A stretch of DNA of 64,000 bases from Parachitinimonas caeni (GTDB lineage Bacteria > Pseudomonadota > Gammaproteobacteria > Burkholderiales > Chitinimonadaceae), in assembly GCF_030129945.1 (NCBI RefSeq), contig NZ_JARRAF010000023.1, forward strand, positions 1 to 64,000. The letters run 5' to 3'. The position numbers and the translations under genes were made by a program. Positions 1 to 64,000 of the stretch are shown piece after piece. The number at the start of each line of letters is the position of its first letter. Position 1 is the stretch's first letter. The notes below the pieces were generated by a model that saw only the letters and a list, made by a program, of their open reading frames with translations, ran no database searches and had not been told where the DNA came from.

Positions 1-122
1 CGGATTTGGGCCTGCTGCCGCGTTAAAATCCGCTTGCTTAGCCCACTAAGCGGCGCGCTTTTTGCCTTGCATCAGGCCCAAATCCGACGAAACGCGATCC
101 GGAAATAAAGCGTCAACAGAGC
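1..122. mobile_element. MITE-like inverted-repeat element, partial (cut by window start)
   Basis: The right part of the dispersed element described at 56930-57192. It holds one palindromic module: outer arms near 1-12 and 70-85 (cggatttgggcc / ggcccaaatccg), with an inner GCTTAG-CCCA-CTAAGC hairpin near 37-51. It then ends in the terminal repeat GTCAACAGAGC and a flanking CTAG at 123-126. The reverse complement aligns almost base for base with the left half of the copy at 56930. The rest lies beyond the window edge. No coding capacity is visible. Confidence 0.8.
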
Positions 123-925
123 CTAGCATCCGCCAGCGTATTCTCACCGAGCTGGAGGCCATTGAAGCCCGACATCAGGTGCGGGTGCTGTTTGCCTGCG
201 AATCCGGCAGCCGTGCCTGGGGATTTGCATCGCCAGACAGCGATTACGATGTGCGCTTCCTCTATGTGCATCAACCGGAATGGTATTTCCGGGTCGAACC
301 ACAGCGCGATGTGATTGAGCTCCCGATCTCGGACGAGCTGGACATCAGCGGCTGGGAGCTTCGCAAGGCGCTGCAGCTATTGCGCCGTTCCAATCCCACC
401 CTGCTCGAATGGCTGGACTCACCAATCGTCTACCGCCGGGATGAAGCCGTGATAGACAAGCTACGAACACTGGCGCCGGTTTTCTTTTCCCGCCGTAAAG
501 GAAGGTGGCACTACTTGGCCATGGCAAGGAAGAATTTCCGCGACTATCTGCAGGGAGACACCGTTCGACTGAAGAAGTACCTGTATGTGCTACGTCCCTT
601 GCTCGCTGCCCGCTGGATCGATTCTGGCCGGGGAATGCCGCCGATGCGTTTTGCCACAATGGCTGAGGCATTGATTAACGACAACGCCCTGCGCGATGAA
701 ATCAACGCCCTGCTCCGAGTCAAAATGGCCTCTGGCGAAGCCGCACATGGCGACCGCTTTACATTGATCCATGCCTTTATCGAGGCAGAACTGGCCAAAG
801 CCGAACACGACACTGACCCGAAAAAGCCGGCAGGCGATGAGCACTTGCTCGACCAGATGCTGTTTCAGGTGGTACACCAGACCGCCAGCGCACCCGCTCG
901 CGTCGAGCAAACCCCGCCGCAGTGA
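62..925 (+). CDS. Minimal nucleotidyltransferase (COG3541-like), 5' end replaced by a repeat element
   Basis: A cytoplasmic protein of the nucleotidyltransferase superfamily. The signature GS-x10-DxD is clear: GSRAWGF at residues 49-55 of this reading, then DYD at 61-63. This matches the predicted nucleotidyltransferases of the COG3541 type; the substrate is unknown. The only initiator in frame downstream of the stop at 47-49 is a TTG at 62, inside the repeat element, so about 20 N-terminal residues are element-encoded. Family members usually begin a few residues before the IRQRILTEL stretch, exactly where the element ends (122). The native start codon therefore seems to have been displaced by the insertion. 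The protein may be made from TTG62, from a weak internal start, or not at all. The next gene, a VOC protein, follows on the same strand after 75 bp. Confidence 0.75.
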   Translation: MPCIRPKSDETRSGNKASTEPSIRQRILTELEAIEARHQVRVLFACESGSRAWGFASPDSDYDVRFLYVHQPEWYFRVEPQRDVIELPISDELDISGWELRKALQLLRRSNPTLLEWLDSPIVYRRDEAVIDKLRTLAPVFFSRRKGRWHYLAMARKNFRDYLQGDTVRLKKYLYVLRPLLAARWIDSGRGMPPMRFATMAEALINDNALRDEINALLRVKMASGEAAHGDRFTLIHAFIEAELAKAEHDTDPKKPAGDEHLLDQMLFQVVHQTASAPARVEQTPPQ

Positions 926-1000
926 ACTAAAAATCAGGGTAAGCCATTTGCGTCCCGAAGTCGGCCATGCCGCCCGACTCGGGCAACCCTGGAGACAACC

Positions 1001-1405
1001 ATGCAAGTACAGCCGTACCTGATTTTCAATGGCCGGTGTGCCGAAGCCATCGAGTTCTACAAAAAGGCCGTCGATGCGCAGATTTTGTTCCAGATGCAAT
1101 ACAAGGACGCTCCGGATCAAGCGCATGTCCCACCGGGATCAGGCGAGAAAATGATGCACGTCAGTTTCAAGATCGGGGAGTCAGTGTTGATGGCGGCAGA
1201 CGGCCAGGAGGACGCCCCAGCCGCCATGGAAGGCTGTTCCTTATCAATCAGCGTCGAAACCACCACCGATGCCGACCGCGTATTCCAGGCACTGGCCGCA
1301 GGCGGCACCATCACCATGCCGCTGACCAAGACATTCTGGAGCGAGGCATTTGGCATGCTGGTCGATAAATTCGGCATCTCCTGGATGATCAATGTCGAAC
1401 ACTAG
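1001..1405 (+). CDS. VOC-superfamily protein, PhnB/YciN-like
   Basis: A 134-residue single-domain vicinal-oxygen-chelate protein of the PhnB-like branch (PF06983 type). It starts with the usual YLIFNGRCAEAIEFYKKA motif and carries the family pattern MMHVSFKIG near residue 45, with a FWSEAFGMLVDKFG end. Members are small dimeric cytoplasmic proteins, often called PhnB or 3-demethylubiquinone methyltransferase-like. Their activity is mostly unproven. GGAGA seven bases before the ATG supports this start. The TAG stop is part of a CTAG that abuts the terminal repeat of a dispersed element (1406-1415). Confidence 0.85.
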   Translation: MQVQPYLIFNGRCAEAIEFYKKAVDAQILFQMQYKDAPDQAHVPPGSGEKMMHVSFKIGESVLMAADGQEDAPAAMEGCSLSISVETTTDADRVFQALAAGGTITMPLTKTFWSEAFGMLVDKFGISWMINVEH

Positions 1406-1416
1406 GCTCTGTTGAT
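1406..1416. repeat. Solo end of the dispersed inverted-repeat element
   Basis: GCTCTGTTGA directly after CTAG at 1402-1405, whose TAG is the stop codon of the VOC gene. Only about 10 bases match the element end, so on its own it would be weak. It is listed because the flank and the position at a stop codon repeat the pattern of the better copies. Confidence 0.5.
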
Positions 1417-1684
1417 CGCTGGCAAGACAGCCGGGTGACGCCTTCCACTTTGGACAGTGTGTCCCGACAGACTCGGCAGAACAGACATCAAATTAACCAG
1501 TCGCGCACAAAAAGCAGGGGTTTCTTGCATTAGAAGCCTTGCACCGATAGTCCGACAGGTGATCACTGTGCTAACTTCGGCTTCGGGCTGAAAACAACGA
1601 CCAGCAAGGTCGCGGGCCCGCTACCGAATACCATTACCCGGCGCCGCGCCGGGACTGATTGGGGAAGCACAAGGAGAGAGCCGA

Positions 1685-2254
1685 ATGTTCAATTCGATTA
1701 TGGTAAAAACCGAAGCAGGACAAGCCGCCCTGAAAGACCGGCACGCCTGCCCCGCTTTGACAGGCAGATTGCGGACCCTGCTGTTGCAGGTCGATGGTCA
1801 CAAAACTGGTGGCCAGTTGAATGACATGGCCGAGTCACTGGGCGCCCCGGTAGGCTCGGTTGGCAAGCTGGTCGAACTCGGGCTGATTGAGGCCAGCACC
1901 ACCGCCGAGCTTGAGTTGGTCGCCGCAGACATCCTTACTGAAACATCAGATAGCCATACCGCGCCGGCAACTGCCACCGTAGCCAAGCCAGCCCCACCGA
2001 AAGCGGTTGCCATCCCGGACACCATCTCCCCAGAAGAAGAAGCGACGGTCGCTACCGTCAGGGGCTTGCTGAAAAGTGTCGCCTCGGAATATCTGGGCCT
2101 CAGCGGTTTGTTTTTTACCCGTAAGCTCGAAAAAAGTACCCGGCTTGAAGAATTGCGGCCATTGGTCGAAGAGCTACGCAAAGCGATTGCCAAAGCCCGC
2201 AACAAGGTCCATGCCGACCTCGCGGTTGACGATATCGTCAAGCTGCTGCAGTAA
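1685..2254 (+). CDS. Conserved-type hypothetical protein, helical with a Pro/Ala linker
   Basis: 189 residues with no recognised catalytic motif. The N-terminal part (about 1-75) is helical and ends in a pattern that could be a winged-helix-like fold (MAESLGAPVGSVGKLVELGLIE). An Ala/Pro/Thr-rich linker covers about 95-120, and a second helical domain of about 70 residues follows (EYLGLSGLFFTRKLEK, then charged helices). No signal peptide or membrane segment is seen, so it is probably cytoplasmic. AAGGAGAG about 7 bases before the ATG is a strong ribosome site. The function is not known to me. Confidence 0.7.
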   Translation: MFNSIMVKTEAGQAALKDRHACPALTGRLRTLLLQVDGHKTGGQLNDMAESLGAPVGSVGKLVELGLIEASTTAELELVAADILTETSDSHTAPATATVAKPAPPKAVAIPDTISPEEEATVATVRGLLKSVASEYLGLSGLFFTRKLEKSTRLEELRPLVEELRKAIAKARNKVHADLAVDDIVKLLQ

Positions 2255-2391
2255 ACTGGCTTGGTGGTATTCCGGATATCGACAACTCACCTTTCTTCCT
2301 GAACGTCATACGTGATCATTGGGATCAGTCTTGCAAAAAGAACGAATGTTCTCTATGTTAAAACCCCCAAACCACAGGAGATATGTCAATC

Positions 2392-2760
2392 ATGATGGCG
2401 TACGTATTGCTGGGCACCAACGATCTGCCCCGTGCAATCTCGTTTTACGAGGCACTGTTCGAGGGGCTCGATGCCAAACGTGTGTGGGAGTCCGAGCGCG
2501 GTATTGCCTGGAGCAACAATCCTTCGGCGCCTGGCTTGGGTGTGATCCTGCCGTTTGACGAAAAGCCGGCCACGATTGGCAATGGCAGCATGGTGGCGCT
2601 TCACATGCCTTCCCGCGAGTGGGTTGACAAACTCTACGCCAAGGCCCTCGCGCTAGGCGGTACCGATGAAGGTGCCCCTGGTGAGCGTGGCCCGGGCTTT
2701 TACGCTGGCTACTTCCGCGATCTCGACGGCAACAAGCTCAACGCTGTCTGTTTCGGTTAA
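2392..2760 (+). CDS. VOC-family (glyoxalase-like) protein
   Basis: A protein of about 122 residues with the beta-alpha-beta-beta-beta VOC fold: MMAYVLLGTNDLPRAISFYEALF at the start and FYAGYFRDLDGNKLNAVCFG at the end. This is typical of single-domain glyoxalase/bleomycin-resistance-like proteins. It is not closely similar to the VOC protein at 1001. An upstream ATG (2383) lies only 2-3 bases from the AGGAG, so ATG 2392 (or 2395), at normal spacing, is the more likely start. A hairpin terminator follows at once. Confidence 0.85.
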   Translation: MMAYVLLGTNDLPRAISFYEALFEGLDAKRVWESERGIAWSNNPSAPGLGVILPFDEKPATIGNGSMVALHMPSREWVDKLYAKALALGGTDEGAPGERGPGFYAGYFRDLDGNKLNAVCFG

Positions 2761-2771
2761 GCGCTGCAATC

Positions 2772-2797
2772 AAAAAAGAGGCTTTCGCCTCTTTTTT
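2772..2797. terminator. Bidirectional intrinsic terminator
   Basis: AAAAAAGAGGC-TTTC-GCCTCTTTTTT, a perfect 11-bp stem with T runs on both strands. It lies between the convergent VOC gene and trxC and can serve both. Confidence 0.9.
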
Positions 2798-2824
2798 GAT
2801 TTATGCACCAAAGATCTGGGGTGC

Positions 2825-3250
2825 TCAGTTCGGCAGACTGGTCTTGATCCATTGCAGAATCTGCCCGGACGACAGGGCACCACTTTGTCGTGCCACCTCC
2901 TGCCCGCCAACAAACAGGATCAGCGTTGGAATACTGCGGATGCCAAAGTGCCGACTGGCAACCGGAGCTGCATCAGAATCCACCTTGACAAACCGCACCT
3001 GCGGCCATTTGCTGGCAGCCTCAGCAAACTGCGGCGCCATCATCTGGCAAGGCCCACACCAGGCAGCCCAGAAATCCACCACCACGGGCAGCTCGGTTCC
3101 TGCCAGAAAACCAGGCAGGGCTGCATCAGACAGGGCGACGGGCTCGGGCGTCAGCAGGGCCTGCCCGCATTTTCCACACTTCGGCCCAGCCTCCAGCTTG
3201 TCTTCAGATACCCGATTCTTCGCGGCACAAGCGGGACACACTAGCAACAT
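2825..3250 (-). CDS. trxC: Thioredoxin 2 (zinc-ribbon thioredoxin)
   Basis: A cytoplasmic thiol-disulphide reductase of about 141 residues. An N-terminal zinc ribbon has CPAC (residues 5-8) and CGKC (25-28), as in TrxC. The thioredoxin fold follows with the active site WCGPC near residues 64-68 and the cis-Pro motif RSIPTL. ATG at 3250 is chosen over the upstream TTG (3265) because GGAGA sits just before it and homologues begin with a short stretch before CPAC. The gene stands alone, convergent with the VOC gene. Confidence 0.95.
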   Translation of the reverse strand: MLLVCPACAAKNRVSEDKLEAGPKCGKCGQALLTPEPVALSDAALPGFLAGTELPVVVDFWAAWCGPCQMMAPQFAEAASKWPQVRFVKVDSDAAPVASRHFGIRSIPTLILFVGGQEVARQSGALSSGQILQWIKTSLPN

Positions 3251-3893
3251 TCTCGTCTCCAACAATGAGTCAACAGAACCTAGATCAAGGCAATGCCGCT
3301 GATCTCAAGCCCCCGGCAAGGCGAAGGCGCAAACGCATTTTTTCGACAAAGCACTACCCATGCCCAATTCTTTGTGTTAGATTGCGCGCCGGTTTGGAGA
3401 AAAAGTACCAAACCTGCCTACCTTGCAGTTCTCAAGCCCCAGTCCTTTTGGCTTGCCTCTCGGAATAAATCCGATAAAAACGAGAGCGCCGTTCCAGATG
3501 CCCCACGAGCTTGTTATCGCCCGGCTTTCTGCTTTGTCAGAGTCCTGGCTCGCTGTGACGAAGGCCCCGCGCCGTGGACTGGCAGACCGCTTATAACAAG
3601 CATAAAACCCCACCTTTCCCCGGCTTTTTCGTACCGTGCCATGCCCTGTTTGGGCCAGCAAGGTGCCTTGGACATTCCAGGCCCCCGAATCATTTTACTG
3701 ATTCCCGCCAGAAACTACCGGCTATGCCATCGCGTATTTATTTGATAAATAACGCAGATTTTTATATCCAAAGTTTCTGACTGAAATTCGCATTGCCGTT
3801 TGCGGAATTAGGGCTTGTCTCCTGGCAACTTCTGCGCTAAATATAGAGTTGGCGGCGCTTGTTGCGCGAATTTTTTGTTTGGAAAATTGAAAA
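3251..3893. other. Intergenic stretch without a convincing gene
   Basis: About 640 bases. It starts with a relic element end (3269-3279) near the trxC start. The remaining open frames on both strands lack ribosome sites and look like chance. AT-rich sequence from about 3720 to 3893 probably holds the promoter of the small gene at 3894. Confidence 0.5.
3269..3283. repeat. Solo end of the dispersed element (right end)
   Basis: GTCAACAGAAC followed by CTAG, one mismatch from the right terminus of the full copies. No internal module is attached. It sits just upstream of trxC. Confidence 0.55.
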
Positions 3894-4103
3894 ATGATTA
3901 TCAAAGAACTACAACCGGGTGACCGTTTCATCCAGAACCATCATGGTGAAAACATCTGCTTTGAAGTAATTGCCATTAATCCTGTTGGTCGGCAATACGA
4001 AGTGAGCTTCCGCTCGCAACTGGGTGAAGCCTCCGCTTATTACCCTGGCAATGCCCACATCACCATCAGCCCGACCCGCGATAACCAAGCGGCACTCAAT
4101 TGA
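3894..4103 (+). CDS. Small hypothetical protein, 69 aa
   Basis: A short protein with a soluble beta-rich look: MIIKELQPGDRFIQNHHGEN, then FEVIAINPVGRQYEVSFRSQ. The composition is unlike a random frame, and it is followed directly by a good terminator (4119-4165), which supports a real one-gene transcript. The ribosome site is weak (GGAAAATTGAAAA before the ATG). No family is recognised. The PGDRF and FEVIAINP stretches recall small SH3-like barrels, but that is only an impression. Confidence 0.55.
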   Translation: MIIKELQPGDRFIQNHHGENICFEVIAINPVGRQYEVSFRSQLGEASAYYPGNAHITISPTRDNQAALN

Positions 4104-4118
4104 TGCCCAAAACCGGGC

Positions 4119-4165
4119 GAGCCTTCAGGCCATCTGCAGAAACCTGAGGCTCGTCTCTGGTTTTT
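4119..4165 (+). terminator. Intrinsic terminator
   Basis: CGAGCCTTCAGG pairs with CCTGAGGCTCG (one bulge), followed after a few bases by GGTTTTT. It ends the small gene at 3894. It also lies just past the 3' end of the convergent protease gene. Confidence 0.75.
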
Positions 4166-4169
4166 CGCC

Positions 4170-6482
4170 TCAGGGCAAGGTATCTACCAAGCTGTAATTT
4201 CCACGTCCCAGCATTTCCTCGACATCCGCACCGAAGCCCACATAGATCCGGGTTCCGCTCAGCCCTTCCGTCAGTTTTATCCCTTCATAAACCGATATTT
4301 CCTGCTGCTCGGCCAGCGTGAGCATTGCCGATGCTGGCGCAGGCAGGCTGACAGGCTTCCAGCCGCTGCCATGCCTCTGGTAAAGCGTGCCATCTGGCAA
4401 TTGCGCCACAATGTAGACATTCACCGCTCGTCCCTGATCCAGCTTGCGCGGTGTCAGCGTTACCGACAAGGTGCGCAGCCCATCGCGAGTGATCGCCTTG
4501 GGTTGAAAGCTCAAGGGTCGGTACGCCGGCAAAGCCTGCCAGGCGGCTGCGACATCAAGAATGCCGTAGCCCCAGCCATAGTCGGGCAGATCAGGCAAAG
4601 GCTTGCGGGCATCGAACCGGGCCAGGTTGCCGCTGTACCGATTGAGTGCAGTCTGTCCAAGCAAGGCGGCGCGCACTTCTTCCGGCGTCAGATCGGGATT
4701 GCGTTGCAGCAGCAGGGCAATCGCGCCGCTTACGTGCGGGGCCGCCATACTGGTACCGAATTCCGCCACATGCACACCATCCGGATCGGTCATCGATCCA
4801 TTGGCCAAACCCATATCACCTGACAGCGCCGAGAACACTGCCATGCCAGGCGCCACCAGCTCGGGCTTGAGCTGGGGTGGGCACTTGGCAAGATTACTGC
4901 ATACCCGCCTTGGCCCCCGACTGGAGAAACGGGCGAGATCACCCAAGGTGTAGCGGTCCGCAAAGCTGACCTCCCCCTCCAGACTGTTCCAATCGGTCCG
5001 GGTAACGTAGGCTCCCACGCCAATCACTTTGGATGCGGTGGCGGTATCCACCAGACTCTCACGCGTCAGCGTGCCGGGCGGCACCACAAAACTGCCTTCC
5101 AGCCCCCCTTCCCCGCCTACAAGGCTATAGGAACTCGCTGCATCCGCCCGATCCGCCCGAATTTGGATCGTCCACTCGCCCAGCGCCAACGAACTTTGAC
5201 CGCGCTTGAAGTCGATCAGAACCTGCTTATCGCCATTCTCAGGATTCGCCTGCACCTGGCTCATGAAAGTCAGGCGGCCACAAGCAGTTTCGGTCACCAC
5301 GGGTGTGCTGCCAGATGAAATCCAGCCGCTATCGCAAACCCGATCTCCGCTGACAGGCCCCAGCACTCTGACGGCATAGTCATCGGCACCGGGGTACCAA
5401 AGTTCAGCCTGTTCCCCCTGGCTGCCAACGTGGATCAGATACGGCCAGCTGACAGTTTGCCCGCGCTCGATGGTTCCACCGACACGCACCGGCACCTCGG
5501 CTTCATTGCCGGCCGACGCCACCAGCATGAAGCCCATCTCGACAGCATTCGACAAGGCTCGCTCATAGTTCGACGTGCCATCCCTTGGCCCGTGATAACT
5601 ACCAAAGCTCATATTCACCACTGCGGGCTTGCCGGCGGCTTTGCTGGTGCGTTTGATATAAGCCAGCGCATCAACGATGGCATTGCTGGTCGTCACATCG
5701 CGGTCGAGTGCATTCACGATCACCAGATCAGCTTCCGGCGCCATGCCAACGTAGCGGAAAGCCGGCTTGCCGCCCCCGGTTGCCGCCCCGTTACCTGCAG
5801 CGATGGCGGCAACGTGGGTACCGTGGCCGGAGGGGTCATCGAGCAGGCAATTGGCGGCAGAGCGGCCGTCACGCAAGGCGCTATTGATTGCCCCGGCCGT
5901 ACATTCACTGCCATAACTGAAACTTGCCGGAGGTTTGCCGGCACGCTTGCTCTCACGTTGGTCCCACGCGGCAAGCAAGCGGGTGCTGCCATCGGGTTTG
6001 CGGAAATCTGCATGTCTGATGTCGATGCCATCATCGATAATGCCAACAATCACCCCTTTCCCGGTGGCACCCGTCCAGTTGGGCGCCTGACCAGTTCGCA
6101 GACGACTGGCGCCGGTCTGCACCACACTCGTGGACAACAGACGCCGTGCCGGCCTGGCCACTTCAAACGACACCAGCGTATCGCTAGCCGCCACCGCCGC
6201 CAGCTGATGCAGGGGCACTTCAACCGAGGCCACATCACCCACCACCGAATGCAGAGTAATGCCAAGTCGCTCCAGCTCTCTCAGGCCGCCCAGCTTGAAG
6301 CGCAGCAAACCCTTGATGCTGGGGGTCTCGGCAAAACGATTCCCCATCGCCACCGAAGGCAAGGTATGTCGGGCGAGGTCCGGCCGCTGTGCGGCCAGGG
6401 TGGCGGGGGCATCCAGATACGCGGCGGAAACCGGCAGGGTAAAGGTCAGGAAACAGGCAATGACGGCGTGGCGCAACAACAT
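4170..6482 (-). CDS. Secreted subtilisin-like serine protease (S8), copy 1
   Basis: A preproprotein of about 770 residues. The start at 6482 gives a clean signal peptide (MLLRHAVIACFLTFTLPVSA). A propeptide-like region precedes the S8 domain. The triad is complete: Asp in IVGIIDDGID (about 150), His in GHGTHVAA (about 220) and Ser in GTSMAAPHVSG (about 580). A long beta-sandwich-like insert lies between His and Ser. The last 115 or so residues form a separate module (VYIVAQLPDGTLY ... IYVGFGADVEEML) shared with the next gene and with the RCC1 protein at 51045. The gene is a tandem paralogue of 6631-8949. Enzymes of this type are exported and degrade extracellular protein; the substrate is unknown. 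Confidence 0.9.
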   Translation of the reverse strand: MLLRHAVIACFLTFTLPVSAAYLDAPATLAAQRPDLARHTLPSVAMGNRFAETPSIKGLLRFKLGGLRELERLGITLHSVVGDVASVEVPLHQLAAVAASDTLVSFEVARPARRLLSTSVVQTGASRLRTGQAPNWTGATGKGVIVGIIDDGIDIRHADFRKPDGSTRLLAAWDQRESKRAGKPPASFSYGSECTAGAINSALRDGRSAANCLLDDPSGHGTHVAAIAAGNGAATGGGKPAFRYVGMAPEADLVIVNALDRDVTTSNAIVDALAYIKRTSKAAGKPAVVNMSFGSYHGPRDGTSNYERALSNAVEMGFMLVASAGNEAEVPVRVGGTIERGQTVSWPYLIHVGSQGEQAELWYPGADDYAVRVLGPVSGDRVCDSGWISSGSTPVVTETACGRLTFMSQVQANPENGDKQVLIDFKRGQSSLALGEWTIQIRADRADAASSYSLVGGEGGLEGSFVVPPGTLTRESLVDTATASKVIGVGAYVTRTDWNSLEGEVSFADRYTLGDLARFSSRGPRRVCSNLAKCPPQLKPELVAPGMAVFSALSGDMGLANGSMTDPDGVHVAEFGTSMAAPHVSGAIALLLQRNPDLTPEEVRAALLGQTALNRYSGNLARFDARKPLPDLPDYGWGYGILDVAAAWQALPAYRPLSFQPKAITRDGLRTLSVTLTPRKLDQGRAVNVYIVAQLPDGTLYQRHGSGWKPVSLPAPASAMLTLAEQQEISVYEGIKLTEGLSGTRIYVGFGADVEEMLGRGNYSLVDTLP

Positions 6483-6534
6483 CGGGCAATCTCGCAGCAA
6501 CTAGACAAAACGCCGAGTATAGGCCGGGAGCCAG

Positions 6535-6562
6535 GCTCTGTTGACGTTTTGTTTCCGATCGC
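6535..6562. repeat. Solo left end of the dispersed element
   Basis: GCTCTGTTGACGTTTTGTTT followed by CCGATCGCG, about 27 bases matching the left end of the long copies with one base missing. It is flanked by CCAG. It lies between the two subtilisin genes, just upstream of copy 1, so it may have entered its promoter region. Confidence 0.8.
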
Positions 6563-6570
6563 GCCGGACG

Positions 6571-6599
6571 AAAAAAAGCCGCCCCCGGACAGGGGCGGC
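6571..6599 (-). terminator. Intrinsic terminator of subtilisin copy 2
   Basis: Read on the minus strand, GCCGCCCCTGTCCGGGGGCGGC is followed by seven T. It lies just past the stop of the 6631-8949 gene and separates the transcription of the two proteases. Confidence 0.9.
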
Positions 6600-6630
6600 A
6601 GATCGGAGTGATGATAAACCGGGTGATGGC

Positions 6631-8949
6631 TTAATGCAGGGTGTAAACCTTGCCGAAAGTGGACTTCTGTAACATCTCGGCATCGCTGGCACCGTAGCCC
6701 ATATAGATCTCGGTGCCGACCAGGCCGCTCAGGTCGATGCCCGACACAATCGGCACTTCCATGGAGGCTGTGGCAGGGGCCAGATTAGGATTGATAGGTG
6801 CAATCGGCGAGGACAAAGGCTCCCAGTTGGCGCCATGCCGGATAAAGAACGCCCCATTGGGCAGGCGTGCAGCAAGGTAGACATAAACCTGCTTACCGAC
6901 ATCGGCCGTAGCGGGAGTGATGGTTCCCACCAATGCCAGGGTCTTCAGATCGCCCGTTGCGCTGGCGGTGAACTTCGCCGTACCGCCACCCGAGCTACCG
7001 CCGGAGATGGCGTTGTATGCCTTGGCGACATCCAGAATGCCATAGCCCCAGGCGTCATTCGGGGTTGCCGGCATGGGTTTGGCGGCATCGAAAGTCGGCA
7101 GGTTGGTGGTGAAGTTGTTGGTCTGCACATTGCCGAACAACAAGCGCTTGACGTCAGCCGGGGTCAGGTTGGGGTCTTTCTGCAACAACAGGGCAATGGC
7201 GCCGGATACATGCGGTGTGGCCATGCTGGTGCCGTTGTAGGCCACATGCTGGCCATCCGCCTCGACCGTGGTGTTGTCGCTACGGGGGGCATCCTGCCCC
7301 AAGGAAGACATGATCATCGCGCCTGGCGCAGTGATTTCCGGCTTCATGATCGGCGGGCACTTGCTGGCGTTGCTGCAATCACGACGCGGGCCACGGCTGG
7401 AGAACGCCGCCACATCACCAATCGGACCATGGTTGGTGTTGGTGCTTGCGCCATTGAGCGAGTTCCACTGCGTCTTGGTGACGTAGGCGCCGACCGCAAT
7501 CACGTCTGTCGCTGAAGAAGTATCGGTCAGAATCTGCTTGGTAACGGCATCGGTATGATCTGTAAACACGCCGTTATTACCGTCGTCCGCGCCGATCATG
7601 CTGAAGGTGCTGCCAGCCGCTGCAACCGTGCCGGTGATGCTGATTGTCCACTTGCCCTGTTTGAGCGCACTGGTACCAGGGTTGATGTTGATGGTGATCT
7701 GCCGGTCATCGTTATTGGGATTGATGTCAGTTGAGGTGATCACCACCTGACCGCATGCGGTTTCCTTGGTTGCCACCGGATCGGCGGGATTGATGGTATC
7801 GGTGACGCAGTCCGCCTGCGGGCCAGTGACCTTGACGGCGTACTTGTTGGTGCCGGGGTACCACATTTCAACCGTTTGGGCTTTATCCACGGGAATGTTG
7901 TAGCCAACATTCACGGTTTCGCCCTGCGCAATGCTGCCGTGGGCACGGATCTTGTCGGTTGACTCATTGCCTGCCGCCCCAACCAGAATGAAGCCCTTGC
8001 CGCCGGCGTTGGTCAAGGCTTTCTCGTAGTTGGATGTGCCATCGCGGGCGCCGTAGTAGCTACCCAGCGACAGGTTGACGACGGCCGGCTTGCCCAGCGC
8101 CGCCGCCTTCTGCTTGATGTAGTTCACCCCATCCACCACGGCATTGCTGGTGGATATGCCGCCGCCAATCGAGTTGGCCGCCATGATGTCGGCCTGTGGG
8201 GCCATCCCCACAAATCGGTAAGCTGTCTGGCCATTGCCGGTCTGCTGGCCATTGCCAGCAGCAATCCCGCCTACGTGGGTGCCATGATTTCCCTTGGAAG
8301 GCTGGGTACAGGCTGTCGAGCTGGTCCCCTCGGTAATCGCCTTGTTCAGCATCTCGACCGTGCATTCCCCGCCGTACTGGAAACCGGACGGCGGGCTACC
8401 TGCCGGGCCGCTTGCCCGCTGGTCCCACAGACCCAGCAAGCGGGTTGTGCCATCCGCATTACGGAAATCCAGATGACGGAAATCCAGGCCATCATCGACC
8501 ACACCAACAATCACGCCCTTACCGGTAGCCCCGGTCCAGTTTGGCGCCGTGCCGGAGCGGATCTGATCCGCATGGGTGGCCGGAACGCTGGCTTCGAGAT
8601 GCGCCCGTAACTGACGGGCGGCTTCAATGTAAATCACTCCAGGTTGTGCCGCGATCAGGCCCACCTTGGAAACCGGAATATCAACCGTTGCGATATCACC
8701 CGACACAGAATGCACAACCGCCCCTTTGGCGCGGATACTGTCGAGCCCTTTTCCTTCAAAGCGCAGCAGGGTCTTAACCACCGGCTCGCTGGCAAACTGC
8801 GACTTCTCCAGCGCAGCACGCGCTAACACCTTCTCGGCCAAAGCTGGCTTCTGCGCCACAGCGGTCAAGGCTGCATCCAGCTTGGTGTAGGCCCAGGAAG
8901 GGCTGCTCAGCGCGGCGCTGACAGCAACGAAAATTGCAAGACGCTTCAT
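6631..8949 (-). CDS. Secreted subtilisin-like serine protease (S8), copy 2
   Basis: 772 residues with a signal peptide (MKRLAIFVAVSAALSSPSWA). The S8 triad is in place: Asp in IVGVVDDGLD (about 153), His in NHGTHVGG (about 222) and Ser in GTSMATPHVSG (about 574). Overall order and inserts match copy 1: a propeptide-like part, the catalytic domain split by a beta-rich insert, and the C-terminal module (VYVYLAARLPNGAFF ... IYMGYGASDAEML) from about residue 658. It lies head-to-tail with copy 1, so an old tandem duplication is likely. The two are now well diverged and have separate terminators, which suggests different roles or substrates. Confidence 0.9.
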   Translation of the reverse strand: MKRLAIFVAVSAALSSPSWAYTKLDAALTAVAQKPALAEKVLARAALEKSQFASEPVVKTLLRFEGKGLDSIRAKGAVVHSVSGDIATVDIPVSKVGLIAAQPGVIYIEAARQLRAHLEASVPATHADQIRSGTAPNWTGATGKGVIVGVVDDGLDFRHLDFRNADGTTRLLGLWDQRASGPAGSPPSGFQYGGECTVEMLNKAITEGTSSTACTQPSKGNHGTHVGGIAAGNGQQTGNGQTAYRFVGMAPQADIMAANSIGGGISTSNAVVDGVNYIKQKAAALGKPAVVNLSLGSYYGARDGTSNYEKALTNAGGKGFILVGAAGNESTDKIRAHGSIAQGETVNVGYNIPVDKAQTVEMWYPGTNKYAVKVTGPQADCVTDTINPADPVATKETACGQVVITSTDINPNNDDRQITININPGTSALKQGKWTISITGTVAAAGSTFSMIGADDGNNGVFTDHTDAVTKQILTDTSSATDVIAVGAYVTKTQWNSLNGASTNTNHGPIGDVAAFSSRGPRRDCSNASKCPPIMKPEITAPGAMIMSSLGQDAPRSDNTTVEADGQHVAYNGTSMATPHVSGAIALLLQKDPNLTPADVKRLLFGNVQTNNFTTNLPTFDAAKPMPATPNDAWGYGILDVAKAYNAISGGSSGGGTAKFTASATGDLKTLALVGTITPATADVGKQVYVYLAARLPNGAFFIRHGANWEPLSSPIAPINPNLAPATASMEVPIVSGIDLSGLVGTEIYMGYGASDAEMLQKSTFGKVYTLH

Positions 8950-10846
<1,897 letters not shown>

Positions 10847-10852
10847 TCCAGA

Positions 10853-10888
10853 AAAAAACAAAAGGAGGCTTGCCTCCTTTTGTTTTTT
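10853..10888 (+). terminator. Intrinsic terminator after serS
   Basis: AAAAAACAAAAGGAGGC pairs with GCCTCCTTTTGTTTTTT, a 17-bp stem with a T run. It is symmetrical, so it could act in both directions. Confidence 0.95.
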
Positions 10889-10969
10889 GCGCGGTCTATC
10901 CATAACTAATACTGAGTCATGCCGTCTGGCCACAACAGGATCTGGTCTACCGCAGGAATCAGGTCTTAG

Positions 10970-10986
10970 GCTCTGTTGACGTTTTC
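10970..10986. repeat. Solo left end of the dispersed element
   Basis: GCTCTGTTGACGTTTTC preceded by TTAG. It lies 21 bases before the nfeD start codon, so it forms part of that gene's 5' leader. A second end in the same orientation lies just after nfeD (11433). Confidence 0.75.
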
Positions 10987-11006
10987 CATAAAAAGAGGGA
11001 AGCACG

Positions 11007-11432
11007 ATGAGTGATTATCTGGTCTGGTTCGTCCTGGCGGCGCTGGCTGTCGGACTGGAGCTGACGACCGGCACGTTCTATCTGCTGGTATTCGGCATCG
11101 CCTTTACCGGTGGCGGCATTGCCGCCTTACTGGGGCTTCCGTTCAACCTGCAGTTGCCGATTGCGGCAGCCATAGCCATTGCCGGCACGGTCTGGCTCCG
11201 CAGCCGCCGCTTATCGACATCGGTCAAGGCAGAACAGCAGCAAACCGGCGATATCGGCCAGCGCGTCAGCGCCGAAACCTGGCACGACGATCAGCACCTG
11301 CGGGTACGCTATCGGGGCACGCAATGGGATGCCGAACTGGCCGCACCATTACCGGAACGGCCAGCCGATCTCTACATTACCGGCCTGCGTGGCAGCACTC
11401 TGCTCGTATCCGGCACCCCGCCGCACGCCTAG
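11007..11432 (+). CDS. NfeD-like membrane protein
   Basis: 141 residues. Two or three membrane segments span about 5-65 (YLVWFVLAALAVGLEL, LLVFGIAFTGGGIAALL, IAAAIAIAGTVWL). A small OB-fold-like soluble domain follows at about 80-137 (IGQRVSAETWHDDQHLRVRY). This is the short NfeD/YbbK type, which partners SPFH proteins; the SPFH gene follows 89 bp downstream on the same strand. AGAGGGAAGCACG precedes the ATG. The TAG stop is the TAG of the CTAG that borders an element end, and another end lies just upstream, so the gene is bracketed by element ends in direct orientation. Confidence 0.88.
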   Translation: MSDYLVWFVLAALAVGLELTTGTFYLLVFGIAFTGGGIAALLGLPFNLQLPIAAAIAIAGTVWLRSRRLSTSVKAEQQQTGDIGQRVSAETWHDDQHLRVRYRGTQWDAELAAPLPERPADLYITGLRGSTLLVSGTPPHA

Positions 11433-11460
11433 GCTCTGTTGACGTTTTGTTTCCGGATCG
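11433..11460. repeat. Solo left end of the dispersed element
   Basis: 28 bases (GCTCTGTTGACGTTTTGTTT then CCGGATCG) identical or nearly so to the left end of the full copies, preceded by CTAG that contains the nfeD stop. The palindromic modules and the right end are absent. Confidence 0.85.
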
Positions 11461-11521
11461 GAAATGAAATATCGACAGCTCCAGGCCCAATCCAAACCAA
11501 TCCCCAAACAAGGAGTCCCGT

Positions 11522-12493
11522 GTGCAAACCATCTTTATTCTGGTTGTCATTGTTGCCCTGATATTCGTTTTCAAGTCGATCAAGGTCGTGCCGCAGCAAC
11601 ATGCCTATGTGATCGAGCGCCTGGGCCGATTTCATGCCACCCTCGGCCCTGGCCTCAACATCATCATCCCGTTCCTTGATCGCCTCGCCTACAAGCACGA
11701 TCTGCGTGAAATCCCGCTGGATGTCCCGAGCCAGATCTGTATCACCAAGGACAACACCCAGCTGCAGGTGGATGGGATTCTGTACTTCCAGGTCACCGAC
11801 CCCCAGCAAGCCTCCTATGGCTCCTCCAACTTCGTGCTGGCCATTACCCAGCTGGCACAGACCACACTGCGCTCGATCATCGGCCGGATGGAGCTGGACA
11901 AGACCTTCGAGGAACGCGACGACATCAATCGCCACGTCGTATCGGCACTGGATGAAGCCGCAGCCAACTGGGGTGTGAAAGTACTGCGTTACGAAATCAA
12001 GGACCTGACCCCACCCAAGGAAATCCTGCACGCCATGCAGGCCCAGATTACCGCCGAGCGGGAAAAGCGTGCCCTGATTGCCGCATCTGAAGGTCGCAAG
12101 CAGGAACAGATCAATATCGCCACCGGTCAGCGTGAGGCGGCGATCCAGCAGTCGGAAGGTGAGAAGCAATCATTCATCAACCGTTCCGAAGGTGAAAAAC
12201 AGGCGGCCATCAACCGCGCTGAAGGGGAGTCGGAGTCGATCAGACTGGTTGCCCGCGCCACTGCCGAGGCCATCCACATGATTGCCCAGACCATTCGCCA
12301 GCCGGGCGGCACCGAGGCCGTCAACCTCAAGATCGCCGAACAATACATCGACGCCTTCGGCAAAATCGCCAAGAGCAGTACCACCATGCTGCTGCCTGCG
12401 AATGCATCGGATGTTGCAGGTATCGTGGCAACGGCTATGAATGTAGTGAAGACCACGCAAGCGCCGGGCAGCGGTAGCAACACCCACCGCTGA
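11522..12493 (+). CDS. qmcA: SPFH/stomatin-family membrane protease-associated protein (QmcA-like)
   Basis: 323 residues. One N-terminal membrane anchor (TIFILVVIVALIFVFKSI) is followed by the SPFH domain (VVPQQHAYVIERLGRFHATL ...) and a long coiled coil rich in EGEKQ repeats (about 185-250). Stomatin-like proteins form large rings in the inner membrane, organise microdomains and modulate the FtsH protease. The start is GTG 11522, preceded by AAGGAG at normal spacing; no ATG fits. The upstream NfeD-like gene is its usual partner. The assignment to QmcA rather than another stomatin rests on length and architecture. Confidence 0.88.
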   Translation: MQTIFILVVIVALIFVFKSIKVVPQQHAYVIERLGRFHATLGPGLNIIIPFLDRLAYKHDLREIPLDVPSQICITKDNTQLQVDGILYFQVTDPQQASYGSSNFVLAITQLAQTTLRSIIGRMELDKTFEERDDINRHVVSALDEAAANWGVKVLRYEIKDLTPPKEILHAMQAQITAEREKRALIAASEGRKQEQINIATGQREAAIQQSEGEKQSFINRSEGEKQAAINRAEGESESIRLVARATAEAIHMIAQTIRQPGGTEAVNLKIAEQYIDAFGKIAKSSTTMLLPANASDVAGIVATAMNVVKTTQAPGSGSNTHR

Positions 12494-12575
12494 TCGGCTG
12501 GCCGCCAGGCCAGACTGGATACCGTAGACAGCGAAGCCCCCGACTGCGGGCATCATAAGGATCGAGGAGTGCACC

Positions 12576-13508
12576 ATGCCTGAACAGAAATACCGACTGA
12601 TCACCCGCAGCGACTTCGATGGCCTCGTCTGTGCCGTGCTGCTGAACGAATTGGGGCTGATCGACGACATCAAGTTCGTTCACCCCAAGGATATGCAGGA
12701 TGGCAAGGTGGAAGTTACCGAGCGTGACATTACCACCAACCTGCCCTATGTCGCGTCAGCCCATCTGGCCTTCGATCACCACTTCTCCGAGACGCTACGC
12801 AACCCGGGAGGCAAGCAGAACCACATCATCGAAGCCGATGCCCCCTCGGCAGCGCGGGTGGTTTACAACTACTACGGCGGTAAAAAGGTCTTCGCTGCCA
12901 TCCCCGACGACATGATGCTGGCCGTGGACAAAGCTGACTCGGCCCAGTTCAGCCGCGAGGAAATCCTCAACCCTACAGGCTGGGTGCTACTGAACTACCT
13001 GATGGACGCCCGCACCGGCCTCGGTCGTTTTCGCGAATTCCGGGTATCGAACTACCAGCTGATGATGGATCTGATCAAGCACTGCCGCGACCACACCATC
13101 ACCCAGATCCTGGCCTTGCCGGATGTGAAAGAGCGGGTAGATATGTACTTCGAGCACGGGCCCAAAGCCAAAGAGCAGATTGCCCGCTGCACAACGGTTC
13201 ACGGCAACCTCGCGATCATTGATCTACGCAAGGAAGATACCATCTGGGCAGCCAACCGCTTTCTGATCTACGCGATGTACCCGGAAACCAATATCTCGAT
13301 CCATGTGCTGTGGGGGTTGCAGCAGCAGAACACCGTTCTGGCCACTGGCAAATCCATCCTCAACCGCAGCTCAAAAACCAATATTGGCGAGCTGATGCTG
13401 CAGTACGGCGGCGGCGGCCACGAGAATGCCGGCACCTGTCAGGTGGCCAACGACCAAGCCGAAACCGTAATTGCCGCGCTACGTAGCAAAATCAACGCAG
13501 ACGGCTGA
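12576..13508 (+). CDS. DHH-family phosphoesterase (exopolyphosphatase-like)
   Basis: 310 residues with an N-terminal DHH domain: the metal motif SDFDGLVCA near residue 13 and HLAFDHHFSE near 66. A C-terminal DHHA1 part ends in GGGGHENAGTCQV. Such enzymes cleave phosphodiester or phosphoanhydride bonds (exopolyphosphatase, nanoRNase or cyclic dinucleotide phosphodiesterase). The sequence alone does not separate these. It is cytoplasmic. GGATCGAGGAG precedes the ATG. A strong terminator follows. Confidence 0.85.
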   Translation: MPEQKYRLITRSDFDGLVCAVLLNELGLIDDIKFVHPKDMQDGKVEVTERDITTNLPYVASAHLAFDHHFSETLRNPGGKQNHIIEADAPSAARVVYNYYGGKKVFAAIPDDMMLAVDKADSAQFSREEILNPTGWVLLNYLMDARTGLGRFREFRVSNYQLMMDLIKHCRDHTITQILALPDVKERVDMYFEHGPKAKEQIARCTTVHGNLAIIDLRKEDTIWAANRFLIYAMYPETNISIHVLWGLQQQNTVLATGKSILNRSSKTNIGELMLQYGGGGHENAGTCQVANDQAETVIAALRSKINADG

Positions 13509-13770
13509 TACCGGCTTCCCTCCGCTTTCCGGGTGAGTCTGCGCCCAGACTCACCCGGTTTGTCCGTTCGATGAGTATCCAGATTATATTTATTAATGTA
13601 ACAGTTGTGGCTGCAGGCCCATTTACGTACCTGGCGTCACAGGTGTGCATCTTGTATTCGGCATTGAAGTAGGAGACCTCAATAACTATTTTGCCTGGCA
13701 CTACGACATGTGGGTAAATTGAGAAAACTCCCGAATCATCAAACGAAACATTCCAAGAAAATACATCCAT
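13492..13770 (-). CDS. Possible small hypothetical protein in AT-rich island
   Basis: A 92-codon frame. The first 70 or so residues look protein-like and beta-rich (MDVFSWNVSFDDSGVFSIYP ..., FNAEYKMHTCDARYVNG), and GGAG sits 7 bases before the ATG. The last 20 codons, however, run through the terminator of the convergent DHH gene and into its coding end, which is unusual. It may be a short gene with a decayed 3' end, or chance. No family is recognised. Confidence 0.35.
   Translation of the reverse strand: MDVFSWNVSFDDSGVFSIYPHVVVPGKIVIEVSYFNAEYKMHTCDARYVNGPAATTVTLINIIWILIERTNRVSLGADSPGKRREAGISRLR
13529..13563 (+). terminator. Intrinsic terminator after the DHH gene
   Basis: CCGGGTGAGTCTG-CGCC-CAGACTCACCCGG followed by TTTGT, a perfect 13-bp stem 20 bases after the stop. 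Confidence 0.9.
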
Positions 13771-14152
13771 TCACTCCAATCTAGAATAAATACCTGATCG
13801 ACATACTAAATTTCCTGAACGGGAGCGCACTCAAAAATTTGAATAGCCGGGAAAATATCTATCATGCGGAAAACATAAGGGATTTGACCTGGACAAGTCC
13901 ATCGCCAGAATATTTCATTTCGATGCACCAAGCAAAGCCCTGAAACCAAGAAAGTTGACTTTCAAAAATCACCCCCTTTACTAATAACAAGAATTTAATT
14001 CCCAATTGCAATACACTCCAAATCCATTTCATCAAAAAAAATTTAAAATATCTTTCCTCTCTTAAACCATTGCCAATCACCAAACAAGGGGCTAAAATAA
14101 AACTCACCTCTACGAGGCAACCACTCTACACAAAGGCAACACGAGGCACAAC
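13771..14152. other. AT-rich intergenic stretch, possible gene remnant
   Basis: Clearly richer in A+T than the flanks. On the plus strand an open frame without a start (13785-13943) reads like the C-terminus of a protein (NLNSRENIYHAENIRDLTW then TSPSPEYFISMHQAKP). It may be a truncated gene. Nothing else is supported. The promoter of the gene at 14153 must lie near its end. Confidence 0.3.
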
Positions 14153-15154
14153 ATGCCAGCAAGAAACAAATCATTAGTTTTAATCACATTCATTACACTC
14201 TTACTGAGCACGTCAGCGGCTGAAGCTACAGTTAACCTGAACTGGACCATATTTACCAAGGAGTCCTTATCAGGCCAGGCAATTTCCGACGCATCTGTTT
14301 ATTTCAGGTTTATAGACAAAAGAACACAAAAGATAACCGATAAAACCTGTGCCACTGATAAAAACGGGCAATGTACTTTTGAAACACTTGCCGCCGGCGG
14401 CATGATTCGTAGCCCAAATTTCGATATACAGTACAAAGCAGAAAAATCCGGCTATTCAAAAAGATTCACCTACAAGAGTGAAGACCTTAAAACAGAGAAC
14501 CCTAAGGTTTACATTACGATGAATCCTTTAAGAAAATTCGAAACCCCGGTGTTCGTAGATGCCAGTAGCAACAGCATCGTCGGGGCAAAAGTTTCTTTTT
14601 CGACAAGGTACAATGATCGAATCGAATCCGAGCGCGTCACTTGCACTACCACCCAAGATGGCAAATGCACCCTTGCATTTGACGGTGAGTTGTTTACTGG
14701 ATTCGTCTCAGCCCCTGGTTATTACGCTGAATCAGTAACCATGGCATCGCCGCCTGAAATAATTTCTCTGAAAAAAATCATTACTGATCTAGACTTATCC
14801 CGCATGGAAAGTGAAGTAGCCGTCGAATGCACAGGGAAAGAAAGTTGCGAAAGAGCATTTTCTTTAGCTCAGATTTATTTATTGAAAGTTTCAAGTCAAA
14901 AACTGCAAATCGCCACAGATACCATAGTTGAAACATACAACCCATCTCTACCCAACACAATTGGCGGACGTGTCTATAAAGAGCCTATAAAAGGCGATAA
15001 ATGGCGAATCGCCATACAGTCTTATTGCTCGGAGCCAATAGAGAAGAAAAAAGAAGATGTGGAAGCGATTGTTGATCGTGATCGAGACGCCAGAGCATGC
15101 GCCGAACGAAGAGTGAAAATTTACCAAGACTTTAAGCGATCTGTTCACAACTAG
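14153..15154 (+). CDS. Secreted hypothetical protein with Ig-like/CarboxypepD-like repeats
   Basis: 333 residues with a clear signal peptide (MPARNKSLVLITFITLLLSTSAAEA). The mature part has two similar beta-domains, each with a sugar-binding or carboxypeptidase-regulatory look: an ISDASVYFRF then CATDKNGQCTFETL unit (about 45-90) and an IVGAKVSFSTRY then CTTTQDGKCTLAF unit (about 140-185). Each has a Cys-x(6-7)-Cys pattern around D-G-C, likely a disulphide. The C-terminal third is charged with several Cys (ECTGKESCERAF, CSEPIEKKK). Base composition and codon use (many A/T third bases) differ from the neighbours, so transfer is likely. The function is unknown. Confidence 0.75.
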   Translation: MPARNKSLVLITFITLLLSTSAAEATVNLNWTIFTKESLSGQAISDASVYFRFIDKRTQKITDKTCATDKNGQCTFETLAAGGMIRSPNFDIQYKAEKSGYSKRFTYKSEDLKTENPKVYITMNPLRKFETPVFVDASSNSIVGAKVSFSTRYNDRIESERVTCTTTQDGKCTLAFDGELFTGFVSAPGYYAESVTMASPPEIISLKKIITDLDLSRMESEVAVECTGKESCERAFSLAQIYLLKVSSQKLQIATDTIVETYNPSLPNTIGGRVYKEPIKGDKWRIAIQSYCSEPIEKKKEDVEAIVDRDRDARACAERRVKIYQDFKRSVHN

Positions 15155-15757
15155 CTTTACATCGCATCATAAGCTTTAAGCCCATATTTACCAACTTCCT
15201 CGTTAGAAGATTCATTTCTGCGCGCAAATAGATTTTTAAATCAATGGATTGTTTGCAACCGGAAATGAATCTACTTTCGAGAACGTTAGCATTCAGTACT
15301 TTTGCAAATTTACTGCGATTTTAATTTCTCACTAGCTTCACTACTTTTATAAATTACTCCTCCAGCGTATTACGCTGCAGTGCCACTAGAAGCGGAAATT
15401 CTTTTACAAGCAACCCTCGTCCAACAGCCATACAATTTACCCATCCTCTCCAAATGGATTAGCCCGACAAAACATGCCACAGATGAAGATCTGATGAAAT
15501 ATGTTTCAATCCATTTGGATTCTTTATTTCGTCATGCAATCACGTTACATTTTCTCCGCTCGATGACGCAGTATTGAAATGGGCCTCTATCAGGGGAACC
15601 CCTGCTCAAAATAAAAAATACTATGAAATGCGTCACGGCAGGCCCCCTCCAAACTCACCCATTCCCAGCAAACCATTGGACATTGCGACGAAAGCGGGGG
15701 TTTGAGCGGTGCCCGATTGGGGCGGTTTTACCGCACTCGAAGACACCACAGGAGAAA
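15155..15757. other. AT-rich intergenic stretch
   Basis: About 600 bases, AT-rich until about 15600. It contains a perfect 12-bp inverted repeat, TCCAAATGGATT (15449-15460) and AATCCATTTGGA (15508-15519). A 65-codon frame overlaps it but has no ribosome site and no protein-like pattern. The final 150 bases are GC-rich and include the leader of the phosphoesterase gene. Confidence 0.45.
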
Positions 15758-17593
15758 ATGAGAATGAAACACGCACAGGGATGGCTATTGCTTGGCGCGC
15801 TGTTGGCGAGCCAGGCGGACGCGGCCGTTAAAAATGTCCGGGTCGTCTGGGATGCCAATCCAGCCAACGAAGCCATCATCGGCTTTTCGCGCAACGGTAC
15901 ATCCAGCGGGCAATATCTGAAGTTTGGCACCAGTTTGACCGAAAACAGCTGGCAAACCCTCAACTCAGTCACCCAACGCACTTTCCAGTCGAGCCTGGAT
16001 AGCTACTTCGTCCGTCTGACTAACCTTACCCCCGCCACCGATTACTTCTTCCGTGCCTGCGACAGCAGCGGCTGTACCGAGCCCTATGTCTTCCGTACCG
16101 CGCCCGCTACGCCCCAGGCGATGATCTTTGTTGCCGGGGGAGACTCCCGTACCAACCGCAGCCAACGCCAGGAAGGCAACCGCCTGGTGCAGAAGATCCG
16201 CCCGCATTTCATCATGTTCAGCGGTGACTACACCGACAACCATAGCGCCAGCGAAATGGCAACCTGGCTGGACGACTGGACGTTGACCTTCAGCCCGTTC
16301 ACCGTCAATGGCAGCAGTGTGCGTCAAGTTCACCCGATCATCCCGACGGTGGGCAACCACGAGGGTGCCGACATGAACTTCATGTGTACGGTGTTCGGGG
16401 TGGATGCCGACCGCAATGGCAGCTGCAGCTTGCGTGACAGCTACTTTGCGCTGAATGTCGGCAATCTATTGCGCATCTACACCCTCAACACCGAATTCGA
16501 GTCGAGCTTTGCCAACGAACGCACCGCCCAGCGCAACTGGCTGAACGCCGACCTGCCCGCCAATGCCAACGCCACGGTATGGCGGCTCGCGCAATACCAT
16601 CGACCGATGTTCCCACGCAGCTCGTCCAAGCCTGCGGTTACCCAGATTTCGCTGGACTGGGCGCAGCCTTTCTACGATTTCCGCATGAATCTGGTGAATG
16701 AGTCGGACACCCATATCGCCAAATACACCAAGCCGGTCAAGCCCAATGGCGCAGATTATCAAGAGATCAGTAGCGGTACCGTCTACATCGGCGAAGGCGC
16801 CTGGGGCGCGCCGGTGCGGCCGGCAGACCGTAGTGCTGCCTGGCAGGTGGATTCGGGCAGTTTTGCGCATCTGAATGTGATCCAGGCCACGCCAACAAAT
16901 ATGGATATCCGCACGGTATACATCTCTGGCGAAGCGGCCACCAGCAGCGTCAGTAAAGCCAGCCGGGATGCCGACCCGTTGGCCCTGCCGACCGGTTGGT
17001 CGCTATGGGATGCCGCCGGGGTCGGTAATGTGTTCAGCCTGAAGCTGGCCGCCGATAAACGCACCGAATTGAACGAAGGGAGTAGCGGTGGGGAGGGTCA
17101 ATCCATCAGCCTGAGCGCCGTTCGTGATGTCACCGTGGTCAGCGACAACAGTCTGATCAACGACAGCATGGTTTACGCCGATGGTGACAAGAGCGGCAAG
17201 CAGCTGCGGGCGCTGCTGGGCTGGAATGTCAGTGCCGTACCAGCGAATGCCAGCCTCAAGCGTGCCAGCATCCGCCTGAATGTGACCGACCCTTCCAGCG
17301 GCAGCTACAACCTGTATGCCATGACCAGCAGCTGGAGCGAATCCTCCGCCCGTTATAGCCAGACCGCAGGCGGCACACTAATGGGCTCTGTCGTGCCATC
17401 CAGCACTGGCAGCGCAACACTGGTGCTCAACAGCGCCGGTCTGGGTATTGTGCAAGGCTGGATCAACGGCAGCGTGACCAACCATGGTGTCGCGCTGATC
17501 AGCGGTGGCACGACCAATGGCGTTGACTTCAGTGCCAGAGAGAACGGCAACGGCGCGCAGCTCTTGCTGAACTACACCGTGTCCGGGCGCTAG
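15758..17593 (+). CDS. Secreted metallophosphoesterase with FnIII-like N-terminus and C-terminal DNRLRE-type domain
   Basis: About 611 residues. The signal peptide is MRMKHAQGWLLLGALLASQA. An FnIII/purple-acid-phosphatase N-terminal domain (about 20-105) is followed by a calcineurin-like phosphoesterase domain with GGDSR, MFSGDYTDN, VGNHEG and YHRPMF metal-site motifs (about 115-300). The C-terminal 180 residues resemble DNRLRE domains (SLINDSMVYADGDKSGKQL, LNVTDPSSGSYNLYAM) seen on secreted enzymes. It likely hydrolyses phosphate esters outside the cell or in the periplasm. ATG 15758 or 15764 fits the AGGAG at 15750; the longer frame from 15623 has no support. Confidence 0.85.
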   Translation: MRMKHAQGWLLLGALLASQADAAVKNVRVVWDANPANEAIIGFSRNGTSSGQYLKFGTSLTENSWQTLNSVTQRTFQSSLDSYFVRLTNLTPATDYFFRACDSSGCTEPYVFRTAPATPQAMIFVAGGDSRTNRSQRQEGNRLVQKIRPHFIMFSGDYTDNHSASEMATWLDDWTLTFSPFTVNGSSVRQVHPIIPTVGNHEGADMNFMCTVFGVDADRNGSCSLRDSYFALNVGNLLRIYTLNTEFESSFANERTAQRNWLNADLPANANATVWRLAQYHRPMFPRSSSKPAVTQISLDWAQPFYDFRMNLVNESDTHIAKYTKPVKPNGADYQEISSGTVYIGEGAWGAPVRPADRSAAWQVDSGSFAHLNVIQATPTNMDIRTVYISGEAATSSVSKASRDADPLALPTGWSLWDAAGVGNVFSLKLAADKRTELNEGSSGGEGQSISLSAVRDVTVVSDNSLINDSMVYADGDKSGKQLRALLGWNVSAVPANASLKRASIRLNVTDPSSGSYNLYAMTSSWSESSARYSQTAGGTLMGSVVPSSTGSATLVLNSAGLGIVQGWINGSVTNHGVALISGGTTNGVDFSARENGNGAQLLLNYTVSGR

Positions 17594-17677
17594 AATTTTT
17601 CCAGTCTGCTCTGCCGATCGCGCCTCGCTGAAGTTAGCCGGGCGCGATCCTCTTTCCCGCTGCAAAGACCTTCCCAA

Positions 17678-19303
17678 ATGCTTCTGTTCGGACCGTACCC
17701 CCGCATTGTTCTGCTGCATTGGCTGGCAACTCCCCTCTGCCTGATCAGCCTGGTTAGCGGCCTGCGCCTGCAGGCCACCAGCCGCCCGGATAATTTGAGC
17801 CGCGCCCTGGCCAGCCTGCTGCCGCAAGGGGACATGTATGGCCTGCACCTGTGGGCGGCCTGCGGCTGGCTGTTGTTGTGTTGTGCCTATTTGGGCCATC
17901 GCCAACTGAGCCAACGGGGGCGCCGTCGAAATCCGCCGTCTGCCACCCTGCCGGCAGCCACGTTAAAGGGCCACCATCCGTTCAATCACTGGCTGATCCA
18001 CCTCGGGCGTTGGCTGGTACTCGGTCTGGTCATCATCGGGTTGATGCTCTGGCTCGGAGGCAGCACGTTCGCAGGGGGGCGTCTGTTGATGCTGCATCGC
18101 TGGCTGGCCTGGGGGCTGCTGGTCTACGTGGTGATCCACTCTTTGGCGCAATGGGCGCTGGCAGGTCGGGTTCGCGCCATTCTGCTGCCCCATCTGCCTC
18201 GTCGCCACTGGCTGACTGCCGTGCTGGTCACGGTGAGCCTGGGTGGCATGTCCAGCCTCGCACGGCCCGCCTGGCTATGGCTGACGCAAGCCACACTGCC
18301 GGTACCCAATATTGCCGCCGACCTCATCATCACCATTGACGGTGACGCCAGCGACTCAGCCTGGCAGCAGGCGCCGGTACGTCAGGTCGATACCTTGCAG
18401 TCTGGCAACGATGCCGCCGTCGTACCAGTGCAGATCCAGGCGCTGCGGCAGGGTGAGGTCATTTACTTCCGATTCAGCTGGCCCGATACCAGCCCCAGCT
18501 TGCGCCACCTGCCACTGGTCAAGACAGCGGAGGGCTGGCGCATTCAGCAGCATGGCTTTTCACAGCGCGATGAAACGGAATTCTATGAAGACAAACTGGC
18601 CGTGCTGTTTGCCCGCCACCCCGATGCTGCAGGCGCCAGTACGCTGCAGCAAGGCCCCCAACCGCTTGCCGGCAAGCCCGCGCATATCACAGGCCGGGCG
18701 TACCATGCCGCTCCAGCGGGCGAGCTGGTAGATGTCTGGCACTGGAAGGCCGTGCGCACTCATGGCTTCAACCAGCTCGACGACAGCCATTTCGGCCCCG
18801 CTTACCCAACCGTGCCCGGTGACATTCACTATACCGGGGGTTATCGGTCCGACCCGTTGCAGGCTGGCGGCTATGCTGAAAACTGGAGCTGGCCGGGGGA
18901 TGGCATCGTCACCCCCAAACGCCTGCCGCGTGATCCCGCCCTGCTGGCCCCCTTTCAACAGGCCGGAGCGGATGACCCGAATCTGTACTGGGGCCTCTCC
19001 TGGTACGAGACACGCCCTTATTCCGCTCAGGATGATCATTACCCGATAGGCACCGTGATGCCGTCAGTCCTCTGGAAAACCCGTCTGGAAGGCGATCGGG
19101 GCGATGTCCGCGCCGTTGCCCGCTGGTATCGGGGGGTTTGGACGCTAGAAGCCGCGCGCGCATTGGCCGCGACATCCCGATTCGATCTGGAACTGCAGGA
19201 CGGGATTTATATGTGGGTGGCGGTGTTCGACCACAGCCAGACCCGGCATAGCTACCACTTGCGGCCGTTACGCCTGCAGTTTTCAGGTGGGGTGCGCTTA
19301 TGA
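17678..19303 (+). CDS. Cytochrome b-like membrane domain fused to ethylbenzene dehydrogenase-related domain
   Basis: 541 residues. The N-terminal 210 hold about four or five membrane helices of the cytochrome b561/b6 type with His in helical positions (VLLHWLATPL, YGLHLWAAC, MLHRWLAWG, YVVIHSLAQW), suitable for haem b ligation. The C-terminal 330 are periplasmic and match the EB_dh family (IITIDGDASDSAWQQAP, IYFRFSWPD, FYEDKLAVLF, WHWKAVR). That family resembles the haem-b gamma subunit of DMSO-reductase-type dehydrogenases. The fusion suggests a membrane-bound electron-transfer protein. The next gene overlaps by four bases. The ribosome site is weak. Confidence 0.8.
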   Translation: MLLFGPYPRIVLLHWLATPLCLISLVSGLRLQATSRPDNLSRALASLLPQGDMYGLHLWAACGWLLLCCAYLGHRQLSQRGRRRNPPSATLPAATLKGHHPFNHWLIHLGRWLVLGLVIIGLMLWLGGSTFAGGRLLMLHRWLAWGLLVYVVIHSLAQWALAGRVRAILLPHLPRRHWLTAVLVTVSLGGMSSLARPAWLWLTQATLPVPNIAADLIITIDGDASDSAWQQAPVRQVDTLQSGNDAAVVPVQIQALRQGEVIYFRFSWPDTSPSLRHLPLVKTAEGWRIQQHGFSQRDETEFYEDKLAVLFARHPDAAGASTLQQGPQPLAGKPAHITGRAYHAAPAGELVDVWHWKAVRTHGFNQLDDSHFGPAYPTVPGDIHYTGGYRSDPLQAGGYAENWSWPGDGIVTPKRLPRDPALLAPFQQAGADDPNLYWGLSWYETRPYSAQDDHYPIGTVMPSVLWKTRLEGDRGDVRAVARWYRGVWTLEAARALAATSRFDLELQDGIYMWVAVFDHSQTRHSYHLRPLRLQFSGGVRL

Positions 19304-19944
19304 GCTGGTACGGGTCGAACCCAATACGCTGGCTGGCTGGCTTGACTGTTTCCAGCCTGCTCACTGGCTGTCCAGCCAGCGGTGTGGGCCCCTCGGTGGA
19401 GCGCTACCAGAAACTGGATGCCAAGGGTCGTCCGCTGGACGTCCAGCAGGGGCCGTGGGCCTGCGTGCTGGATCGGCAAACCGGGCTGATCTGGGAAAAC
19501 AAAACGGATAACGAAGGTCTGCACTACGAAGCGGCGACCTATTCCTGGTTCAGCGCCGAACAAGGCACAGGCCGCCCGAAAGCAGGCAGTTGTGTCGGGG
19601 CGGACATGGGCGTCTTCGCCTGTGATAGCAGTGACTTACTGAAGTCTGCGCGGCAGCAGCAATGGTGTGGCCAGCGCGGCTGGCAGATTCCAACCCACCA
19701 GCAATTACATAGCCTGCTGCACGATACCGGCTTTGCCGGCAATCCGCGCATTGCTACGGGTTTCTTTCCCAACACCGGCCGAATGCCGTACTGGACGGCA
19801 GACTGGCGGCTGGGCGCGCAGGGCGAGGTTGAAGCCCTGCAGATTCACTTCGGCACCGCCGAGGCAGGGTGGCTATCGACCCGCCACGCCGCCCGATTGC
19901 GGCTGGTGGTAGATCCGGCGGTTACCCGCATCACCCAGCCCTGA
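19300..19944 (+). CDS. DUF1566-domain lipoprotein
   Basis: 214 residues. An N-terminal lipoprotein signal ends in the lipobox LLTGC (Cys about residue 23). The rest is a DUF1566/Lcl-type domain: DRQTGLIWENKTDNEGLHY, WCGQRGWQIPTHQQLHSLL, YWTADWRLG and AARLRLVVD are typical. It overlaps the upstream cytochrome b/EB_dh gene by ATGA, so the two are co-translated and may form an envelope unit. The role of the domain is not known. Confidence 0.85.
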   Translation: MSWYGSNPIRWLAGLTVSSLLTGCPASGVGPSVERYQKLDAKGRPLDVQQGPWACVLDRQTGLIWENKTDNEGLHYEAATYSWFSAEQGTGRPKAGSCVGADMGVFACDSSDLLKSARQQQWCGQRGWQIPTHQQLHSLLHDTGFAGNPRIATGFFPNTGRMPYWTADWRLGAQGEVEALQIHFGTAEAGWLSTRHAARLRLVVDPAVTRITQP

Positions 19945-20022
19945 CTGCGCAACTTGCCTGACAGCCTTCAAGCTAGCCAGGTAGCCATTTTACCGTCACG
20001 CAGCCATTGGTCTGGGAGGTCT

Positions 20023-20820
20023 TTAGCGATCGCCGAGGTGGGTCTGGACAATCGGCAGCATCTGGCCGAATACCTTGGGCGTGCCGGCCAGCAGGTTGCC
20101 AGTTTCCAGATAATCACTCTCGCCATTCAGGTCGGTAATCAAGCCACCGGCTTCCAGAACCAGCAAGCTGCCTGCCGCAATATCCCAAGGCGCCAGGCCA
20201 AGCTCCCAGAAACCATCGAAACGGCCACAGGCGACATAAGCCAGATCCAGCGCTGCCGCGCCAGGGCGACGAATACCGGCGGACTTCTGCATGAAATCTT
20301 TGAACATATTGGTATAGGCGTCGATCTTGCCGAACTCTCGATACGGGAAACCTGTGCACAGTAGCGCATCGGCCATTTCACGGGTCTTGGCCACGCGGAT
20401 ACGACGATCGTTCAGGAATGCGCCGACCCCACGGGTCGCGGTGAACAGGTCATTGCGGTTGGGGTCGTAAACCACGGCCTGGGTAATCTGGTCGCGGTGG
20501 CGCAGGGCAATCGACACGCAGTATTGCGGGACGCCGTGCAGGAAGTTGGTCGTGCCATCCAGCGGATCAATGATCCACTCGAAGTCGCTATCCGCCCCCT
20601 TGGGGTTGAGGGCGCCTTCCTCTGCTAGAATCGCGTGGGTCGGATAAGCATCCAGAATCGTTTCAACAATGACTTTTTCGGCAGCACGATCGACTTCGGT
20701 CACAAACTCGTTGTGACCCTTACGCTCTACGCGCAGGTGTTCGATACTGTCTGAGGCGCGCTGAATGATGGAAGCGGCGCGGCGGGCGGCGCGAACCGCA
20801 GTGTTGAGCATCGGGTGCAT
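20023..20820 (-). CDS. suhB: Inositol-1-monophosphatase family protein
   Basis: 265 residues, the usual length. Mg-dependent phosphatase motifs are present: DPLDGTTNFLHGVPQYCVS near residue 84 and WDIAAGSLLVLEAGG near 216, with AEEGALNP at the first metal site. SuhB hydrolyses inositol monophosphates and, in Gammaproteobacteria, joins rRNA antitermination complexes. AAGGA sits six bases before the ATG. It is divergent from trmJ, as in many Proteobacteria. Confidence 0.93.
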   Translation of the reverse strand: MHPMLNTAVRAARRAASIIQRASDSIEHLRVERKGHNEFVTEVDRAAEKVIVETILDAYPTHAILAEEGALNPKGADSDFEWIIDPLDGTTNFLHGVPQYCVSIALRHRDQITQAVVYDPNRNDLFTATRGVGAFLNDRRIRVAKTREMADALLCTGFPYREFGKIDAYTNMFKDFMQKSAGIRRPGAAALDLAYVACGRFDGFWELGLAPWDIAAGSLLVLEAGGLITDLNGESDYLETGNLLAGTPKVFGQMLPIVQTHLGDR

Positions 20821-20986
20821 GGGCTATCCTTTTCTTGCGATTGGCAATCTGTACGCCAGCCCATCACATGAATAAATAGTCCACCTGCCGGATTACCGGC
20901 GGGGTACATGCATGCTTCTGGCTGGCAAAAGAACAAACGGCGCCGGGTAACCGACGCCGAAATCATTTCAATTTTAATGCAATACG

Positions 20987-21778
20987 ATGCAAACCCCCAA
21001 ATCTTCTCCGCTTGATCATATTCGCGTGGTGCTATCCCACACCTCTCACCCCGGCAATATCGGCTCTACCGCCCGTGCCATGAAGACCATGGGCCTGAGT
21101 CGGCTGTATCTGGTCAACCCCAAATTCTTTCCCGATCCGCAAGCCGAAACGCTGGCCTCCGGTGCGGTTGATCTGCTTGAAGGCGCCATTGTCGTGGATC
21201 GCCTCGAAGACGCTCTGGCAGGCTGCACGCAAGTGGTCGCCCTGTCAGCACGCCGACGGGAACTGACCGTGCCCGTTCAAAATCCCCGCGAGCTGGCCCC
21301 CGTTCTGATCAAGGAGGCCCGCCGTGGCGCGGATGTCGCAATTGTCTTTGGTACCGAAATGTCCGGCCTGACCAACGAGGAAGTACGCCAATGCAACCGC
21401 GTGGTGTCGATTCCCGCCAATCCCGAATATTCCTCGCTGAATCTGGCACAAGCCGTGCAGGTGATCGCCTATGAACTGCGCATGGCCGTTGATACAGATC
21501 TTGAACACTTGCAGGAGCGACATGAGCTGGCCAGCCATGATGATATCGAGCGGATGTACGCACACATGGAAACTGCGTTGATCGACATCGGCTTTCTCAA
21601 CCCGCGTTACCCGAAGCGCCTGATGCCCCGGCTGCGCCGGCTGTTCGGTCGCATTCAGCTCGAAAAAGTGGAAGTGGATATTCTGCGAGGCATGTTGAGG
21701 GCTGCGGTTGAGCCACCCGCCGGCCGACGTGTGGTGGCAATGCCAGGTGATGAGGAGAAATCGGGCTCAGCCGAATAG
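20987..21778 (+). CDS. trmJ: tRNA (cytidine/uridine-2'-O-)-methyltransferase TrmJ
   Basis: 263 residues of the SPOUT superfamily. It uses SAM to methylate the ribose of nucleotide 32 in tRNA anticodon loops. Motifs include SHPGNIGSTARAMKTMGL (N-terminal), FGTEMSGLTNEE and SIPANPEYSSLNLAQAVQV (knot). The C-terminal helical extension after residue 180 is that of TrmJ. No good ribosome site precedes the ATG. The 3' end overlaps the convergent receiver gene by 12 bases. Confidence 0.92.
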   Translation: MQTPKSSPLDHIRVVLSHTSHPGNIGSTARAMKTMGLSRLYLVNPKFFPDPQAETLASGAVDLLEGAIVVDRLEDALAGCTQVVALSARRRELTVPVQNPRELAPVLIKEARRGADVAIVFGTEMSGLTNEEVRQCNRVVSIPANPEYSSLNLAQAVQVIAYELRMAVDTDLEHLQERHELASHDDIERMYAHMETALIDIGFLNPRYPKRLMPRLRRLFGRIQLEKVEVDILRGMLRAAVEPPAGRRVVAMPGDEEKSGSAE

Positions 21779-22129
21779 GATTTCTATCTGCCTGACCAGA
21801 TCTGCCAGGCGGCCTTTCTCGACAATCGCGGCGGCGCCGGCATGGCAGAGCGCCGCTTCCGATTCTGGCCCGACTGCGCCAGTGACGATGATGACGGGCA
21901 GATCAGGCGCCAGCTCGCGAGCCGTCCACAGTGCGGCCAGCCCTGAAAAACCGGGCAATTTGTAGTCCGACAAGACCACACTCCAACCGCCAGCTTCCAG
22001 CGCCCGCCGATAGCCATCCATCTCCCATACCCGTTCGCAGTACCAGTCTGGATGGGATTTCTTGATCTGACGAGCCAGCAGCATTGCATCGTCTTCACTA
22101 TCTTCCAGCATCAGTATCCGCTTGCTCAT
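21767..22129 (-). CDS. Single-domain response regulator (CheY-like receiver)
   Basis: 120 residues, only a receiver domain: MLEDSEDDAMLL acidic pocket, phosphoacceptor Asp in VVLSDYKLPGFSG (about 56), Thr in IIVTGAVG and a C-terminal helix. The switch Lys is expected in AAAIVEKGRLADL. There is no output domain. It resembles lone receivers used by hybrid histidine kinases with PAS domains. No kinase is adjacent; the nearest PAS kinase (39228) is 17 kb away. ATG 22129 follows GGAGG. The 3' end overlaps trmJ tail-to-tail. Confidence 0.85.
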   Translation of the reverse strand: MSKRILMLEDSEDDAMLLARQIKKSHPDWYCERVWEMDGYRRALEAGGWSVVLSDYKLPGFSGLAALWTARELAPDLPVIIVTGAVGPESEAALCHAGAAAIVEKGRLADLVRQIEILFG

Positions 22130-22302
22130 TCGGGCCTCCTGGGCCATTTTCAACCGTTACCAGACGGGGCAGCAGTGCTGGCCTGATCTTGTGCATCCGC
22201 AGCATCGCCCTGAATTCTAGACCGGGCGGCACGAAGCCGCCCGAATTCCAGCGAAGGATTGCTCGGTCACGCCATCCAGCCCCGGCGAATACCAATGCAA
22301 AT

Positions 22303-24621
22303 TCAGCGTTTCTTCAACGCTGCAAAGGCGCTCGCCATGGCGGTCTGGCTCGGGGCTTGCGACTCCCCGCGCGCCAGATGTTTCTTGTCGCGTTGCGTCA
22401 GCGGTGCCTTGGCGATCTCGCCGGTGGAGTGGTCGCGGGCACTGTCCGACATCCGCATGGTCAGAGCAATACGCTTGCGCTTGACATCGACTTCCAGCAC
22501 CTTGACTTTGACGACATCACCCGCTTTCACGACTTCGCGGGGATCTTTAACGAACTTGTCCGCCAGTGCAGAAATATGAACCAGTCCGTCCTGATGCACG
22601 CCGACATCGACAAACGCACCAAAGTTGGTGACATTGGTAACAACCCCTTCAAGCACCATATCGGGCCGCAGATCAGCGATTTCCTCGACACCTTCCTGGA
22701 ACGCAGCGGTCTTGAATTCGGGGCGAGGATCGCGGCCGGGCTTGTCCAGCTCTGCCAGAATATCTTTGACCGTCGGCAAACCAAAACGGTCATCGGTAAA
22801 TTCATTGGCATCGAGTTTTTTTAGCAAGCCCGAATCGCCTATCAAGCCTTTCACCGGTTTTTGTAGCTTGGCAAGGATCTTTTCGACCACCGGATAGGCT
22901 TCCGGGTGAACAGCCGAGGCATCCAGAGGATTCTCGCCGTTCATAATGCGCAGGAAGCCAGCCGCCTGCTCAAAAGTCTTGTCACCCAGGCGGGGCACCG
23001 CCCGGAGCTGCGTGCGGCTACTGAAAGCGCCATGGGTGTCGCGATAGGCAACGATTCCAGACGCCAGGCTGGCAGACAGGCCGGAAACCCTGGTCAGCAG
23101 CGCGGCGGATGCGGTATTAACGTCCACGCCAACCGCGTTTACGCAGTCTTCTACTGTCGCATCGAGCGTGCGGGAGAGTTCTGACTGGTTGACATCGTGT
23201 TGATACTGCCCCACGCCGATGGCTTTCGGATCGATCTTGACCAGCTCGGCCAGCGGGTCCTGCAGGCGACGGGCAATCGACACCGCACCACGCAAGCTGA
23301 CGTCGAGATCGGGAAACTCCTTGGCAGCCAATTCAGACGCCGAATACACCGATGCGCCCGCTTCAGACACAACGATTTTCTGCAGTTTGAGTTCAGGGTG
23401 GAACTTCATCAGGTCATGCGCCAGGCGGTCGGTCTCACGCGAAGCCGTGCCGTTGCCAATGGCCACCAACTCGACCTTGTGCTTGGCCGACAAGGCGGCC
23501 AGCACGGCAATCGACTGGTTCCATTCATTGCGGGGCTGGTGGGGGTAGATGGTGGCGGTATCCAGCAACTTGCCGGTAGCATCGACCACGGCCACCTTCA
23601 CGCCGGTGCGCAAACCGGGATCCAGACCCAGCGTGGCGCGCGGTCCTGCCGGTGCAGCCAGCAGCAGATCCTTCAGGTTGGCGCCAAACACCTTGATGGC
23701 TTCCGCTTCGGCGCTCTCGCGCATCCGTCCCAGCAACTCAGATTCCAGATGCAGGAAGATCTTGGCACGCCAGGCCAGGCGCACGGTATCCAGCAGCCAA
23801 CGGTCTGCCGGGCGGGCAGCATCGGCAATGCCATATTCACGGGCGATCATGGCTTCGCAAGGGCTGGGGCCACTGCTGTGATTGCCATCCACACTTGGCA
23901 GCTCCAGTGCAATGGTCAGAATGCCTTCATTGCGGCCGCGCAGCAGTGCCAATGCCCGATGCGAGGGTGCGCGGGCAACGGGTTCGCGGTGGTCAAAATA
24001 ATCTGAAAACTTGGCCCCTTCTTCGGCCTTGCTTTCGTCAGCCAGCTTGGCGGTGATTTCGCCTTGACTCCACAAGTGGTCACGCAGCTTGCCAAGCAGG
24101 CCGGCATTTTCGGCAAAGGTCTCCATCAGGATCTGTCGGGCGCCATCCAGCGCGGCTTTGCCATCGGCCACGCCTTTCTCTGCACTGATATAAGCTTCTG
24201 CCGTCGCCGCCGGATCGAGACCGGGGTCGGCCAGCAGTGCGTCGGCCAGCGGTGCGAGTCCAGCCTCGCGGGCAATCTGTGCCTTGGTGCGACGTCTGGG
24301 CTTGTACGGCAAGTAGAGATCTTCTAGCCGGGTCTTGTTGTCGGCTGTCAGCAACTCTGCTTCCAGTTCGGCAGTCAGCTTGCCTTGTTCCCGAATCGAC
24401 TCGATCACCGTGGTGCGCCGATCCTCCAGCTCCCGCAGGTAACGCAGACGTTCTTCCAGATGGCGCAGCTGGGTGTCATCCAGACCGCCCGTGGCTTCCT
24501 TACGGTAACGGGCAATAAACGGGACGGTCGCGCCATCATCCAGTAGCTGGACGGCAGCGGTCACTTGTGAAGGACGGGCGTTAAGTTCGTCGGCGATACG
24601 GTATTCAATGGTCGGTAGCAT
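22303..24621 (-). CDS. tex: Transcription accessory protein Tex (S1 RNA-binding)
   Basis: 772 residues. Layout: Tex N-terminal helical domain, YqgF/RNase H-like fold near 330-450 ([17 protein letters not shown]), helix-hairpin-helix region near 490-560 ([20 protein letters not shown]), then an S1 domain near 650-720 ([20 protein letters not shown]). It ends in a short basic tail. Tex is a conserved nucleic-acid-binding protein linked to transcription and stress tolerance; its exact activity is unsettled. It is transcribed alone, opposite trmJ. Confidence 0.95.
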
Positions 24622-24770
24622 GACGATTCAAACAGCGGTAGGGGCAATGGTTACTAACGAACTCGGGGCAATGGCTGCCCCGGTCCTTCCTAAATTGACA
24701 TGGGGTGGTCGATGCTTAGCCGCCAGACATGGCGGCCGGTGGTATCGGTGGACTCAGCCCAGCAGGTGCC

Positions 24771-25634
24771 TCAGGCATCCGCCAAAGCATGGGCCAGTTC
24801 GGCAAAGATAGCGGTAGCGGCCTGGCGAGTACCATCAAACGCCAACCACAGGCTGATTCGCCCAGGAGCTGGGCTACGCAGGCCGCTGACGAGAATATCG
24901 TCCTGGCCGGCAACATCCATCGGCGATGCCTGTTCATCGGTCAGCAGGGTGGCTGCCGTTTGCAAAGCCGTCTGAATCTGCTCGGCAGAGACCGTCGCCG
25001 CCAGACTGATATCCAGCTGGATCAGATCACCGTAGAAAACCGGAACGGTGGCTTCCGTTGCGAGGATCAGGAAGTTGCTGTCCAGGCCAGCCTTGATCGA
25101 ATCAGCAAAGTGGCTGGCCGTGTCCGGACGGATGGCGGGCAGCACATTGAAAGCCAATCGCTTGGGAAAAATATAACGTTGAATGGTGTGCTGATTGAAA
25201 AGCGCCTGTGTCTGCTGAGCCAGCTCTTCAACGCCAGCTCGACCGAAATTGGCCGATGCCCGCAGCAAGGTGGCGCGGATCTCCACGATACCCGCAGTCT
25301 GATGCAGGTTTGCCAACGCCGTCACCACAGCCGTGGCGGCTCCGTCCACATTCTCCCCGATCACCGGGCAACCGGCAGTCTGGGCGGCAGCGATGGCTGC
25401 CTCGTCGCGCGATGCGACAATGCAGGCTACGCATTCATGGAAATCGAATTTGTCGAGATCGCCGATTTCGAGCGATTGGTCTCCGAATTCGACCCACTCT
25501 CCCACTTGGTCTTCCCGCCCCAGCGGACGCACCATTTCCAGCGGCCAGCCCAAGGCAAGCGCCCGCTCGCAAATAGCCTCAGCCAGCAGGCTGTCAGCGC
25601 CGATTATTGCCAGTGGGCGTGTATAAGCATTCAT
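24771..25634 (-). CDS. USG-1-like protein, aspartate-semialdehyde dehydrogenase homologue
   Basis: 287 residues, shorter than Asd. The Rossmann start is recognisable (PLAIIGADSLLAEAICERAL), and the dimerisation part ends in ATVPVFYGDLIQLDISLAA, the pattern kept in USG-1 proteins. The catalytic Asd motif with Cys (GGNCTN in the true asd at 26477) is missing, so it should not be an active dehydrogenase. In Pseudomonas and many Betaproteobacteria a USG-1 gene follows asd directly. Here a DUF2314 gene and a repeat element lie between them. GGAG sits 9 bases before the ATG. The function of the family is unknown. Confidence 0.75.
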   Translation of the reverse strand: MNAYTRPLAIIGADSLLAEAICERALALGWPLEMVRPLGREDQVGEWVEFGDQSLEIGDLDKFDFHECVACIVASRDEAAIAAAQTAGCPVIGENVDGAATAVVTALANLHQTAGIVEIRATLLRASANFGRAGVEELAQQTQALFNQHTIQRYIFPKRLAFNVLPAIRPDTASHFADSIKAGLDSNFLILATEATVPVFYGDLIQLDISLAATVSAEQIQTALQTAATLLTDEQASPMDVAGQDDILVSGLRSPAPGRISLWLAFDGTRQAATAIFAELAHALADA

Positions 25635-25757
25635 CTAATCAAACTCCAGACCGTAAAAACTACCAAATTATAGCGCCAGCAGGCTTCAACTCTCGTCGCA
25701 GCAACTGGCGGGAGACACCGCGCGGCAAGCCGCCACCGTGTCGGAAAATCTATCCAG

Positions 25758-25926
25758 GCGCTGTTGACATTTTATTTCCGGATCGTGTTTTGTCGGGCTT
25801 GGGTTTGATGCCAAACGAAAAACGCGCCGCTTAGTGGTAAGCCACGCGACTCTTAACGCGGCGGCGGGCCCCAATCCGTCAAAGCCCTCCGGCCCGGTGC
25901 GACCGGAAACAAAACGTCAGCAGCGC
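25758..25926. mobile_element. MITE-like inverted-repeat element, one-module copy
   Basis: About 169 bp with terminal repeats GCGCTGTTGACATTTTATTT and CCGGAAACAAAACGTCAGCAGCGC (split here as right end). One palindromic module is inside (core GCTTA-GTGG-TAAGC near 25832-25845). The second module seen at 56930 is missing. Flanks are CCAG and TTAA, so no clear target duplication. The right end abuts the stop codon of the DUF2314 gene, and the element separates it from the USG-1-like gene. Confidence 0.85.
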
Positions 25927-26409
25927 TTAATCACACTGGAAACCGTAGCGCTTTTTGTAAGCCTCCACCTGCTCTTTGGGCATGTGCTTGAACATGACAC
26001 AAACGGTATAGCTGCCAAATTGCTTGCCATCCTTCTCATATCCCCAGTCAGAAATATCCTTGCGGCTGAAGCGATAATTCTGACCGGCCTCGACGTTGGA
26101 AACCAGATCGGGTTGATTGGCGATGGTGCCGGTGAATTCTTTGCCCGCCCGTTTGAACGGTGTCACCCATAGGTGTTCTGACTCCGATCCATCAACCACT
26201 TTTACTTTCAACTTGTACCCACGGGCATCTTTGGGTTGTGCATCGTAGATTTTCAGAAAATCATCCAACGTTGCCTGGGCTTTGGCTATCGCTGCGTTCA
26301 TCTCGGAATCGGAATTATCGATCATCACGGTGCGGTCTTTGGTTGAGACGTCCGAAGCAACCGCAAGTGGCGCAACCCCCAGCAAAACAGCAATCAGTAG
26401 TGACTTCAT
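25927..26409 (-). CDS. Exported DUF2314 protein
   Basis: 160 residues with a signal peptide (MKSLLIAVLLGVAPLAVA). The mature protein matches DUF2314: MNAAIAKAQATLDDFLKIY near residue 38, then YKLKVKVVDGSESEHLWV, FTGTIANQPDLVSNVEAGQ and ISDWGYEKDGKQFGSYTVCV. This fold appears in secreted or periplasmic proteins of unknown role. ATG 26409 follows GAGGTTGCG and starts the signal peptide; the longer frame to 26565 crosses a terminator and is rejected. The TAA stop touches the repeat element at 25926. Confidence 0.85.
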   Translation of the reverse strand: MKSLLIAVLLGVAPLAVASDVSTKDRTVMIDNSDSEMNAAIAKAQATLDDFLKIYDAQPKDARGYKLKVKVVDGSESEHLWVTPFKRAGKEFTGTIANQPDLVSNVEAGQNYRFSRKDISDWGYEKDGKQFGSYTVCVMFKHMPKEQVEAYKKRYGFQCD

Positions 26410-26429
26410 CGCAACCTCTTTCAAAATGG

Positions 26430-26458
26430 AAAGGGCGCCTGGACAGCGCCCTTTTTTT
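26430..26458. terminator. Terminator between asd and the DUF2314 gene
   Basis: AAAGGGCGC / GCGCCCTTT stem, with seven T on the plus strand and TTTCCATTTT on the minus strand. On the minus strand it would end the leu-asd transcript, leaving the DUF2314 gene to its own promoter. Confidence 0.7.
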
Positions 26459-26476
26459 GTTTGACCTCTACCTGGC

Positions 26477-27586
26477 TCAACGATCCAGCAAAATGCGCAG
26501 CATGCGGCGTAGCGGCTCGGCAGCTCCCCACAGCAATTGATCGCCACAAACAAAGGCGCTGACATACTCTGGCCCCATGTTGAGTTTGCGCAGGCGCCCT
26601 ACCGCAACGGTCAGATCGCCGGTTATAGCGGTCGGCGTCAGTTCACGGGCCGTAATGTCCCGCTCGTTCGGCACCAGCTTGGTCCAAGCAGTGCTCGACG
26701 CAACGATCTCGGCAATTTGCTCCAGCGGCAAGTCTTGCTTCAACTTGATGGTGAGCGCCAAGCTGTGGCAACGCATCGCACCGATCCGCACGCACAAACC
26801 ATCAACCGGAATGGTCTCACTGGTCCCCATGATCTTGTTGACTTCAGCCTGGCCTTTCCACTCCTCCTTGGACTGGCCATTCTCCAATTGCTTGTCGATC
26901 CAGGGGATCAGACTGCCAGCCAGGGGCACTCCGAACTGGTCAACCGGGAAGGTATCGCCGCGCATGGCATCCGTCAGAAGCTTGTCGATGTCGAGAATCG
27001 CGGATGACGGGTCTTCCAGCAAATGCGCAACACTGGCGTGGGCCGCTCCCATTTGCTTGAGTAACTCGCGCATATGTTGAGCGCCCGCACCCGATGCGGC
27101 CTGGTAGGTCATGGAACTGACCCAATCAACCAGATTTTCACGGACCAGTCCGCCAATTCCCATCAGCATCAAGCTATTGGTGCAGTTACCGCCAATAAAA
27201 TCCGTGACCCCTTGTTTGAGCGCATTGCGGATCAGGTCGCCATTGACCGGATCAAGAATGATCACAGCATCGTCTTCCATCCGCAGGGTGGAAGCCGCAT
27301 CAATCCAGTAACCCTTCCAGCCCGCCGCCTTGAGCTGTGGCCGCACCTCGCTGGTGTAATCGCCGCCTTGACAGGAGATGATGACATCCATTTCTGCCAG
27401 TTCGGCAATCGCTTTGGCATCTTTAAGCGGTGTCACCTCTCGGCCAATATCCGGCCCTTTGCCACCCACATTCGATGTGGTGAAAAACACCGGATCAATC
27501 AGATCGAAATCACGTTCTTCACGCATTCTCTGCATCAGCACCGAACCGACCATGCCGCGCCAACCAACGAAACCCACTTGCAACAT
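26477..27586 (-). CDS. asd: Aspartate-semialdehyde dehydrogenase
   Basis: 369 residues. It reduces beta-aspartyl phosphate to aspartate semialdehyde, the branch point to lysine, threonine and methionine. The N-terminus [18 protein letters not shown] is the Gram-negative type. The catalytic Cys lies in [14 protein letters not shown] (about 135), with the acid-base His in the second half ([12 protein letters not shown]). ATG 27586 has GGAG nine bases upstream, better than the TTG at 27592. It is the last gene of the leu operon. Confidence 0.96.
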
Positions 27587-27619
27587 TTTCAATTACTCCT
27601 GCAACTTATTCTGTCTCAA

Positions 27620-28684
27620 TCAAAGAGCTGCGACGACCGCATCGCCCATGCCTGAGCAGCTGACTTTTTCGCAACCCGATTCATAAATGTCCGCAGTGCG
27701 ATAGCCCTTCTGGAGCACGGTCTTCACTGCTGTTTCTATGCGCTGCGCCGCATCCTCCCGGTTGAAGGTATAGCGCAGCATCATCGCGGCAGACAGGATG
27801 GTCGCCAGCGGATTTGCCAAATTCTTGCCCGCAATATCAGGCGCCGAACCGTGGCAGGGCTCGTAAAGCCCCTTGTTGTTGGCGTCCAGCGATGCCGACG
27901 GCAGCATGCCAATGGAGCCCGTAAGCATCGAAGCTTCATCCGACAGGATGTCACCGAAAATATTACCCGTCACGATCACATCAAACTGTTTGGGTGCCCG
28001 CACCAGCTGCATGGCCGCGTTATCAACATACATATGGCTGAGCTGCACAGCGGGGTAGTCTTTTGCCACATCGGTGACAATTTCCTTCCAGAACTCGGTA
28101 CATTCGAGCACGTTGGCCTTGTCTACCGAACACACCTTGCCCTGCCGCTTCTGGGCGATGTCGAATGCGACTTTGGCGATACGTCGGATCTCCGACTCAC
28201 TGTATCGCATCGTATTAAAGCCTTCACGCTCGCCAGCCTCATTCACGTGAATGCCTCGTGGTTGGCCGAAATAAATGTCGCCGGTCAACTCACGGACAAT
28301 CATGATATCCAGCCCGGATACCACCTCCGGTTTCAACGTCGAAGCCCCAGCCAGTTCCGGGTAAAGGATGGCAGGCCGCAGATTGGCAAACAGGCCAAGA
28401 TCTTTTCGAATGCGCAATAGACCCCGCTCTGGCCGCATATCGCGCGGCAGCCCGTCGTATTGAGGACCACCCACCGCGCCGAGCAAAATGGCATCCGCTT
28501 CACGGGCCAGTTTCTGCGTTACCTCCGGGTAGGGGTCACCATATTGGTCGTAAGCCGCGCCACCCAATGGCGCGGTATCAAGTTGCAGGGGCAAACCCTC
28601 TGCTTTGAGCTTTTCCAACACCCGCACGGCCTGAGCAACAATTTCCGGGCCGATTCCATCACCTGGGAGAATCGCGATTTTCAT
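27620..28684 (-). CDS. leuB: 3-isopropylmalate dehydrogenase
   Basis: 354 residues. NAD-dependent oxidative decarboxylation in leucine synthesis. Motifs: [19 protein letters not shown] at the N-terminus, [11 protein letters not shown], the substrate loop [26 protein letters not shown] and the NAD-binding [19 protein letters not shown]. It lies between the methyltransferase gene and asd. The ribosome site is weak. Confidence 0.97.
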
Positions 28685-28726
28685 TGGTATATAACCCGCT
28701 ATTTTAAAAAATCTTTAGAAACCAGA

Positions 28727-29293
28727 TCAAACACGCGCAATGGCGATCCAGCTTTCCTCATTGGGCAGAATTTCGGCAAATCCAGCGTCAGTCAATTGAG
28801 CCTGCGTCCATACCGAGCGATGATTTTCGTAGGGATTTGCTTCCACTTCCTGTGCATGAAATTCTTTAGGGGTGCTAATCAATACTGCACGGCTGGCTAC
28901 CCGCTTGAGTTGATCCAGAAAGATCAGACCTTCAGGAGTTTCAAAATGTTCCAGAATATCAATCGCCATAACGTATTCGTATTGGCGATTTTCAATTTTG
29001 GGCAGAAGGTCCATTGCATTGCCGATCATGACCTGGTTGTAGGCATATTGATGAACGGGCGTCAGATATATTTCACACCCTTCAATGCCATCGATTCTTA
29101 CTTTCCATTCGTCTTTGCTTGTCTGGCGGGCTGCTGCACCATTCACACTGAAAAGATTAAGAAATTCCAGATTGTTCCGGGCAAGGAAGCCGTATTGGCC
29201 CATGCCAGTACCAACATCCAGCACTGATTTTGGCGCAAGCTCCTCAATAAAACCAACAATGGTAGACAGCTGCGAACTTTGGCTAAATGGCAT
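28727..29293 (-). CDS. Class I SAM-dependent methyltransferase, inserted in the leu operon
   Basis: 188 residues. Motif I is SVLDVGTGMGQYGFLA near residue 34, the acidic motif II region follows (VRIDGIEGCEIYL), then IGNAMDLLPKIENRQYEYVM and MAIDILEHFETPEGLIFLD. This is the fold of small-molecule or glycan-type methyltransferases; the substrate is unknown. It sits 16 bp after leuD and 42 bp before leuB. This place is empty in the usual leuC-leuD-leuB order. The gene is visibly richer in A+T than its neighbours and lacks a clear ribosome site, both consistent with later acquisition. Confidence 0.8.
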   Translation of the reverse strand: MPFSQSSQLSTIVGFIEELAPKSVLDVGTGMGQYGFLARNNLEFLNLFSVNGAAARQTSKDEWKVRIDGIEGCEIYLTPVHQYAYNQVMIGNAMDLLPKIENRQYEYVMAIDILEHFETPEGLIFLDQLKRVASRAVLISTPKEFHAQEVEANPYENHRSVWTQAQLTDAGFAEILPNEESWIAIARV

Positions 29294-29309
29294 TTAAATA
29301 CTCGTATAA

Positions 29310-29948
29310 TCAGGCAAAAAGCCAGGGTTGTTCAAGACGGCGTTTTTCTTCAAATGCCTTTATTTTATCCGCATGGTTCAGCGTCAAACCAATTTCATCC
29401 AACCCATTTAGCAGGCAGTGCTTTCGGTGTGCCGTAATATCAAAACCAAACACCAAACCCATTGGGGTTTTAATAGTCTGATCTGCCAAATTAATTGCTA
29501 ACCGATACCCTTCCTTAGCCTGGGCTTCTGCAAACAATAAATCGACCGTTTGCGCCGGCAGCACAATTGGCAAGAGGCCATTCTTGAAACAATTATTGAA
29601 GAAAATATCGGCAAAGGACGGCGCAATGACCACTCTGAATCCATAGTCTTCGAGCGCCCAAGGCGCATGCTCACGACTGGATCCGCATCCAAAATTTTCA
29701 CGGGCCAGTAAAACCTGCGCACCGGCATAGCGCGGGAAATTCAGAACGAACTCGGGATTCAACGGTCGTTTGCTGTTATCCATCCCCGGCTCGCCATGAT
29801 CGCGATAACGCCACTCATCGAATAGATTGGGACCAAAGCCAGAACGCTTGATGGACTTGAGGAATTGTTTGGGGATGATGGCGTCGGTATCGACATTGGC
29901 CCGATCCAGCGGACACACCAACCCGTCGAGTGTAGTAAATGCTTGCAT
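29310..29948 (-). CDS. leuD: 3-isopropylmalate dehydratase small subunit
   Basis: 212 residues. With LeuC it isomerises 2- to 3-isopropylmalate. Typical motifs: [20 protein letters not shown], then [19 protein letters not shown] and [17 protein letters not shown]. The start codon overlaps the stop of the entericidin gene (TGATG), so translation is likely coupled. Confidence 0.97.
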
Positions 29949-30076
29949 CAGCTTGCTGCCCTTTCAATGGCTTGCCCACCTCGCTTGATGTCCTTGCCGA
30001 TGCCAGAAATCGTATTGCATCCGGCAAGGCTGACTGCACACAAGGAGGCCAAGAGCCCGAGAAATGTTTTACGCAT
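29948..30076 (-). CDS. ecnAB: Entericidin EcnA/EcnB-family small lipoprotein
   Basis: A 42-residue protein below the size of most gene calls. The lipoprotein signal [20 protein letters not shown] has a good lipobox (SLAGC, Cys20). [20 protein letters not shown] follows, the entericidin pattern: a short amphipathic, Gly/Lys-rich chain. Family members are membrane-anchored; in Escherichia coli the ecnAB pair acts as an antidote/toxin system. The location between leuC and leuD is a known habit in Betaproteobacteria. Its TGA overlaps the leuD ATG. It starts 13 bp after leuC. Confidence 0.9.
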
Positions 30077-30089
30077 GGCAATCGTTCAT

Positions 30090-31496
30090 TCAGCCAAGTG
30101 TCCTGACATCAATGAAATGCCCCGCAATGGCAGCGGCCGCCGCCATCTCCGGGCTAACCAGATGGGTTCGACCACCCTGCCCTTGCCGACCTTCAAAGTT
30201 GCGGTTTGAAGTAGACGCGCAACGCTCGCCAGGCTCCAGCCGATCTGCGTTCATGGCGAGACACATTGAGCAGCCTGGTTCCCGCCACTCAAACCCTGCC
30301 GCAATGAAGATCTGGTGAAGCCCCTCTGCCTCCGCTTGCGCTTTGACCAAGCCAGACCCAGGCACAATCAGTACCTGTTTGACGCTAGCAGCCTTCTGCC
30401 TGCCACGCACAATCGCTGCGGCAGCACGCAGATCTTCAATACGGGAGTTGGTACAAGAGCCGATAAACACTTTATCGACCGGTATCTCGGCAATAGGCGT
30501 ATTCGCTGTCAGGCCCATATAGGATAAGGCCCGTTCAATACCAGACCGCTTGACCGGATCATCAATCTTGGCAGGATCTGGCACCGTTCCACCAACATGG
30601 GTCACCATTTCAGGGGAAGTACCCCAGGTGACTTGCGGTTCGATCAGCGCGGCGTCCAATTCCACCACGGCATCAAAGGCGGCGCCATCATCAGAAATCA
30701 GCGTCCGCCAGTAACCAACCGCCTTGTTCCACATATCGCCTTGGGGGGAGAAGGTGCGATCCTTGAGGTAGTCAATTGTGATGTCGTCTACGGCGATCAT
30801 GCCAGCACGGGCGCCTGCCTCAATCGCCATATTGCACAACGTCATGCGTCCTTCCATCGACAAGCCACGAATGGCTGACCCCGCGAATTCGAGTGCATAC
30901 CCCGTCCCGCCAGCGGTGCCGATACGACCGATCACGGCGAGTGCGATGTCTTTTGCTGTAACACCCCGCCCCAGTACCCCTTCAACCTTGATCAGCATGG
31001 AGCGTGACTTCTTGGCCACCAGGGTTTGCGTGGCAAGAACATGCTCGACTTCTGAGGTGCCGATGCCATGGGCAAGACAGGCAAAGGCGCCATGCGTGCT
31101 GGTATGACTATCCCCGCAGACAACCGTCATGCCAGGCAGGGTGGCGCCATTCTCCGGACCAACTACATGCACGATGCCCTGTTTCTTGTCTTTGAAGGGG
31201 AAATAGGCCAGTGCGCCAAATTCGCGAATATTCGCATCCAGCGTTTCAACTTGCTGGCGGGAAATTGGGTCTTTGATCCCCTCGTCCCAGTGGTCGGTCG
31301 GAGTGTTGTGGTCGGCAGTCGCCACCACAGAGGAAATACGCCAAGGTTTGCGGCCCGCCAGTTTTAATCCTTCGAATGCTTGAGGGCTGGTGACTTCATG
31401 GACGAGGTGGCGGTCGATATAGAGAAGCGCTGTGCCATCGGCCTCTTCATGTACCACATGGCTATTCCAGAGCTTATCGTAGAGGGATTGAGGCAT
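30090..31496 (-). CDS. leuC: 3-isopropylmalate dehydratase large subunit
   Basis: About 468 residues, an aconitase-family iron-sulphur enzyme. The [4Fe-4S] ligands lie in [12 protein letters not shown] (about 350) and [11 protein letters not shown] (about 413-416). Other motifs are [20 protein letters not shown] and [17 protein letters not shown]-like text near the end. The start is taken at [15 protein letters not shown] (31496), which matches the family; the frame continues to 31553 without support. First gene of the leuC-ecnAB-leuD-methyltransferase-leuB-asd cluster. Confidence 0.96.
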
Positions 31497-31626
31497 CGCT
31501 ATCTTCGCTGAGTTGAATACGGCAGAGAATTGAAGTTGATCCGGGTGGGCCATGTGCGGGCACTGAAAGTCCGATCAGAACCCGGTCACGCCAGATTTCG
31601 TAAACAGAGTATGGCAATGAATCTAG

Positions 31627-31671
31627 GTTCTGTGGACATTGTGCATCCCCAGAAAAACATCAACAGAGGTC
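31627..31671. repeat. Possible short decayed copy of the dispersed element
   Basis: Left-end-like GTTCTGTGGACATT after CTAG (31623-31626), and 20 bases further ACATCAACAGAG as a right-end-like match. If real it is a 45-bp internally deleted relic upstream of leuC. Mismatches make it uncertain. Confidence 0.4.
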
Positions 31672-31742
31672 TTGAAACTTATCACGGCATATCGGGCGCA
31701 GCAACCACTGTTTCCGCACTGCAGCATGATGATTGGCCGACT

Positions 31743-32888
31743 TTACCGCCTCAGGCAACTGGCGATGATCAGGCCACCAAACAGTGAGAAGGCCGCCGCC
31801 CCCGTGAAGGTCCAGCTCGGATTAGTGTGCTGCCACAGCCAACCACCAGCAAGGCTACCCACTACCCCGCCCATCCCATGCACGATGGCGACGTACAGCC
31901 CCTGGCCTCGCGCCTGCAGGTGTCCAGCGAAGAAGCGATGGACATAGACCATTGTCACGGCATGCGTGACGGCAAAAGTTGCGGCGTGTCCAATTTGCGC
32001 CAGCAGCAGTAGCGCGAAATTGTCGGCCATCCATCCAATCAGAAGAAAACGAGCCACCGCAATCGCAAAACATGCCAACAACAAATTCTTGAGATGGAAA
32101 CGGCTGGTCAGCTTGCTCATGTGGGTGAATACACCGATTTCGGCCAGCACGCCCAGCCCCCACATCAGGCCGATTGCCATGCCACTATAGTCATGCGCTT
32201 TCAGCTGCAGGGTATAGAACCCGTAGTAGGTACCGTGACTGGCTGTGATCAACGCAGAAGCGGCAAACAGTGCCGCAATGCTGATCAGGGATGGTCGCTC
32301 AAGGTCGGGGCCACCCGATGTCTTCCCCGCGCCAGAAACTGCTGTGGCGGGTAACCACCAGGCAAAGGCAATGATGCCAAGCAACGTCAGCAGGATCAGC
32401 CAGGGGAGATGCTGCACCCCCTGCCAGCCGATCCAGGCACCGCCAATCAGATTGGTTACGGCGAAGCCCCAGGAACCCCAGACTCTGACTTTGGTATATT
32501 TTGCGGCGTTTCCTGCAAACAGACTCAATGTGGTCGCTTCCACCAAGGGCAAAGCAGCTGCCCAGAAGAAGCCTGCGCCCACCATGATCAGCGCAAACGC
32601 CGAATAGCTTTCACCAGCAAATACCCAGGCAAAAATCAGCGTCGCCAGGATGGAGGTAATCAGGGTAATGGAACGTCTATCACCCGAGTGATCTGCCAGC
32701 CAGCCCCACAAGCCGGGCGACACCACTCTGGTTGCCTGCACCAGCGCCAGCAGGCTCCCTATGGCAACGCCATCAAAGCCACGATGTGTCAGGTACAGGC
32801 TCCAATAAGGGGTATAAAAACCCGAATAGGCAAAATAGAAGAAGTAGAAACCGCAAAGCGGCCACAACAGCAAACGAGGTGGGGTCAA
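31743..32888 (-). CDS. MFS transporter, HcaT/PPP (3-phenylpropionate) type
   Basis: 381 residues with about 12 membrane helices. The start (LLLWPLCGFYFFYFAYSGFY, PYWSLYLTHRGFDG) and the SHGTYYGFYTLQLKAH stretch are typical of the MFS_1-like family around HcaT. These permeases import phenylpropionate or nucleoside-like compounds, but the substrate cannot be fixed here. The start is TTG, immediately after the pgsA stop (TAATTG), so expression depends on pgsA translation. No ATG fits the N-terminus. Confidence 0.85.
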   Translation of the reverse strand: MTPPRLLLWPLCGFYFFYFAYSGFYTPYWSLYLTHRGFDGVAIGSLLALVQATRVVSPGLWGWLADHSGDRRSITLITSILATLIFAWVFAGESYSAFALIMVGAGFFWAAALPLVEATTLSLFAGNAAKYTKVRVWGSWGFAVTNLIGGAWIGWQGVQHLPWLILLTLLGIIAFAWWLPATAVSGAGKTSGGPDLERPSLISIAALFAASALITASHGTYYGFYTLQLKAHDYSGMAIGLMWGLGVLAEIGVFTHMSKLTSRFHLKNLLLACFAIAVARFLLIGWMADNFALLLLAQIGHAATFAVTHAVTMVYVHRFFAGHLQARGQGLYVAIVHGMGGVVGSLAGGWLWQHTNPSWTFTGAAAFSLFGGLIIASCLRR

Positions 32889-33467
32889 TTAGATCGGTGT
32901 CTTTTCTGATAGTTGAGGCCAGGCCATGCGCAAGTAATAACCCATTGACCAAAGCGTCAGCAACGCTGCGGCAAACAGGAGGATGGTCCCGATGAAGTCG
33001 GTTGGCACACCAGGAATCAATGGCTCGTGATAAAGCAGCAATAAAATTGCCACCATCTGCGCCGCCGTCTTTACCTTGCCAACATACGATACGGCAACAC
33101 TTCGGGAAGCCCCGAGCTGGGCCATCCATTCCCTAAGCGCAGAAATAGTGATCTCGCGCCCGATAATGATCAACGCCAACCAGGCATCAGCCCGATTGAT
33201 CTGCACCAACAGGATCAGGGCTGCCGCGACCATGAGCTTGTCAGCCACAGGATCGAGGAAGGCTCCAAACGCCGATGTCTGGTTCCATTTGCGGGCAAGA
33301 TAGCCGTCGAACCAATCGGTGACTGCGGCAGCCATGAAGATCAAGGCACTAACCAGATTCTGTGTGGGTTCAGACAGCCAGGACTGGGGTAGGTAGAAGA
33401 CGCCGACAAACAGCGGAATCAGCACGATACGCGCCCAAGTGAGCAGGTTCGGCAAGTTGATCGGCAT
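32889..33467 (-). CDS. pgsA: CDP-diacylglycerol-glycerol-3-phosphate 3-phosphatidyltransferase
   Basis: 192 residues with about five membrane helices. It makes phosphatidylglycerol phosphate. The CDP-alcohol phosphatidyltransferase signature D-G-x2-A-R-x8-G-x3-D-x3-D is exact (DGYLARKWNQTSAFGAFLDP, then VADKL). The N-terminus NLPNLLTWARIVLIPLF is typical. It starts 8 bp after uvrC, a conserved uvrC-pgsA pairing. Confidence 0.95.
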   Translation of the reverse strand: MPINLPNLLTWARIVLIPLFVGVFYLPQSWLSEPTQNLVSALIFMAAAVTDWFDGYLARKWNQTSAFGAFLDPVADKLMVAAALILLVQINRADAWLALIIIGREITISALREWMAQLGASRSVAVSYVGKVKTAAQMVAILLLLYHEPLIPGVPTDFIGTILLFAAALLTLWSMGYYLRMAWPQLSEKTPI

Positions 33468-33475
33468 GGAGAGTA

Positions 33476-35302
33476 TCAGTGGAGTGCGTTGTAAATTCGT
33501 TCGGCGAGAGCCCGACTGATCCCGTCCACTTGAACAAGATCATCGATACTCGCGGCCCGAACCCCTTGTAACCCCCCGAAACGAGTCAGCAAGCGTTGCC
33601 GACGCTTGGCGCCGATGCCTTCTATATCTTCGAGACTGGAGGTAGTGCGTGTTTTGGCGCGGCGGGCACGATGCCCGGTAATCGCGAAGCGATGAGCCTC
33701 ATCGCGGATTTGCTGGATGAGATGCAGTGCCGCGTGCTCGCGGCCCAATTGTAGCGTCATTCCAGAAGCAGGAACAATCAACTGTTCCAGCCCAGGTTTG
33801 CGGGTTTCTCCCTTGGCTACCCCTACCAGCAGCACATCAGAAAGACCCACTTCGTTCATGACTTCCAGCGCGATGCCTATCTGCCCTTTGCCACCGTCAA
33901 TCAGCACCACATCCGGCACCACCCCATCGCCCTCGGCGATTTTGCCGTAGCGTCGTGTCAGCACCTGACGCATCGCGGCAAAATCATCGCCAGGGGTAAT
34001 ATCCTTGATGTTGTAGTGCCGGTATTCCTTTGGCTGCATATTCAGCCTGTCGTAAACCACGCAGGATGCAACCGTGGCCTCCCCCATGGTGTGGCTGATG
34101 TCAAAGCATTCGATACGCTGCGCGGAATCGGATAAACCCAGAGCCTCGTGCAAGGCAGACAGTCGCGCAAGTTGTGTGGCTTCAGAACCCAGCCGCTGCT
34201 CCAGGGCAAGCTCTGCGTTCTTGGTAGCCATTTCCAGCCAGACCCGGCGCTCGCCATTCGGATTGGTGTTGATCACCACCTTGCGCCCGGCCTGGGTCGA
34301 AAGTAACTCGATCAGCGCTTCAGGGTGGGATGACAAATTGCAGATGATGGCCGAGGGCACACTTCGATCAAGATAATGCTGAGCCAGAAACGCTTCCAGC
34401 GCACCATCAACTTCATAATCCTCACCATGGCTCGGGAAAATCGACTTGTCGCCAACATGCCTGCCGCCACGGATCATAGTGACGTTGACACAAACTGCAC
34501 CACGCTTGACGACACAAGCCACGATGTCGGCATCCTGCTCACTACTATTACTGGAAACGAATTGCCGCTCCTGCACTCTCGCCAGAGACTGGATCTGATC
34601 GCGATAGACCGCGGCCTGCTCGAACTGCCAGGCTTCCGATGCTGCATCCATTTTCTGCTGCAGCGTTACCAGCACTTCATCAGCCTTGCCTTGCAGTAGT
34701 TGAACAGCGTGCAGGACATCCCTCCGATAGTCATCATTGGACACATGCTCCACACAAGGGCCACTGCATCGCTTGATCTGGTACAACAGGCAAGGTCGTG
34801 ACCGATTTTCAAACACCGTATCCTCACAGGTACGCAATTTGAAAACCTTCTGCAACAGTTGCATGCTTTCGCGCACAGCAAAACTATTGGGATAAGGCCC
34901 GAAGTATTGATTGCGCTTGTCCAGCGCACCTCGATAGAAAGCCAGACGAGGGTAGCGATGGCCTGTCAGGACCAGATAGGGGTAGCTTTTGTCGTCACGA
35001 AACAGGATGTTGTACCGCGGCGACAGCGCTTTGATCAGATTGTTTTCCAGAATGAGCGCTTCGGCCTCAGAGCGAACCACTGTGGTTTCGATCTGAGCAA
35101 CCTGCTGCAGCATCAAGCGGATACGCGGTGACTGATCGCTCTTCTGAAAATAGGAACTGACTCGCCGCTTCAGGTCGATAGCTTTGCCCACATACAGCAC
35201 CGCACCAGATTTATCGAGATAGCGGTATACCCCTGGCAAGTTAGGCAAGCTGGCAAGGACAGGTTTAGGGTCAAAGGCCTCGTCAGTAGTTTGGGAGGTC
35301 AT
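33476..35302 (-). CDS. uvrC: UvrABC system protein C
   Basis: 608 residues. It makes the dual incisions in nucleotide excision repair. Layout: GIY-YIG nuclease (about 18-95, [19 protein letters not shown]), UVR motif near 200 with a Cys-containing linker, RNase H-like C-terminal nuclease ([25 protein letters not shown]) and tandem helix-hairpin-helix at the end ([16 protein letters not shown]). It overlaps ftsB by four bases. Confidence 0.97.
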
Positions 35303-35721
35303 GGCTGTGGAGCCGTCACAGCAGACGGCCCGCTGATCTTTTCCGCACCAGCCAGAGGTGTCTGGGAAGCCGCAGCAGGTGGGGCAAGCGCCGGCCTCTC
35401 TGCACTTGCCGCAGGCGAACGGCTGGCGGACGGCTCAGCCAGCGGCTCGCTACGATCAAGGATCTGAAAAAACACTTCATCATTGCGAATCATGCCCAAC
35501 TCATTCCGCGCACGTTCTTCGATGGCAGAAACACCGGTTTTCAGATCATTGACTTCTGCATCGAGTGCCTGATTGCGGCTTTTAAGCTGTTGATTCTGTT
35601 TAACCTGATCGGCCAGTTGCGACTCAATCTGCCAGACTTTGAGCCAACTCCCCTTCCCCACCCATAGAGGCCATTGCAGCAGGACAATCAGGGAAGCAAG
35701 GGCTATGGCAAGCAATCGCAT
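35299..35721 (-). CDS. ftsB: Cell division protein FtsB
   Basis: 140 residues. One N-terminal membrane helix ([20 protein letters not shown]), then a coiled coil ([30 protein letters not shown]) and the conserved [20 protein letters not shown]. FtsB joins FtsL and FtsQ at the septum. The Pro/Ala-rich tail of about 45 residues makes it longer than the roughly 100-residue Escherichia coli protein. It lies downstream of eno, the usual place, with about 190 bp between. Confidence 0.93.
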
Positions 35722-35910
35722 GGCAAATGTTCTTCAGAAATATCCAAATTTAAAACCATTATCGAGCACAAAGGCTCAAGAACACGTCTACCGCCTCTGG
35801 TTAGGTACTTCCAATCCAGATTTTGGCAACCAAGATAACGAGTAGTGCGCCCTGACACTTGTCAGTTCAGGACGGGGCCAGAACCTGCCCCGTCTTGCCT
35901 ATAACTAAGC

Positions 35911-37209
<1,299 letters not shown>

Positions 37210-37392
37210 CTACGATGCATGAAATAGTTACAGCCAGTCGATGTTGGCGGAACAGGCTTGTGGTAATCAAGCCAAACCGGCCTACAACACCATGGTGAAG
37301 ATTGTTTGGGCCCAGGCCTTCAGCCACAGTTTCTGGCTGATCCGGCGGGGTCATTGGCACCTGTCTCAAAAACAGGCAAGACTTAGGCTCTC

Positions 37393-37427
37393 AAAACAAA
37401 ACGCCCCAGCACTTTCATGCCAGGGCG
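37393..37427 (-). terminator. Intrinsic terminator after pyrG
   Basis: Read on the minus strand, CGCCCTGGCA-TGAAAG-TGCTGGGGCG followed by TTTTGTTTTG. It lies 10 bases past the pyrG stop. Confidence 0.85.
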
Positions 37428-37437
37428 CCTTGCTCAA

Positions 37438-39090
37438 TCAGCAGCTCAGTCCGGTGCGGCCATGCTCTTTGGCGTAAGCGATAGCTGCCTCGATAAATGC
37501 CTTGAATAGTGGGTGACCTTCGCGCGGCGTCGAAGTGAATTCTGGGTGGAACTGGCATCCGAAGAACCAACGATGCTCCGGCAGCTCAATGGTTTCACAA
37601 AGATGATTCGGGTCGGTAGAACGACCTGCCACTTTCAGTCCTGCGGCTTCCAGCCTTGGCAGGTAGTAGTTATTGACCTCGTAGCGATGACGATGGCGCT
37701 CAACAATGGTCTGAGCACCATAGATTTTGGCAGCAAGCGAGCCAGGTGCGAGTTCGCACTCCTGACCACCCAAACGCATGGTCCCTCCCATGTTCGAATT
37801 TTCATCACGCTTCTCGATCTTGCCATCGTGATTGACCCATTCATCAATCAGCGCAACCACCGGGAACGGGGTTTCAAGCGTGAATTCGGTCGAATTGGCA
37901 TCGGTCATGCCAGCCTTGTGGCGTGCATATTCGATCAAGGCCAGCTGCATGCCCAGGCAAATTCCCAGATAAGGCACGTTGTTTTCGCGTGCATATTGAA
38001 CGGCGCGGATCTTGCCCTCAACCCCGCGCTTACCAAAACCGCCCGGCACCAGAATGGCATCCATGCCATCGAGGGATGGCAGGGTCTCGCCTTCAAACTC
38101 TTCCGAGTCAAGGAAGTGGATCTGCACATCGCTGCGAGTATGAATACCCGCGTGCTTGAGCGCTTCGATCAATGACTTGTAAGACTCGGTCAAGTCCATG
38201 TACTTGCCGACCATCGCGATATTGACAGTCTGCGTTGGATTTTCGATGGCCTCGACAATGCGATCCCACAAGACAAGATTGGCAGGAGGCAAGTCGATTT
38301 GCAGCTGTTTGCAGATGATTTCGTCGATAGCCTGTTCGCTCAGCACTCGGGGAATCTTATAAATCGAATCCATATCCGGGCAGGAAATCACCGCGCGTTC
38401 CGGCACATTGGTAAACAGGGCGATCTTGCGCTTTTCATCCTCCGGCACATTCCGTTCTGCGCGACAGATCAGGACATCTGGCTGAATACCGATTTCACGT
38501 AATTCTTTGACGCTGTGCTGGGTTGGCTTGGTCTTGACCTCACCTGCAGCGGCAATGTAGGGCACATAGCTCAGATGAACAAAACAGGTGTTTTCACGTC
38601 CGAGGATCACGCCCATCTGGCGAATCGCCTCAAGGAAAGGCAGCGATTCAATGTCACCGACCGTGCCACCGACTTCGATCACGGCCAGCTCTGCATCTGC
38701 GGCGCCCTGGTCGATAAACAACCGAATCTCGTCAGTAATGTGCGGGATGACCTGCACGGTCTTACCCAGGTAATCGCCCCGGCGTTCTTTTTTGATCACG
38801 GAGTCGTAGATCTGGCCGGTGGTGAAATTGTTGGCCTTCTTCATCTTGGCATGGATGAAGCGCTCGTAATGACCGAGATCAAGATCGGTTTCTGCACCGT
38901 CTTCGGTCACAAATACTTCACCATGTTGGGTCGGGCTCATGGTGCCGGGATCCACGTTAATGTAAGGATCCAGCTTCATCATGGTGACTTTGAGGCCGCG
39001 CGATTCAAGAATCGCCGCAAGTGAAGCGGCGGCGATGCCTTTCCCCAGAGAGGAGACAACGCCGCCGGTAACGAAGATGAACTTGGTCAT
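37438..39090 (-). CDS. pyrG: CTP synthase
   Basis: 550 residues. It aminates UTP to CTP with glutamine. The N-terminal synthase domain has [19 protein letters not shown] and [20 protein letters not shown]. The C-terminal class I glutamine amidotransferase has the nucleophile Cys in [17 protein letters not shown] and the His-Glu pair in [10 protein letters not shown]. eno follows downstream on the same strand, but a terminator separates them. Confidence 0.98.
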
Positions 39091-39227
39091 GGCAAATGTA
39101 CTGAGAGGTAATTGGGCATTTTACCTTGAACGGCATGGCTGCTCAATGAAGCCGGCGCGGTGTAAGCCACCGTTTTGCGTTGGGTGCGCCATGTTGTCGC
39201 ATATCCAGCATCCCAGTTAGCGCCAGG

Positions 39228-41216
39228 TCAATGCCGCAAAGGCAGGCGTGCCTGCACCAGAGTCCCCCCAATCAGGCTGGACTCAATACTCAGGCGTCCA
39301 CCGACCCCTACAGCCCTCTCCCGCATGCCAATCAGCCCCAGGCTGCTGGAGGGCCCCGTCGGTTCATTCGTGACAAAACCCTTGCCATTGTCCCGCACTT
39401 CCAGCAACAGCCAGCTGTCTTCTGCGCGAAGTCGAACGGTCACGGCGGTGGCACTGGCATGTTTAAGCGTATTGGTCAGCGCTTCCTGCACTATCCGGAA
39501 CGCGGCGGTCTCGATGGCAGGATCGGGGCGAGGCTCAATCTCAACGCCGTCAAATGTCGCCAGAATCGGGCTGTTGCGGAACAATTTGGTAATGTGGTCT
39601 TGCAAGGCAGCAACCAAACCCAATTGATCCAGCTGTACTGGTCGCAACATACGTGAAAGATCTCGCACCTGCCCCAGAGCGCGCGAAGCCATGTCCACCA
39701 GTTCGGAAAACGGGCTGCCTTGTGGTGCGCTGGTCTGTCGCCGGTCATGCCACTCCAGATGCAGTTTGATCGCGGTCAGCGCCTGGCCGATCTCGTCGTG
39801 CAACTCGCGGGCAATCTGCCGTCGCTCATTTTCCTGCACTTCAAGCACGCGATTGGACAGACGATGCAACTCGGTATTGGCAACTTCCAAGGCTGCCTTG
39901 ACCCGCTCGCTCTCGGTCACGTCACGAATCATTGATTGCACCGCCGACTCCCCCGCCAGAGTTACCGGCTGCGAGGCAATTTCAACCTGACACTGCCGTG
40001 TGCCGTTAGTAAATGTAGCCGGAATGAAGCCCGGATCAGCCGTTGCTCCTTTGGCAATCACGTCGAAACGACGTCGAATGTTCTCGCGCGCTTCGCCACT
40101 GACCCAGTCGAGCAGATTTTTCCCGGACAACTCGTCCATGTCAGTCACGCCCAGCAGCCGCAATGCGGCTTGATTGCAGAACTGAAATCTACCACCACGG
40201 TGCAGCACCAGTCCCTCAGGCATCAGATCCACCAGCTTCCGGTACTGGCGCTCCCCTTCAATCACTTTCGACTCGGCCATCTTGAGCTCGGTAATATCGA
40301 TGGCCGACCCCACCAGGCCCGATGGCCTATCGCCGATTTCATAAACCAGCTCGCCCCGGACATGCAGATAGATGAGCCGCCCATCCGGGCACTGGATGCG
40401 CAGCTGAACATCGAGGGGCGCAGCACCGGCCAATGCAGAAGACTGGGCCCGCTGCAAGGCGGGGCGGTCACCTGGATGCACCATCCAGAAAAAGCGGTCA
40501 TAACGTACGCCATCGGCTTCAGGTGCCATGCCCAACATGGGCCAGACCTGATCCGAGAAGCTGAATACACACTGCTCCAGACCTATCCGCCAGTGGCCCA
40601 GCCGGGCAATACGCTGGGCTTCGGCCAAAAGATGCTGGCTGTCGGCCAATTCCCGTTGCGCGCTCAGAGCACTGGAGATATCAATCGCCCGGGCAAGCCG
40701 GGCACTGCGCCCTTCAAATGAAATGGTTTGCACCGCCCAGTCGATATCCAGAATTCGACCATCAGAGGCGCGGTGTTGCACCAATCCATTGTCTAGCACC
40801 AACCCCCCCCCTGGCGCAGACAGATTGCTCAGAGGCATTTTCAAAAACTGCTCACGGCTATATCCGTATTGCAGACAAGCCGCGCGGTTGACTTCAAGCA
40901 CTTGCAGGCTCTGCGCATCATGCACCCACATGGGATTGGGGTTATCAATGAACAAAGACCGATAGCTGGCCTCGGAGTCTTTGATCAATCGCATCAATTT
41001 GGCGGCCTGATGCATATGGCGCGCAATCAACCCATACAGCAAAAGCCCTGTCAGACTTACATACAGCAACCCTTTTATCGACTGGATATCGGCGTAGATC
41101 TGCTGATCATGTACCAACATGCCGAGTACGCCATCACTACCCAGAATCCAGGCAATGCCAAATGTCAGATAGATGGCGACAATCTTGGCTGCCGCCCGGT
41201 TGAGATCCAATTTCAT
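39228..41216 (-). CDS. Membrane-bound PAS-domain sensor histidine kinase (NarX/HisKA_3 type)
   Basis: 662 residues. Two membrane helices near the N-terminus (IVAIYLTFGIAWILGSDG and GLLYVSLTGLLLYGLIA) flank a very short periplasmic loop. At least three PAS/PAC units cover about 85-430 (VHDAQSLQVLEVNRAACLQY; YLHVRGELVYEIGDR; FQFCNQAALRLLGVTDM). HisKA_3 has the phospho-His in RQIARELHDEIGQALTAIK (about 470), followed by HATPase_c (VRDNGKGF, LGLIGMRERAVGVGG). Kinases of this class normally pair with a LuxR-type regulator; none lies beside it. The signal is unknown. Confidence 0.9.
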   Translation of the reverse strand: MKLDLNRAAAKIVAIYLTFGIAWILGSDGVLGMLVHDQQIYADIQSIKGLLYVSLTGLLLYGLIARHMHQAAKLMRLIKDSEASYRSLFIDNPNPMWVHDAQSLQVLEVNRAACLQYGYSREQFLKMPLSNLSAPGGGLVLDNGLVQHRASDGRILDIDWAVQTISFEGRSARLARAIDISSALSAQRELADSQHLLAEAQRIARLGHWRIGLEQCVFSFSDQVWPMLGMAPEADGVRYDRFFWMVHPGDRPALQRAQSSALAGAAPLDVQLRIQCPDGRLIYLHVRGELVYEIGDRPSGLVGSAIDITELKMAESKVIEGERQYRKLVDLMPEGLVLHRGGRFQFCNQAALRLLGVTDMDELSGKNLLDWVSGEARENIRRRFDVIAKGATADPGFIPATFTNGTRQCQVEIASQPVTLAGESAVQSMIRDVTESERVKAALEVANTELHRLSNRVLEVQENERRQIARELHDEIGQALTAIKLHLEWHDRRQTSAPQGSPFSELVDMASRALGQVRDLSRMLRPVQLDQLGLVAALQDHITKLFRNSPILATFDGVEIEPRPDPAIETAAFRIVQEALTNTLKHASATAVTVRLRAEDSWLLLEVRDNGKGFVTNEPTGPSSSLGLIGMRERAVGVGGRLSIESSLIGGTLVQARLPLRH

Positions 41217-41297
41217 TACGGCGTTCAGGTGGAAGATAGGTTGAACTCAAATAGACGCCAGACCCTGGCTACCCCTCCAGTGTATCCGCCAAAATGG

Positions 41298-41323
41298 AAA
41301 AGGCAGCGAATTCGCTGCCTTTT
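41298..41323. terminator. Intrinsic terminator after the M48 protease gene
   Basis: AAAAGGCAGCGAA / TTCGCTGCCTTTT, a perfect 26-base palindrome with T runs on both strands, 20 bases after the stop of the protease gene. Confidence 0.9.
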
Positions 41324-41343
41324 GTTGCCAGTTCCAACGTGGA

Positions 41344-42732
41344 TCAGGAGGCCGATTTGGCTAACTTGCTCTCTGCGGCGCTTCTGAGTTTCATGTATTG
41401 CTCCATGAATTTGGCATCGGTCTGTTGCATGGCAAATTTGCGCATCCACCAGTTCTGGATCATCAACCAGTCATACCAGCCGAGTTTGTAGGGCTTGAGC
41501 ATGCCATCCATAGCCTTGTAGTTACTGAACTTGTCGGTATGCTTTTCTAGCAGGACCGAAATTTCGGCCCACTGCTCCATGCTGATCGGCGCTTGCTCGG
41601 CCAAAGGCTTGCCCGTGGCGTAGGAATTGGCAGCATCTTGTGCCCACTTGCCGTATTGCCCCTGCGCAGCGGCAAGGAAGCGTGAGGTGTAGAAAATCGA
41701 CAACCTGCCGCTTTTATCTTCGGCGAGGCGTTTACTGAATATCTCATTGACCCGCTTGTATTTTTCGGCGGTCAACCCGTACTTCTTGAATGTCGCAGGC
41801 GCCTCGGAAGTAAACACAATCTCATTATTCAGCTTGCAATAGGTTTCAAAACTGATGCCTTCCACGGGAGTCAGATATTTGGCTTCGGGCATTTCCAGCG
41901 GTTGGCTGGCTTGACCTGCTACGGGTGCTTCTTCTTCGTCCTCGTCGTCTTTTTCCTCGACTTCAACAAATAACGGTGTCGGCTCAACTTTGGCCAATTT
42001 GGCGGCAGCCGCGTCTTCACGAATCAACTTTTGCAGGTTCTCAATTCGCTCATCGCTCGTCGGATGGGTGCTCAGCATGCTGAAGTGACTATTGCCAGCC
42101 TCCTCCAACAATTTGCGATGCAAGCGTATTGCGCCTTCCGGGTTGTAGCCGGCAGCCACCAACCACGGCATGCCCGCTGCGTCGGCCTCGCGCTCCTGAT
42201 CCCGGCTGAACTTGCGATCCAGCAACGACGCAGCGAGGTTGGTCACATCACTGCCCAAGCTGGTATTAAAGCCGCGCGACCCAAGTTTGTAATCCACGAC
42301 GGCCCCCACAATGGCACTCAATATGCCAAGCGCTTTACCGGTAGACTGCCCCTTCTCGATATGATTTTTTTCATGATGAGCCAGCTCGTGAGCATAAACC
42401 GATGCCACTGCGTCCTTGTCGTTATGGAATTGCTCTAGCAAACCAAGATTGAACACAATGACTTTCTCGCCCTTGATCTCAGTGGCAAAAGCATTGATCT
42501 CGTCGCCCGTGCTGATCAGCAAGCGGGTCTGAACATGGCTGGTCTTCTCAAGATTGGTTTTGATCTCCAGCATGCTACCAAGCATCCGTTTGACGTTCTC
42601 CGAATCCGTCGCCTCCAGCCACCTCTTTGCGTCATAGAACTCTGGGCCTTGCGCAGCCTGCGCAATACCCAAAGTTGAGAGCACCAAAGCAGCAGCGAAA
42701 GAAAGAACATGGCGAGGGGCAGCAAATGGCAT
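41344..42732 (-). CDS. Periplasmic M48-family metalloprotease (BepA/LoiP-like)
   Basis: 462 residues with a signal peptide (HVLSFAAALVLSTLGIAQAA). The zinc site HELAHHEKNH lies near residue 115, with the third ligand Glu in FSRDQEREADAAGM. The catalytic part covers about 40-235. An acidic linker (VEVEEKDDEDEEEAP) precedes a C-terminal domain of about 180 residues without TPR signature. Related proteins (BepA, LoiP, YcaL) degrade misfolded outer-membrane proteins. It is transcribed alone. Confidence 0.88.
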   Translation of the reverse strand: MPFAAPRHVLSFAAALVLSTLGIAQAAQGPEFYDAKRWLEATDSENVKRMLGSMLEIKTNLEKTSHVQTRLLISTGDEINAFATEIKGEKVIVFNLGLLEQFHNDKDAVASVYAHELAHHEKNHIEKGQSTGKALGILSAIVGAVVDYKLGSRGFNTSLGSDVTNLAASLLDRKFSRDQEREADAAGMPWLVAAGYNPEGAIRLHRKLLEEAGNSHFSMLSTHPTSDERIENLQKLIREDAAAAKLAKVEPTPLFVEVEEKDDEDEEEAPVAGQASQPLEMPEAKYLTPVEGISFETYCKLNNEIVFTSEAPATFKKYGLTAEKYKRVNEIFSKRLAEDKSGRLSIFYTSRFLAAAQGQYGKWAQDAANSYATGKPLAEQAPISMEQWAEISVLLEKHTDKFSNYKAMDGMLKPYKLGWYDWLMIQNWWMRKFAMQQTDAKFMEQYMKLRSAAESKLAKSAS

Positions 42733-42848
42733 GAGGGATCCTTGAGGCGGTCTGACAATCGAGATAAGCCGATGATTTTAACAGCAATTATCTAAATGTC
42801 ATGGCATATTTTCAATAACAGCCTTGGCAATCTTGCCTTTGCTAAAAG

Positions 42849-42880
42849 ACAAAAGCCTGAGACACCTCTCAGGCTTTTGT
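42849..42880 (-). terminator. Intrinsic terminator after dctM
   Basis: ACAAAAGCCTGAGA-N4-TCTCAGGCTTTTGT, a 14-bp perfect stem. On the minus strand it is followed by CTTTTAGC. Confidence 0.88.
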
Positions 42881-42904
42881 ATGAATCCAAGTAAATCTAC
42901 TGGT

Positions 42905-44281
42905 CTAAATCATCCCCAGCACACGCGGTAGCCAGAGCGACAGATCCGGCCAGTAGGTCACGACCACCAGGAATCCCAACATTGTCAGCAGCCACGGCCA
43001 CACAGCAACGGTGAGTTCGGTGATGCCCATTTTGGTGACACCAGAAGCCACATAGAGATTCAAACCCACCGGCGGGTGGCACATGCCCACTTCCATGTTC
43101 ACGGTAATCAATATCCCCAGGTGAATCGGGTGAATGCCAAGCTTTACCGCTACCGGAAACAGAATTGGCGCCAGAATCAACACAATCGAAGATGGCTCCA
43201 TGACATTCCCGGCCAGCAACAACAGGATATTGACAGCCAGCAGGAAGCTGATGGGACCAAGCCCCATGCCCAGTAGCCAGTCTGCCATGGCTTGCGGGAT
43301 CTGCTCGTGCGTCATCAGAAAGGAAAACAGCACGGCATTGGTAATGATGTACAGCAGCATCGCACTCATACTGGCTGAGTCGAGCAGCACTTTGGCTACC
43401 CGTTTGAAGGGCAGATCTCGATAGACAAAGACTGCCACAATGAACGCGTACACCGCCGCCATGGCCGCTGCTTCGGTTGGTGTAAAGATCCCGGAGTAAA
43501 TACCCCCCATCACCACGACAATCAGCATCAACCCCCAGATGGAACGGCGGAATGCCAGCCAACGTTCAGCCCAGCTCGCCTTGGGCAGGCGAGGATAACC
43601 ATGCTTACGAGCACGCCACCAGGTGGTCAGCCCCAGCAGGAAGGCCAGCGCCAACCCGGGGATCACCCCCGCCACAAATAAGGCCCCTACTGAAGCATTG
43701 GTTGCTACGGAATACATCACCATCACAATGGAAGGCGGGATCAAAATACCCAGCGCCCCGGAAGTGGTGATGACCCCGGCCCCAAACTGGCGGGGAAAGC
43801 CCTGTTTGACCATCGCAGGCAAGATGATTGAGCCGATCGCAACCACCGTGGCAGGGCTGGAGCCAGACACGGCTGCAAACAAAGCACAGGCCAACACCCC
43901 GGCCAAGCCCAACCCGCCATGCCAATGACCGACCATCGACGAAGCGAAATCAATCATCCGTCGCGCCACGCCACCATGAGTCAGGAAGTTACCGGCCAGG
44001 ATGAAAAACGGAATCGCCATGATTTCGAATTTCTCGATGCCGGTGAATAGCTTGAGCGCGACAGACTCAATGGGCACTTCGGTCAGGGTAAACAGGAAGG
44101 TCAGAACCGTCAGCCCCAGAGCGATCGAGACCGGCATGCCAGTCAGCATCAAGGCAATCAGCAGACAGAACATGGTGGCCTTGCTGCCCCCCACCACCGC
44201 GATGATCAGCAGACAAGCCAGAATGCCCAACGGGATCTTGATCGACATAGGCTTGGCGCCAGGTAAGGAAATCGCGCTCAT
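42905..44281 (-). CDS. dctM: TRAP transporter large permease
   Basis: 458 residues with about 12-13 membrane segments. DctM-family landmarks: MLTGMPVSIALGLTVLTFL, MAIPFFILAGNFLTHGG, FAAVSGSSPATVVAIGSIIL, TTSGALGILIPPSIVMVMY and MCHPPVGLNLYVASG. It is the channel subunit of a Na+-driven uptake system for C4-dicarboxylates or related acids. It overlaps dctQ by ATGA. ATG 44281 or the ATG 11 codons later could be used. Confidence 0.93.
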   Translation of the reverse strand: MSAISLPGAKPMSIKIPLGILACLLIIAVVGGSKATMFCLLIALMLTGMPVSIALGLTVLTFLFTLTEVPIESVALKLFTGIEKFEIMAIPFFILAGNFLTHGGVARRMIDFASSMVGHWHGGLGLAGVLACALFAAVSGSSPATVVAIGSIILPAMVKQGFPRQFGAGVITTSGALGILIPPSIVMVMYSVATNASVGALFVAGVIPGLALAFLLGLTTWWRARKHGYPRLPKASWAERWLAFRRSIWGLMLIVVVMGGIYSGIFTPTEAAAMAAVYAFIVAVFVYRDLPFKRVAKVLLDSASMSAMLLYIITNAVLFSFLMTHEQIPQAMADWLLGMGLGPISFLLAVNILLLLAGNVMEPSSIVLILAPILFPVAVKLGIHPIHLGILITVNMEVGMCHPPVGLNLYVASGVTKMGITELTVAVWPWLLTMLGFLVVVTYWPDLSLWLPRVLGMI

Positions 44282-44838
44282 GCAGCACCTCCTGCCGTTT
44301 GGGCTTCCAGCCCTTCAACATGGGAATGATCGTGTTTGGGCAGCTCGCCTGTGCGCCAGAAAGCCCAGGCAACCTGCAAGAAGCGGAAACTCATCAGTGA
44401 CGAGCCAAGCGGAATTGCCAGATAGACGATCCAGATCGGGATCTCCATTTCAGATGACGTCTGGTCGGTATGGGCAATTTCCCAGACAAAGCGCCCGCCC
44501 AGATAGGCGATGACTCCCGTGAACAAGGCCCCGGCAAATAGACTGAGGTGGACACACAGCTTGCGCCAGCGATCATCCAGGCGATTGACCAGCACATCGA
44601 CCCCAACGTGGATGCCAGTCCGCACGCCATAGGCTGCACCGAACTTGGCCATCCAGACAAACAGGTAAATACAGAGCTCTTGGGCCCAGGAAAGATTGAT
44701 GCCAAGCAGCCAAGTCTGCAGCGCCCCACTGCTCAGACCGGTCGCGTAGCGATGAATGACTGCCACGAAGATGATCAGCGTCGCCGCTGCCATCAGCGTG
44801 CCGATCAGCCACTCTTCCAGATAATTAAGAAATTTCAT
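44278..44838 (-). CDS. dctQ: TRAP transporter small permease
   Basis: 186 residues with four membrane helices (LIGTLMAAATLIIFVAVIHR; LCIYLFVWMAKFGAAYG; LSLFAGALFTGVIAYLGG; WIVYLAIPLGSSLMSFRFLQ), the normal DctQ layout. ATG 44838 has AAGGA nine bases upstream; the frame to 44943 has no match. The C-terminal tail is His/Gly-rich. About 470 bp, including a repeat element, separate it from dctP. Confidence 0.92.
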   Translation of the reverse strand: MKFLNYLEEWLIGTLMAAATLIIFVAVIHRYATGLSSGALQTWLLGINLSWAQELCIYLFVWMAKFGAAYGVRTGIHVGVDVLVNRLDDRWRKLCVHLSLFAGALFTGVIAYLGGRFVWEIAHTDQTSSEMEIPIWIVYLAIPLGSSLMSFRFLQVAWAFWRTGELPKHDHSHVEGLEAQTAGGAA

Positions 44839-45181
44839 TGCTCTGATCCTTGCCATATGGCGGCATATCAAACCCATCGGGTAGCCGGATACCTGCCCTG
44901 TCAGGCATGCGAGCTGGTACGGGCATGGCGTCTGTAGTGGCACTCGCGGGCGAGTACAACGGAAGTAGCGCGCCCAACCAGTAGCCGAAGTGTTTGATCA
45001 ATGATGGGAGGCGTTGTCGGACAGAACCTGGTAATCATCCCACCCTGTCAGCACGGTTTCCGAGAACTCCACTCCGAACCCAACCTTCCACCAAAGAGGC
45101 CGTTGCTGCTGAATTCTTCGGAAACCAAACAGCATCAGCCCCTAAAGCACGGCGTACTCGAAAACGTGATTGGGAATACCG
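44839..45181. other. Leader between dctP and dctQ
   Basis: No gene is supported. It holds a scrambled element end near 45117-45142 (CGGAAACCAAACAGCATCAG, similar to a right end with an insertion). Together with the copy starting at 45182 this gives two facing ends 40 bases apart. A promoter for dctQM may be present but is not clear. Confidence 0.4.
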
Positions 45182-45307
45182 GTTCTGTTGATGTTTGGTT
45201 TCCGGTCACGCTGGGCGATGCTTTGGGGCAAGGCAGGGTGGGCGCGGTTTAGCGCGCTAAATAAGCGAACCCTAACGACGCCTTGCCCCAAAAATCGACC
45301 CAGCCCG
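45182..45307. mobile_element. MITE-like element, left end plus module B, right end missing
   Basis: Left terminus GTTCTGTTGATGTTTGGTTT, then the second palindromic module of the 56930 copy: arms CTTTGGGGCAAGGC / GCCTTGCCCCAAA around the core TTTAGC-GC-GCTAAA (45248-45261). It ends about 5 bases from the dctP stop codon. The long stem lies between dctP and dctQ in the transcript, like the REP-type structures that stabilise upstream mRNA in some binding-protein operons. Confidence 0.85.
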
Positions 45308-45311
45308 GAGC

Positions 45312-46310
45312 TTACTGCGCCGGATTGAACCCGGTTTCTTTATAAATGGCCTGGATCAAATCACGGCCAATACGGTCGGACATCTTGGCATGAACCGGTA
45401 CCATGGCCTTGCGGAAGGCTGCACGCTCTTCATTTGTCGGGGTGTAGATCGTCGTTTTGCCAGAAGCCTTGATCGCAGCTAATGCCTTCTCGGCTTCCTG
45501 CTTGGCGATCTGGTTGGCATAGACGGTTGAATCCTTCATTGCCCCTTCCAGTGCAGTGCGCACATCCGGTGGCAGGCCATCCCAGAATTTCTTATTGGCA
45601 ATCACCGCATAACCAAGGAAGCCATGGCCAGTCAGAGTCAGATGCTTCTGCACCTCGTAGGCTTTACTGGTGTAGAGGTTGGAAGGGTCAAGCTCCGTTC
45701 CATCCACCACGCCTGTCTGCAGCGCCTGGTACACCTCGGAAAATGCCATGACCTGCGGTAAAGCGCCCAAGCTACGAATTTCCTCATCCAACACCTTGGA
45801 GCTCTGGATGCGGATCTTCATGCCGCGAATGTCCGCCGGACTACGGACCGGCTTGTTGGCTGTCAAATTCTTGAAGCCGTTTTCCCAGTAAGCCAGACCC
45901 TTGATACCTTTGGCCTGTAATTTGTCGAGCAGCTGCGCCCCCACTGCGCCATGCATCACCTTGGTCACTTCGTCATAGTTGTCAAAGATATAAGGCAGAT
46001 CAAATGCCTCAAACTCCTTGACGCCGAGTGGGCCAAACTTGGCCAGGCTCGGGGCCAGCATCTGCACGGCGCCAAGTTGCAGCGCTTCCAGTTCTTCTTT
46101 GTCCTTGTAGAGTTGGCTATTCGGATAGACCTCTACCTTGACCTTGCCCTTGGTACGCTCTTCAGCCAGTTTCTTGAAGTATTCGGCCGCCTTGCCTTTT
46201 GGCGTATCGACAGCGACCACATGACTGAATTTGATGACAATCGGGTCTGCCCAGGCAGCCCCTGCCAACAAGGCAGCTGCCATGATTGATAGCGTCTTGG
46301 TGAATTTCAT
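45312..46310 (-). CDS. dctP: TRAP transporter periplasmic substrate-binding protein
   Basis: 332 residues with a signal peptide (KTLSIMAAALLAGAAWA). DctP landmarks: IKFSHVVAVDTPKGKAAEYF, VEVYPNSQLYKDKEELEAL, the family's FKNLTANKPVRSPADIRGMK with the carboxylate-binding Arg, and FSEVYQALQTGVVDGTE. It binds C4-dicarboxylates such as malate, succinate or fumarate in related systems. GGAGACAACAAA precedes the ATG. It is divergent from dctB. Confidence 0.94.
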   Translation of the reverse strand: MKFTKTLSIMAAALLAGAAWADPIVIKFSHVVAVDTPKGKAAEYFKKLAEERTKGKVKVEVYPNSQLYKDKEELEALQLGAVQMLAPSLAKFGPLGVKEFEAFDLPYIFDNYDEVTKVMHGAVGAQLLDKLQAKGIKGLAYWENGFKNLTANKPVRSPADIRGMKIRIQSSKVLDEEIRSLGALPQVMAFSEVYQALQTGVVDGTELDPSNLYTSKAYEVQKHLTLTGHGFLGYAVIANKKFWDGLPPDVRTALEGAMKDSTVYANQIAKQEAEKALAAIKASGKTTIYTPTNEERAAFRKAMVPVHAKMSDRIGRDLIQAIYKETGFNPAQ

Positions 46311-46515
46311 TTTGTTGTCTCCTTGGTCTTGACGACCTATTCCGGTAGAAGCGTGAGGATGTCTGATTCATTTTGATAGCCAGTGCCGGAGCAGATGTCC
46401 ATCGCATCGGCCCGGATGGCTTGAACGCACACTGCTTTTTTAGTCTTCGGCCGCCAGCCACGCCATTGTGGACATCCACATTTCAGCCGACATTTGTCAC
46501 TGCCAGACTGCGCCC
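46311..46515. promoter_or_regulatory. Divergent dctP/dctB control region with a candidate operator
   Basis: About 205 bases. It holds the inverted repeat TGTGGA-CA-TCCACA at 46467-46480, a reasonable site for a dimeric regulator such as the DctR protein encoded nearby. No convincing sigma-54 -24/-12 pair was found, in line with a FixJ-type rather than an NtrC-type regulator. The promoter boxes are not placed. Confidence 0.4.
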
Positions 46516-48492
46516 ATGAGAAAACACACCCAGCACCCCGCCCAACCCCTTCCACCGCAAGCGAACATGCGGCCCCTGGTCTCGCGCTGGCCCGGCTGGC
46601 TTTGGTGGTTGCCGAAAGCGGCCATCCTGCTGCTACTGGTTGCGAGCGCGGCACTGATTTACCTGACACACCATCGCGCCAGCGAAGAGCAACGACGGCA
46701 GCTGATTTCTGACGTGCTATGGCTGGAGCAAAGCCTCGATTTCCAGCTCAATCACAATGTCGATAAATTGCGCGAAATCGGGGCTGATTATGGTCATGGC
46801 AAAACCAGCCATGCCCGCCAGCAGGTCCGCCTGCTGCTCTCCATCACGCCTGAGTTCACCCGGATCAACTGGAATGGCGGCGGGCAGCTCGACAGCACGC
46901 CCGTGCAAGCGGGCACGCCGGACGATCTGAGCACCATCGACGACCGGGCACGCAAGCTGGCACGGCCAGCCTATGCCACCCCGAGGGCTCGTGGCGCCGA
47001 CCACGAGTTCTCGGTTCATGTGCCCATCTACGACGATCGTGGCTATATCGGCAGCATGGTTGGGGTGTACTCGGTTAAATCCCTGCTCGCCAGGGAAATA
47101 CCCTGGTGGTTTACCGAGCGCTACCGTTTGGAAATCATGGATGACCAAGGGCGAGTGCTGGCCCGCAAGTCCGCCGTGGCCAACACTAGCTCAGATTTGC
47201 ATTACCAGGTGGACATCGGCCCGCCCGAGCTTGGTCTGGTCGCGCAGGCCACGGTCTACCAGACCCGCACAGACCTCGCCAGCAGCCTGATCATCACGGC
47301 CATTGTCGGCCTGTCATTGATGACCATTTTCAGCCTGATGCTGCTGAGTCGGCACGCCCGGCGCCGCGTGCATGCCGAGAAGGCGCTCCTGGCGGCACAT
47401 GCCTTCAATCAGGCCATGGAGAACTCCCTGCTGACCGGCATGCGGGCTATCGACATGTCGGGCCGCATCATCTACGTCAACCCGGCGTTCTGCCGGATGG
47501 TAGGCTTCGAAGCGGCCGAGCTGCTGGGCAGCAGCCCGCCGCAACCCTATTGGCCGCAGGAGGACGCCAGCAGAATCCTCTCCGCGTACCAAGCGCTACG
47601 TTCCGGGCAACGACAGAATCAAGGCATAGAACTGCGCCTGAAACGGCGCGATGGCAGCGATCTCGACGTATTAGTCTACGAGTCGCCACTGGTGGACGGC
47701 GATGGCCAGCAGGTTGGATGGATGGGCTCGGTGCTCGATATCACCGAGCGAAAAAGGGCTCGCGAACTCGCCAAGCTGCAGGAAGACAAACTGCAGCACA
47801 CTGCACGATTGGTGTCGATGGGTGAAATGGCTTCCAGCCTCGCGCATGAGCTCAATCAGCCGCTGGCCGCCATCTCTGGCTATGCCGCAGGCAGCGTCAC
47901 CATGGTGGAACGCGGAAACACAGATGCCCGTACCCTGCTGCCGGTTCTCAAGAAAATCGAAGCCCAAGCGCAACGCGCGGGTCAGATCATTCGCCGCGTG
48001 TATGACTTCGTTCGGCGGCATGAGCCCGAACGCAGTCGCTGTGACCTGAACATCATCATTACCACCGCCCTGACTTATCTGAACAGCGAAGCCGAACAAC
48101 ACGCCATTCAGATCCGCACCGAACTGGCGCCAGACCTACCAACCATTCAGGCCGACCGTGTGCTGGTTGAGCAGCTTGTCTTCAATCTGGCACGCAACGG
48201 CATGGAGGCCATGTATGACTCCCCTCCCGGTCAGCGCACCTTGCGACTGCGCAGCTATCAGGATGGCAATCATCTGGCCGTTGAGATTATTGATCAGGGG
48301 CATGGCGTGATGGATGGCCAATACGAAAAGCTGTTCGAGCCGTTTTTCAGCAGCAAACAGCATGGGATGGGAATGGGTCTGAATATCTGCCGGTCTATCG
48401 TTGAGGCCCATCGGGGCCGGCTGACCGGCGAAGCCTGCACAGAGGGCGGTAGCTGTTTCCGATTTACGCTGGAACTGGGTTCAGCGCCCTAG
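46516..48492 (+). CDS. dctB: Sensor histidine kinase of the C4-dicarboxylate system (DctB/DctS-like)
   Basis: About 658 residues. One membrane helix near 35-55 (AAILLLLVASAALIYLT), a periplasmic double-PAS-like sensor (about 55-265), a second helix (LIITAIVGLSLMTIFSLML), a cytoplasmic PAS/PAC (SGRIIYVNPAFCRMVGFEAA), HisKA with His in MASSLAHELNQPLAAISGYA and HATPase_c (GMGMGLNICRSIVEAH). It should sense external dicarboxylate and phosphorylate the neighbouring DctR. The start is uncertain: ATG 46516 is used, as the frame from 46468 begins inside the operator-like palindrome. The stop is the TAG of a CTAG bordering a decayed element. Confidence 0.88.
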   Translation: MRKHTQHPAQPLPPQANMRPLVSRWPGWLWWLPKAAILLLLVASAALIYLTHHRASEEQRRQLISDVLWLEQSLDFQLNHNVDKLREIGADYGHGKTSHARQQVRLLLSITPEFTRINWNGGGQLDSTPVQAGTPDDLSTIDDRARKLARPAYATPRARGADHEFSVHVPIYDDRGYIGSMVGVYSVKSLLAREIPWWFTERYRLEIMDDQGRVLARKSAVANTSSDLHYQVDIGPPELGLVAQATVYQTRTDLASSLIITAIVGLSLMTIFSLMLLSRHARRRVHAEKALLAAHAFNQAMENSLLTGMRAIDMSGRIIYVNPAFCRMVGFEAAELLGSSPPQPYWPQEDASRILSAYQALRSGQRQNQGIELRLKRRDGSDLDVLVYESPLVDGDGQQVGWMGSVLDITERKRARELAKLQEDKLQHTARLVSMGEMASSLAHELNQPLAAISGYAAGSVTMVERGNTDARTLLPVLKKIEAQAQRAGQIIRRVYDFVRRHEPERSRCDLNIIITTALTYLNSEAEQHAIQIRTELAPDLPTIQADRVLVEQLVFNLARNGMEAMYDSPPGQRTLRLRSYQDGNHLAVEIIDQGHGVMDGQYEKLFEPFFSSKQHGMGMGLNICRSIVEAHRGRLTGEACTEGGSCFRFTLELGSAP

Positions 48493-48575
48493 GCCCTATG
48501 GAAGAAATTTGTTAATTGTTTGATTTTAAATGAAATTCATAAAATCCAGATTCAAATTCCTCACGTCCACAGCGC
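48493..48575. mobile_element. Decayed 83-bp element between convergent dctB and dctR
   Basis: The whole gap between the two stop codons. Its right end read outward-in (GCGCTGTGGACGTGA) matches the terminus GCTCTGTTGACGTTT at 11 or so of 15 bases. The left end (GCCCTATGG) matches poorly. Both sides are bordered by a perfect CTAG (48489-48492 and 48576-48579), which looks like a target duplication. Both genes stop in these CTAGs. The interior is AT-rich and has no palindromic module. Confidence 0.5.
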
Positions 48576-49178
48576 CTAGCGATGCTTGCTGCCCAGCAGC
48601 TGAGACAATTCCACCGCAGAGCGAACGCCCATCTTGTCGAAGACATTGGCACGGTGTACTTCCACCGTGCGCATGGCAAGGTTCAGCTCGTCTGCAATCA
48701 CCTTGTTCAGCTTGCCTGCCAACACCCGGTCCATGACCTCGCGCTCTCGCGGTGTCAAATGCCGTAATCGCGCTTCAATTTCGGCGTCAGAGGCGGCCTC
48801 CTTGCGCTGGATATTTGCCTGCTTTAGCGCGGCCTCGATCACATCGGCCAGGGTATTCGAGTTAAAGGGCTTCTCGATGAAATCGTAAGCCCCACGTTTA
48901 ACGGCCCCTACCGCCATCGGAATATCCCCATGGCCTGTCAGGAAAATCACCGGCAGCGTGCAACCGCGCTCCAGCAGCACATCGAAGACCTGCAGCCCAC
49001 TCATGCCGCCCATCCGGATATCCAGCACCAGACAGCCATGAAAACCAGCGTCGTAGCTCGCCAGAAAAGCTTCACCCGATGCCCAGTCGCGGCAGTCAAG
49101 CCCCCTCGCCTGCAACATCCAGCTCAGCGAGTCACGGATAGCGTCATCATCGTCAACAAGGTAGATCGTCGGGTTCAT
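48576..49178 (-). CDS. dctR: FixJ/DctR-type response regulator (receiver + LuxR HTH)
   Basis: 200 residues. Receiver with acidic pocket VDDDDAI, phospho-Asp in CLVLDIRMGGMSG (about 53), Thr in IFLTGHGDIPM and Lys in DFIEKPFNS. The GerE/LuxR-type helix-turn-helix covers about 135-195 (LTPREREVMDRVLAGKLNKV, MRTVEVHRANVFDKMG). Like DctR of Rhodobacter it should activate the dctPQM operon when phosphorylated by its kinase. The genes converge tail to tail, so the kinase and regulator are on separate transcripts. Confidence 0.9.
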   Translation of the reverse strand: MNPTIYLVDDDDAIRDSLSWMLQARGLDCRDWASGEAFLASYDAGFHGCLVLDIRMGGMSGLQVFDVLLERGCTLPVIFLTGHGDIPMAVGAVKRGAYDFIEKPFNSNTLADVIEAALKQANIQRKEAASDAEIEARLRHLTPREREVMDRVLAGKLNKVIADELNLAMRTVEVHRANVFDKMGVRSAVELSQLLGSKHR

Positions 49179-49457
49179 GGGTTTAACCGCAGTTCCAGTT
49201 GGTTTGGCAAGAAAACATGAAGATCAAGCCAGGTGAGGTGTTGATCTGCCAGCAGACAGTATTCAAATGACTGCCACCAAATCAACAGGATGCCTAGCCG
49301 GGCCCCTCATCAAGGGGCGTTTATGGTAAACCAAACGCATCCCAGGAGCGTGATATTGCTGAATACCCTTATACTTCAGCCCCATCTTTCATACCGGTTC
49401 ATCCCGCCGAATGATTGTCGCGCCATTCAGTCCACCACTACCAAGGAGTATTCGTTG

Positions 49458-50765
49458 ATGCAGCTTCTTTCACGCTTTCTCTCCGCTACGACAGGGTTGA
49501 GCGGAGTTCGGCCCCTGGCCCGGTTTTCGGGTTTGTTATCCAGTCTGCTGTGGCTGATTGTTTCGCTGGCAGGGATAATGCCCAGCCACGCAGCCGATGC
49601 TCAGGATGTAACCAATCCGACCGTTCAGACCAGCTGGGGCCTGAATGGCTCCGTCTATGCAATGGCCGTACAGAGTGACGGCAAAGTCATAGTCGGGGGC
49701 GAGTTCACCTCTTACCACGACGGTCGCACCGCAATAAGCCGTAACAATATTGCGCGCCTGAACCCGGATGGCTCTCTGGATAGCAGTTTTGCACCAGGCC
49801 TGGCGGCCAATGATCCGGTAGTCGCCATCGCCATACAGGGCGACGGCAAAATCATGATCGGCGGCGGCTTCACCGCCTACAACGGCATCACCCGCAACCG
49901 GATAGCCCGGATTCATAGTGACGGTACGCTGGACAGCAGCTTCAATCCTGGCGAAGGTGCCGCCGGCGGCGAAGTATTGGCCTTGGCCTTACAGAATGAC
50001 GGCAAAGTTGTCATCGGCGGCAAATTTACTTATGTCAACGGTGTACCACGCAATCGTGTCGCTCGACTCAACAGCGACGGCACGCTGGACACCAGCTTTG
50101 GGATTGGCAATGTCAGATACGGCGCTGCGGGTTATGTCATCTCGTTAGCAATACAAAATGATGGCAAGATTCTCGTTTGCGGGAACTTCACCGTCTTCGA
50201 CCGGATAAACCGCAAGTACATCGCCCGTCTGCATAACAACGGTACGCTTGATACCAGCTTCGATCCCCGCAATGGTCCCAGTTCCGAAGTAAACGTCATC
50301 CGGTCCCAAAATGACGGGAAGGTCCTTATCGGGGGGTTCTTCACGGAATACAACGGCGCAAGGAGCGGCCGTCTGGCCCGGCTCAATAGTAATGGCACGC
50401 TGGACAACAGCTTTAACACAGGCTTTGGGACCGACTTGGAGCTCTACTCCCTGGAGGTTCAGGATGATGGCAAAGTGCTGATCGGTGGCAATTTCACCAC
50501 CTATAACGGTGTTGGCCGCCACAGGATCGCCCGCATCAATACGGATGGCTCACTGGATACCAGCTTTACCACAAACCCCGGTACGAATGGCCTAGTGCGA
50601 GCAATCGCCACGCAAGGTCCTAATTTGGTCCTCATCGGCGGCGCGTTTACCAAATACGACGAGACAAGGCGCGACTTTGTCGCCCGGCTAAAAAGCAGCG
50701 GCGCACTGGATAATAAATTTGCCCCAGGACATGCAATTGGTGGGCCTGCAGACGAAACCGAGTAA
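49458..50765 (+). CDS. Secreted delta-60 repeat (DUF5122) beta-propeller protein
   Basis: 435 residues. A long signal peptide ends near MPSHAADA. The body is seven tandem copies of a roughly 55-residue repeat: each ends in a version of [15 protein letters not shown] and contains DGKVxIGGxFTxYNG. Seven blades suggest one closed propeller. Such proteins are secreted or cell-surface; binding partners are unknown. AAGGAG nine bases before ATG 49458 decides the start over the longer frame (49290). It is followed by a strong terminator. Confidence 0.85.
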
Positions 50766-50869
50766 ATGTGCAGCATGCAGGGTGTCCTGATGGCAGGCAT
50801 GCCGTAGACCTGCTCATGCAACGCACCCTACCCCGCCTATTGCACACCTGCTTGTTGCAAGACGGATTG

Positions 50870-50900
50870 AAAGGGCTTCCTTCCCAAGGAAGCCCTTTTT
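50870..50900 (+). terminator. Intrinsic terminator
   Basis: AAAGGGCTTCCTT-CCC-AAGGAAGCCCTTTTT, a 13-bp stem with a T run, about 105 bases after the propeller gene. Confidence 0.9.
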
Positions 50901-50936
50901 CTCACTGTTTACAGCCGCACCGGCCACCTCGACAGG

Positions 50937-50955
50937 CAAACGCAACAGAGCCAGG
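50937..50955. repeat. Solo right end of the dispersed element
   Basis: CAAACGCAACAGAGC followed by CAGG. It resembles the right terminus AAAACGTCAACAGAGC with two missing bases. It is a weak copy upstream of the RCC1 gene. Confidence 0.45.
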
Positions 50956-51044
50956 CTGTCGGCTGTCTCAAACCCGAAAGTAGTGGTGTATCGGGTAAAA
51001 TCATCCCATCTTCTGTCAGCAACCCTCTTTCAGGTTACCGTTTC

Positions 51045-52637
51045 ATGCCCCAGCCTACCTCCCCGTGGCGCGTCATCATTATCAGTCTTACCGCCTGCCT
51101 TTGTATAAATCTGCCCGCCTTAGCCGCGCCTCCGCTCACCGGCATCGTCAAAGTCGCCACCTCGCCCAACCACTTCAGCTGTGCTCTGAATACCGCAGGC
51201 GGCGTGCATTGCTGGGGCAGTAATTCGCAGGGCCAGTTGGGCAACGGCAGCCAGAGTGAGGCCGGCGGCAAGGTCGATGTGCCAGGGCTCAGCAGCGGCG
51301 TTGCCGACATTGCCGTCGGCGGCCTGCACGCCTGCGCCGTGCTAAAGACCGGGAGCGTCAAGTGCTGGGGGCTGAACGCCAGCAGCCAGCTGGGAGATGG
51401 CTCAACCGCCGCCAATCGCACCAGCCACTTTCTGGCGACGCCTACACCGGTCAAAGATCTGGAAGACGCCATTGCCATAGCGCTCGGCGACAACCACAGC
51501 TGTGCCTTGACCAAGACCGGAAAAATCAAATGCTGGGGCAATAATGATCGCGGTCAGCTCGGCCTTGGCGACGTCAAAGGCGTCCCCTTGACCGCCGATA
51601 CGCCCACTGAAATAAGCAGCCTCAGCACGGCCGTCAAGGCCGTCTCGGCGGGTGCAGCCCACACCTGCGCACTCACGCAGGAAGGCGGAATCAAGTGCTG
51701 GGGACGCAACTTGCAAGTTGGTGACAACCGAGAAGCCACCTCCCCCGACGCCACCTACCCGGTAGACGTGCGCGGCCTGACCAGTGATATGGTTGCCGTC
51801 AGCGCTGGCGGCATCATGAGCTGTGGGTTGACGAAGGCGGGGGCTGTCAAATGCTGGGGCGATAACCGGATCGACATCCTGGGCGATGGTCAATCCAAGA
51901 TCAGCAATATGCCGGTGCAGGTGCTCGGGCTGGATAGCGGCATCCAGGCCATCAGCGTGGGCCATATGCATGCTTGCAGTCTGGATCGCAACGGGGCTGT
52001 CAAATGCTGGGGTCTGGGCTTTTTCGGATCACTGGGGGATAACTACGAAAGCATCCTGCGCCCGGCGCCATTCAAGGTGGCGGGCCTGCAAAGCGGGGTG
52101 ACTTCCCTCTCGCTCGGTACCTACCACAGCTGCTCGGTTGATGCCGAGCACCGGCTCAAATGCTGGGGCGACAATCGTAATAACTGGCTGGGCACCGATA
52201 CCGGCAAGGCCATCGACTTTGCCCCCACCCCGGTGGGCTGGAGTACGGGCAACAACAGCTTCAGCATTGCCCCCGCTGCCTCGCGGGTTGGCAACCTTCT
52301 GGGGCTTTCGGCGGATTTCAAATTCAAGGCCAGCGATAAAGGTCTGACCGGCTCGCTGTATGTTGCCGCCCAACTGCCGCAAATCCTTGGGGGCGACTTT
52401 TATCTGTTTGATGGTGCTCAATGGGTGAAGTGGGATCTCGATCCCGCCCATGCCGTTGCGGTCCAAACCATTCAATCCCTGACTGCGGGTGGCAATGTCC
52501 CCATCCTCAGCGGTTACGACATCAGCCAGTTGTCGGGAGTGACGCTGTATGCAGGCTATGGCCGTGCCCCGAATGCCTTCGCAGAAATGCTGGCATCGCA
52601 GACCTACGCCACGCTCTACACCATCATCAATCCATAA
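51045..52637 (+). CDS. Secreted RCC1-repeat beta-propeller protein with a shared C-terminal module
   Basis: 530 residues with a signal peptide (VIIISLTACLCINLPALAAP). About seven RCC1-type repeats (pattern GxxHxCAL then GxVKCWGxNxxGQLGDG) fill about 35-400 and should form a seven-bladed propeller. Many Cys pair per blade (SCAL ... KCWG), so disulphides are likely. The last 125 residues are not RCC1: they match the C-terminal module of the two subtilisins (LYVAAQLPQILGGDFYLFDG ... LYAGYGRAPNAFAEML). The function is unknown; it is extracellular or outer-surface by inference. Confidence 0.87.
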   Translation: MPQPTSPWRVIIISLTACLCINLPALAAPPLTGIVKVATSPNHFSCALNTAGGVHCWGSNSQGQLGNGSQSEAGGKVDVPGLSSGVADIAVGGLHACAVLKTGSVKCWGLNASSQLGDGSTAANRTSHFLATPTPVKDLEDAIAIALGDNHSCALTKTGKIKCWGNNDRGQLGLGDVKGVPLTADTPTEISSLSTAVKAVSAGAAHTCALTQEGGIKCWGRNLQVGDNREATSPDATYPVDVRGLTSDMVAVSAGGIMSCGLTKAGAVKCWGDNRIDILGDGQSKISNMPVQVLGLDSGIQAISVGHMHACSLDRNGAVKCWGLGFFGSLGDNYESILRPAPFKVAGLQSGVTSLSLGTYHSCSVDAEHRLKCWGDNRNNWLGTDTGKAIDFAPTPVGWSTGNNSFSIAPAASRVGNLLGLSADFKFKASDKGLTGSLYVAAQLPQILGGDFYLFDGAQWVKWDLDPAHAVAVQTIQSLTAGGNVPILSGYDISQLSGVTLYAGYGRAPNAFAEMLASQTYATLYTIINP

Positions 52638-52672
52638 CTGGCCACCCTGCGGCGCCGGGTCTGCCCCTGCAC

Positions 52673-52702
52673 AAAGGCCACCTGAACAGGTGGCCTTTTT
52701 AC
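52673..52702 (+). terminator. Intrinsic terminator after the RCC1 gene
   Basis: AAAGGCCACCTG-AA-CAGGTGGCCTTTTT, a 12-bp stem with a T run. It lies about 50 bases past the 3' end of the convergent small-peptide gene and could also stop that transcript, though the minus-strand T run is short. Confidence 0.9.
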
Positions 52703-52750
52703 CTCGGTCCGCCAACCACTTCGACGGCCAATTACCCAGCCGCTACGGCA

Positions 52751-52894
52751 TCAGGGCAAGCGGGAGTAGTAATCGCACATATCGCCGATAGGGTCTGAGC
52801 TCCACTCGCCCCAGCTGTTCTGGCCAGGTTGACGTGTTGCCGCAGCATCGCCGCCGGATACCAACTCCAATTCATCTTCTTTCAGTTCAATCAT
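52751..52894 (-). CDS. Double-glycine leader peptide, copy 1 (47 aa)
   Basis: A peptide gene far below usual gene-call limits. The leader MIELKEDELELVSGG ends in the Gly-Gly processing site and matches the ELxxVSGG pattern of class II microcins and bacteriocins (compare ELDSVSGG of colicin V). The predicted mature peptide has 32 residues, DAAATRQPGQNSWGEW then SSDPIGDMCDYYSRLP, acidic, with one Cys. GGAG sits 8 bases before the ATG. It shares its first 30 residues with copy 2 upstream, with only synonymous differences. Such peptides are cut and exported by ABC transporters with a C39 peptidase; none is in this window. It may be a microcin or a signal peptide. Confidence 0.85.
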   Translation of the reverse strand: MIELKEDELELVSGGDAAATRQPGQNSWGEWSSDPIGDMCDYYSRLP

Positions 52895-53004
52895 CTTTTT
52901 CTCCATTTTGATCGTATTTAAAGGTGCGTCAGCCCAATCTCTTTCGCACGATGATCATACTGCCCGGACTGCCTGACAAATTCAAGCATCCTGTCTAAAG
53001 TTTG

Positions 53005-53151
53005 TTACGGATAGAGCCGGGATAGATACCAGATCAGATCTTCCAGCGGATCTTCGCTGTTCTCTCCCCAGCTATTCTGGCCTGGCTGCCGAGTTGCCGC
53101 CGCATCACCGCCGGATACCAATTCCAATTCATCTTCTTTTAATTCAATCAT
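53005..53151 (-). CDS. Double-glycine leader peptide, copy 2 (48 aa)
   Basis: A tandem paralogue 110 bp upstream of copy 1, on the same strand. The leader is the same 15 residues. The predicted mature peptide (33 residues) starts identically, DAAATRQPGQNSWGE, then differs: NSEDPLEDLIWYLSRLYP. It has no Cys. Kept in both tails are S, DP, a later D, Y, SRL and a final P. GAGG lies seven bases before the ATG. A weak promoter may lie at 53207-53237 (TTGAAA, 19 bases, TATAGT on the minus strand). Divergence limited to the C-terminal half is what is seen in families where that half carries specificity. Confidence 0.85.
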   Translation of the reverse strand: MIELKEDELELVSGGDAAATRQPGQNSWGENSEDPLEDLIWYLSRLYP

Positions 53152-53228
53152 GTTTCAACCTCAATAAATAAACGAAAAGCGCTTACAACTTGCTTGCGCG
53201 ACATAAACTATATCGTAATTCAACTTAT

Positions 53229-53330
53229 TTATTTCAAATTCCAACGTCGCATCGCAGCAATAAAAATAATCAATAAAATCAAAATCATCATTACAAAACC
53301 AACTATTATTCTCCGCAGCGCAAAATACAT
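53229..53330 (-). CDS. Possible 33-aa single-span membrane peptide upstream of the leader peptides
   Basis: MYFALRRIIVGFVMMILILL then IIFIAAMRRWNLK: one hydrophobic helix flanked by Arg residues, on the same strand and 77 bp before leader peptide 2. Small membrane proteins often act as immunity partners of secreted peptides. However, the stretch is very AT-rich, which yields hydrophobic frames by chance, and the ribosome site is poor. Treat as a candidate only. Confidence 0.25.
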   Translation of the reverse strand: MYFALRRIIVGFVMMILILLIIFIAAMRRWNLK

Positions 53331-53405
53331 TCTTGCCGCCCCGCCCCTCTCGACAGCGCATCCGGCCTCCCCTATCTTTGCCGCTTTCTTCAGCCTCTTG
53401 TCGCC

Positions 53406-54845
53406 ATGATTGCCATCGTCTCGATCCTGCGTCCTCGTCTGTTGCAAAGGCTGGTCTGCCTCAGCCTGCTGACTGCGCCCTTAGTGGGAATCGCTGCAAA
53501 GAAGGAGGAATTCATCACCTTCCAGTTCCCCGCCGTGGCGCTGACCCACGTTGAGCTGATCGACGGTAGCGGCAATGCGGTGCAAGCCGATATGACCATC
53601 CTGATCCGGAATGGCCGGATTGAGGCCGTCGGTAAAACCGGAGAACTCGCCGTGCCGCCCGACACTCCGATCAAGGATCTGAGCGGCCATAGCCTGACGC
53701 CCGGCCTGGTGCTGATGCATGAGCACATCTTCTACCCAACCGCCAATGGTGCTTACGGCGCCATGTTCGATTCCTTTCCCAAGCTGTATCTGGCTGGCGG
53801 GGCAACCACCATTCGCACGGCAGGTAGCATCAGCCCCTATGCCGACATCAACCTGAAGCAGGATATTGCCAGTGGCGAGGCGATCGGGCCGGATATCGAG
53901 GTCTCGGCGCCTTTTCTGAATGGCAACACGCCATTCGTGATGCAGATGTCCCGTCTGGCAACGCCCGAGCAAGCCAGGGAGATGGTGGCGTATTGGTCTG
54001 CCGCCGGCGCAGATTCCTTCAAAGCCTATATGCATCTGACCCGCCCGCAGCTGCGGGCCATCGTCGAAGAAGCACACAAGCATGGCAAGAAAGTCACCGG
54101 GCACTTATGCGCCGTTGGTTATCACGAGGCCATCGACCTCGGCATCGACAATATCGAGCACGGCTTCTTTGCCATGACCGATGTCGCACCGGACAAAGTA
54201 TCCGATCAGTGCCCCAGCGGTGACGGCACGCTGCGCATGCTGAATACCCAAAGCCTCGACAGTAGCCAGATTGGCGCCACCATCCTCAAACTGGTGCGGC
54301 GCAAGGTGGCGCTGACTTCGACGCTTGGCGTCTTTGAATCGTTTGCCAGTGGTCGGCCGCAGGCTCCCAAAGGCGCGCTGGATTTGCTGATCCCGGAATT
54401 ACGCCAGCAGTACCTCATTCGCTGGAACGCCCTGGCCAATCAGCCTGACAATCTGTGGTCCCAGCTGCTACCCAAGGGCATGGCCTGGGAGAAGCGGTTT
54501 CATGACGCTGGCGGGCTGCTGATGGCAGGCTCCGATCCGACGGGCTACGGCGGTGTCATCCCTGGCTACTCAAGCCTGCGCCAGCTGGAGTTGCTGCAGG
54601 AAGCTGGCTTCAGCCTGCCGCAAGTGGTGAGGATTGCCTCGCTCAATGGCGCCACCTATCTGGGTCGGGCGGATGAAATCGGCAGCATTGCCCCTGGCAA
54701 GCGGGCGGACATGGTGTTGTTCAAGGGCAGCCTGAGCAAAGATCCGAAAGCACTGCAGCAATTGGTTTGGACGATGAAGGCTGGCGTCGCTTATGACCGC
54801 GCAAAGATTCTGGCGGCGTATCAGGGCAAGATTGGCCTGCAGTGA
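53406..54845 (+). CDS. Secreted amidohydrolase (prolidase/imidazolonepropionase-like)
   Basis: 479 residues with an N-terminal signal (LLQRLVCLSLLTAPLVGIAA). An amidohydrolase-superfamily barrel follows, with a composite beta domain: ALTHVELIDGSGNAVQADMT and MTILIRNGRIEAVG, the metal motif near LTPGLVLMHEHIFYP (HEH in place of the usual HxH), a Lys in DSFKAYMHL that can be carboxylated, His in VTGHLCAVGYHEA and NIEHGFF, and Asp in LMAGSDPTGYGG. It probably cleaves a C-N bond, such as an Xaa-Pro dipeptide or cyclic amide. It is divergent from the leader-peptide genes. Confidence 0.85.
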   Translation: MIAIVSILRPRLLQRLVCLSLLTAPLVGIAAKKEEFITFQFPAVALTHVELIDGSGNAVQADMTILIRNGRIEAVGKTGELAVPPDTPIKDLSGHSLTPGLVLMHEHIFYPTANGAYGAMFDSFPKLYLAGGATTIRTAGSISPYADINLKQDIASGEAIGPDIEVSAPFLNGNTPFVMQMSRLATPEQAREMVAYWSAAGADSFKAYMHLTRPQLRAIVEEAHKHGKKVTGHLCAVGYHEAIDLGIDNIEHGFFAMTDVAPDKVSDQCPSGDGTLRMLNTQSLDSSQIGATILKLVRRKVALTSTLGVFESFASGRPQAPKGALDLLIPELRQQYLIRWNALANQPDNLWSQLLPKGMAWEKRFHDAGGLLMAGSDPTGYGGVIPGYSSLRQLELLQEAGFSLPQVVRIASLNGATYLGRADEIGSIAPGKRADMVLFKGSLSKDPKALQQLVWTMKAGVAYDRAKILAAYQGKIGLQ

Positions 54846-54928
54846 GTCGGCCGGGCTTGATGGCCATCAAGGCTGGCGTAGCGGCCCGCCTTCTATAGTG
54901 TGGGCTTTACTGATCCGCCGGAGCCCAT

Positions 54929-55381
54929 GTGAACACCATCAGCTACAGCATGACCTGCGACCACAAAGCCTGCGACGATCAATTCGTTGCCGCTGAAACA
55001 GCCGCGCGCCACGGAGACTGGCAGCTATGCCGCAAACTGTCCGGGCAGTTCGAGCAGGCGCTCAGCCAACACTTTCTGGCGGAAGAAGACATCCTGTTCC
55101 CGCGCTTTGAAACCCTCACGGGCATGACGCAGGGCCCTACTGCCGTCATGCGCGCCGAACATGCGGCGATGCGCGACATCGTCTTCAGTTTGCGGCACGC
55201 TGCCGCCAGCGAATCGCTCGATGACTTCCTCGGCCATGCCGACACCCTGCTGGTTTACATGCAGCAGCACAATCTCAAGGAAGAAAACATGCTGTACCCG
55301 ATGATGGACCGGGCCTTGCATGCCGAGACAGGTGCATTGCTTGACCTCGTACAGCAGCAACTCGCCGTACAGTCGGCCTGA
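54929..55381 (+). CDS. Hemerythrin-domain protein
   Basis: 150 residues, a four-helix bundle of the hemerythrin HHE type. Likely iron ligands: His12 in MTCDHKACDDQF, His and Glu in LSQHFLAEEDILFPRFE (about 48-53), His in MRAEHAAMRD, and His/Glu in MQQHNLKEENMLYPMMD. Related proteins bind oxygen or NO, or help repair iron-sulphur centres (YtfE type). The start is GTG 54929 with CCGGAG upstream; an overlapping ATG is out of frame. It is the first gene of a three-gene unit with DUF2249 and NnrS-like genes. Confidence 0.88.
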   Translation: MNTISYSMTCDHKACDDQFVAAETAARHGDWQLCRKLSGQFEQALSQHFLAEEDILFPRFETLTGMTQGPTAVMRAEHAAMRDIVFSLRHAAASESLDDFLGHADTLLVYMQQHNLKEENMLYPMMDRALHAETGALLDLVQQQLAVQSA

Positions 55382-55388
55382 GCCTCCC

Positions 55389-55616
55389 ATGCAAACCGTG
55401 CTGGACGCCCGCTGGCTGGAGTGCCCGGAGCCGCTCGAACAAACCCTGACCGCCCTGCCCGCATTGGGTCCGGAAGACAGCCTGCTTCTGCTGATTCACC
55501 GGCTTCCTTATCCGCTGTTCGATCTGCTGCGCGATGCGGGCTACGACTACCAATACCAGCAGGAGGCAGAAGGCTCGTTCCAGATCACCATCCGCCGCCT
55601 GCCAAGCCAGCGCTAG
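55389..55616 (+). CDS. DUF2249 (TusA-like fold) protein
   Basis: 75 residues, matching DUF2249: LDARWLECPEPLEQTLTALP near the N-terminus and LLIHRLPYPLFDLLRDAGYD, then QITIRRL. The fold resembles TusA, with the conserved Cys-Pro. Such genes often accompany hemerythrin and NnrS genes in nitrate-respiring bacteria. It starts 7 bp after the hemerythrin stop. Its TAG stop lies in a CTAG bordering an element-like end. Confidence 0.85.
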   Translation: MQTVLDARWLECPEPLEQTLTALPALGPEDSLLLLIHRLPYPLFDLLRDAGYDYQYQQEAEGSFQITIRRLPSQR

Positions 55617-55628
55617 GCGCCGTTGAGT
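55617..55628. repeat. Possible solo element end
   Basis: GCGCCGTTGAGT after CTAG (55613-55616), resembling GCTCTGTTGACG with three mismatches. It lies between the DUF2249 stop and the next gene. It is weak alone. Confidence 0.35.
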
Positions 55629-55640
55629 CAAGGAACACGC

Positions 55641-56939
55641 ATGCTGTCCTATGATGCAGCGCCCCCCTTTTCAGCACCGCTGCGCTTTTTCCTGACGGCG
55701 CCGATTTTCGGCATGCTCGCCGGCCTGGGTTTGCTGCTGGCTGGCGACCTCGCCCTGTCCTCACGCTGGACGCCACAAGCCCTGGCCCTCACCCATCTGT
55801 TTACGCTTGGCTGTCTTGGGCAGGTCATGCTGGGAGCGCTGATTCAGATCCTGCCCGTGCTGGCGGGGTGCAGCCTGCCACAGCCCAAGCGCTTTGCATG
55901 GCTCACCCATCTCGGTTTGACAGCCGGAGCGCTGATACTGGCCGGCGGCTTCTGGTTCGGTTCTCCATCCAGCTTGCAGGCGGCAGTAGGCATCCTGGTG
56001 CCTGTCCTGCTCGGCTTTGTCGGCCTCACCCTGTACGCCTTGATGCGGGCCCCTCACGCGGATGCTTCAGGCAAGGCCATCCGCTGGGCCTTGCTGTCAC
56101 TGCTTGCAACCGTCCTGCTCGGCGGCAGCCTTGGCGCTTTGCTCGGCTGGGGCCTCTCCATTCCGCTGCAAGCCACCTTGCACCTGCACGCCGCCTGGGG
56201 CTTGGGCGGCTGGTTGATTGGACTGGTGGGCGCCGTCGCATTCCGGGTGGTGCCAATGTTCCAGCTAACCCCCCCATACCCGCCACGGTTCGAGCGTTTC
56301 TGGGCACCGGCCCTGCAATGCGCGCTGTGCCTGCTGACGGTGGCGATGATTCTGCAAGCACCGTGGCTGGGCCTGATCAGTCATCTGCTGCTGGCCGCCG
56401 CCCTGATTGCCCTCGCTGGCATGACCTACCGTCTGCAAAGGCAAAGCCGCCGACCACAGGATGTCACCACCCGTTTCTGGTCGATGGCCATGCTCAGTCT
56501 GCTGACAACCGTTGGCCTGGGCATTGCCGAACTGGCCGGCCTGCAACATCCTGCACTGCCGGTGTTGCTCGGTACGGTATTAATGGCGGGTTTCGGCTTG
56601 TCGGTGATCAGCGGCATGCTCTACAAAATCGTGCCGTTTCTGGCCTGGCTGCACCTGCAGCGAGCTGCCCAACGTCGCTATGCCATTCCGAACATGCGAC
56701 AGATTCTGGCCGAGCCCGCCATGCAACAACAGCTGCACAGCCACTGGATAGCACTGGTCTTATTGATGGCTGCCGCTTGCGGCATCCCGGTCTGTTCCTG
56801 GCTTGGCGGCATGGCGCTCTGTGTGTCGCAAGGCTGGCTACTGCGCAACCTGATCATCGCCACCCGGCTCTATACCGTAACAAGGCAGCGCATCGCCCTG
56901 GCATTGCACCAGGATGGCTTGCCATCAAGGCTCTGTTGA
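55641..56939 (+). CDS. NnrS-like multi-pass membrane protein, C-terminus ends in an element
   Basis: 432 residues with about 12 membrane helices. The LALTHLFTLGCLGQVMLGAL stretch and later His-containing helices (LHLHAAWGLGGWLIGL; LPVLLGTVLMAGFGLSVISG) match the NnrS/cytochrome-oxidase-subunit-I-like family tied to NO handling. AAGGA precedes ATG 55641. The last residues, RLC and the stop TGA, are encoded by the terminal repeat of the element at 56930, so the native end was probably replaced. The rest looks complete. Confidence 0.8.
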   Translation: MLSYDAAPPFSAPLRFFLTAPIFGMLAGLGLLLAGDLALSSRWTPQALALTHLFTLGCLGQVMLGALIQILPVLAGCSLPQPKRFAWLTHLGLTAGALILAGGFWFGSPSSLQAAVGILVPVLLGFVGLTLYALMRAPHADASGKAIRWALLSLLATVLLGGSLGALLGWGLSIPLQATLHLHAAWGLGGWLIGLVGAVAFRVVPMFQLTPPYPPRFERFWAPALQCALCLLTVAMILQAPWLGLISHLLLAAALIALAGMTYRLQRQSRRPQDVTTRFWSMAMLSLLTTVGLGIAELAGLQHPALPVLLGTVLMAGFGLSVISGMLYKIVPFLAWLHLQRAAQRRYAIPNMRQILAEPAMQQQLHSHWIALVLLMAAACGIPVCSWLGGMALCVSQGWLLRNLIIATRLYTVTRQRIALALHQDGLPSRLC

Positions 56940-57192
56940 CGTTTTATTTCCGGATCGCGTTTCGTCGGATTTGGGCCTGATGCAAGGCGAAAAGCGCGCC
57001 GCTTAGTGATAAGCCACGCGATTTTTAACGCAGCAGCAGTCCCAAATCCGGCGAAACCCGAAGGGCCGGGCCGATTTTTGGGGCATGGCGTTGTTAGGGT
57101 TCGCTTATTTAGCCCGCTAAACCACGCTTACCCTGCCTAGCCCTGCCCCAAAACTCGGCCTGGCGCGACCGGAAACAAAACGTCAACAGAGC
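56930..57192. mobile_element. MITE-like inverted-repeat element, full two-module copy
   Basis: 263 bp, the longest intact copy. Termini: GCTCTGTTGACGTTTTATTT then CCGGATCGCG on the left, and CGCGACCGGAAACAAAACGT then CAACAGAGC on the right (inverted repeat of about 28 bases with few mismatches). Module A: arms CGTTTCGTCGGATTTGGG / CCCAAATCCGGCGAAACCC around core GCTTA-GTGA-TAAGC. Module B: arms GGGCCGATTTTTGGGGCA / TGCCCCAAAACTCGGCC around core TTTAGC-N2-GCTAAA. Flanks are CAAG and CTAG. No transposase frame. It overlaps the last codons of the NnrS-like gene. Confidence 0.92.
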
Positions 57193-57470
57193 CTAGAGGC
57201 GCTGGTGTCTGACATCAGGCATACCGATCAGGCGCGTAACGTGTCAAAAACCCTGTCAACCAGCGCAGATCCACCGGCCAATGTCGATTCTGCTTGGGCG
57301 GATTAGGCAATTGGCCTACAATGCCCGCCTTCCGTGCGCCCTGCCAATCGGCGTACCGGCCTTTTTATATACCTGTGCCTGATCGAGTCCATCGACTCCA
57401 CCAGCCGCTTTTCCCGCCCGCCTCGATTGGTGTCGTGCATAACTGCCGACAGGCCGTCGCCGGAGTATTC
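57193..57470. other. Leader of the RhlE gene
   Basis: About 280 bases after the element, without a gene. An open frame begins at 57294 but has no family match before ATG 57471. The helicase promoter must be here; no clear boxes. Confidence 0.4.
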
Positions 57471-58943
<1,473 letters not shown>

Positions 58944-58973
58944 TGCCAGATTACTGGCTGCGGTCAGTGCATG

Positions 58974-59004
58974 AAAAAGGGAACGCCAAGGCGTTCCCTT
59001 TTTT
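58974..59004 (+). terminator. Intrinsic terminator after rhlE
   Basis: AAAAAGGGAACGCC-AA-GGCGTTCCCTTTTTT, a 14-bp stem with T runs both ways, 30 bases past the stop. Confidence 0.92.
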
Positions 59005-59063
59005 ACTGCTGGCCAGACACTTCGGACATCTCAAACCCGCCAGACCTTTGGCGCTGTCGCCGC

Positions 59064-60479
59064 TCAGAATAACTGACGATACTGCACACCCACCCCCCAC
59101 ATGGCCAGGTCGAATGAGCCTTGGACGCGGAACTTCTGCTCGGCCGCAAAGAAGGGGTAGTCTGCGCGGTTATACGCGGTGTCGGTGTAATTCACATCCC
59201 CGTCTTTCATCACGCCATAGCTGAAAGCAACATCCAGCTGGCCATCCTTATTCGGCTTCCAGCCAGCCCCGGCAGCCAGCCAGAAGCGGTCGCTATCCGG
59301 CGTTCCTGGGTGGCGCCATTCAGCGGAGCGCACCGGGGTCTGGTCATAGGCAAGACCAAAGCGCCAGGTCAGGGCATCGCTCTGCTTCCAGCTCGCTCCC
59401 AAGCCCAGACGGGTGGTATCGCGCCAGTTCTGGGTCTGCACCTGATCTGGCGTGTTGTTGACTTTAGCCCGCAACTCATCGAAGCGGCTCCAGCCTGTAC
59501 GGGTGAGATCGGCCTGCAGCGACCAGGTATTGTTCAACGGCACATCGGCCGCCAGCGAGAAGCGCCACGGCAGTTTGACGTCAGCCTTGGCTGACTGCAC
59601 TTCCGACTCCAGCTTCTGGCCCAGGCCAGCGGCGATCTGGGTATACAGACCCGGAATCTCGACGCGATAGTCTCCCTTGGCCTCTGGCGTTGCAGCGGTG
59701 CGGAAGGTCGCACCGATGCGCGCCCCGCCATCGAGCTGGAACAAGGCCGCCAGCGTCGCCCCCCAGCCCCAGCCATCCCCCTTGAGCGTCGCCTTGCCAT
59801 CGAGGACCGGCACCGCCGAACCCATCGCCAGCTCGGCAATGCTGGCTTCGTAACGGAAGTCGAGTGCCTTGGTGACCTCAGCATCCAGATAGGTTGCGTT
59901 CAAACTCATTCCCAGCGAAACCTGTTCGCTGGCTTTCCATGCCACAGCCGGGCTGATTGTCAGCGCTGCCATCTTGGTGTCGATGGCGGTGTAGCGGCCG
60001 GCCCAGTTGGCATCGAACTTGGTTTCCGTGCCAAACGGCACATGCAGACCCACCCCGAAGGCCAGCCGATCATTGATCGGCATGGCGAAGTAGGCGGCCG
60101 GTACGGCGCCGGCCTGACTGGCATCGTCGCCACCGCCGCCGACATTCCGGACCTCGCCGGTCGGCGTTCCGGTCGGCAGACTGGTGGTGCCGACGCGACC
60201 ACTAGCCCTGTCCACCAGCCAGGTCTGGCTGCCGCTGGCTTTGAATTTGGCTTGTTGACCGACGATATTGACGCCGCCATTCACCTGCATCGACTTGAGT
60301 CGCGTCAGTGCGGCCGGGTTATGCAGCACCGCACTGGCATCATCCACTGCGGCAGCAATGCCGGCATAGGCGTTACCCATGCCAGCTGCGCCCTGTTCAT
60401 CAAGGGCAAAACCACCGGCATGTGCCAGTGAAGCAAATGCGGTGGCCAGTACGGCAACCAGCGGGGTGGGCTTGAACAT
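59064..60479 (-). CDS. fadL: Outer-membrane long-chain fatty acid/hydrophobic compound transporter (FadL/TodX/OmpP1)
   Basis: 471 residues with a signal peptide (PLVAVLATAFASLAHA). The mature N-terminus GGFALDEQGAAGMGNAYAGI is the FadL plug motif. A 14-strand barrel is expected, ending in the aromatic pattern GVGVQYRQLF. It carries fatty acids or other hydrophobic molecules across the outer membrane. GGAG before ATG 60479 decides the start. It lies downstream of the ceramidase gene on the same strand (about 137 bp), so a shared job in lipid use is likely. Confidence 0.92.
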   Translation of the reverse strand: MFKPTPLVAVLATAFASLAHAGGFALDEQGAAGMGNAYAGIAAAVDDASAVLHNPAALTRLKSMQVNGGVNIVGQQAKFKASGSQTWLVDRASGRVGTTSLPTGTPTGEVRNVGGGGDDASQAGAVPAAYFAMPINDRLAFGVGLHVPFGTETKFDANWAGRYTAIDTKMAALTISPAVAWKASEQVSLGMSLNATYLDAEVTKALDFRYEASIAELAMGSAVPVLDGKATLKGDGWGWGATLAALFQLDGGARIGATFRTAATPEAKGDYRVEIPGLYTQIAAGLGQKLESEVQSAKADVKLPWRFSLAADVPLNNTWSLQADLTRTGWSRFDELRAKVNNTPDQVQTQNWRDTTRLGLGASWKQSDALTWRFGLAYDQTPVRSAEWRHPGTPDSDRFWLAAGAGWKPNKDGQLDVAFSYGVMKDGDVNYTDTAYNRADYPFFAAEQKFRVQGSFDLAMWGVGVQYRQLF

Positions 60480-60616
60480 GATGTCTCCTCTCATTGTTTG
60501 ATTGACAGCCACTCACCGCAGCAGGCTCCGGCATCCAAACCAGCTGCGGTCAGTCTCCCCTTGCAGGGCAGGCAGAGGGCCGGCAACCGCTTGTGTTGCG
60601 GTTGCCGGCAAGACGA

Positions 60617-62644
60617 TCAGTTCACGCTGAAGGTACGGCTTGTGCCGGTGAAACCGTAGATCTGGCCATTCCAGCCATTCTTGTAATCACCGAAGTGGAC
60701 AATGCGGTACTGCCCTGGTGTGGCTTCAACCGGAATACGCCAGCTGATGCGAGCTTGCGAGGTCCCCCATACCGGGTCGATCCGCACCCAGCGATAGATA
60801 GTGGACCAGTCATCATCTGCTGCCACACGCCGCCAGGTTGCGCCGTCCCACCGTTCCACCGACAGGAAGGTGCCGCCCCGCCGCAGGTTGTTCTTGGGGT
60901 GCCCTGTCCAGAACCACGCTTCAGCAGTATCGCCTCGACGGTAGCTGGCCGCCGCATCCCGCTCGACCTGACCAAAACGCTTGAAGATCGGGGTATTGTC
61001 CAGCACCACACCGGTCTGCAGGCTCATTTGGTTGCTGGATAGATCACGCGGGGTCGGACCCGCCTCTACCGGCTTGCCCTCGCGCAAGGCCACTGCCAGA
61101 TCGTTGAAGAGCTGGCGGTAGGCCGGTAGCGTGTAGCGGCCAAAGTGGGTCGATCCCCCTTCATAATGCTGGGCATCGTACTCTTCAGGCGTGGTTATGT
61201 AGCCAGCATAGGCATTGGTGTAACCGGCAAATATCACGTTTGCGATGGGAATATTCAGCGCGGCAGCCACGGTTTCGCGGATGCGCCGCCCCGACATGAT
61301 GGTGAACTCCCCCGGCCCCGCAACGATAGCCAGCTGGCCGATGCGGGCAATCGACACCGGCAATACTTCGGGCGTCCAGGGGAAGGGCTTCTGCAGGCCC
61401 GTCGGCAGCAGGATGGGCTTGGGTGCCTGGCAGTCCTTCACCCACTGAGGGGCGGCAAACAGCACCGAGCCCAGCTGGGCAAGAAACGGGTTGCTGGTAA
61501 GGTCGCCTTCATTGAACCCACCCTCGCCCCGGCCATCTTCAGTCCCGGCTGCGAATGCCCGTCCGAGCGCGGCCGGGCAGGTACTGTGGCTGGTGCCATA
61601 CGCAAATTCCGGCCGCACCGTTACCCGTGACATATCGACATATTGCTGGCGGTAATCCACCGGTCCCGCTACCGACTCACTGGCAGACTGGAACAGGTTG
61701 AGCGCCTTCAGCGCCTGCCGCTCGCCAATCTGGCGCGTGTTTTCAAATTCATCAGCTGTCGGCCCACTGCCGTTGAGCCACAGATTCGGTGTCATATCCC
61801 CGGCGTTGCTCTGGGCAAAAGCGGCAACAAAGTCATTTTGCCCCAACCGTCCAAACACCTGCTTTTCGACGAATTGCTCGGCATAGCCTTTGTTGTCGGG
61901 TGAAATCAGCGGATTGGTATTGCGCATCGACACGCCATGCGTGGCGAACCACGAAATCATGCCGACATCGCGGCCATTCTGTGCAAAGCGCAGCACCGTC
62001 ATGGTCGGATCTACATGGCGGCCCCAGCGACCACGTTCGTCGGCCGGGTTACGCTCATAGGCCGGCAGCGAACGGTTGGCATTGGCGTCGAGCAGTTCAC
62101 CTCGCGCCACCTTGATCTCACCGGGTTTGAGGTCGGCATCGGCCGCCACAATCGCTTCGACGATGCCATCGACAATGGCGTTGTAAGTCCGGCTGTTATA
62201 GCCCCAGGTGGTCATGTTGTAGAGGGCGTAATGCGAGAAACCGCCAGGTCCGCTGTGAGTGTGGGTGGCGGCCAGCAGCACGTTCTCGCGGGTGTAACGG
62301 CTGCCAAAACGCGCCTGCAGCCGGTTAAGCACCGCCTGATGCACGCCTTGGAACACCATGCCCAGATCGTTGTTGACGAACACCAGCCGCTTGCCGCTTT
62401 GCACATCCTGCACCACAAAAGCACGGGCCCATTGCCGCATATGAATACCGGCAGTTTTCTGCTCAAGCTTGGCGTAGCCCATCATGCCCACTTCGGCCGC
62501 CTCACCCGTGATATCGGCCTTGCCACGACCTACCAGATAGTCAGCCCAGGCGGCCTGCCCTGCCGTGACCGCCACCGCCAGCCCAACCGCTGCCAGCCTG
62601 AACAGCCTGCCGTGCCCGTCTGCACGCTTGCGTGATAGCTTCAT
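60617..62644 (-). CDS. Secreted neutral/alkaline ceramidase
   Basis: 675 residues with a signal peptide (LAAVGLAVAVTAGQAAWADY). The enzyme hydrolyses the amide bond of ceramides to sphingosine and a fatty acid. The N-terminal catalytic domain has GRGKADITGEAAEVGMMGYA and the zinc-binding THTHSGPGGFSHYAL (about 110-125), then FATHGVSM and the NAGDMTPNLW region. The C-terminal beta-sandwich is complete (GTSQARISWRIPVEATPGQY). AAAGGAGATCGAC precedes the ATG. It is divergent from the GMC oxidoreductase gene, with palindromic sites between. Confidence 0.93.
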   Translation of the reverse strand: MKLSRKRADGHGRLFRLAAVGLAVAVTAGQAAWADYLVGRGKADITGEAAEVGMMGYAKLEQKTAGIHMRQWARAFVVQDVQSGKRLVFVNNDLGMVFQGVHQAVLNRLQARFGSRYTRENVLLAATHTHSGPGGFSHYALYNMTTWGYNSRTYNAIVDGIVEAIVAADADLKPGEIKVARGELLDANANRSLPAYERNPADERGRWGRHVDPTMTVLRFAQNGRDVGMISWFATHGVSMRNTNPLISPDNKGYAEQFVEKQVFGRLGQNDFVAAFAQSNAGDMTPNLWLNGSGPTADEFENTRQIGERQALKALNLFQSASESVAGPVDYRQQYVDMSRVTVRPEFAYGTSHSTCPAALGRAFAAGTEDGRGEGGFNEGDLTSNPFLAQLGSVLFAAPQWVKDCQAPKPILLPTGLQKPFPWTPEVLPVSIARIGQLAIVAGPGEFTIMSGRRIRETVAAALNIPIANVIFAGYTNAYAGYITTPEEYDAQHYEGGSTHFGRYTLPAYRQLFNDLAVALREGKPVEAGPTPRDLSSNQMSLQTGVVLDNTPIFKRFGQVERDAAASYRRGDTAEAWFWTGHPKNNLRRGGTFLSVERWDGATWRRVAADDDWSTIYRWVRIDPVWGTSQARISWRIPVEATPGQYRIVHFGDYKNGWNGQIYGFTGTSRTFSVN

Positions 62645-62972
62645 GTCGATCTCCTTTGTATCGTTTTGTAACGATGTTTTTTAGTGCGCCTTGCAATTCA
62701 AATAGCGCGTGTAGAGCTTTGTAATGCTTAGTTTTTGCAAGGTCAAGTTTGTTGCATTGCATCAAGACTTATCGTTTGCGACAAAATTGGTTTTATGTAA
62801 TAACATTGTTATTGAAATTGACGAGCCGGTACTGGCAGCACTGCGCATTCCCGTTTCATTACATGCACTTGCCCATCAGCCGGACCGTTGGTACCACCCG
62901 GCGGCACAAGCAGGACCACAAGCAGCTTCAAGCAACGCTGCACGCCGTAATCAGTCGGAATCGGAGAAAAAC
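62645..62972. promoter_or_regulatory. Divergent control region between ceramidase and GMC oxidoreductase, two palindromes
   Basis: 328 bases, AT-rich. It holds AATAACA-T-TGTTATT at 62799-62813 (perfect 7+1+7) and ATCGTT-TTGT-AACGAT at 62660-62675, the latter 15 bases from the ceramidase start. Both look like sites for dimeric repressors (TetR or GntR class). No regulator gene is adjacent within the window. No gene is seen here. Confidence 0.5.
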
Positions 62973-64000
62973 ATGCAGGACTACGACGCCATCGTGATTG
63001 GCGCAGGGGTAGGAGGGTCAAATGTCGCCGCCGCGCTGACGGCGGCCGGCATGCGTTGCCTGATTATCGAAGCTGGCCGCTATCGCTCCCGGCAGGACTA
63101 CCCGCGCGGCGAGCTGGATGGCAACGCCCAGCTTTTCTGGAATGGCGGCATGGAACTGAATACCAGCGCAACACTGGCACTGTTGCGGGCAAGAGTGGTG
63201 GGAGGTGGCTCCATCGTCAATCAGGCCCTGCTGGACGAATTCGATGACATCGCCCTGGATGACTGGCGCGAGCGCACTGGCATCACCTGGTTTTCGACTG
63301 CAGGTATGGCGCCGCTGTATGCCGAAGCCAAGGCATCCGTCAGCATCCAGCAGGTGCCGGTGGAACACGCCAACCGCAATGCCAGGATCTTCAAGCAGGG
63401 CTTTGAGAACTGCGGGTTCCAATGCAAACCGCTGCAGCGGGGTCAGTCGGGTTGTCGGCACGAAGAAGGCAATGACTGCATCGAATGCCTGTATGGCTGC
63501 CGGCTTGACAGCAAACAGGCCACGCCGCTGACCTCGCTGCAGCGGGCGCTCAAGGCCGGCGCAAAGCTGCTGACGGAGTGCGAGGTCGAGGCCATTGCCG
63601 AGCAGGCTGGCTTCAGCGAAGTGCATGCCCGTCTGGCGGATGGTCGCCCGGTCAGCTTCCGTTGCAACAGCCTGATCCTGGCTGCAGGAACACTGGGCAG
63701 CAACGCCCTTTTATTGAAGTCAGGCTGGCAAGACCGCCTGCCAGCGTTGGGACAGGGTTTTTACTGCCACCCGCAATTCATGTATTTCGCCCGCTATCGC
63801 GAACCGGTCGATGCCCAGCGTGGGCCGTTCCAGTCTTATAAGTCGGACGACGCCGGCTTTCGCCAGCAAGGCTTCAAGCTCGAAAACGTGTTTGCCCCAC
63901 CGATCGGCACCGCATTGATGCTGCCGGGCCTGGGGCTGGGCCACCAGCGGCAGATGGCGCTGATGCGCCATTTCGCCTGCATCGAAGTCGCCGTGCGTGA
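62973..64000 (+). CDS. GMC-type FAD oxidoreductase, partial (runs off the window)
   Basis: At least 342 residues, open to the window edge. The N-terminal FAD-binding motif DYDAIVIGAGVGGSNVAAAL is followed by LIIEAGRYRS and RVVGGGSIVNQALLDEF, the GMC signature region. SLILAAGTLGSNALLLKSG matches the second GMC motif. A Cys-rich stretch CRHEEGNDCIECLYGCRL (about 165-182) is unusual for simple alcohol oxidases and recalls cholesterol-oxidase/GMC-like dehydrogenases. The substrate is unknown; given the ceramidase and FadL next door, a sterol or long-chain alcohol is plausible. CGGAG before the ATG. Confidence 0.85.
   Translation, partial: MQDYDAIVIGAGVGGSNVAAALTAAGMRCLIIEAGRYRSRQDYPRGELDGNAQLFWNGGMELNTSATLALLRARVVGGGSIVNQALLDEFDDIALDDWRERTGITWFSTAGMAPLYAEAKASVSIQQVPVEHANRNARIFKQGFENCGFQCKPLQRGQSGCRHEEGNDCIECLYGCRLDSKQATPLTSLQRALKAGAKLLTECEVEAIAEQAGFSEVHARLADGRPVSFRCNSLILAAGTLGSNALLLKSGWQDRLPALGQGFYCHPQFMYFARYREPVDAQRGPFQSYKSDDAGFRQQGFKLENVFAPPIGTALMLPGLGLGHQRQMALMRHFACIEVAVR

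What the first reader, a model, noticed from the sequence alone, without database searches (positions are those of the whole stretch)
52751..53151. Tandem pair of unannotated double-glycine leader peptides under purifying selection
Seen: two ORFs of 47 and 48 codons on the minus strand, each with a good ribosome site, encode the same leader MIELKEDELELVSGG and the same following 15 residues. Over the first 30 codons ten codons differ, all synonymously, with no amino-acid change. After codon 30 the peptides diverge but keep S, DP, D, Y, SRL and P. Known: ELxxVSGG with Gly-Gly is the leader of class II microcins and bacteriocins cut by C39-peptidase ABC exporters. Inference: a new exported peptide pair (microcin or signal) with a fixed N-half and a variable C-half. 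One mature peptide has a single Cys, the other none.
Basis: partly seen in the sequence, partly recalled or inferred. Interest (0 to 1): 0.9.

Follow-up and report, generated by a model that had tools for sequence, protein, structure and literature searches.

The report
Twin secreted double-glycine peptides, orphan family
Two neighbouring small genes encode short peptides with the export tag that bacteria use to send out toxins or signals, and a fitting exporter exists elsewhere in the same genome, but the peptides themselves resemble nothing found so far and what they do is not known.

Summary
On the minus strand, A (53005-53151, 48 aa) and B (52751-52894, 47 aa) share 30 identical N-terminal residues; 10 of those codons differ, all synonymously (dS about 1.1, dN 0). 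Codons 31-46 diverge (8 replacement, 5 silent). These are real, long-diverged genes. The leader MIELKEDELELVSGG has the 15-residue register of GG leaders found beside CvaA/CvaB-type exporters in relatives. This genome holds one unlinked CvaA/CvaB-like pair with a C39 Cys-His-Asp triad, a second, less similar C39 exporter with the triad, and outer-membrane factors. Export with cleavage after Gly15 is the likely fate, giving acidic 33- and 32-residue peptides with a constant first half and a variable C-terminal helix. Two overlapping upstream ORFs (33 aa with a membrane span; 66 aa) are uncertain immunity candidates. No relative of the cores was found. 'Microcin' is not established: the precursors are shorter than the reported 75-120 aa, the exporter is unlinked and immunity is unclear. 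Toxin pair and signal pair are close rivals. This is a new orphan family of a known kind.

The parts
53005..53151 (-). Peptide gene A, 48 aa: leader MIELKEDELELVSGG, predicted core DAAATRQPGQNSWGENSEDPLEDLIWYLSRLYP (33 aa, net charge about -4)
52751..52894 (-). Peptide gene B, 47 aa: same leader, predicted core DAAATRQPGQNSWGEWSSDPIGDMCDYYSRLP (32 aa, one Cys, net charge about -3)
53107..53151 (-). 15-residue double-glycine leader of A
   Evidence: register shared with leaders in relatives' CvaAB loci; TIGR01847 match below cut-off
52850..52894 (-). 15-residue double-glycine leader of B
   Evidence: register; TIGR01847 match below cut-off
53229..53330 (-). 33-aa ORF with one membrane span, MYFALRRIIVGFVMMILILLIIFIAAMRRWNLK, 77 bases upstream of A; uncertain immunity or partner candidate (the frame also allows 72 aa from a TTG at 53447)
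   Evidence: for: hydropathy 3.36 reached in 0 of 2000 shuffles of the upstream region (19 of 2000 reach 2.0) and in 1 of 5000 shuffles of its own bases (277 reach 2.0). Against: codon usage poor, weak ribosome site, overlaps the 66-aa ORF, no match in the 9 other family genomes
53161..53361 (-). 66-aa ORF in another frame, overlapping the 33-aa ORF and ending 9 bases before A; rival candidate for an upstream gene, no membrane span seen by eye
   Evidence: GGGGAGG close before its ATG, an ATG ORF of 66 aa or more in 19 of 5000 shuffles, codon usage poor
53207..53237 (-). Promoter-like TTGAAA-19-TATAGT before A; unproven
   Evidence: found by a relaxed scan; the standard scan did not report it
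52673..52698 (.). Perfect 12-bp inverted repeat AAAGGCCACCTG/CAGGTGGCCTTT between the convergent ends of B and the RCC1-repeat gene, probable two-way terminator
   Evidence: one search found no terminator-like site

Best explanation
Genes A and B make two short precursors. A CvaA/CvaB-type C39-peptidase ABC exporter encoded elsewhere in the genome, with an HlyD-like adaptor and a TolC-type channel, recognises the 15-residue leader, cuts after Gly15 and releases acidic peptides of 33 and 32 residues. The constant half DAAATRQPGQNSWGE is kept by strong selection; the C-terminal amphipathic helix differs between the copies and would set what each peptide binds. Outside the cell they act on neighbouring cells of the same or related strains. 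Within this picture I rank a narrow-range bacteriocin-like pair, perhaps guarded by a small protein encoded just upstream, slightly ahead (about 0.45) of a signalling pair (about 0.35). The confidence below is for export and cleavage by this exporter, whichever the role. Shown: genes, leader register, selection pattern, exporter parts with catalytic triad. Inferred: that this exporter handles these peptides, the cleavage, any immunity gene, and the target.
For: Codons 1-30: 11 synonymous and 0 replacement changes, dS about 1.09; codons 31-46: dN about 0.68. Silent versus replacement changed codons 10/0 versus 5/8, Fisher p 0.0027. Leader register M..L...[EDN][LV]..[VI][SATNC]G[GAS], a pattern written after seeing the leaders: 2 of 6059 ATG starts in the own-genome DNA held (A and B) and 6 of 2378 in relatives' CvaAB loci. 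Own C39/ABC protein of 711 aa with C26, H99, D115 (Pfam C39 E 7.5e-33) beside a 414-aa HlyD-family adaptor; the spacing equals that of CvaB C32/H105/D121 (PMC9746304, passages). In relatives, 3 of 5 CvaB homologues at 50% identity or more over most of the protein have a GG-leader ORF within about 5 kb. Outer-membrane factors present. AlphaFold2 model of A: helix 35-46, local pLDDT about 75; helical moments of the C-halves, pieces chosen by me, reached in 69 and 41 of 5000 permutations.
Against: Exporter and peptides are on different contigs (C111, C155). A second C39 exporter with the triad exists (C304). No core homologue anywhere searched. The peptides reach the curated cut-off of no Pfam or NCBIfam model. 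The cores are acidic and lack the Gly-rich or membrane-spanning stretches usual in bacteriocins (recalled). The two upstream ORFs overlap in different frames, so at most one is likely to be a gene, and the codon usage of neither looks like this genome's. The model's mean pLDDT is only 64.6.
Confidence: 0.6

Rival explanations
1. Peptide pheromone pair: the secreted peptides are signals read by a receptor of the same species, with the constant half as common scaffold and the variable helix as type-specific part, like streptococcal double-glycine pheromones (CSP, VP1). Export is as in the best explanation; only the role differs.
For: Best NCBIfam match of both is peptide pheromone VP1 (E 0.0021 and 0.0011, 18.2 and 19.1 bits, residues 2-29 and 2-30), and the only Pfam match is ComC (E 0.21 and 0.29). 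Short acidic cores with a C-terminal amphipathic helix. VP1's exporter and receptor are listed as unknown (PMC7595303, passages).
Against: All these matches are far below the curated cut-offs (18-19 against 85 bits; 11-12 against 20.4) and rest mainly on the leader. No sensor gene adjoins the pair: the direct neighbours are an RCC1-repeat protein and an amidohydrolase. Two co-encoded signals need an explanation.
Confidence: 0.35
2. RiPP precursors with an extended leader: residues 1-30 are the recognition part and the variable C-half is the modified core, processed in trans.
For: Fixed N-part with fast-changing C-part resembles multi-precursor RiPP families (recalled). The genome has several candidate RiPP loci, including a C39 exporter with a JmjC protein and a kinase-like protein on C304.
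Against: No modifying-enzyme family among the 10 neighbouring proteins scanned, one of which had no match. GG lies at 14-15, not next to the variable part. The C304 locus has a 46-aa candidate precursor of its own.
Confidence: 0.12
3. Decaying or non-exported genes: remnants of a bacteriocin locus that lost its exporter, immunity and function.
For: Orphan position, no homologues, AT-rich upstream stretch (36.5% G+C against 57% in the window).
Against: Zero replacement changes in 30 codons at dS about 1.1; open frames and ribosome sites kept in both copies; exporter with catalytic triad present.
Confidence: 0.08

Closest known systems
Class II microcins (colicin V/CvaC type) with CvaA/CvaB/TolC export
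   Same: 15-residue GG leader; C39-ABC exporter with Cys/His/Asp triad and HlyD-like adaptor in the genome
   Different: precursors 47-48 aa instead of 75-120; acidic cores; tandem paralogues with a constant first half; exporter unlinked; immunity gene uncertain
Streptococcal double-glycine pheromones (VP1, ComC/CSP)
   Same: short GG-leader peptides; weak, mainly leader-based matches
   Different: far below family cut-offs; no receptor next to the genes; this genome carries HlyD-like and TolC-type export parts
GG-leader peptides in relatives' CvaAB loci (L059, L060, L062, L066) and in L075
   Same: same leader register in L059, L060, L062, L066; MIELQLQELTLVSGG (L066/L021) and MIELKAEALDLVSGG (L075) are close to MIELKEDELELVSGG
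   Different: no similarity in the cores by eye; those measured are 43 to about 130 aa, all but the 43-aa one longer than A and B

Membership tests
Double-glycine (C39-processed) leader peptides | N-terminal leader of 15-18 aa ending in GG/GA with conserved hydrophobic and acidic positions | tested here: met
   same register as 6 leaders in relatives' CvaAB loci (pattern written after seeing them); but TIGR01847 12.4 bits against a cut-off of 15.7
Double-glycine (C39-processed) leader peptides | a C39-peptidase ABC exporter with catalytic triad in the genome | tested here: met
   C111 protein 711 aa, C26/H99/D115; a second on C304
Double-glycine (C39-processed) leader peptides | actual cleavage after GG and export | not testable with these tools
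   needs experiment
Class II microcins | precursor 75-120 aa (verified members as of PMC9746304) | tested here: not met
   47 and 48 aa
Class II microcins | adjacent immunity protein, 51-216 aa, usually with membrane helices (PMC10233263, passages) | tested here: inconclusive
   33-aa membrane-span ORF (72 aa if a TTG start is used) and overlapping 66-aa ORF upstream; neither supported by codon usage
Class II microcins | C-terminal Gly/Ser-rich siderophore motif (class IIb only) | tested here: not met
   C-termini LIWYLSRLYP and MCDYYSRLP
Class II microcins | antibacterial activity | not testable with these tools
   needs experiment
Peptide pheromone VP1 (NF033772) | score above the curated cut-off of 85 bits | tested here: not met
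   18.2 and 19.1 bits
ComC pheromones (PF03047) | score above the cut-off of 20.4 bits | tested here: not met
   11.9 and 11.4 bits

The most novel reading that the evidence does not exclude
A constant/variable peptide signal or weapon system in a Gram-negative bacterium: twin secreted peptides that share an invariant scaffold half and carry diversifying recognition helices, exported in trans by a CvaAB-type pump. If it signals, it would be a CvaAB-exported pheromone pair in a Gram-negative, comparable to streptococcal pherotypes.
Probability: 0.2. Interest if true: 0.75.

Novelty: new member of a known kind. Interest (0 to 1): 0.45.

Why it matters
Secreted peptides of Gram-negative bacteria outside the enterobacteria are poorly sampled, and short orphan ones are easily missed by searches that require a neighbouring exporter. 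Here the pattern of silent changes shows coding without any homologue, and the constant-half/variable-half design makes a testable prediction about which part binds the target. Both peptides are short enough to synthesise, so toxin and signal can be told apart directly.

Tried and rejected
Homologue searches that led nowhere: two genome-contig scans, one viral-contig scan, plasmids and phages by tblastn, 10 family genomes, and profile searches of 399 order and 369 class genomes (E up to 0.05) and 398 phylum genomes (E up to 0.01); these samples overlap and each includes the own genome.

Weak profile matches were read: 12 of the 12 other order matches and 7 of the 7 other class matches, and 5 of the 9 other phylum matches, which lie in 8 genomes; the remaining 4 were not read. 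Two are true GG leaders with unrelated cores (L021, L075). L080 overlaps, in antisense, the start of what looks by eye like a lolA gene, and L082 has nearly the same letters. L081 and L084 look like RecG by eye. In the rest I saw no leader peptide. My first reading used the wrong strand for minus-strand loci, and one search did so for L083; both were redone.

Rejected: a third degenerate copy in the A-B gap (best 24-nt match reached in 111 of 200 shuffles); an RNA element (no Rfam match in 52500-53600); solved relatives of the peptides (best E 0.17). Synteny: the amidohydrolase neighbour has a relative in 1 of the 9 other family genomes (G009, 55% over part), and my scan of that 2.5-kb locus printed no GG ORF.

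Papers: passages only of PMC9746304, PMC10233263 and PMC7595303; all others were seen as search listings.

Full report
Observation. Two ORFs on the minus strand, A (53005-53151) and B (52751-52894), encode 48 and 47 residues. The first 30 residues are identical, while 10 of those 30 codons differ at 11 nucleotides, all silently. Random placement of 11 changes was never all-silent in 200,000 trials. By Nei-Gojobori counts, codons 1-30 have 11 silent changes on 19.2 sites and 0 replacement changes on 70.8 (dS about 1.09, dN 0); codons 31-46 have 7 on 10.0 and 17 on 38.0 (dS about 2.0, dN about 0.68). Changed codons split 10 silent/0 replacement against 5/8 (Fisher p 0.0027). The 121-nt repeat reaches only 4 nt upstream of the start codons. 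So both are translated genes from an old duplication, with a frozen first half and a fast second half.

Leader and exporter. A whole-genome pattern scan for E-[LF]-x-x-V-[STCRW]-G-G gave 3 matches (the reversed-pattern control gave 1); two are A and B, the third sits in an unrelated 92-aa ORF. The 15-residue register M..L...[EDN][LV]..[VI][SATNC]G[GAS], written after seeing the leaders, occurs at 2 of 6059 ATG starts in 191 kb of own DNA held (both are A and B; window and L014 overlap by 10 kb) and at 6 of 2378 in 69 kb of relatives' loci that were chosen for CvaB homologues or for a GG hit. Two leader-only matches from the profile searches read MIELQLQELTLVSGG (L021/L066) and MIELKAEALDLVSGG (L075). 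The own genome has four ABC proteins with a C39-family domain. The one on C111 (711 aa) has Cys26, His99 and Asp115 and lies beside a 414-aa HlyD-family adaptor. The one on C304, also beside an HlyD-like protein, has the triad too; those on C282 and C110 lack the Cys. The C111 protein reaches none of the NCBIfam cut-offs among the 25 best of 190 models shown; its closest solved relatives by sequence are the 'ABC-type bacteriocin transporter' entries such as 4ry2, with HlyB and ComA further down. The C111 pair stands between an aldolase-like gene and a sensor-kinase-like gene (by eye). No GG-leader gene was seen beside it: one search printed none for this locus, and one search printed only an ORF inside the exporter gene. 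In three family genomes, five CvaB homologues at 50% identity or more over most of the protein were found; 3 of these 5 have a GG-leader ORF in the fetched stretch (G009:C472, G008, G004). The two without lie on contigs of 3.9 and 6.6 kb, and an 80%-identical fragment on G009:C233 was not fetched. Outer-membrane factors are present. Export in trans is therefore plausible but not shown.

Cores. Cleavage after Gly15 would give DAAATRQPGQNSWGENSEDPLEDLIWYLSRLYP and DAAATRQPGQNSWGEWSSDPIGDMCDYYSRLP, pI about 4, charge about -4 and -3. AlphaFold2 on two sequences gives a helix at 35-46 of A with local pLDDT about 75 and mean 64.6, which is weak evidence. The helical moments of the C-halves, in pieces that I chose, are reached in 69 and 41 of 5000 permutations. 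The retained residues S.DP..D...Y.SRL look like a capped amphipathic helix (inference).

Surroundings. B ends 52 bases before a perfect 12-bp inverted repeat shared with the convergent RCC1-repeat gene. Upstream of A lies a divergent amidohydrolase gene. Between them, on the peptide strand, two ORFs overlap in different frames. The 33-aa ORF (53229-53330; up to 72 aa from a TTG at 53447) has a strong membrane span: its hydropathy was reached in 0 of 2000 shuffles of the upstream region and in 1 of 5000 shuffles of its own bases, where an open run of 28 residues or more appeared in 1646 and a hydropathy of 2.0 in 277. The 66-aa ORF (53161-53361) has the better ribosome site (GGGGAGG) and ends 9 bases before A; an ATG ORF of that length arises in 19 of 5000 shuffles. 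Codon usage is poor for both, unlike A and B. The 33-aa ORF has no match in the 9 other family genomes; the 66-aa ORF was not searched. Either may be an immunity or partner gene, or neither; this is inference.

No relatives of the cores. Searches of genome contigs, viral contigs, plasmids and phages, the family and samples of the order, class and phylum (399, 369 and 398 genomes) gave no core homologue. The genome contigs and viral scans depend on short exact peptide patterns and reach close relatives only. Three stretches of the letters occur in no paper of the held library.

What it is. The leader and the exporter place the pair among double-glycine peptides. Class II microcin membership fails on size (75-120 aa for verified precursors; PMC9746304, passages) and is inconclusive on immunity (51-216 aa; PMC10233263, passages). 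Pheromone families VP1 and ComC are matched only weakly and below cut-off. Toxin pair and signal pair are both open; I rank the toxin pair slightly ahead because CvaAB-type exporters are best known for bacteriocins (recalled, and PMC10233263 passages), and I count the acidic, non-membranous cores and the unclear immunity against it.

Noticed in passing
L011 7599-14047 (own genome C304): RiPP-like locus: 46-aa candidate precursor (MQKVENKELDLRNLEIVTEVTEKAAGNDTEESFEIWTITAGSSIHN, part of a 67-aa TTG ORF), HlyD-like protein, 821-aa C39-ABC exporter with triad, protein kinase-like protein and JmjC_2 protein in a row.
   Followed up: partly
L013 11866-13314 (own genome C110): 482-aa ORF made of repeated GKRPQAA(E)VVEAAR-like units, a few kb from an HlyB/HlyD-like pair and beside what looks by eye like an ATP-grasp protein: possible multi-core modified peptide.
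   Followed up: no
L065 3571-4076 (own genome C88): Two lanthipeptide-like precursors with several Cys each; the 71-aa one passes NF038153, class I lanthipeptide (26.9 against 22 bits); the other was not scanned.
   Followed up: partly
L064 5386-7850 (own genome C315): Pair of GG-leader peptides (80 and 66 aa), each followed by one of two closely similar Cys-containing proteins of about 150 aa; the first peptide passes TIGR01847 (18.6 against 15.7 bits).
   Followed up: no
L063 4457-5355 (own genome C111): 62-aa GG-leader peptide gene directly upstream of what looks by eye like a LuxR-type autoinducer-binding regulator.
   Followed up: no
L012 600-3014 (own genome C282): YcaO protein gene (Pfam) with a neighbouring cyclodehydratase-like ORF (by eye), a few kb from an HlyB/HlyD-like pair.
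   Followed up: no
L066 6714-17459 (G293): At least four GG-leader peptides among repeated JmjC/cupin-like ORFs (by eye) and followed by a CvaA/CvaB-like pair; JmjC-type proteins thus recur near C39 exporters here and on own C304.
   Followed up: no
window 49290-52637: Two neighbouring genes of repeat proteins with signal-peptide-like N-termini (by eye): DUF5122 beta-propeller repeats and RCC1 repeats.
   Followed up: no
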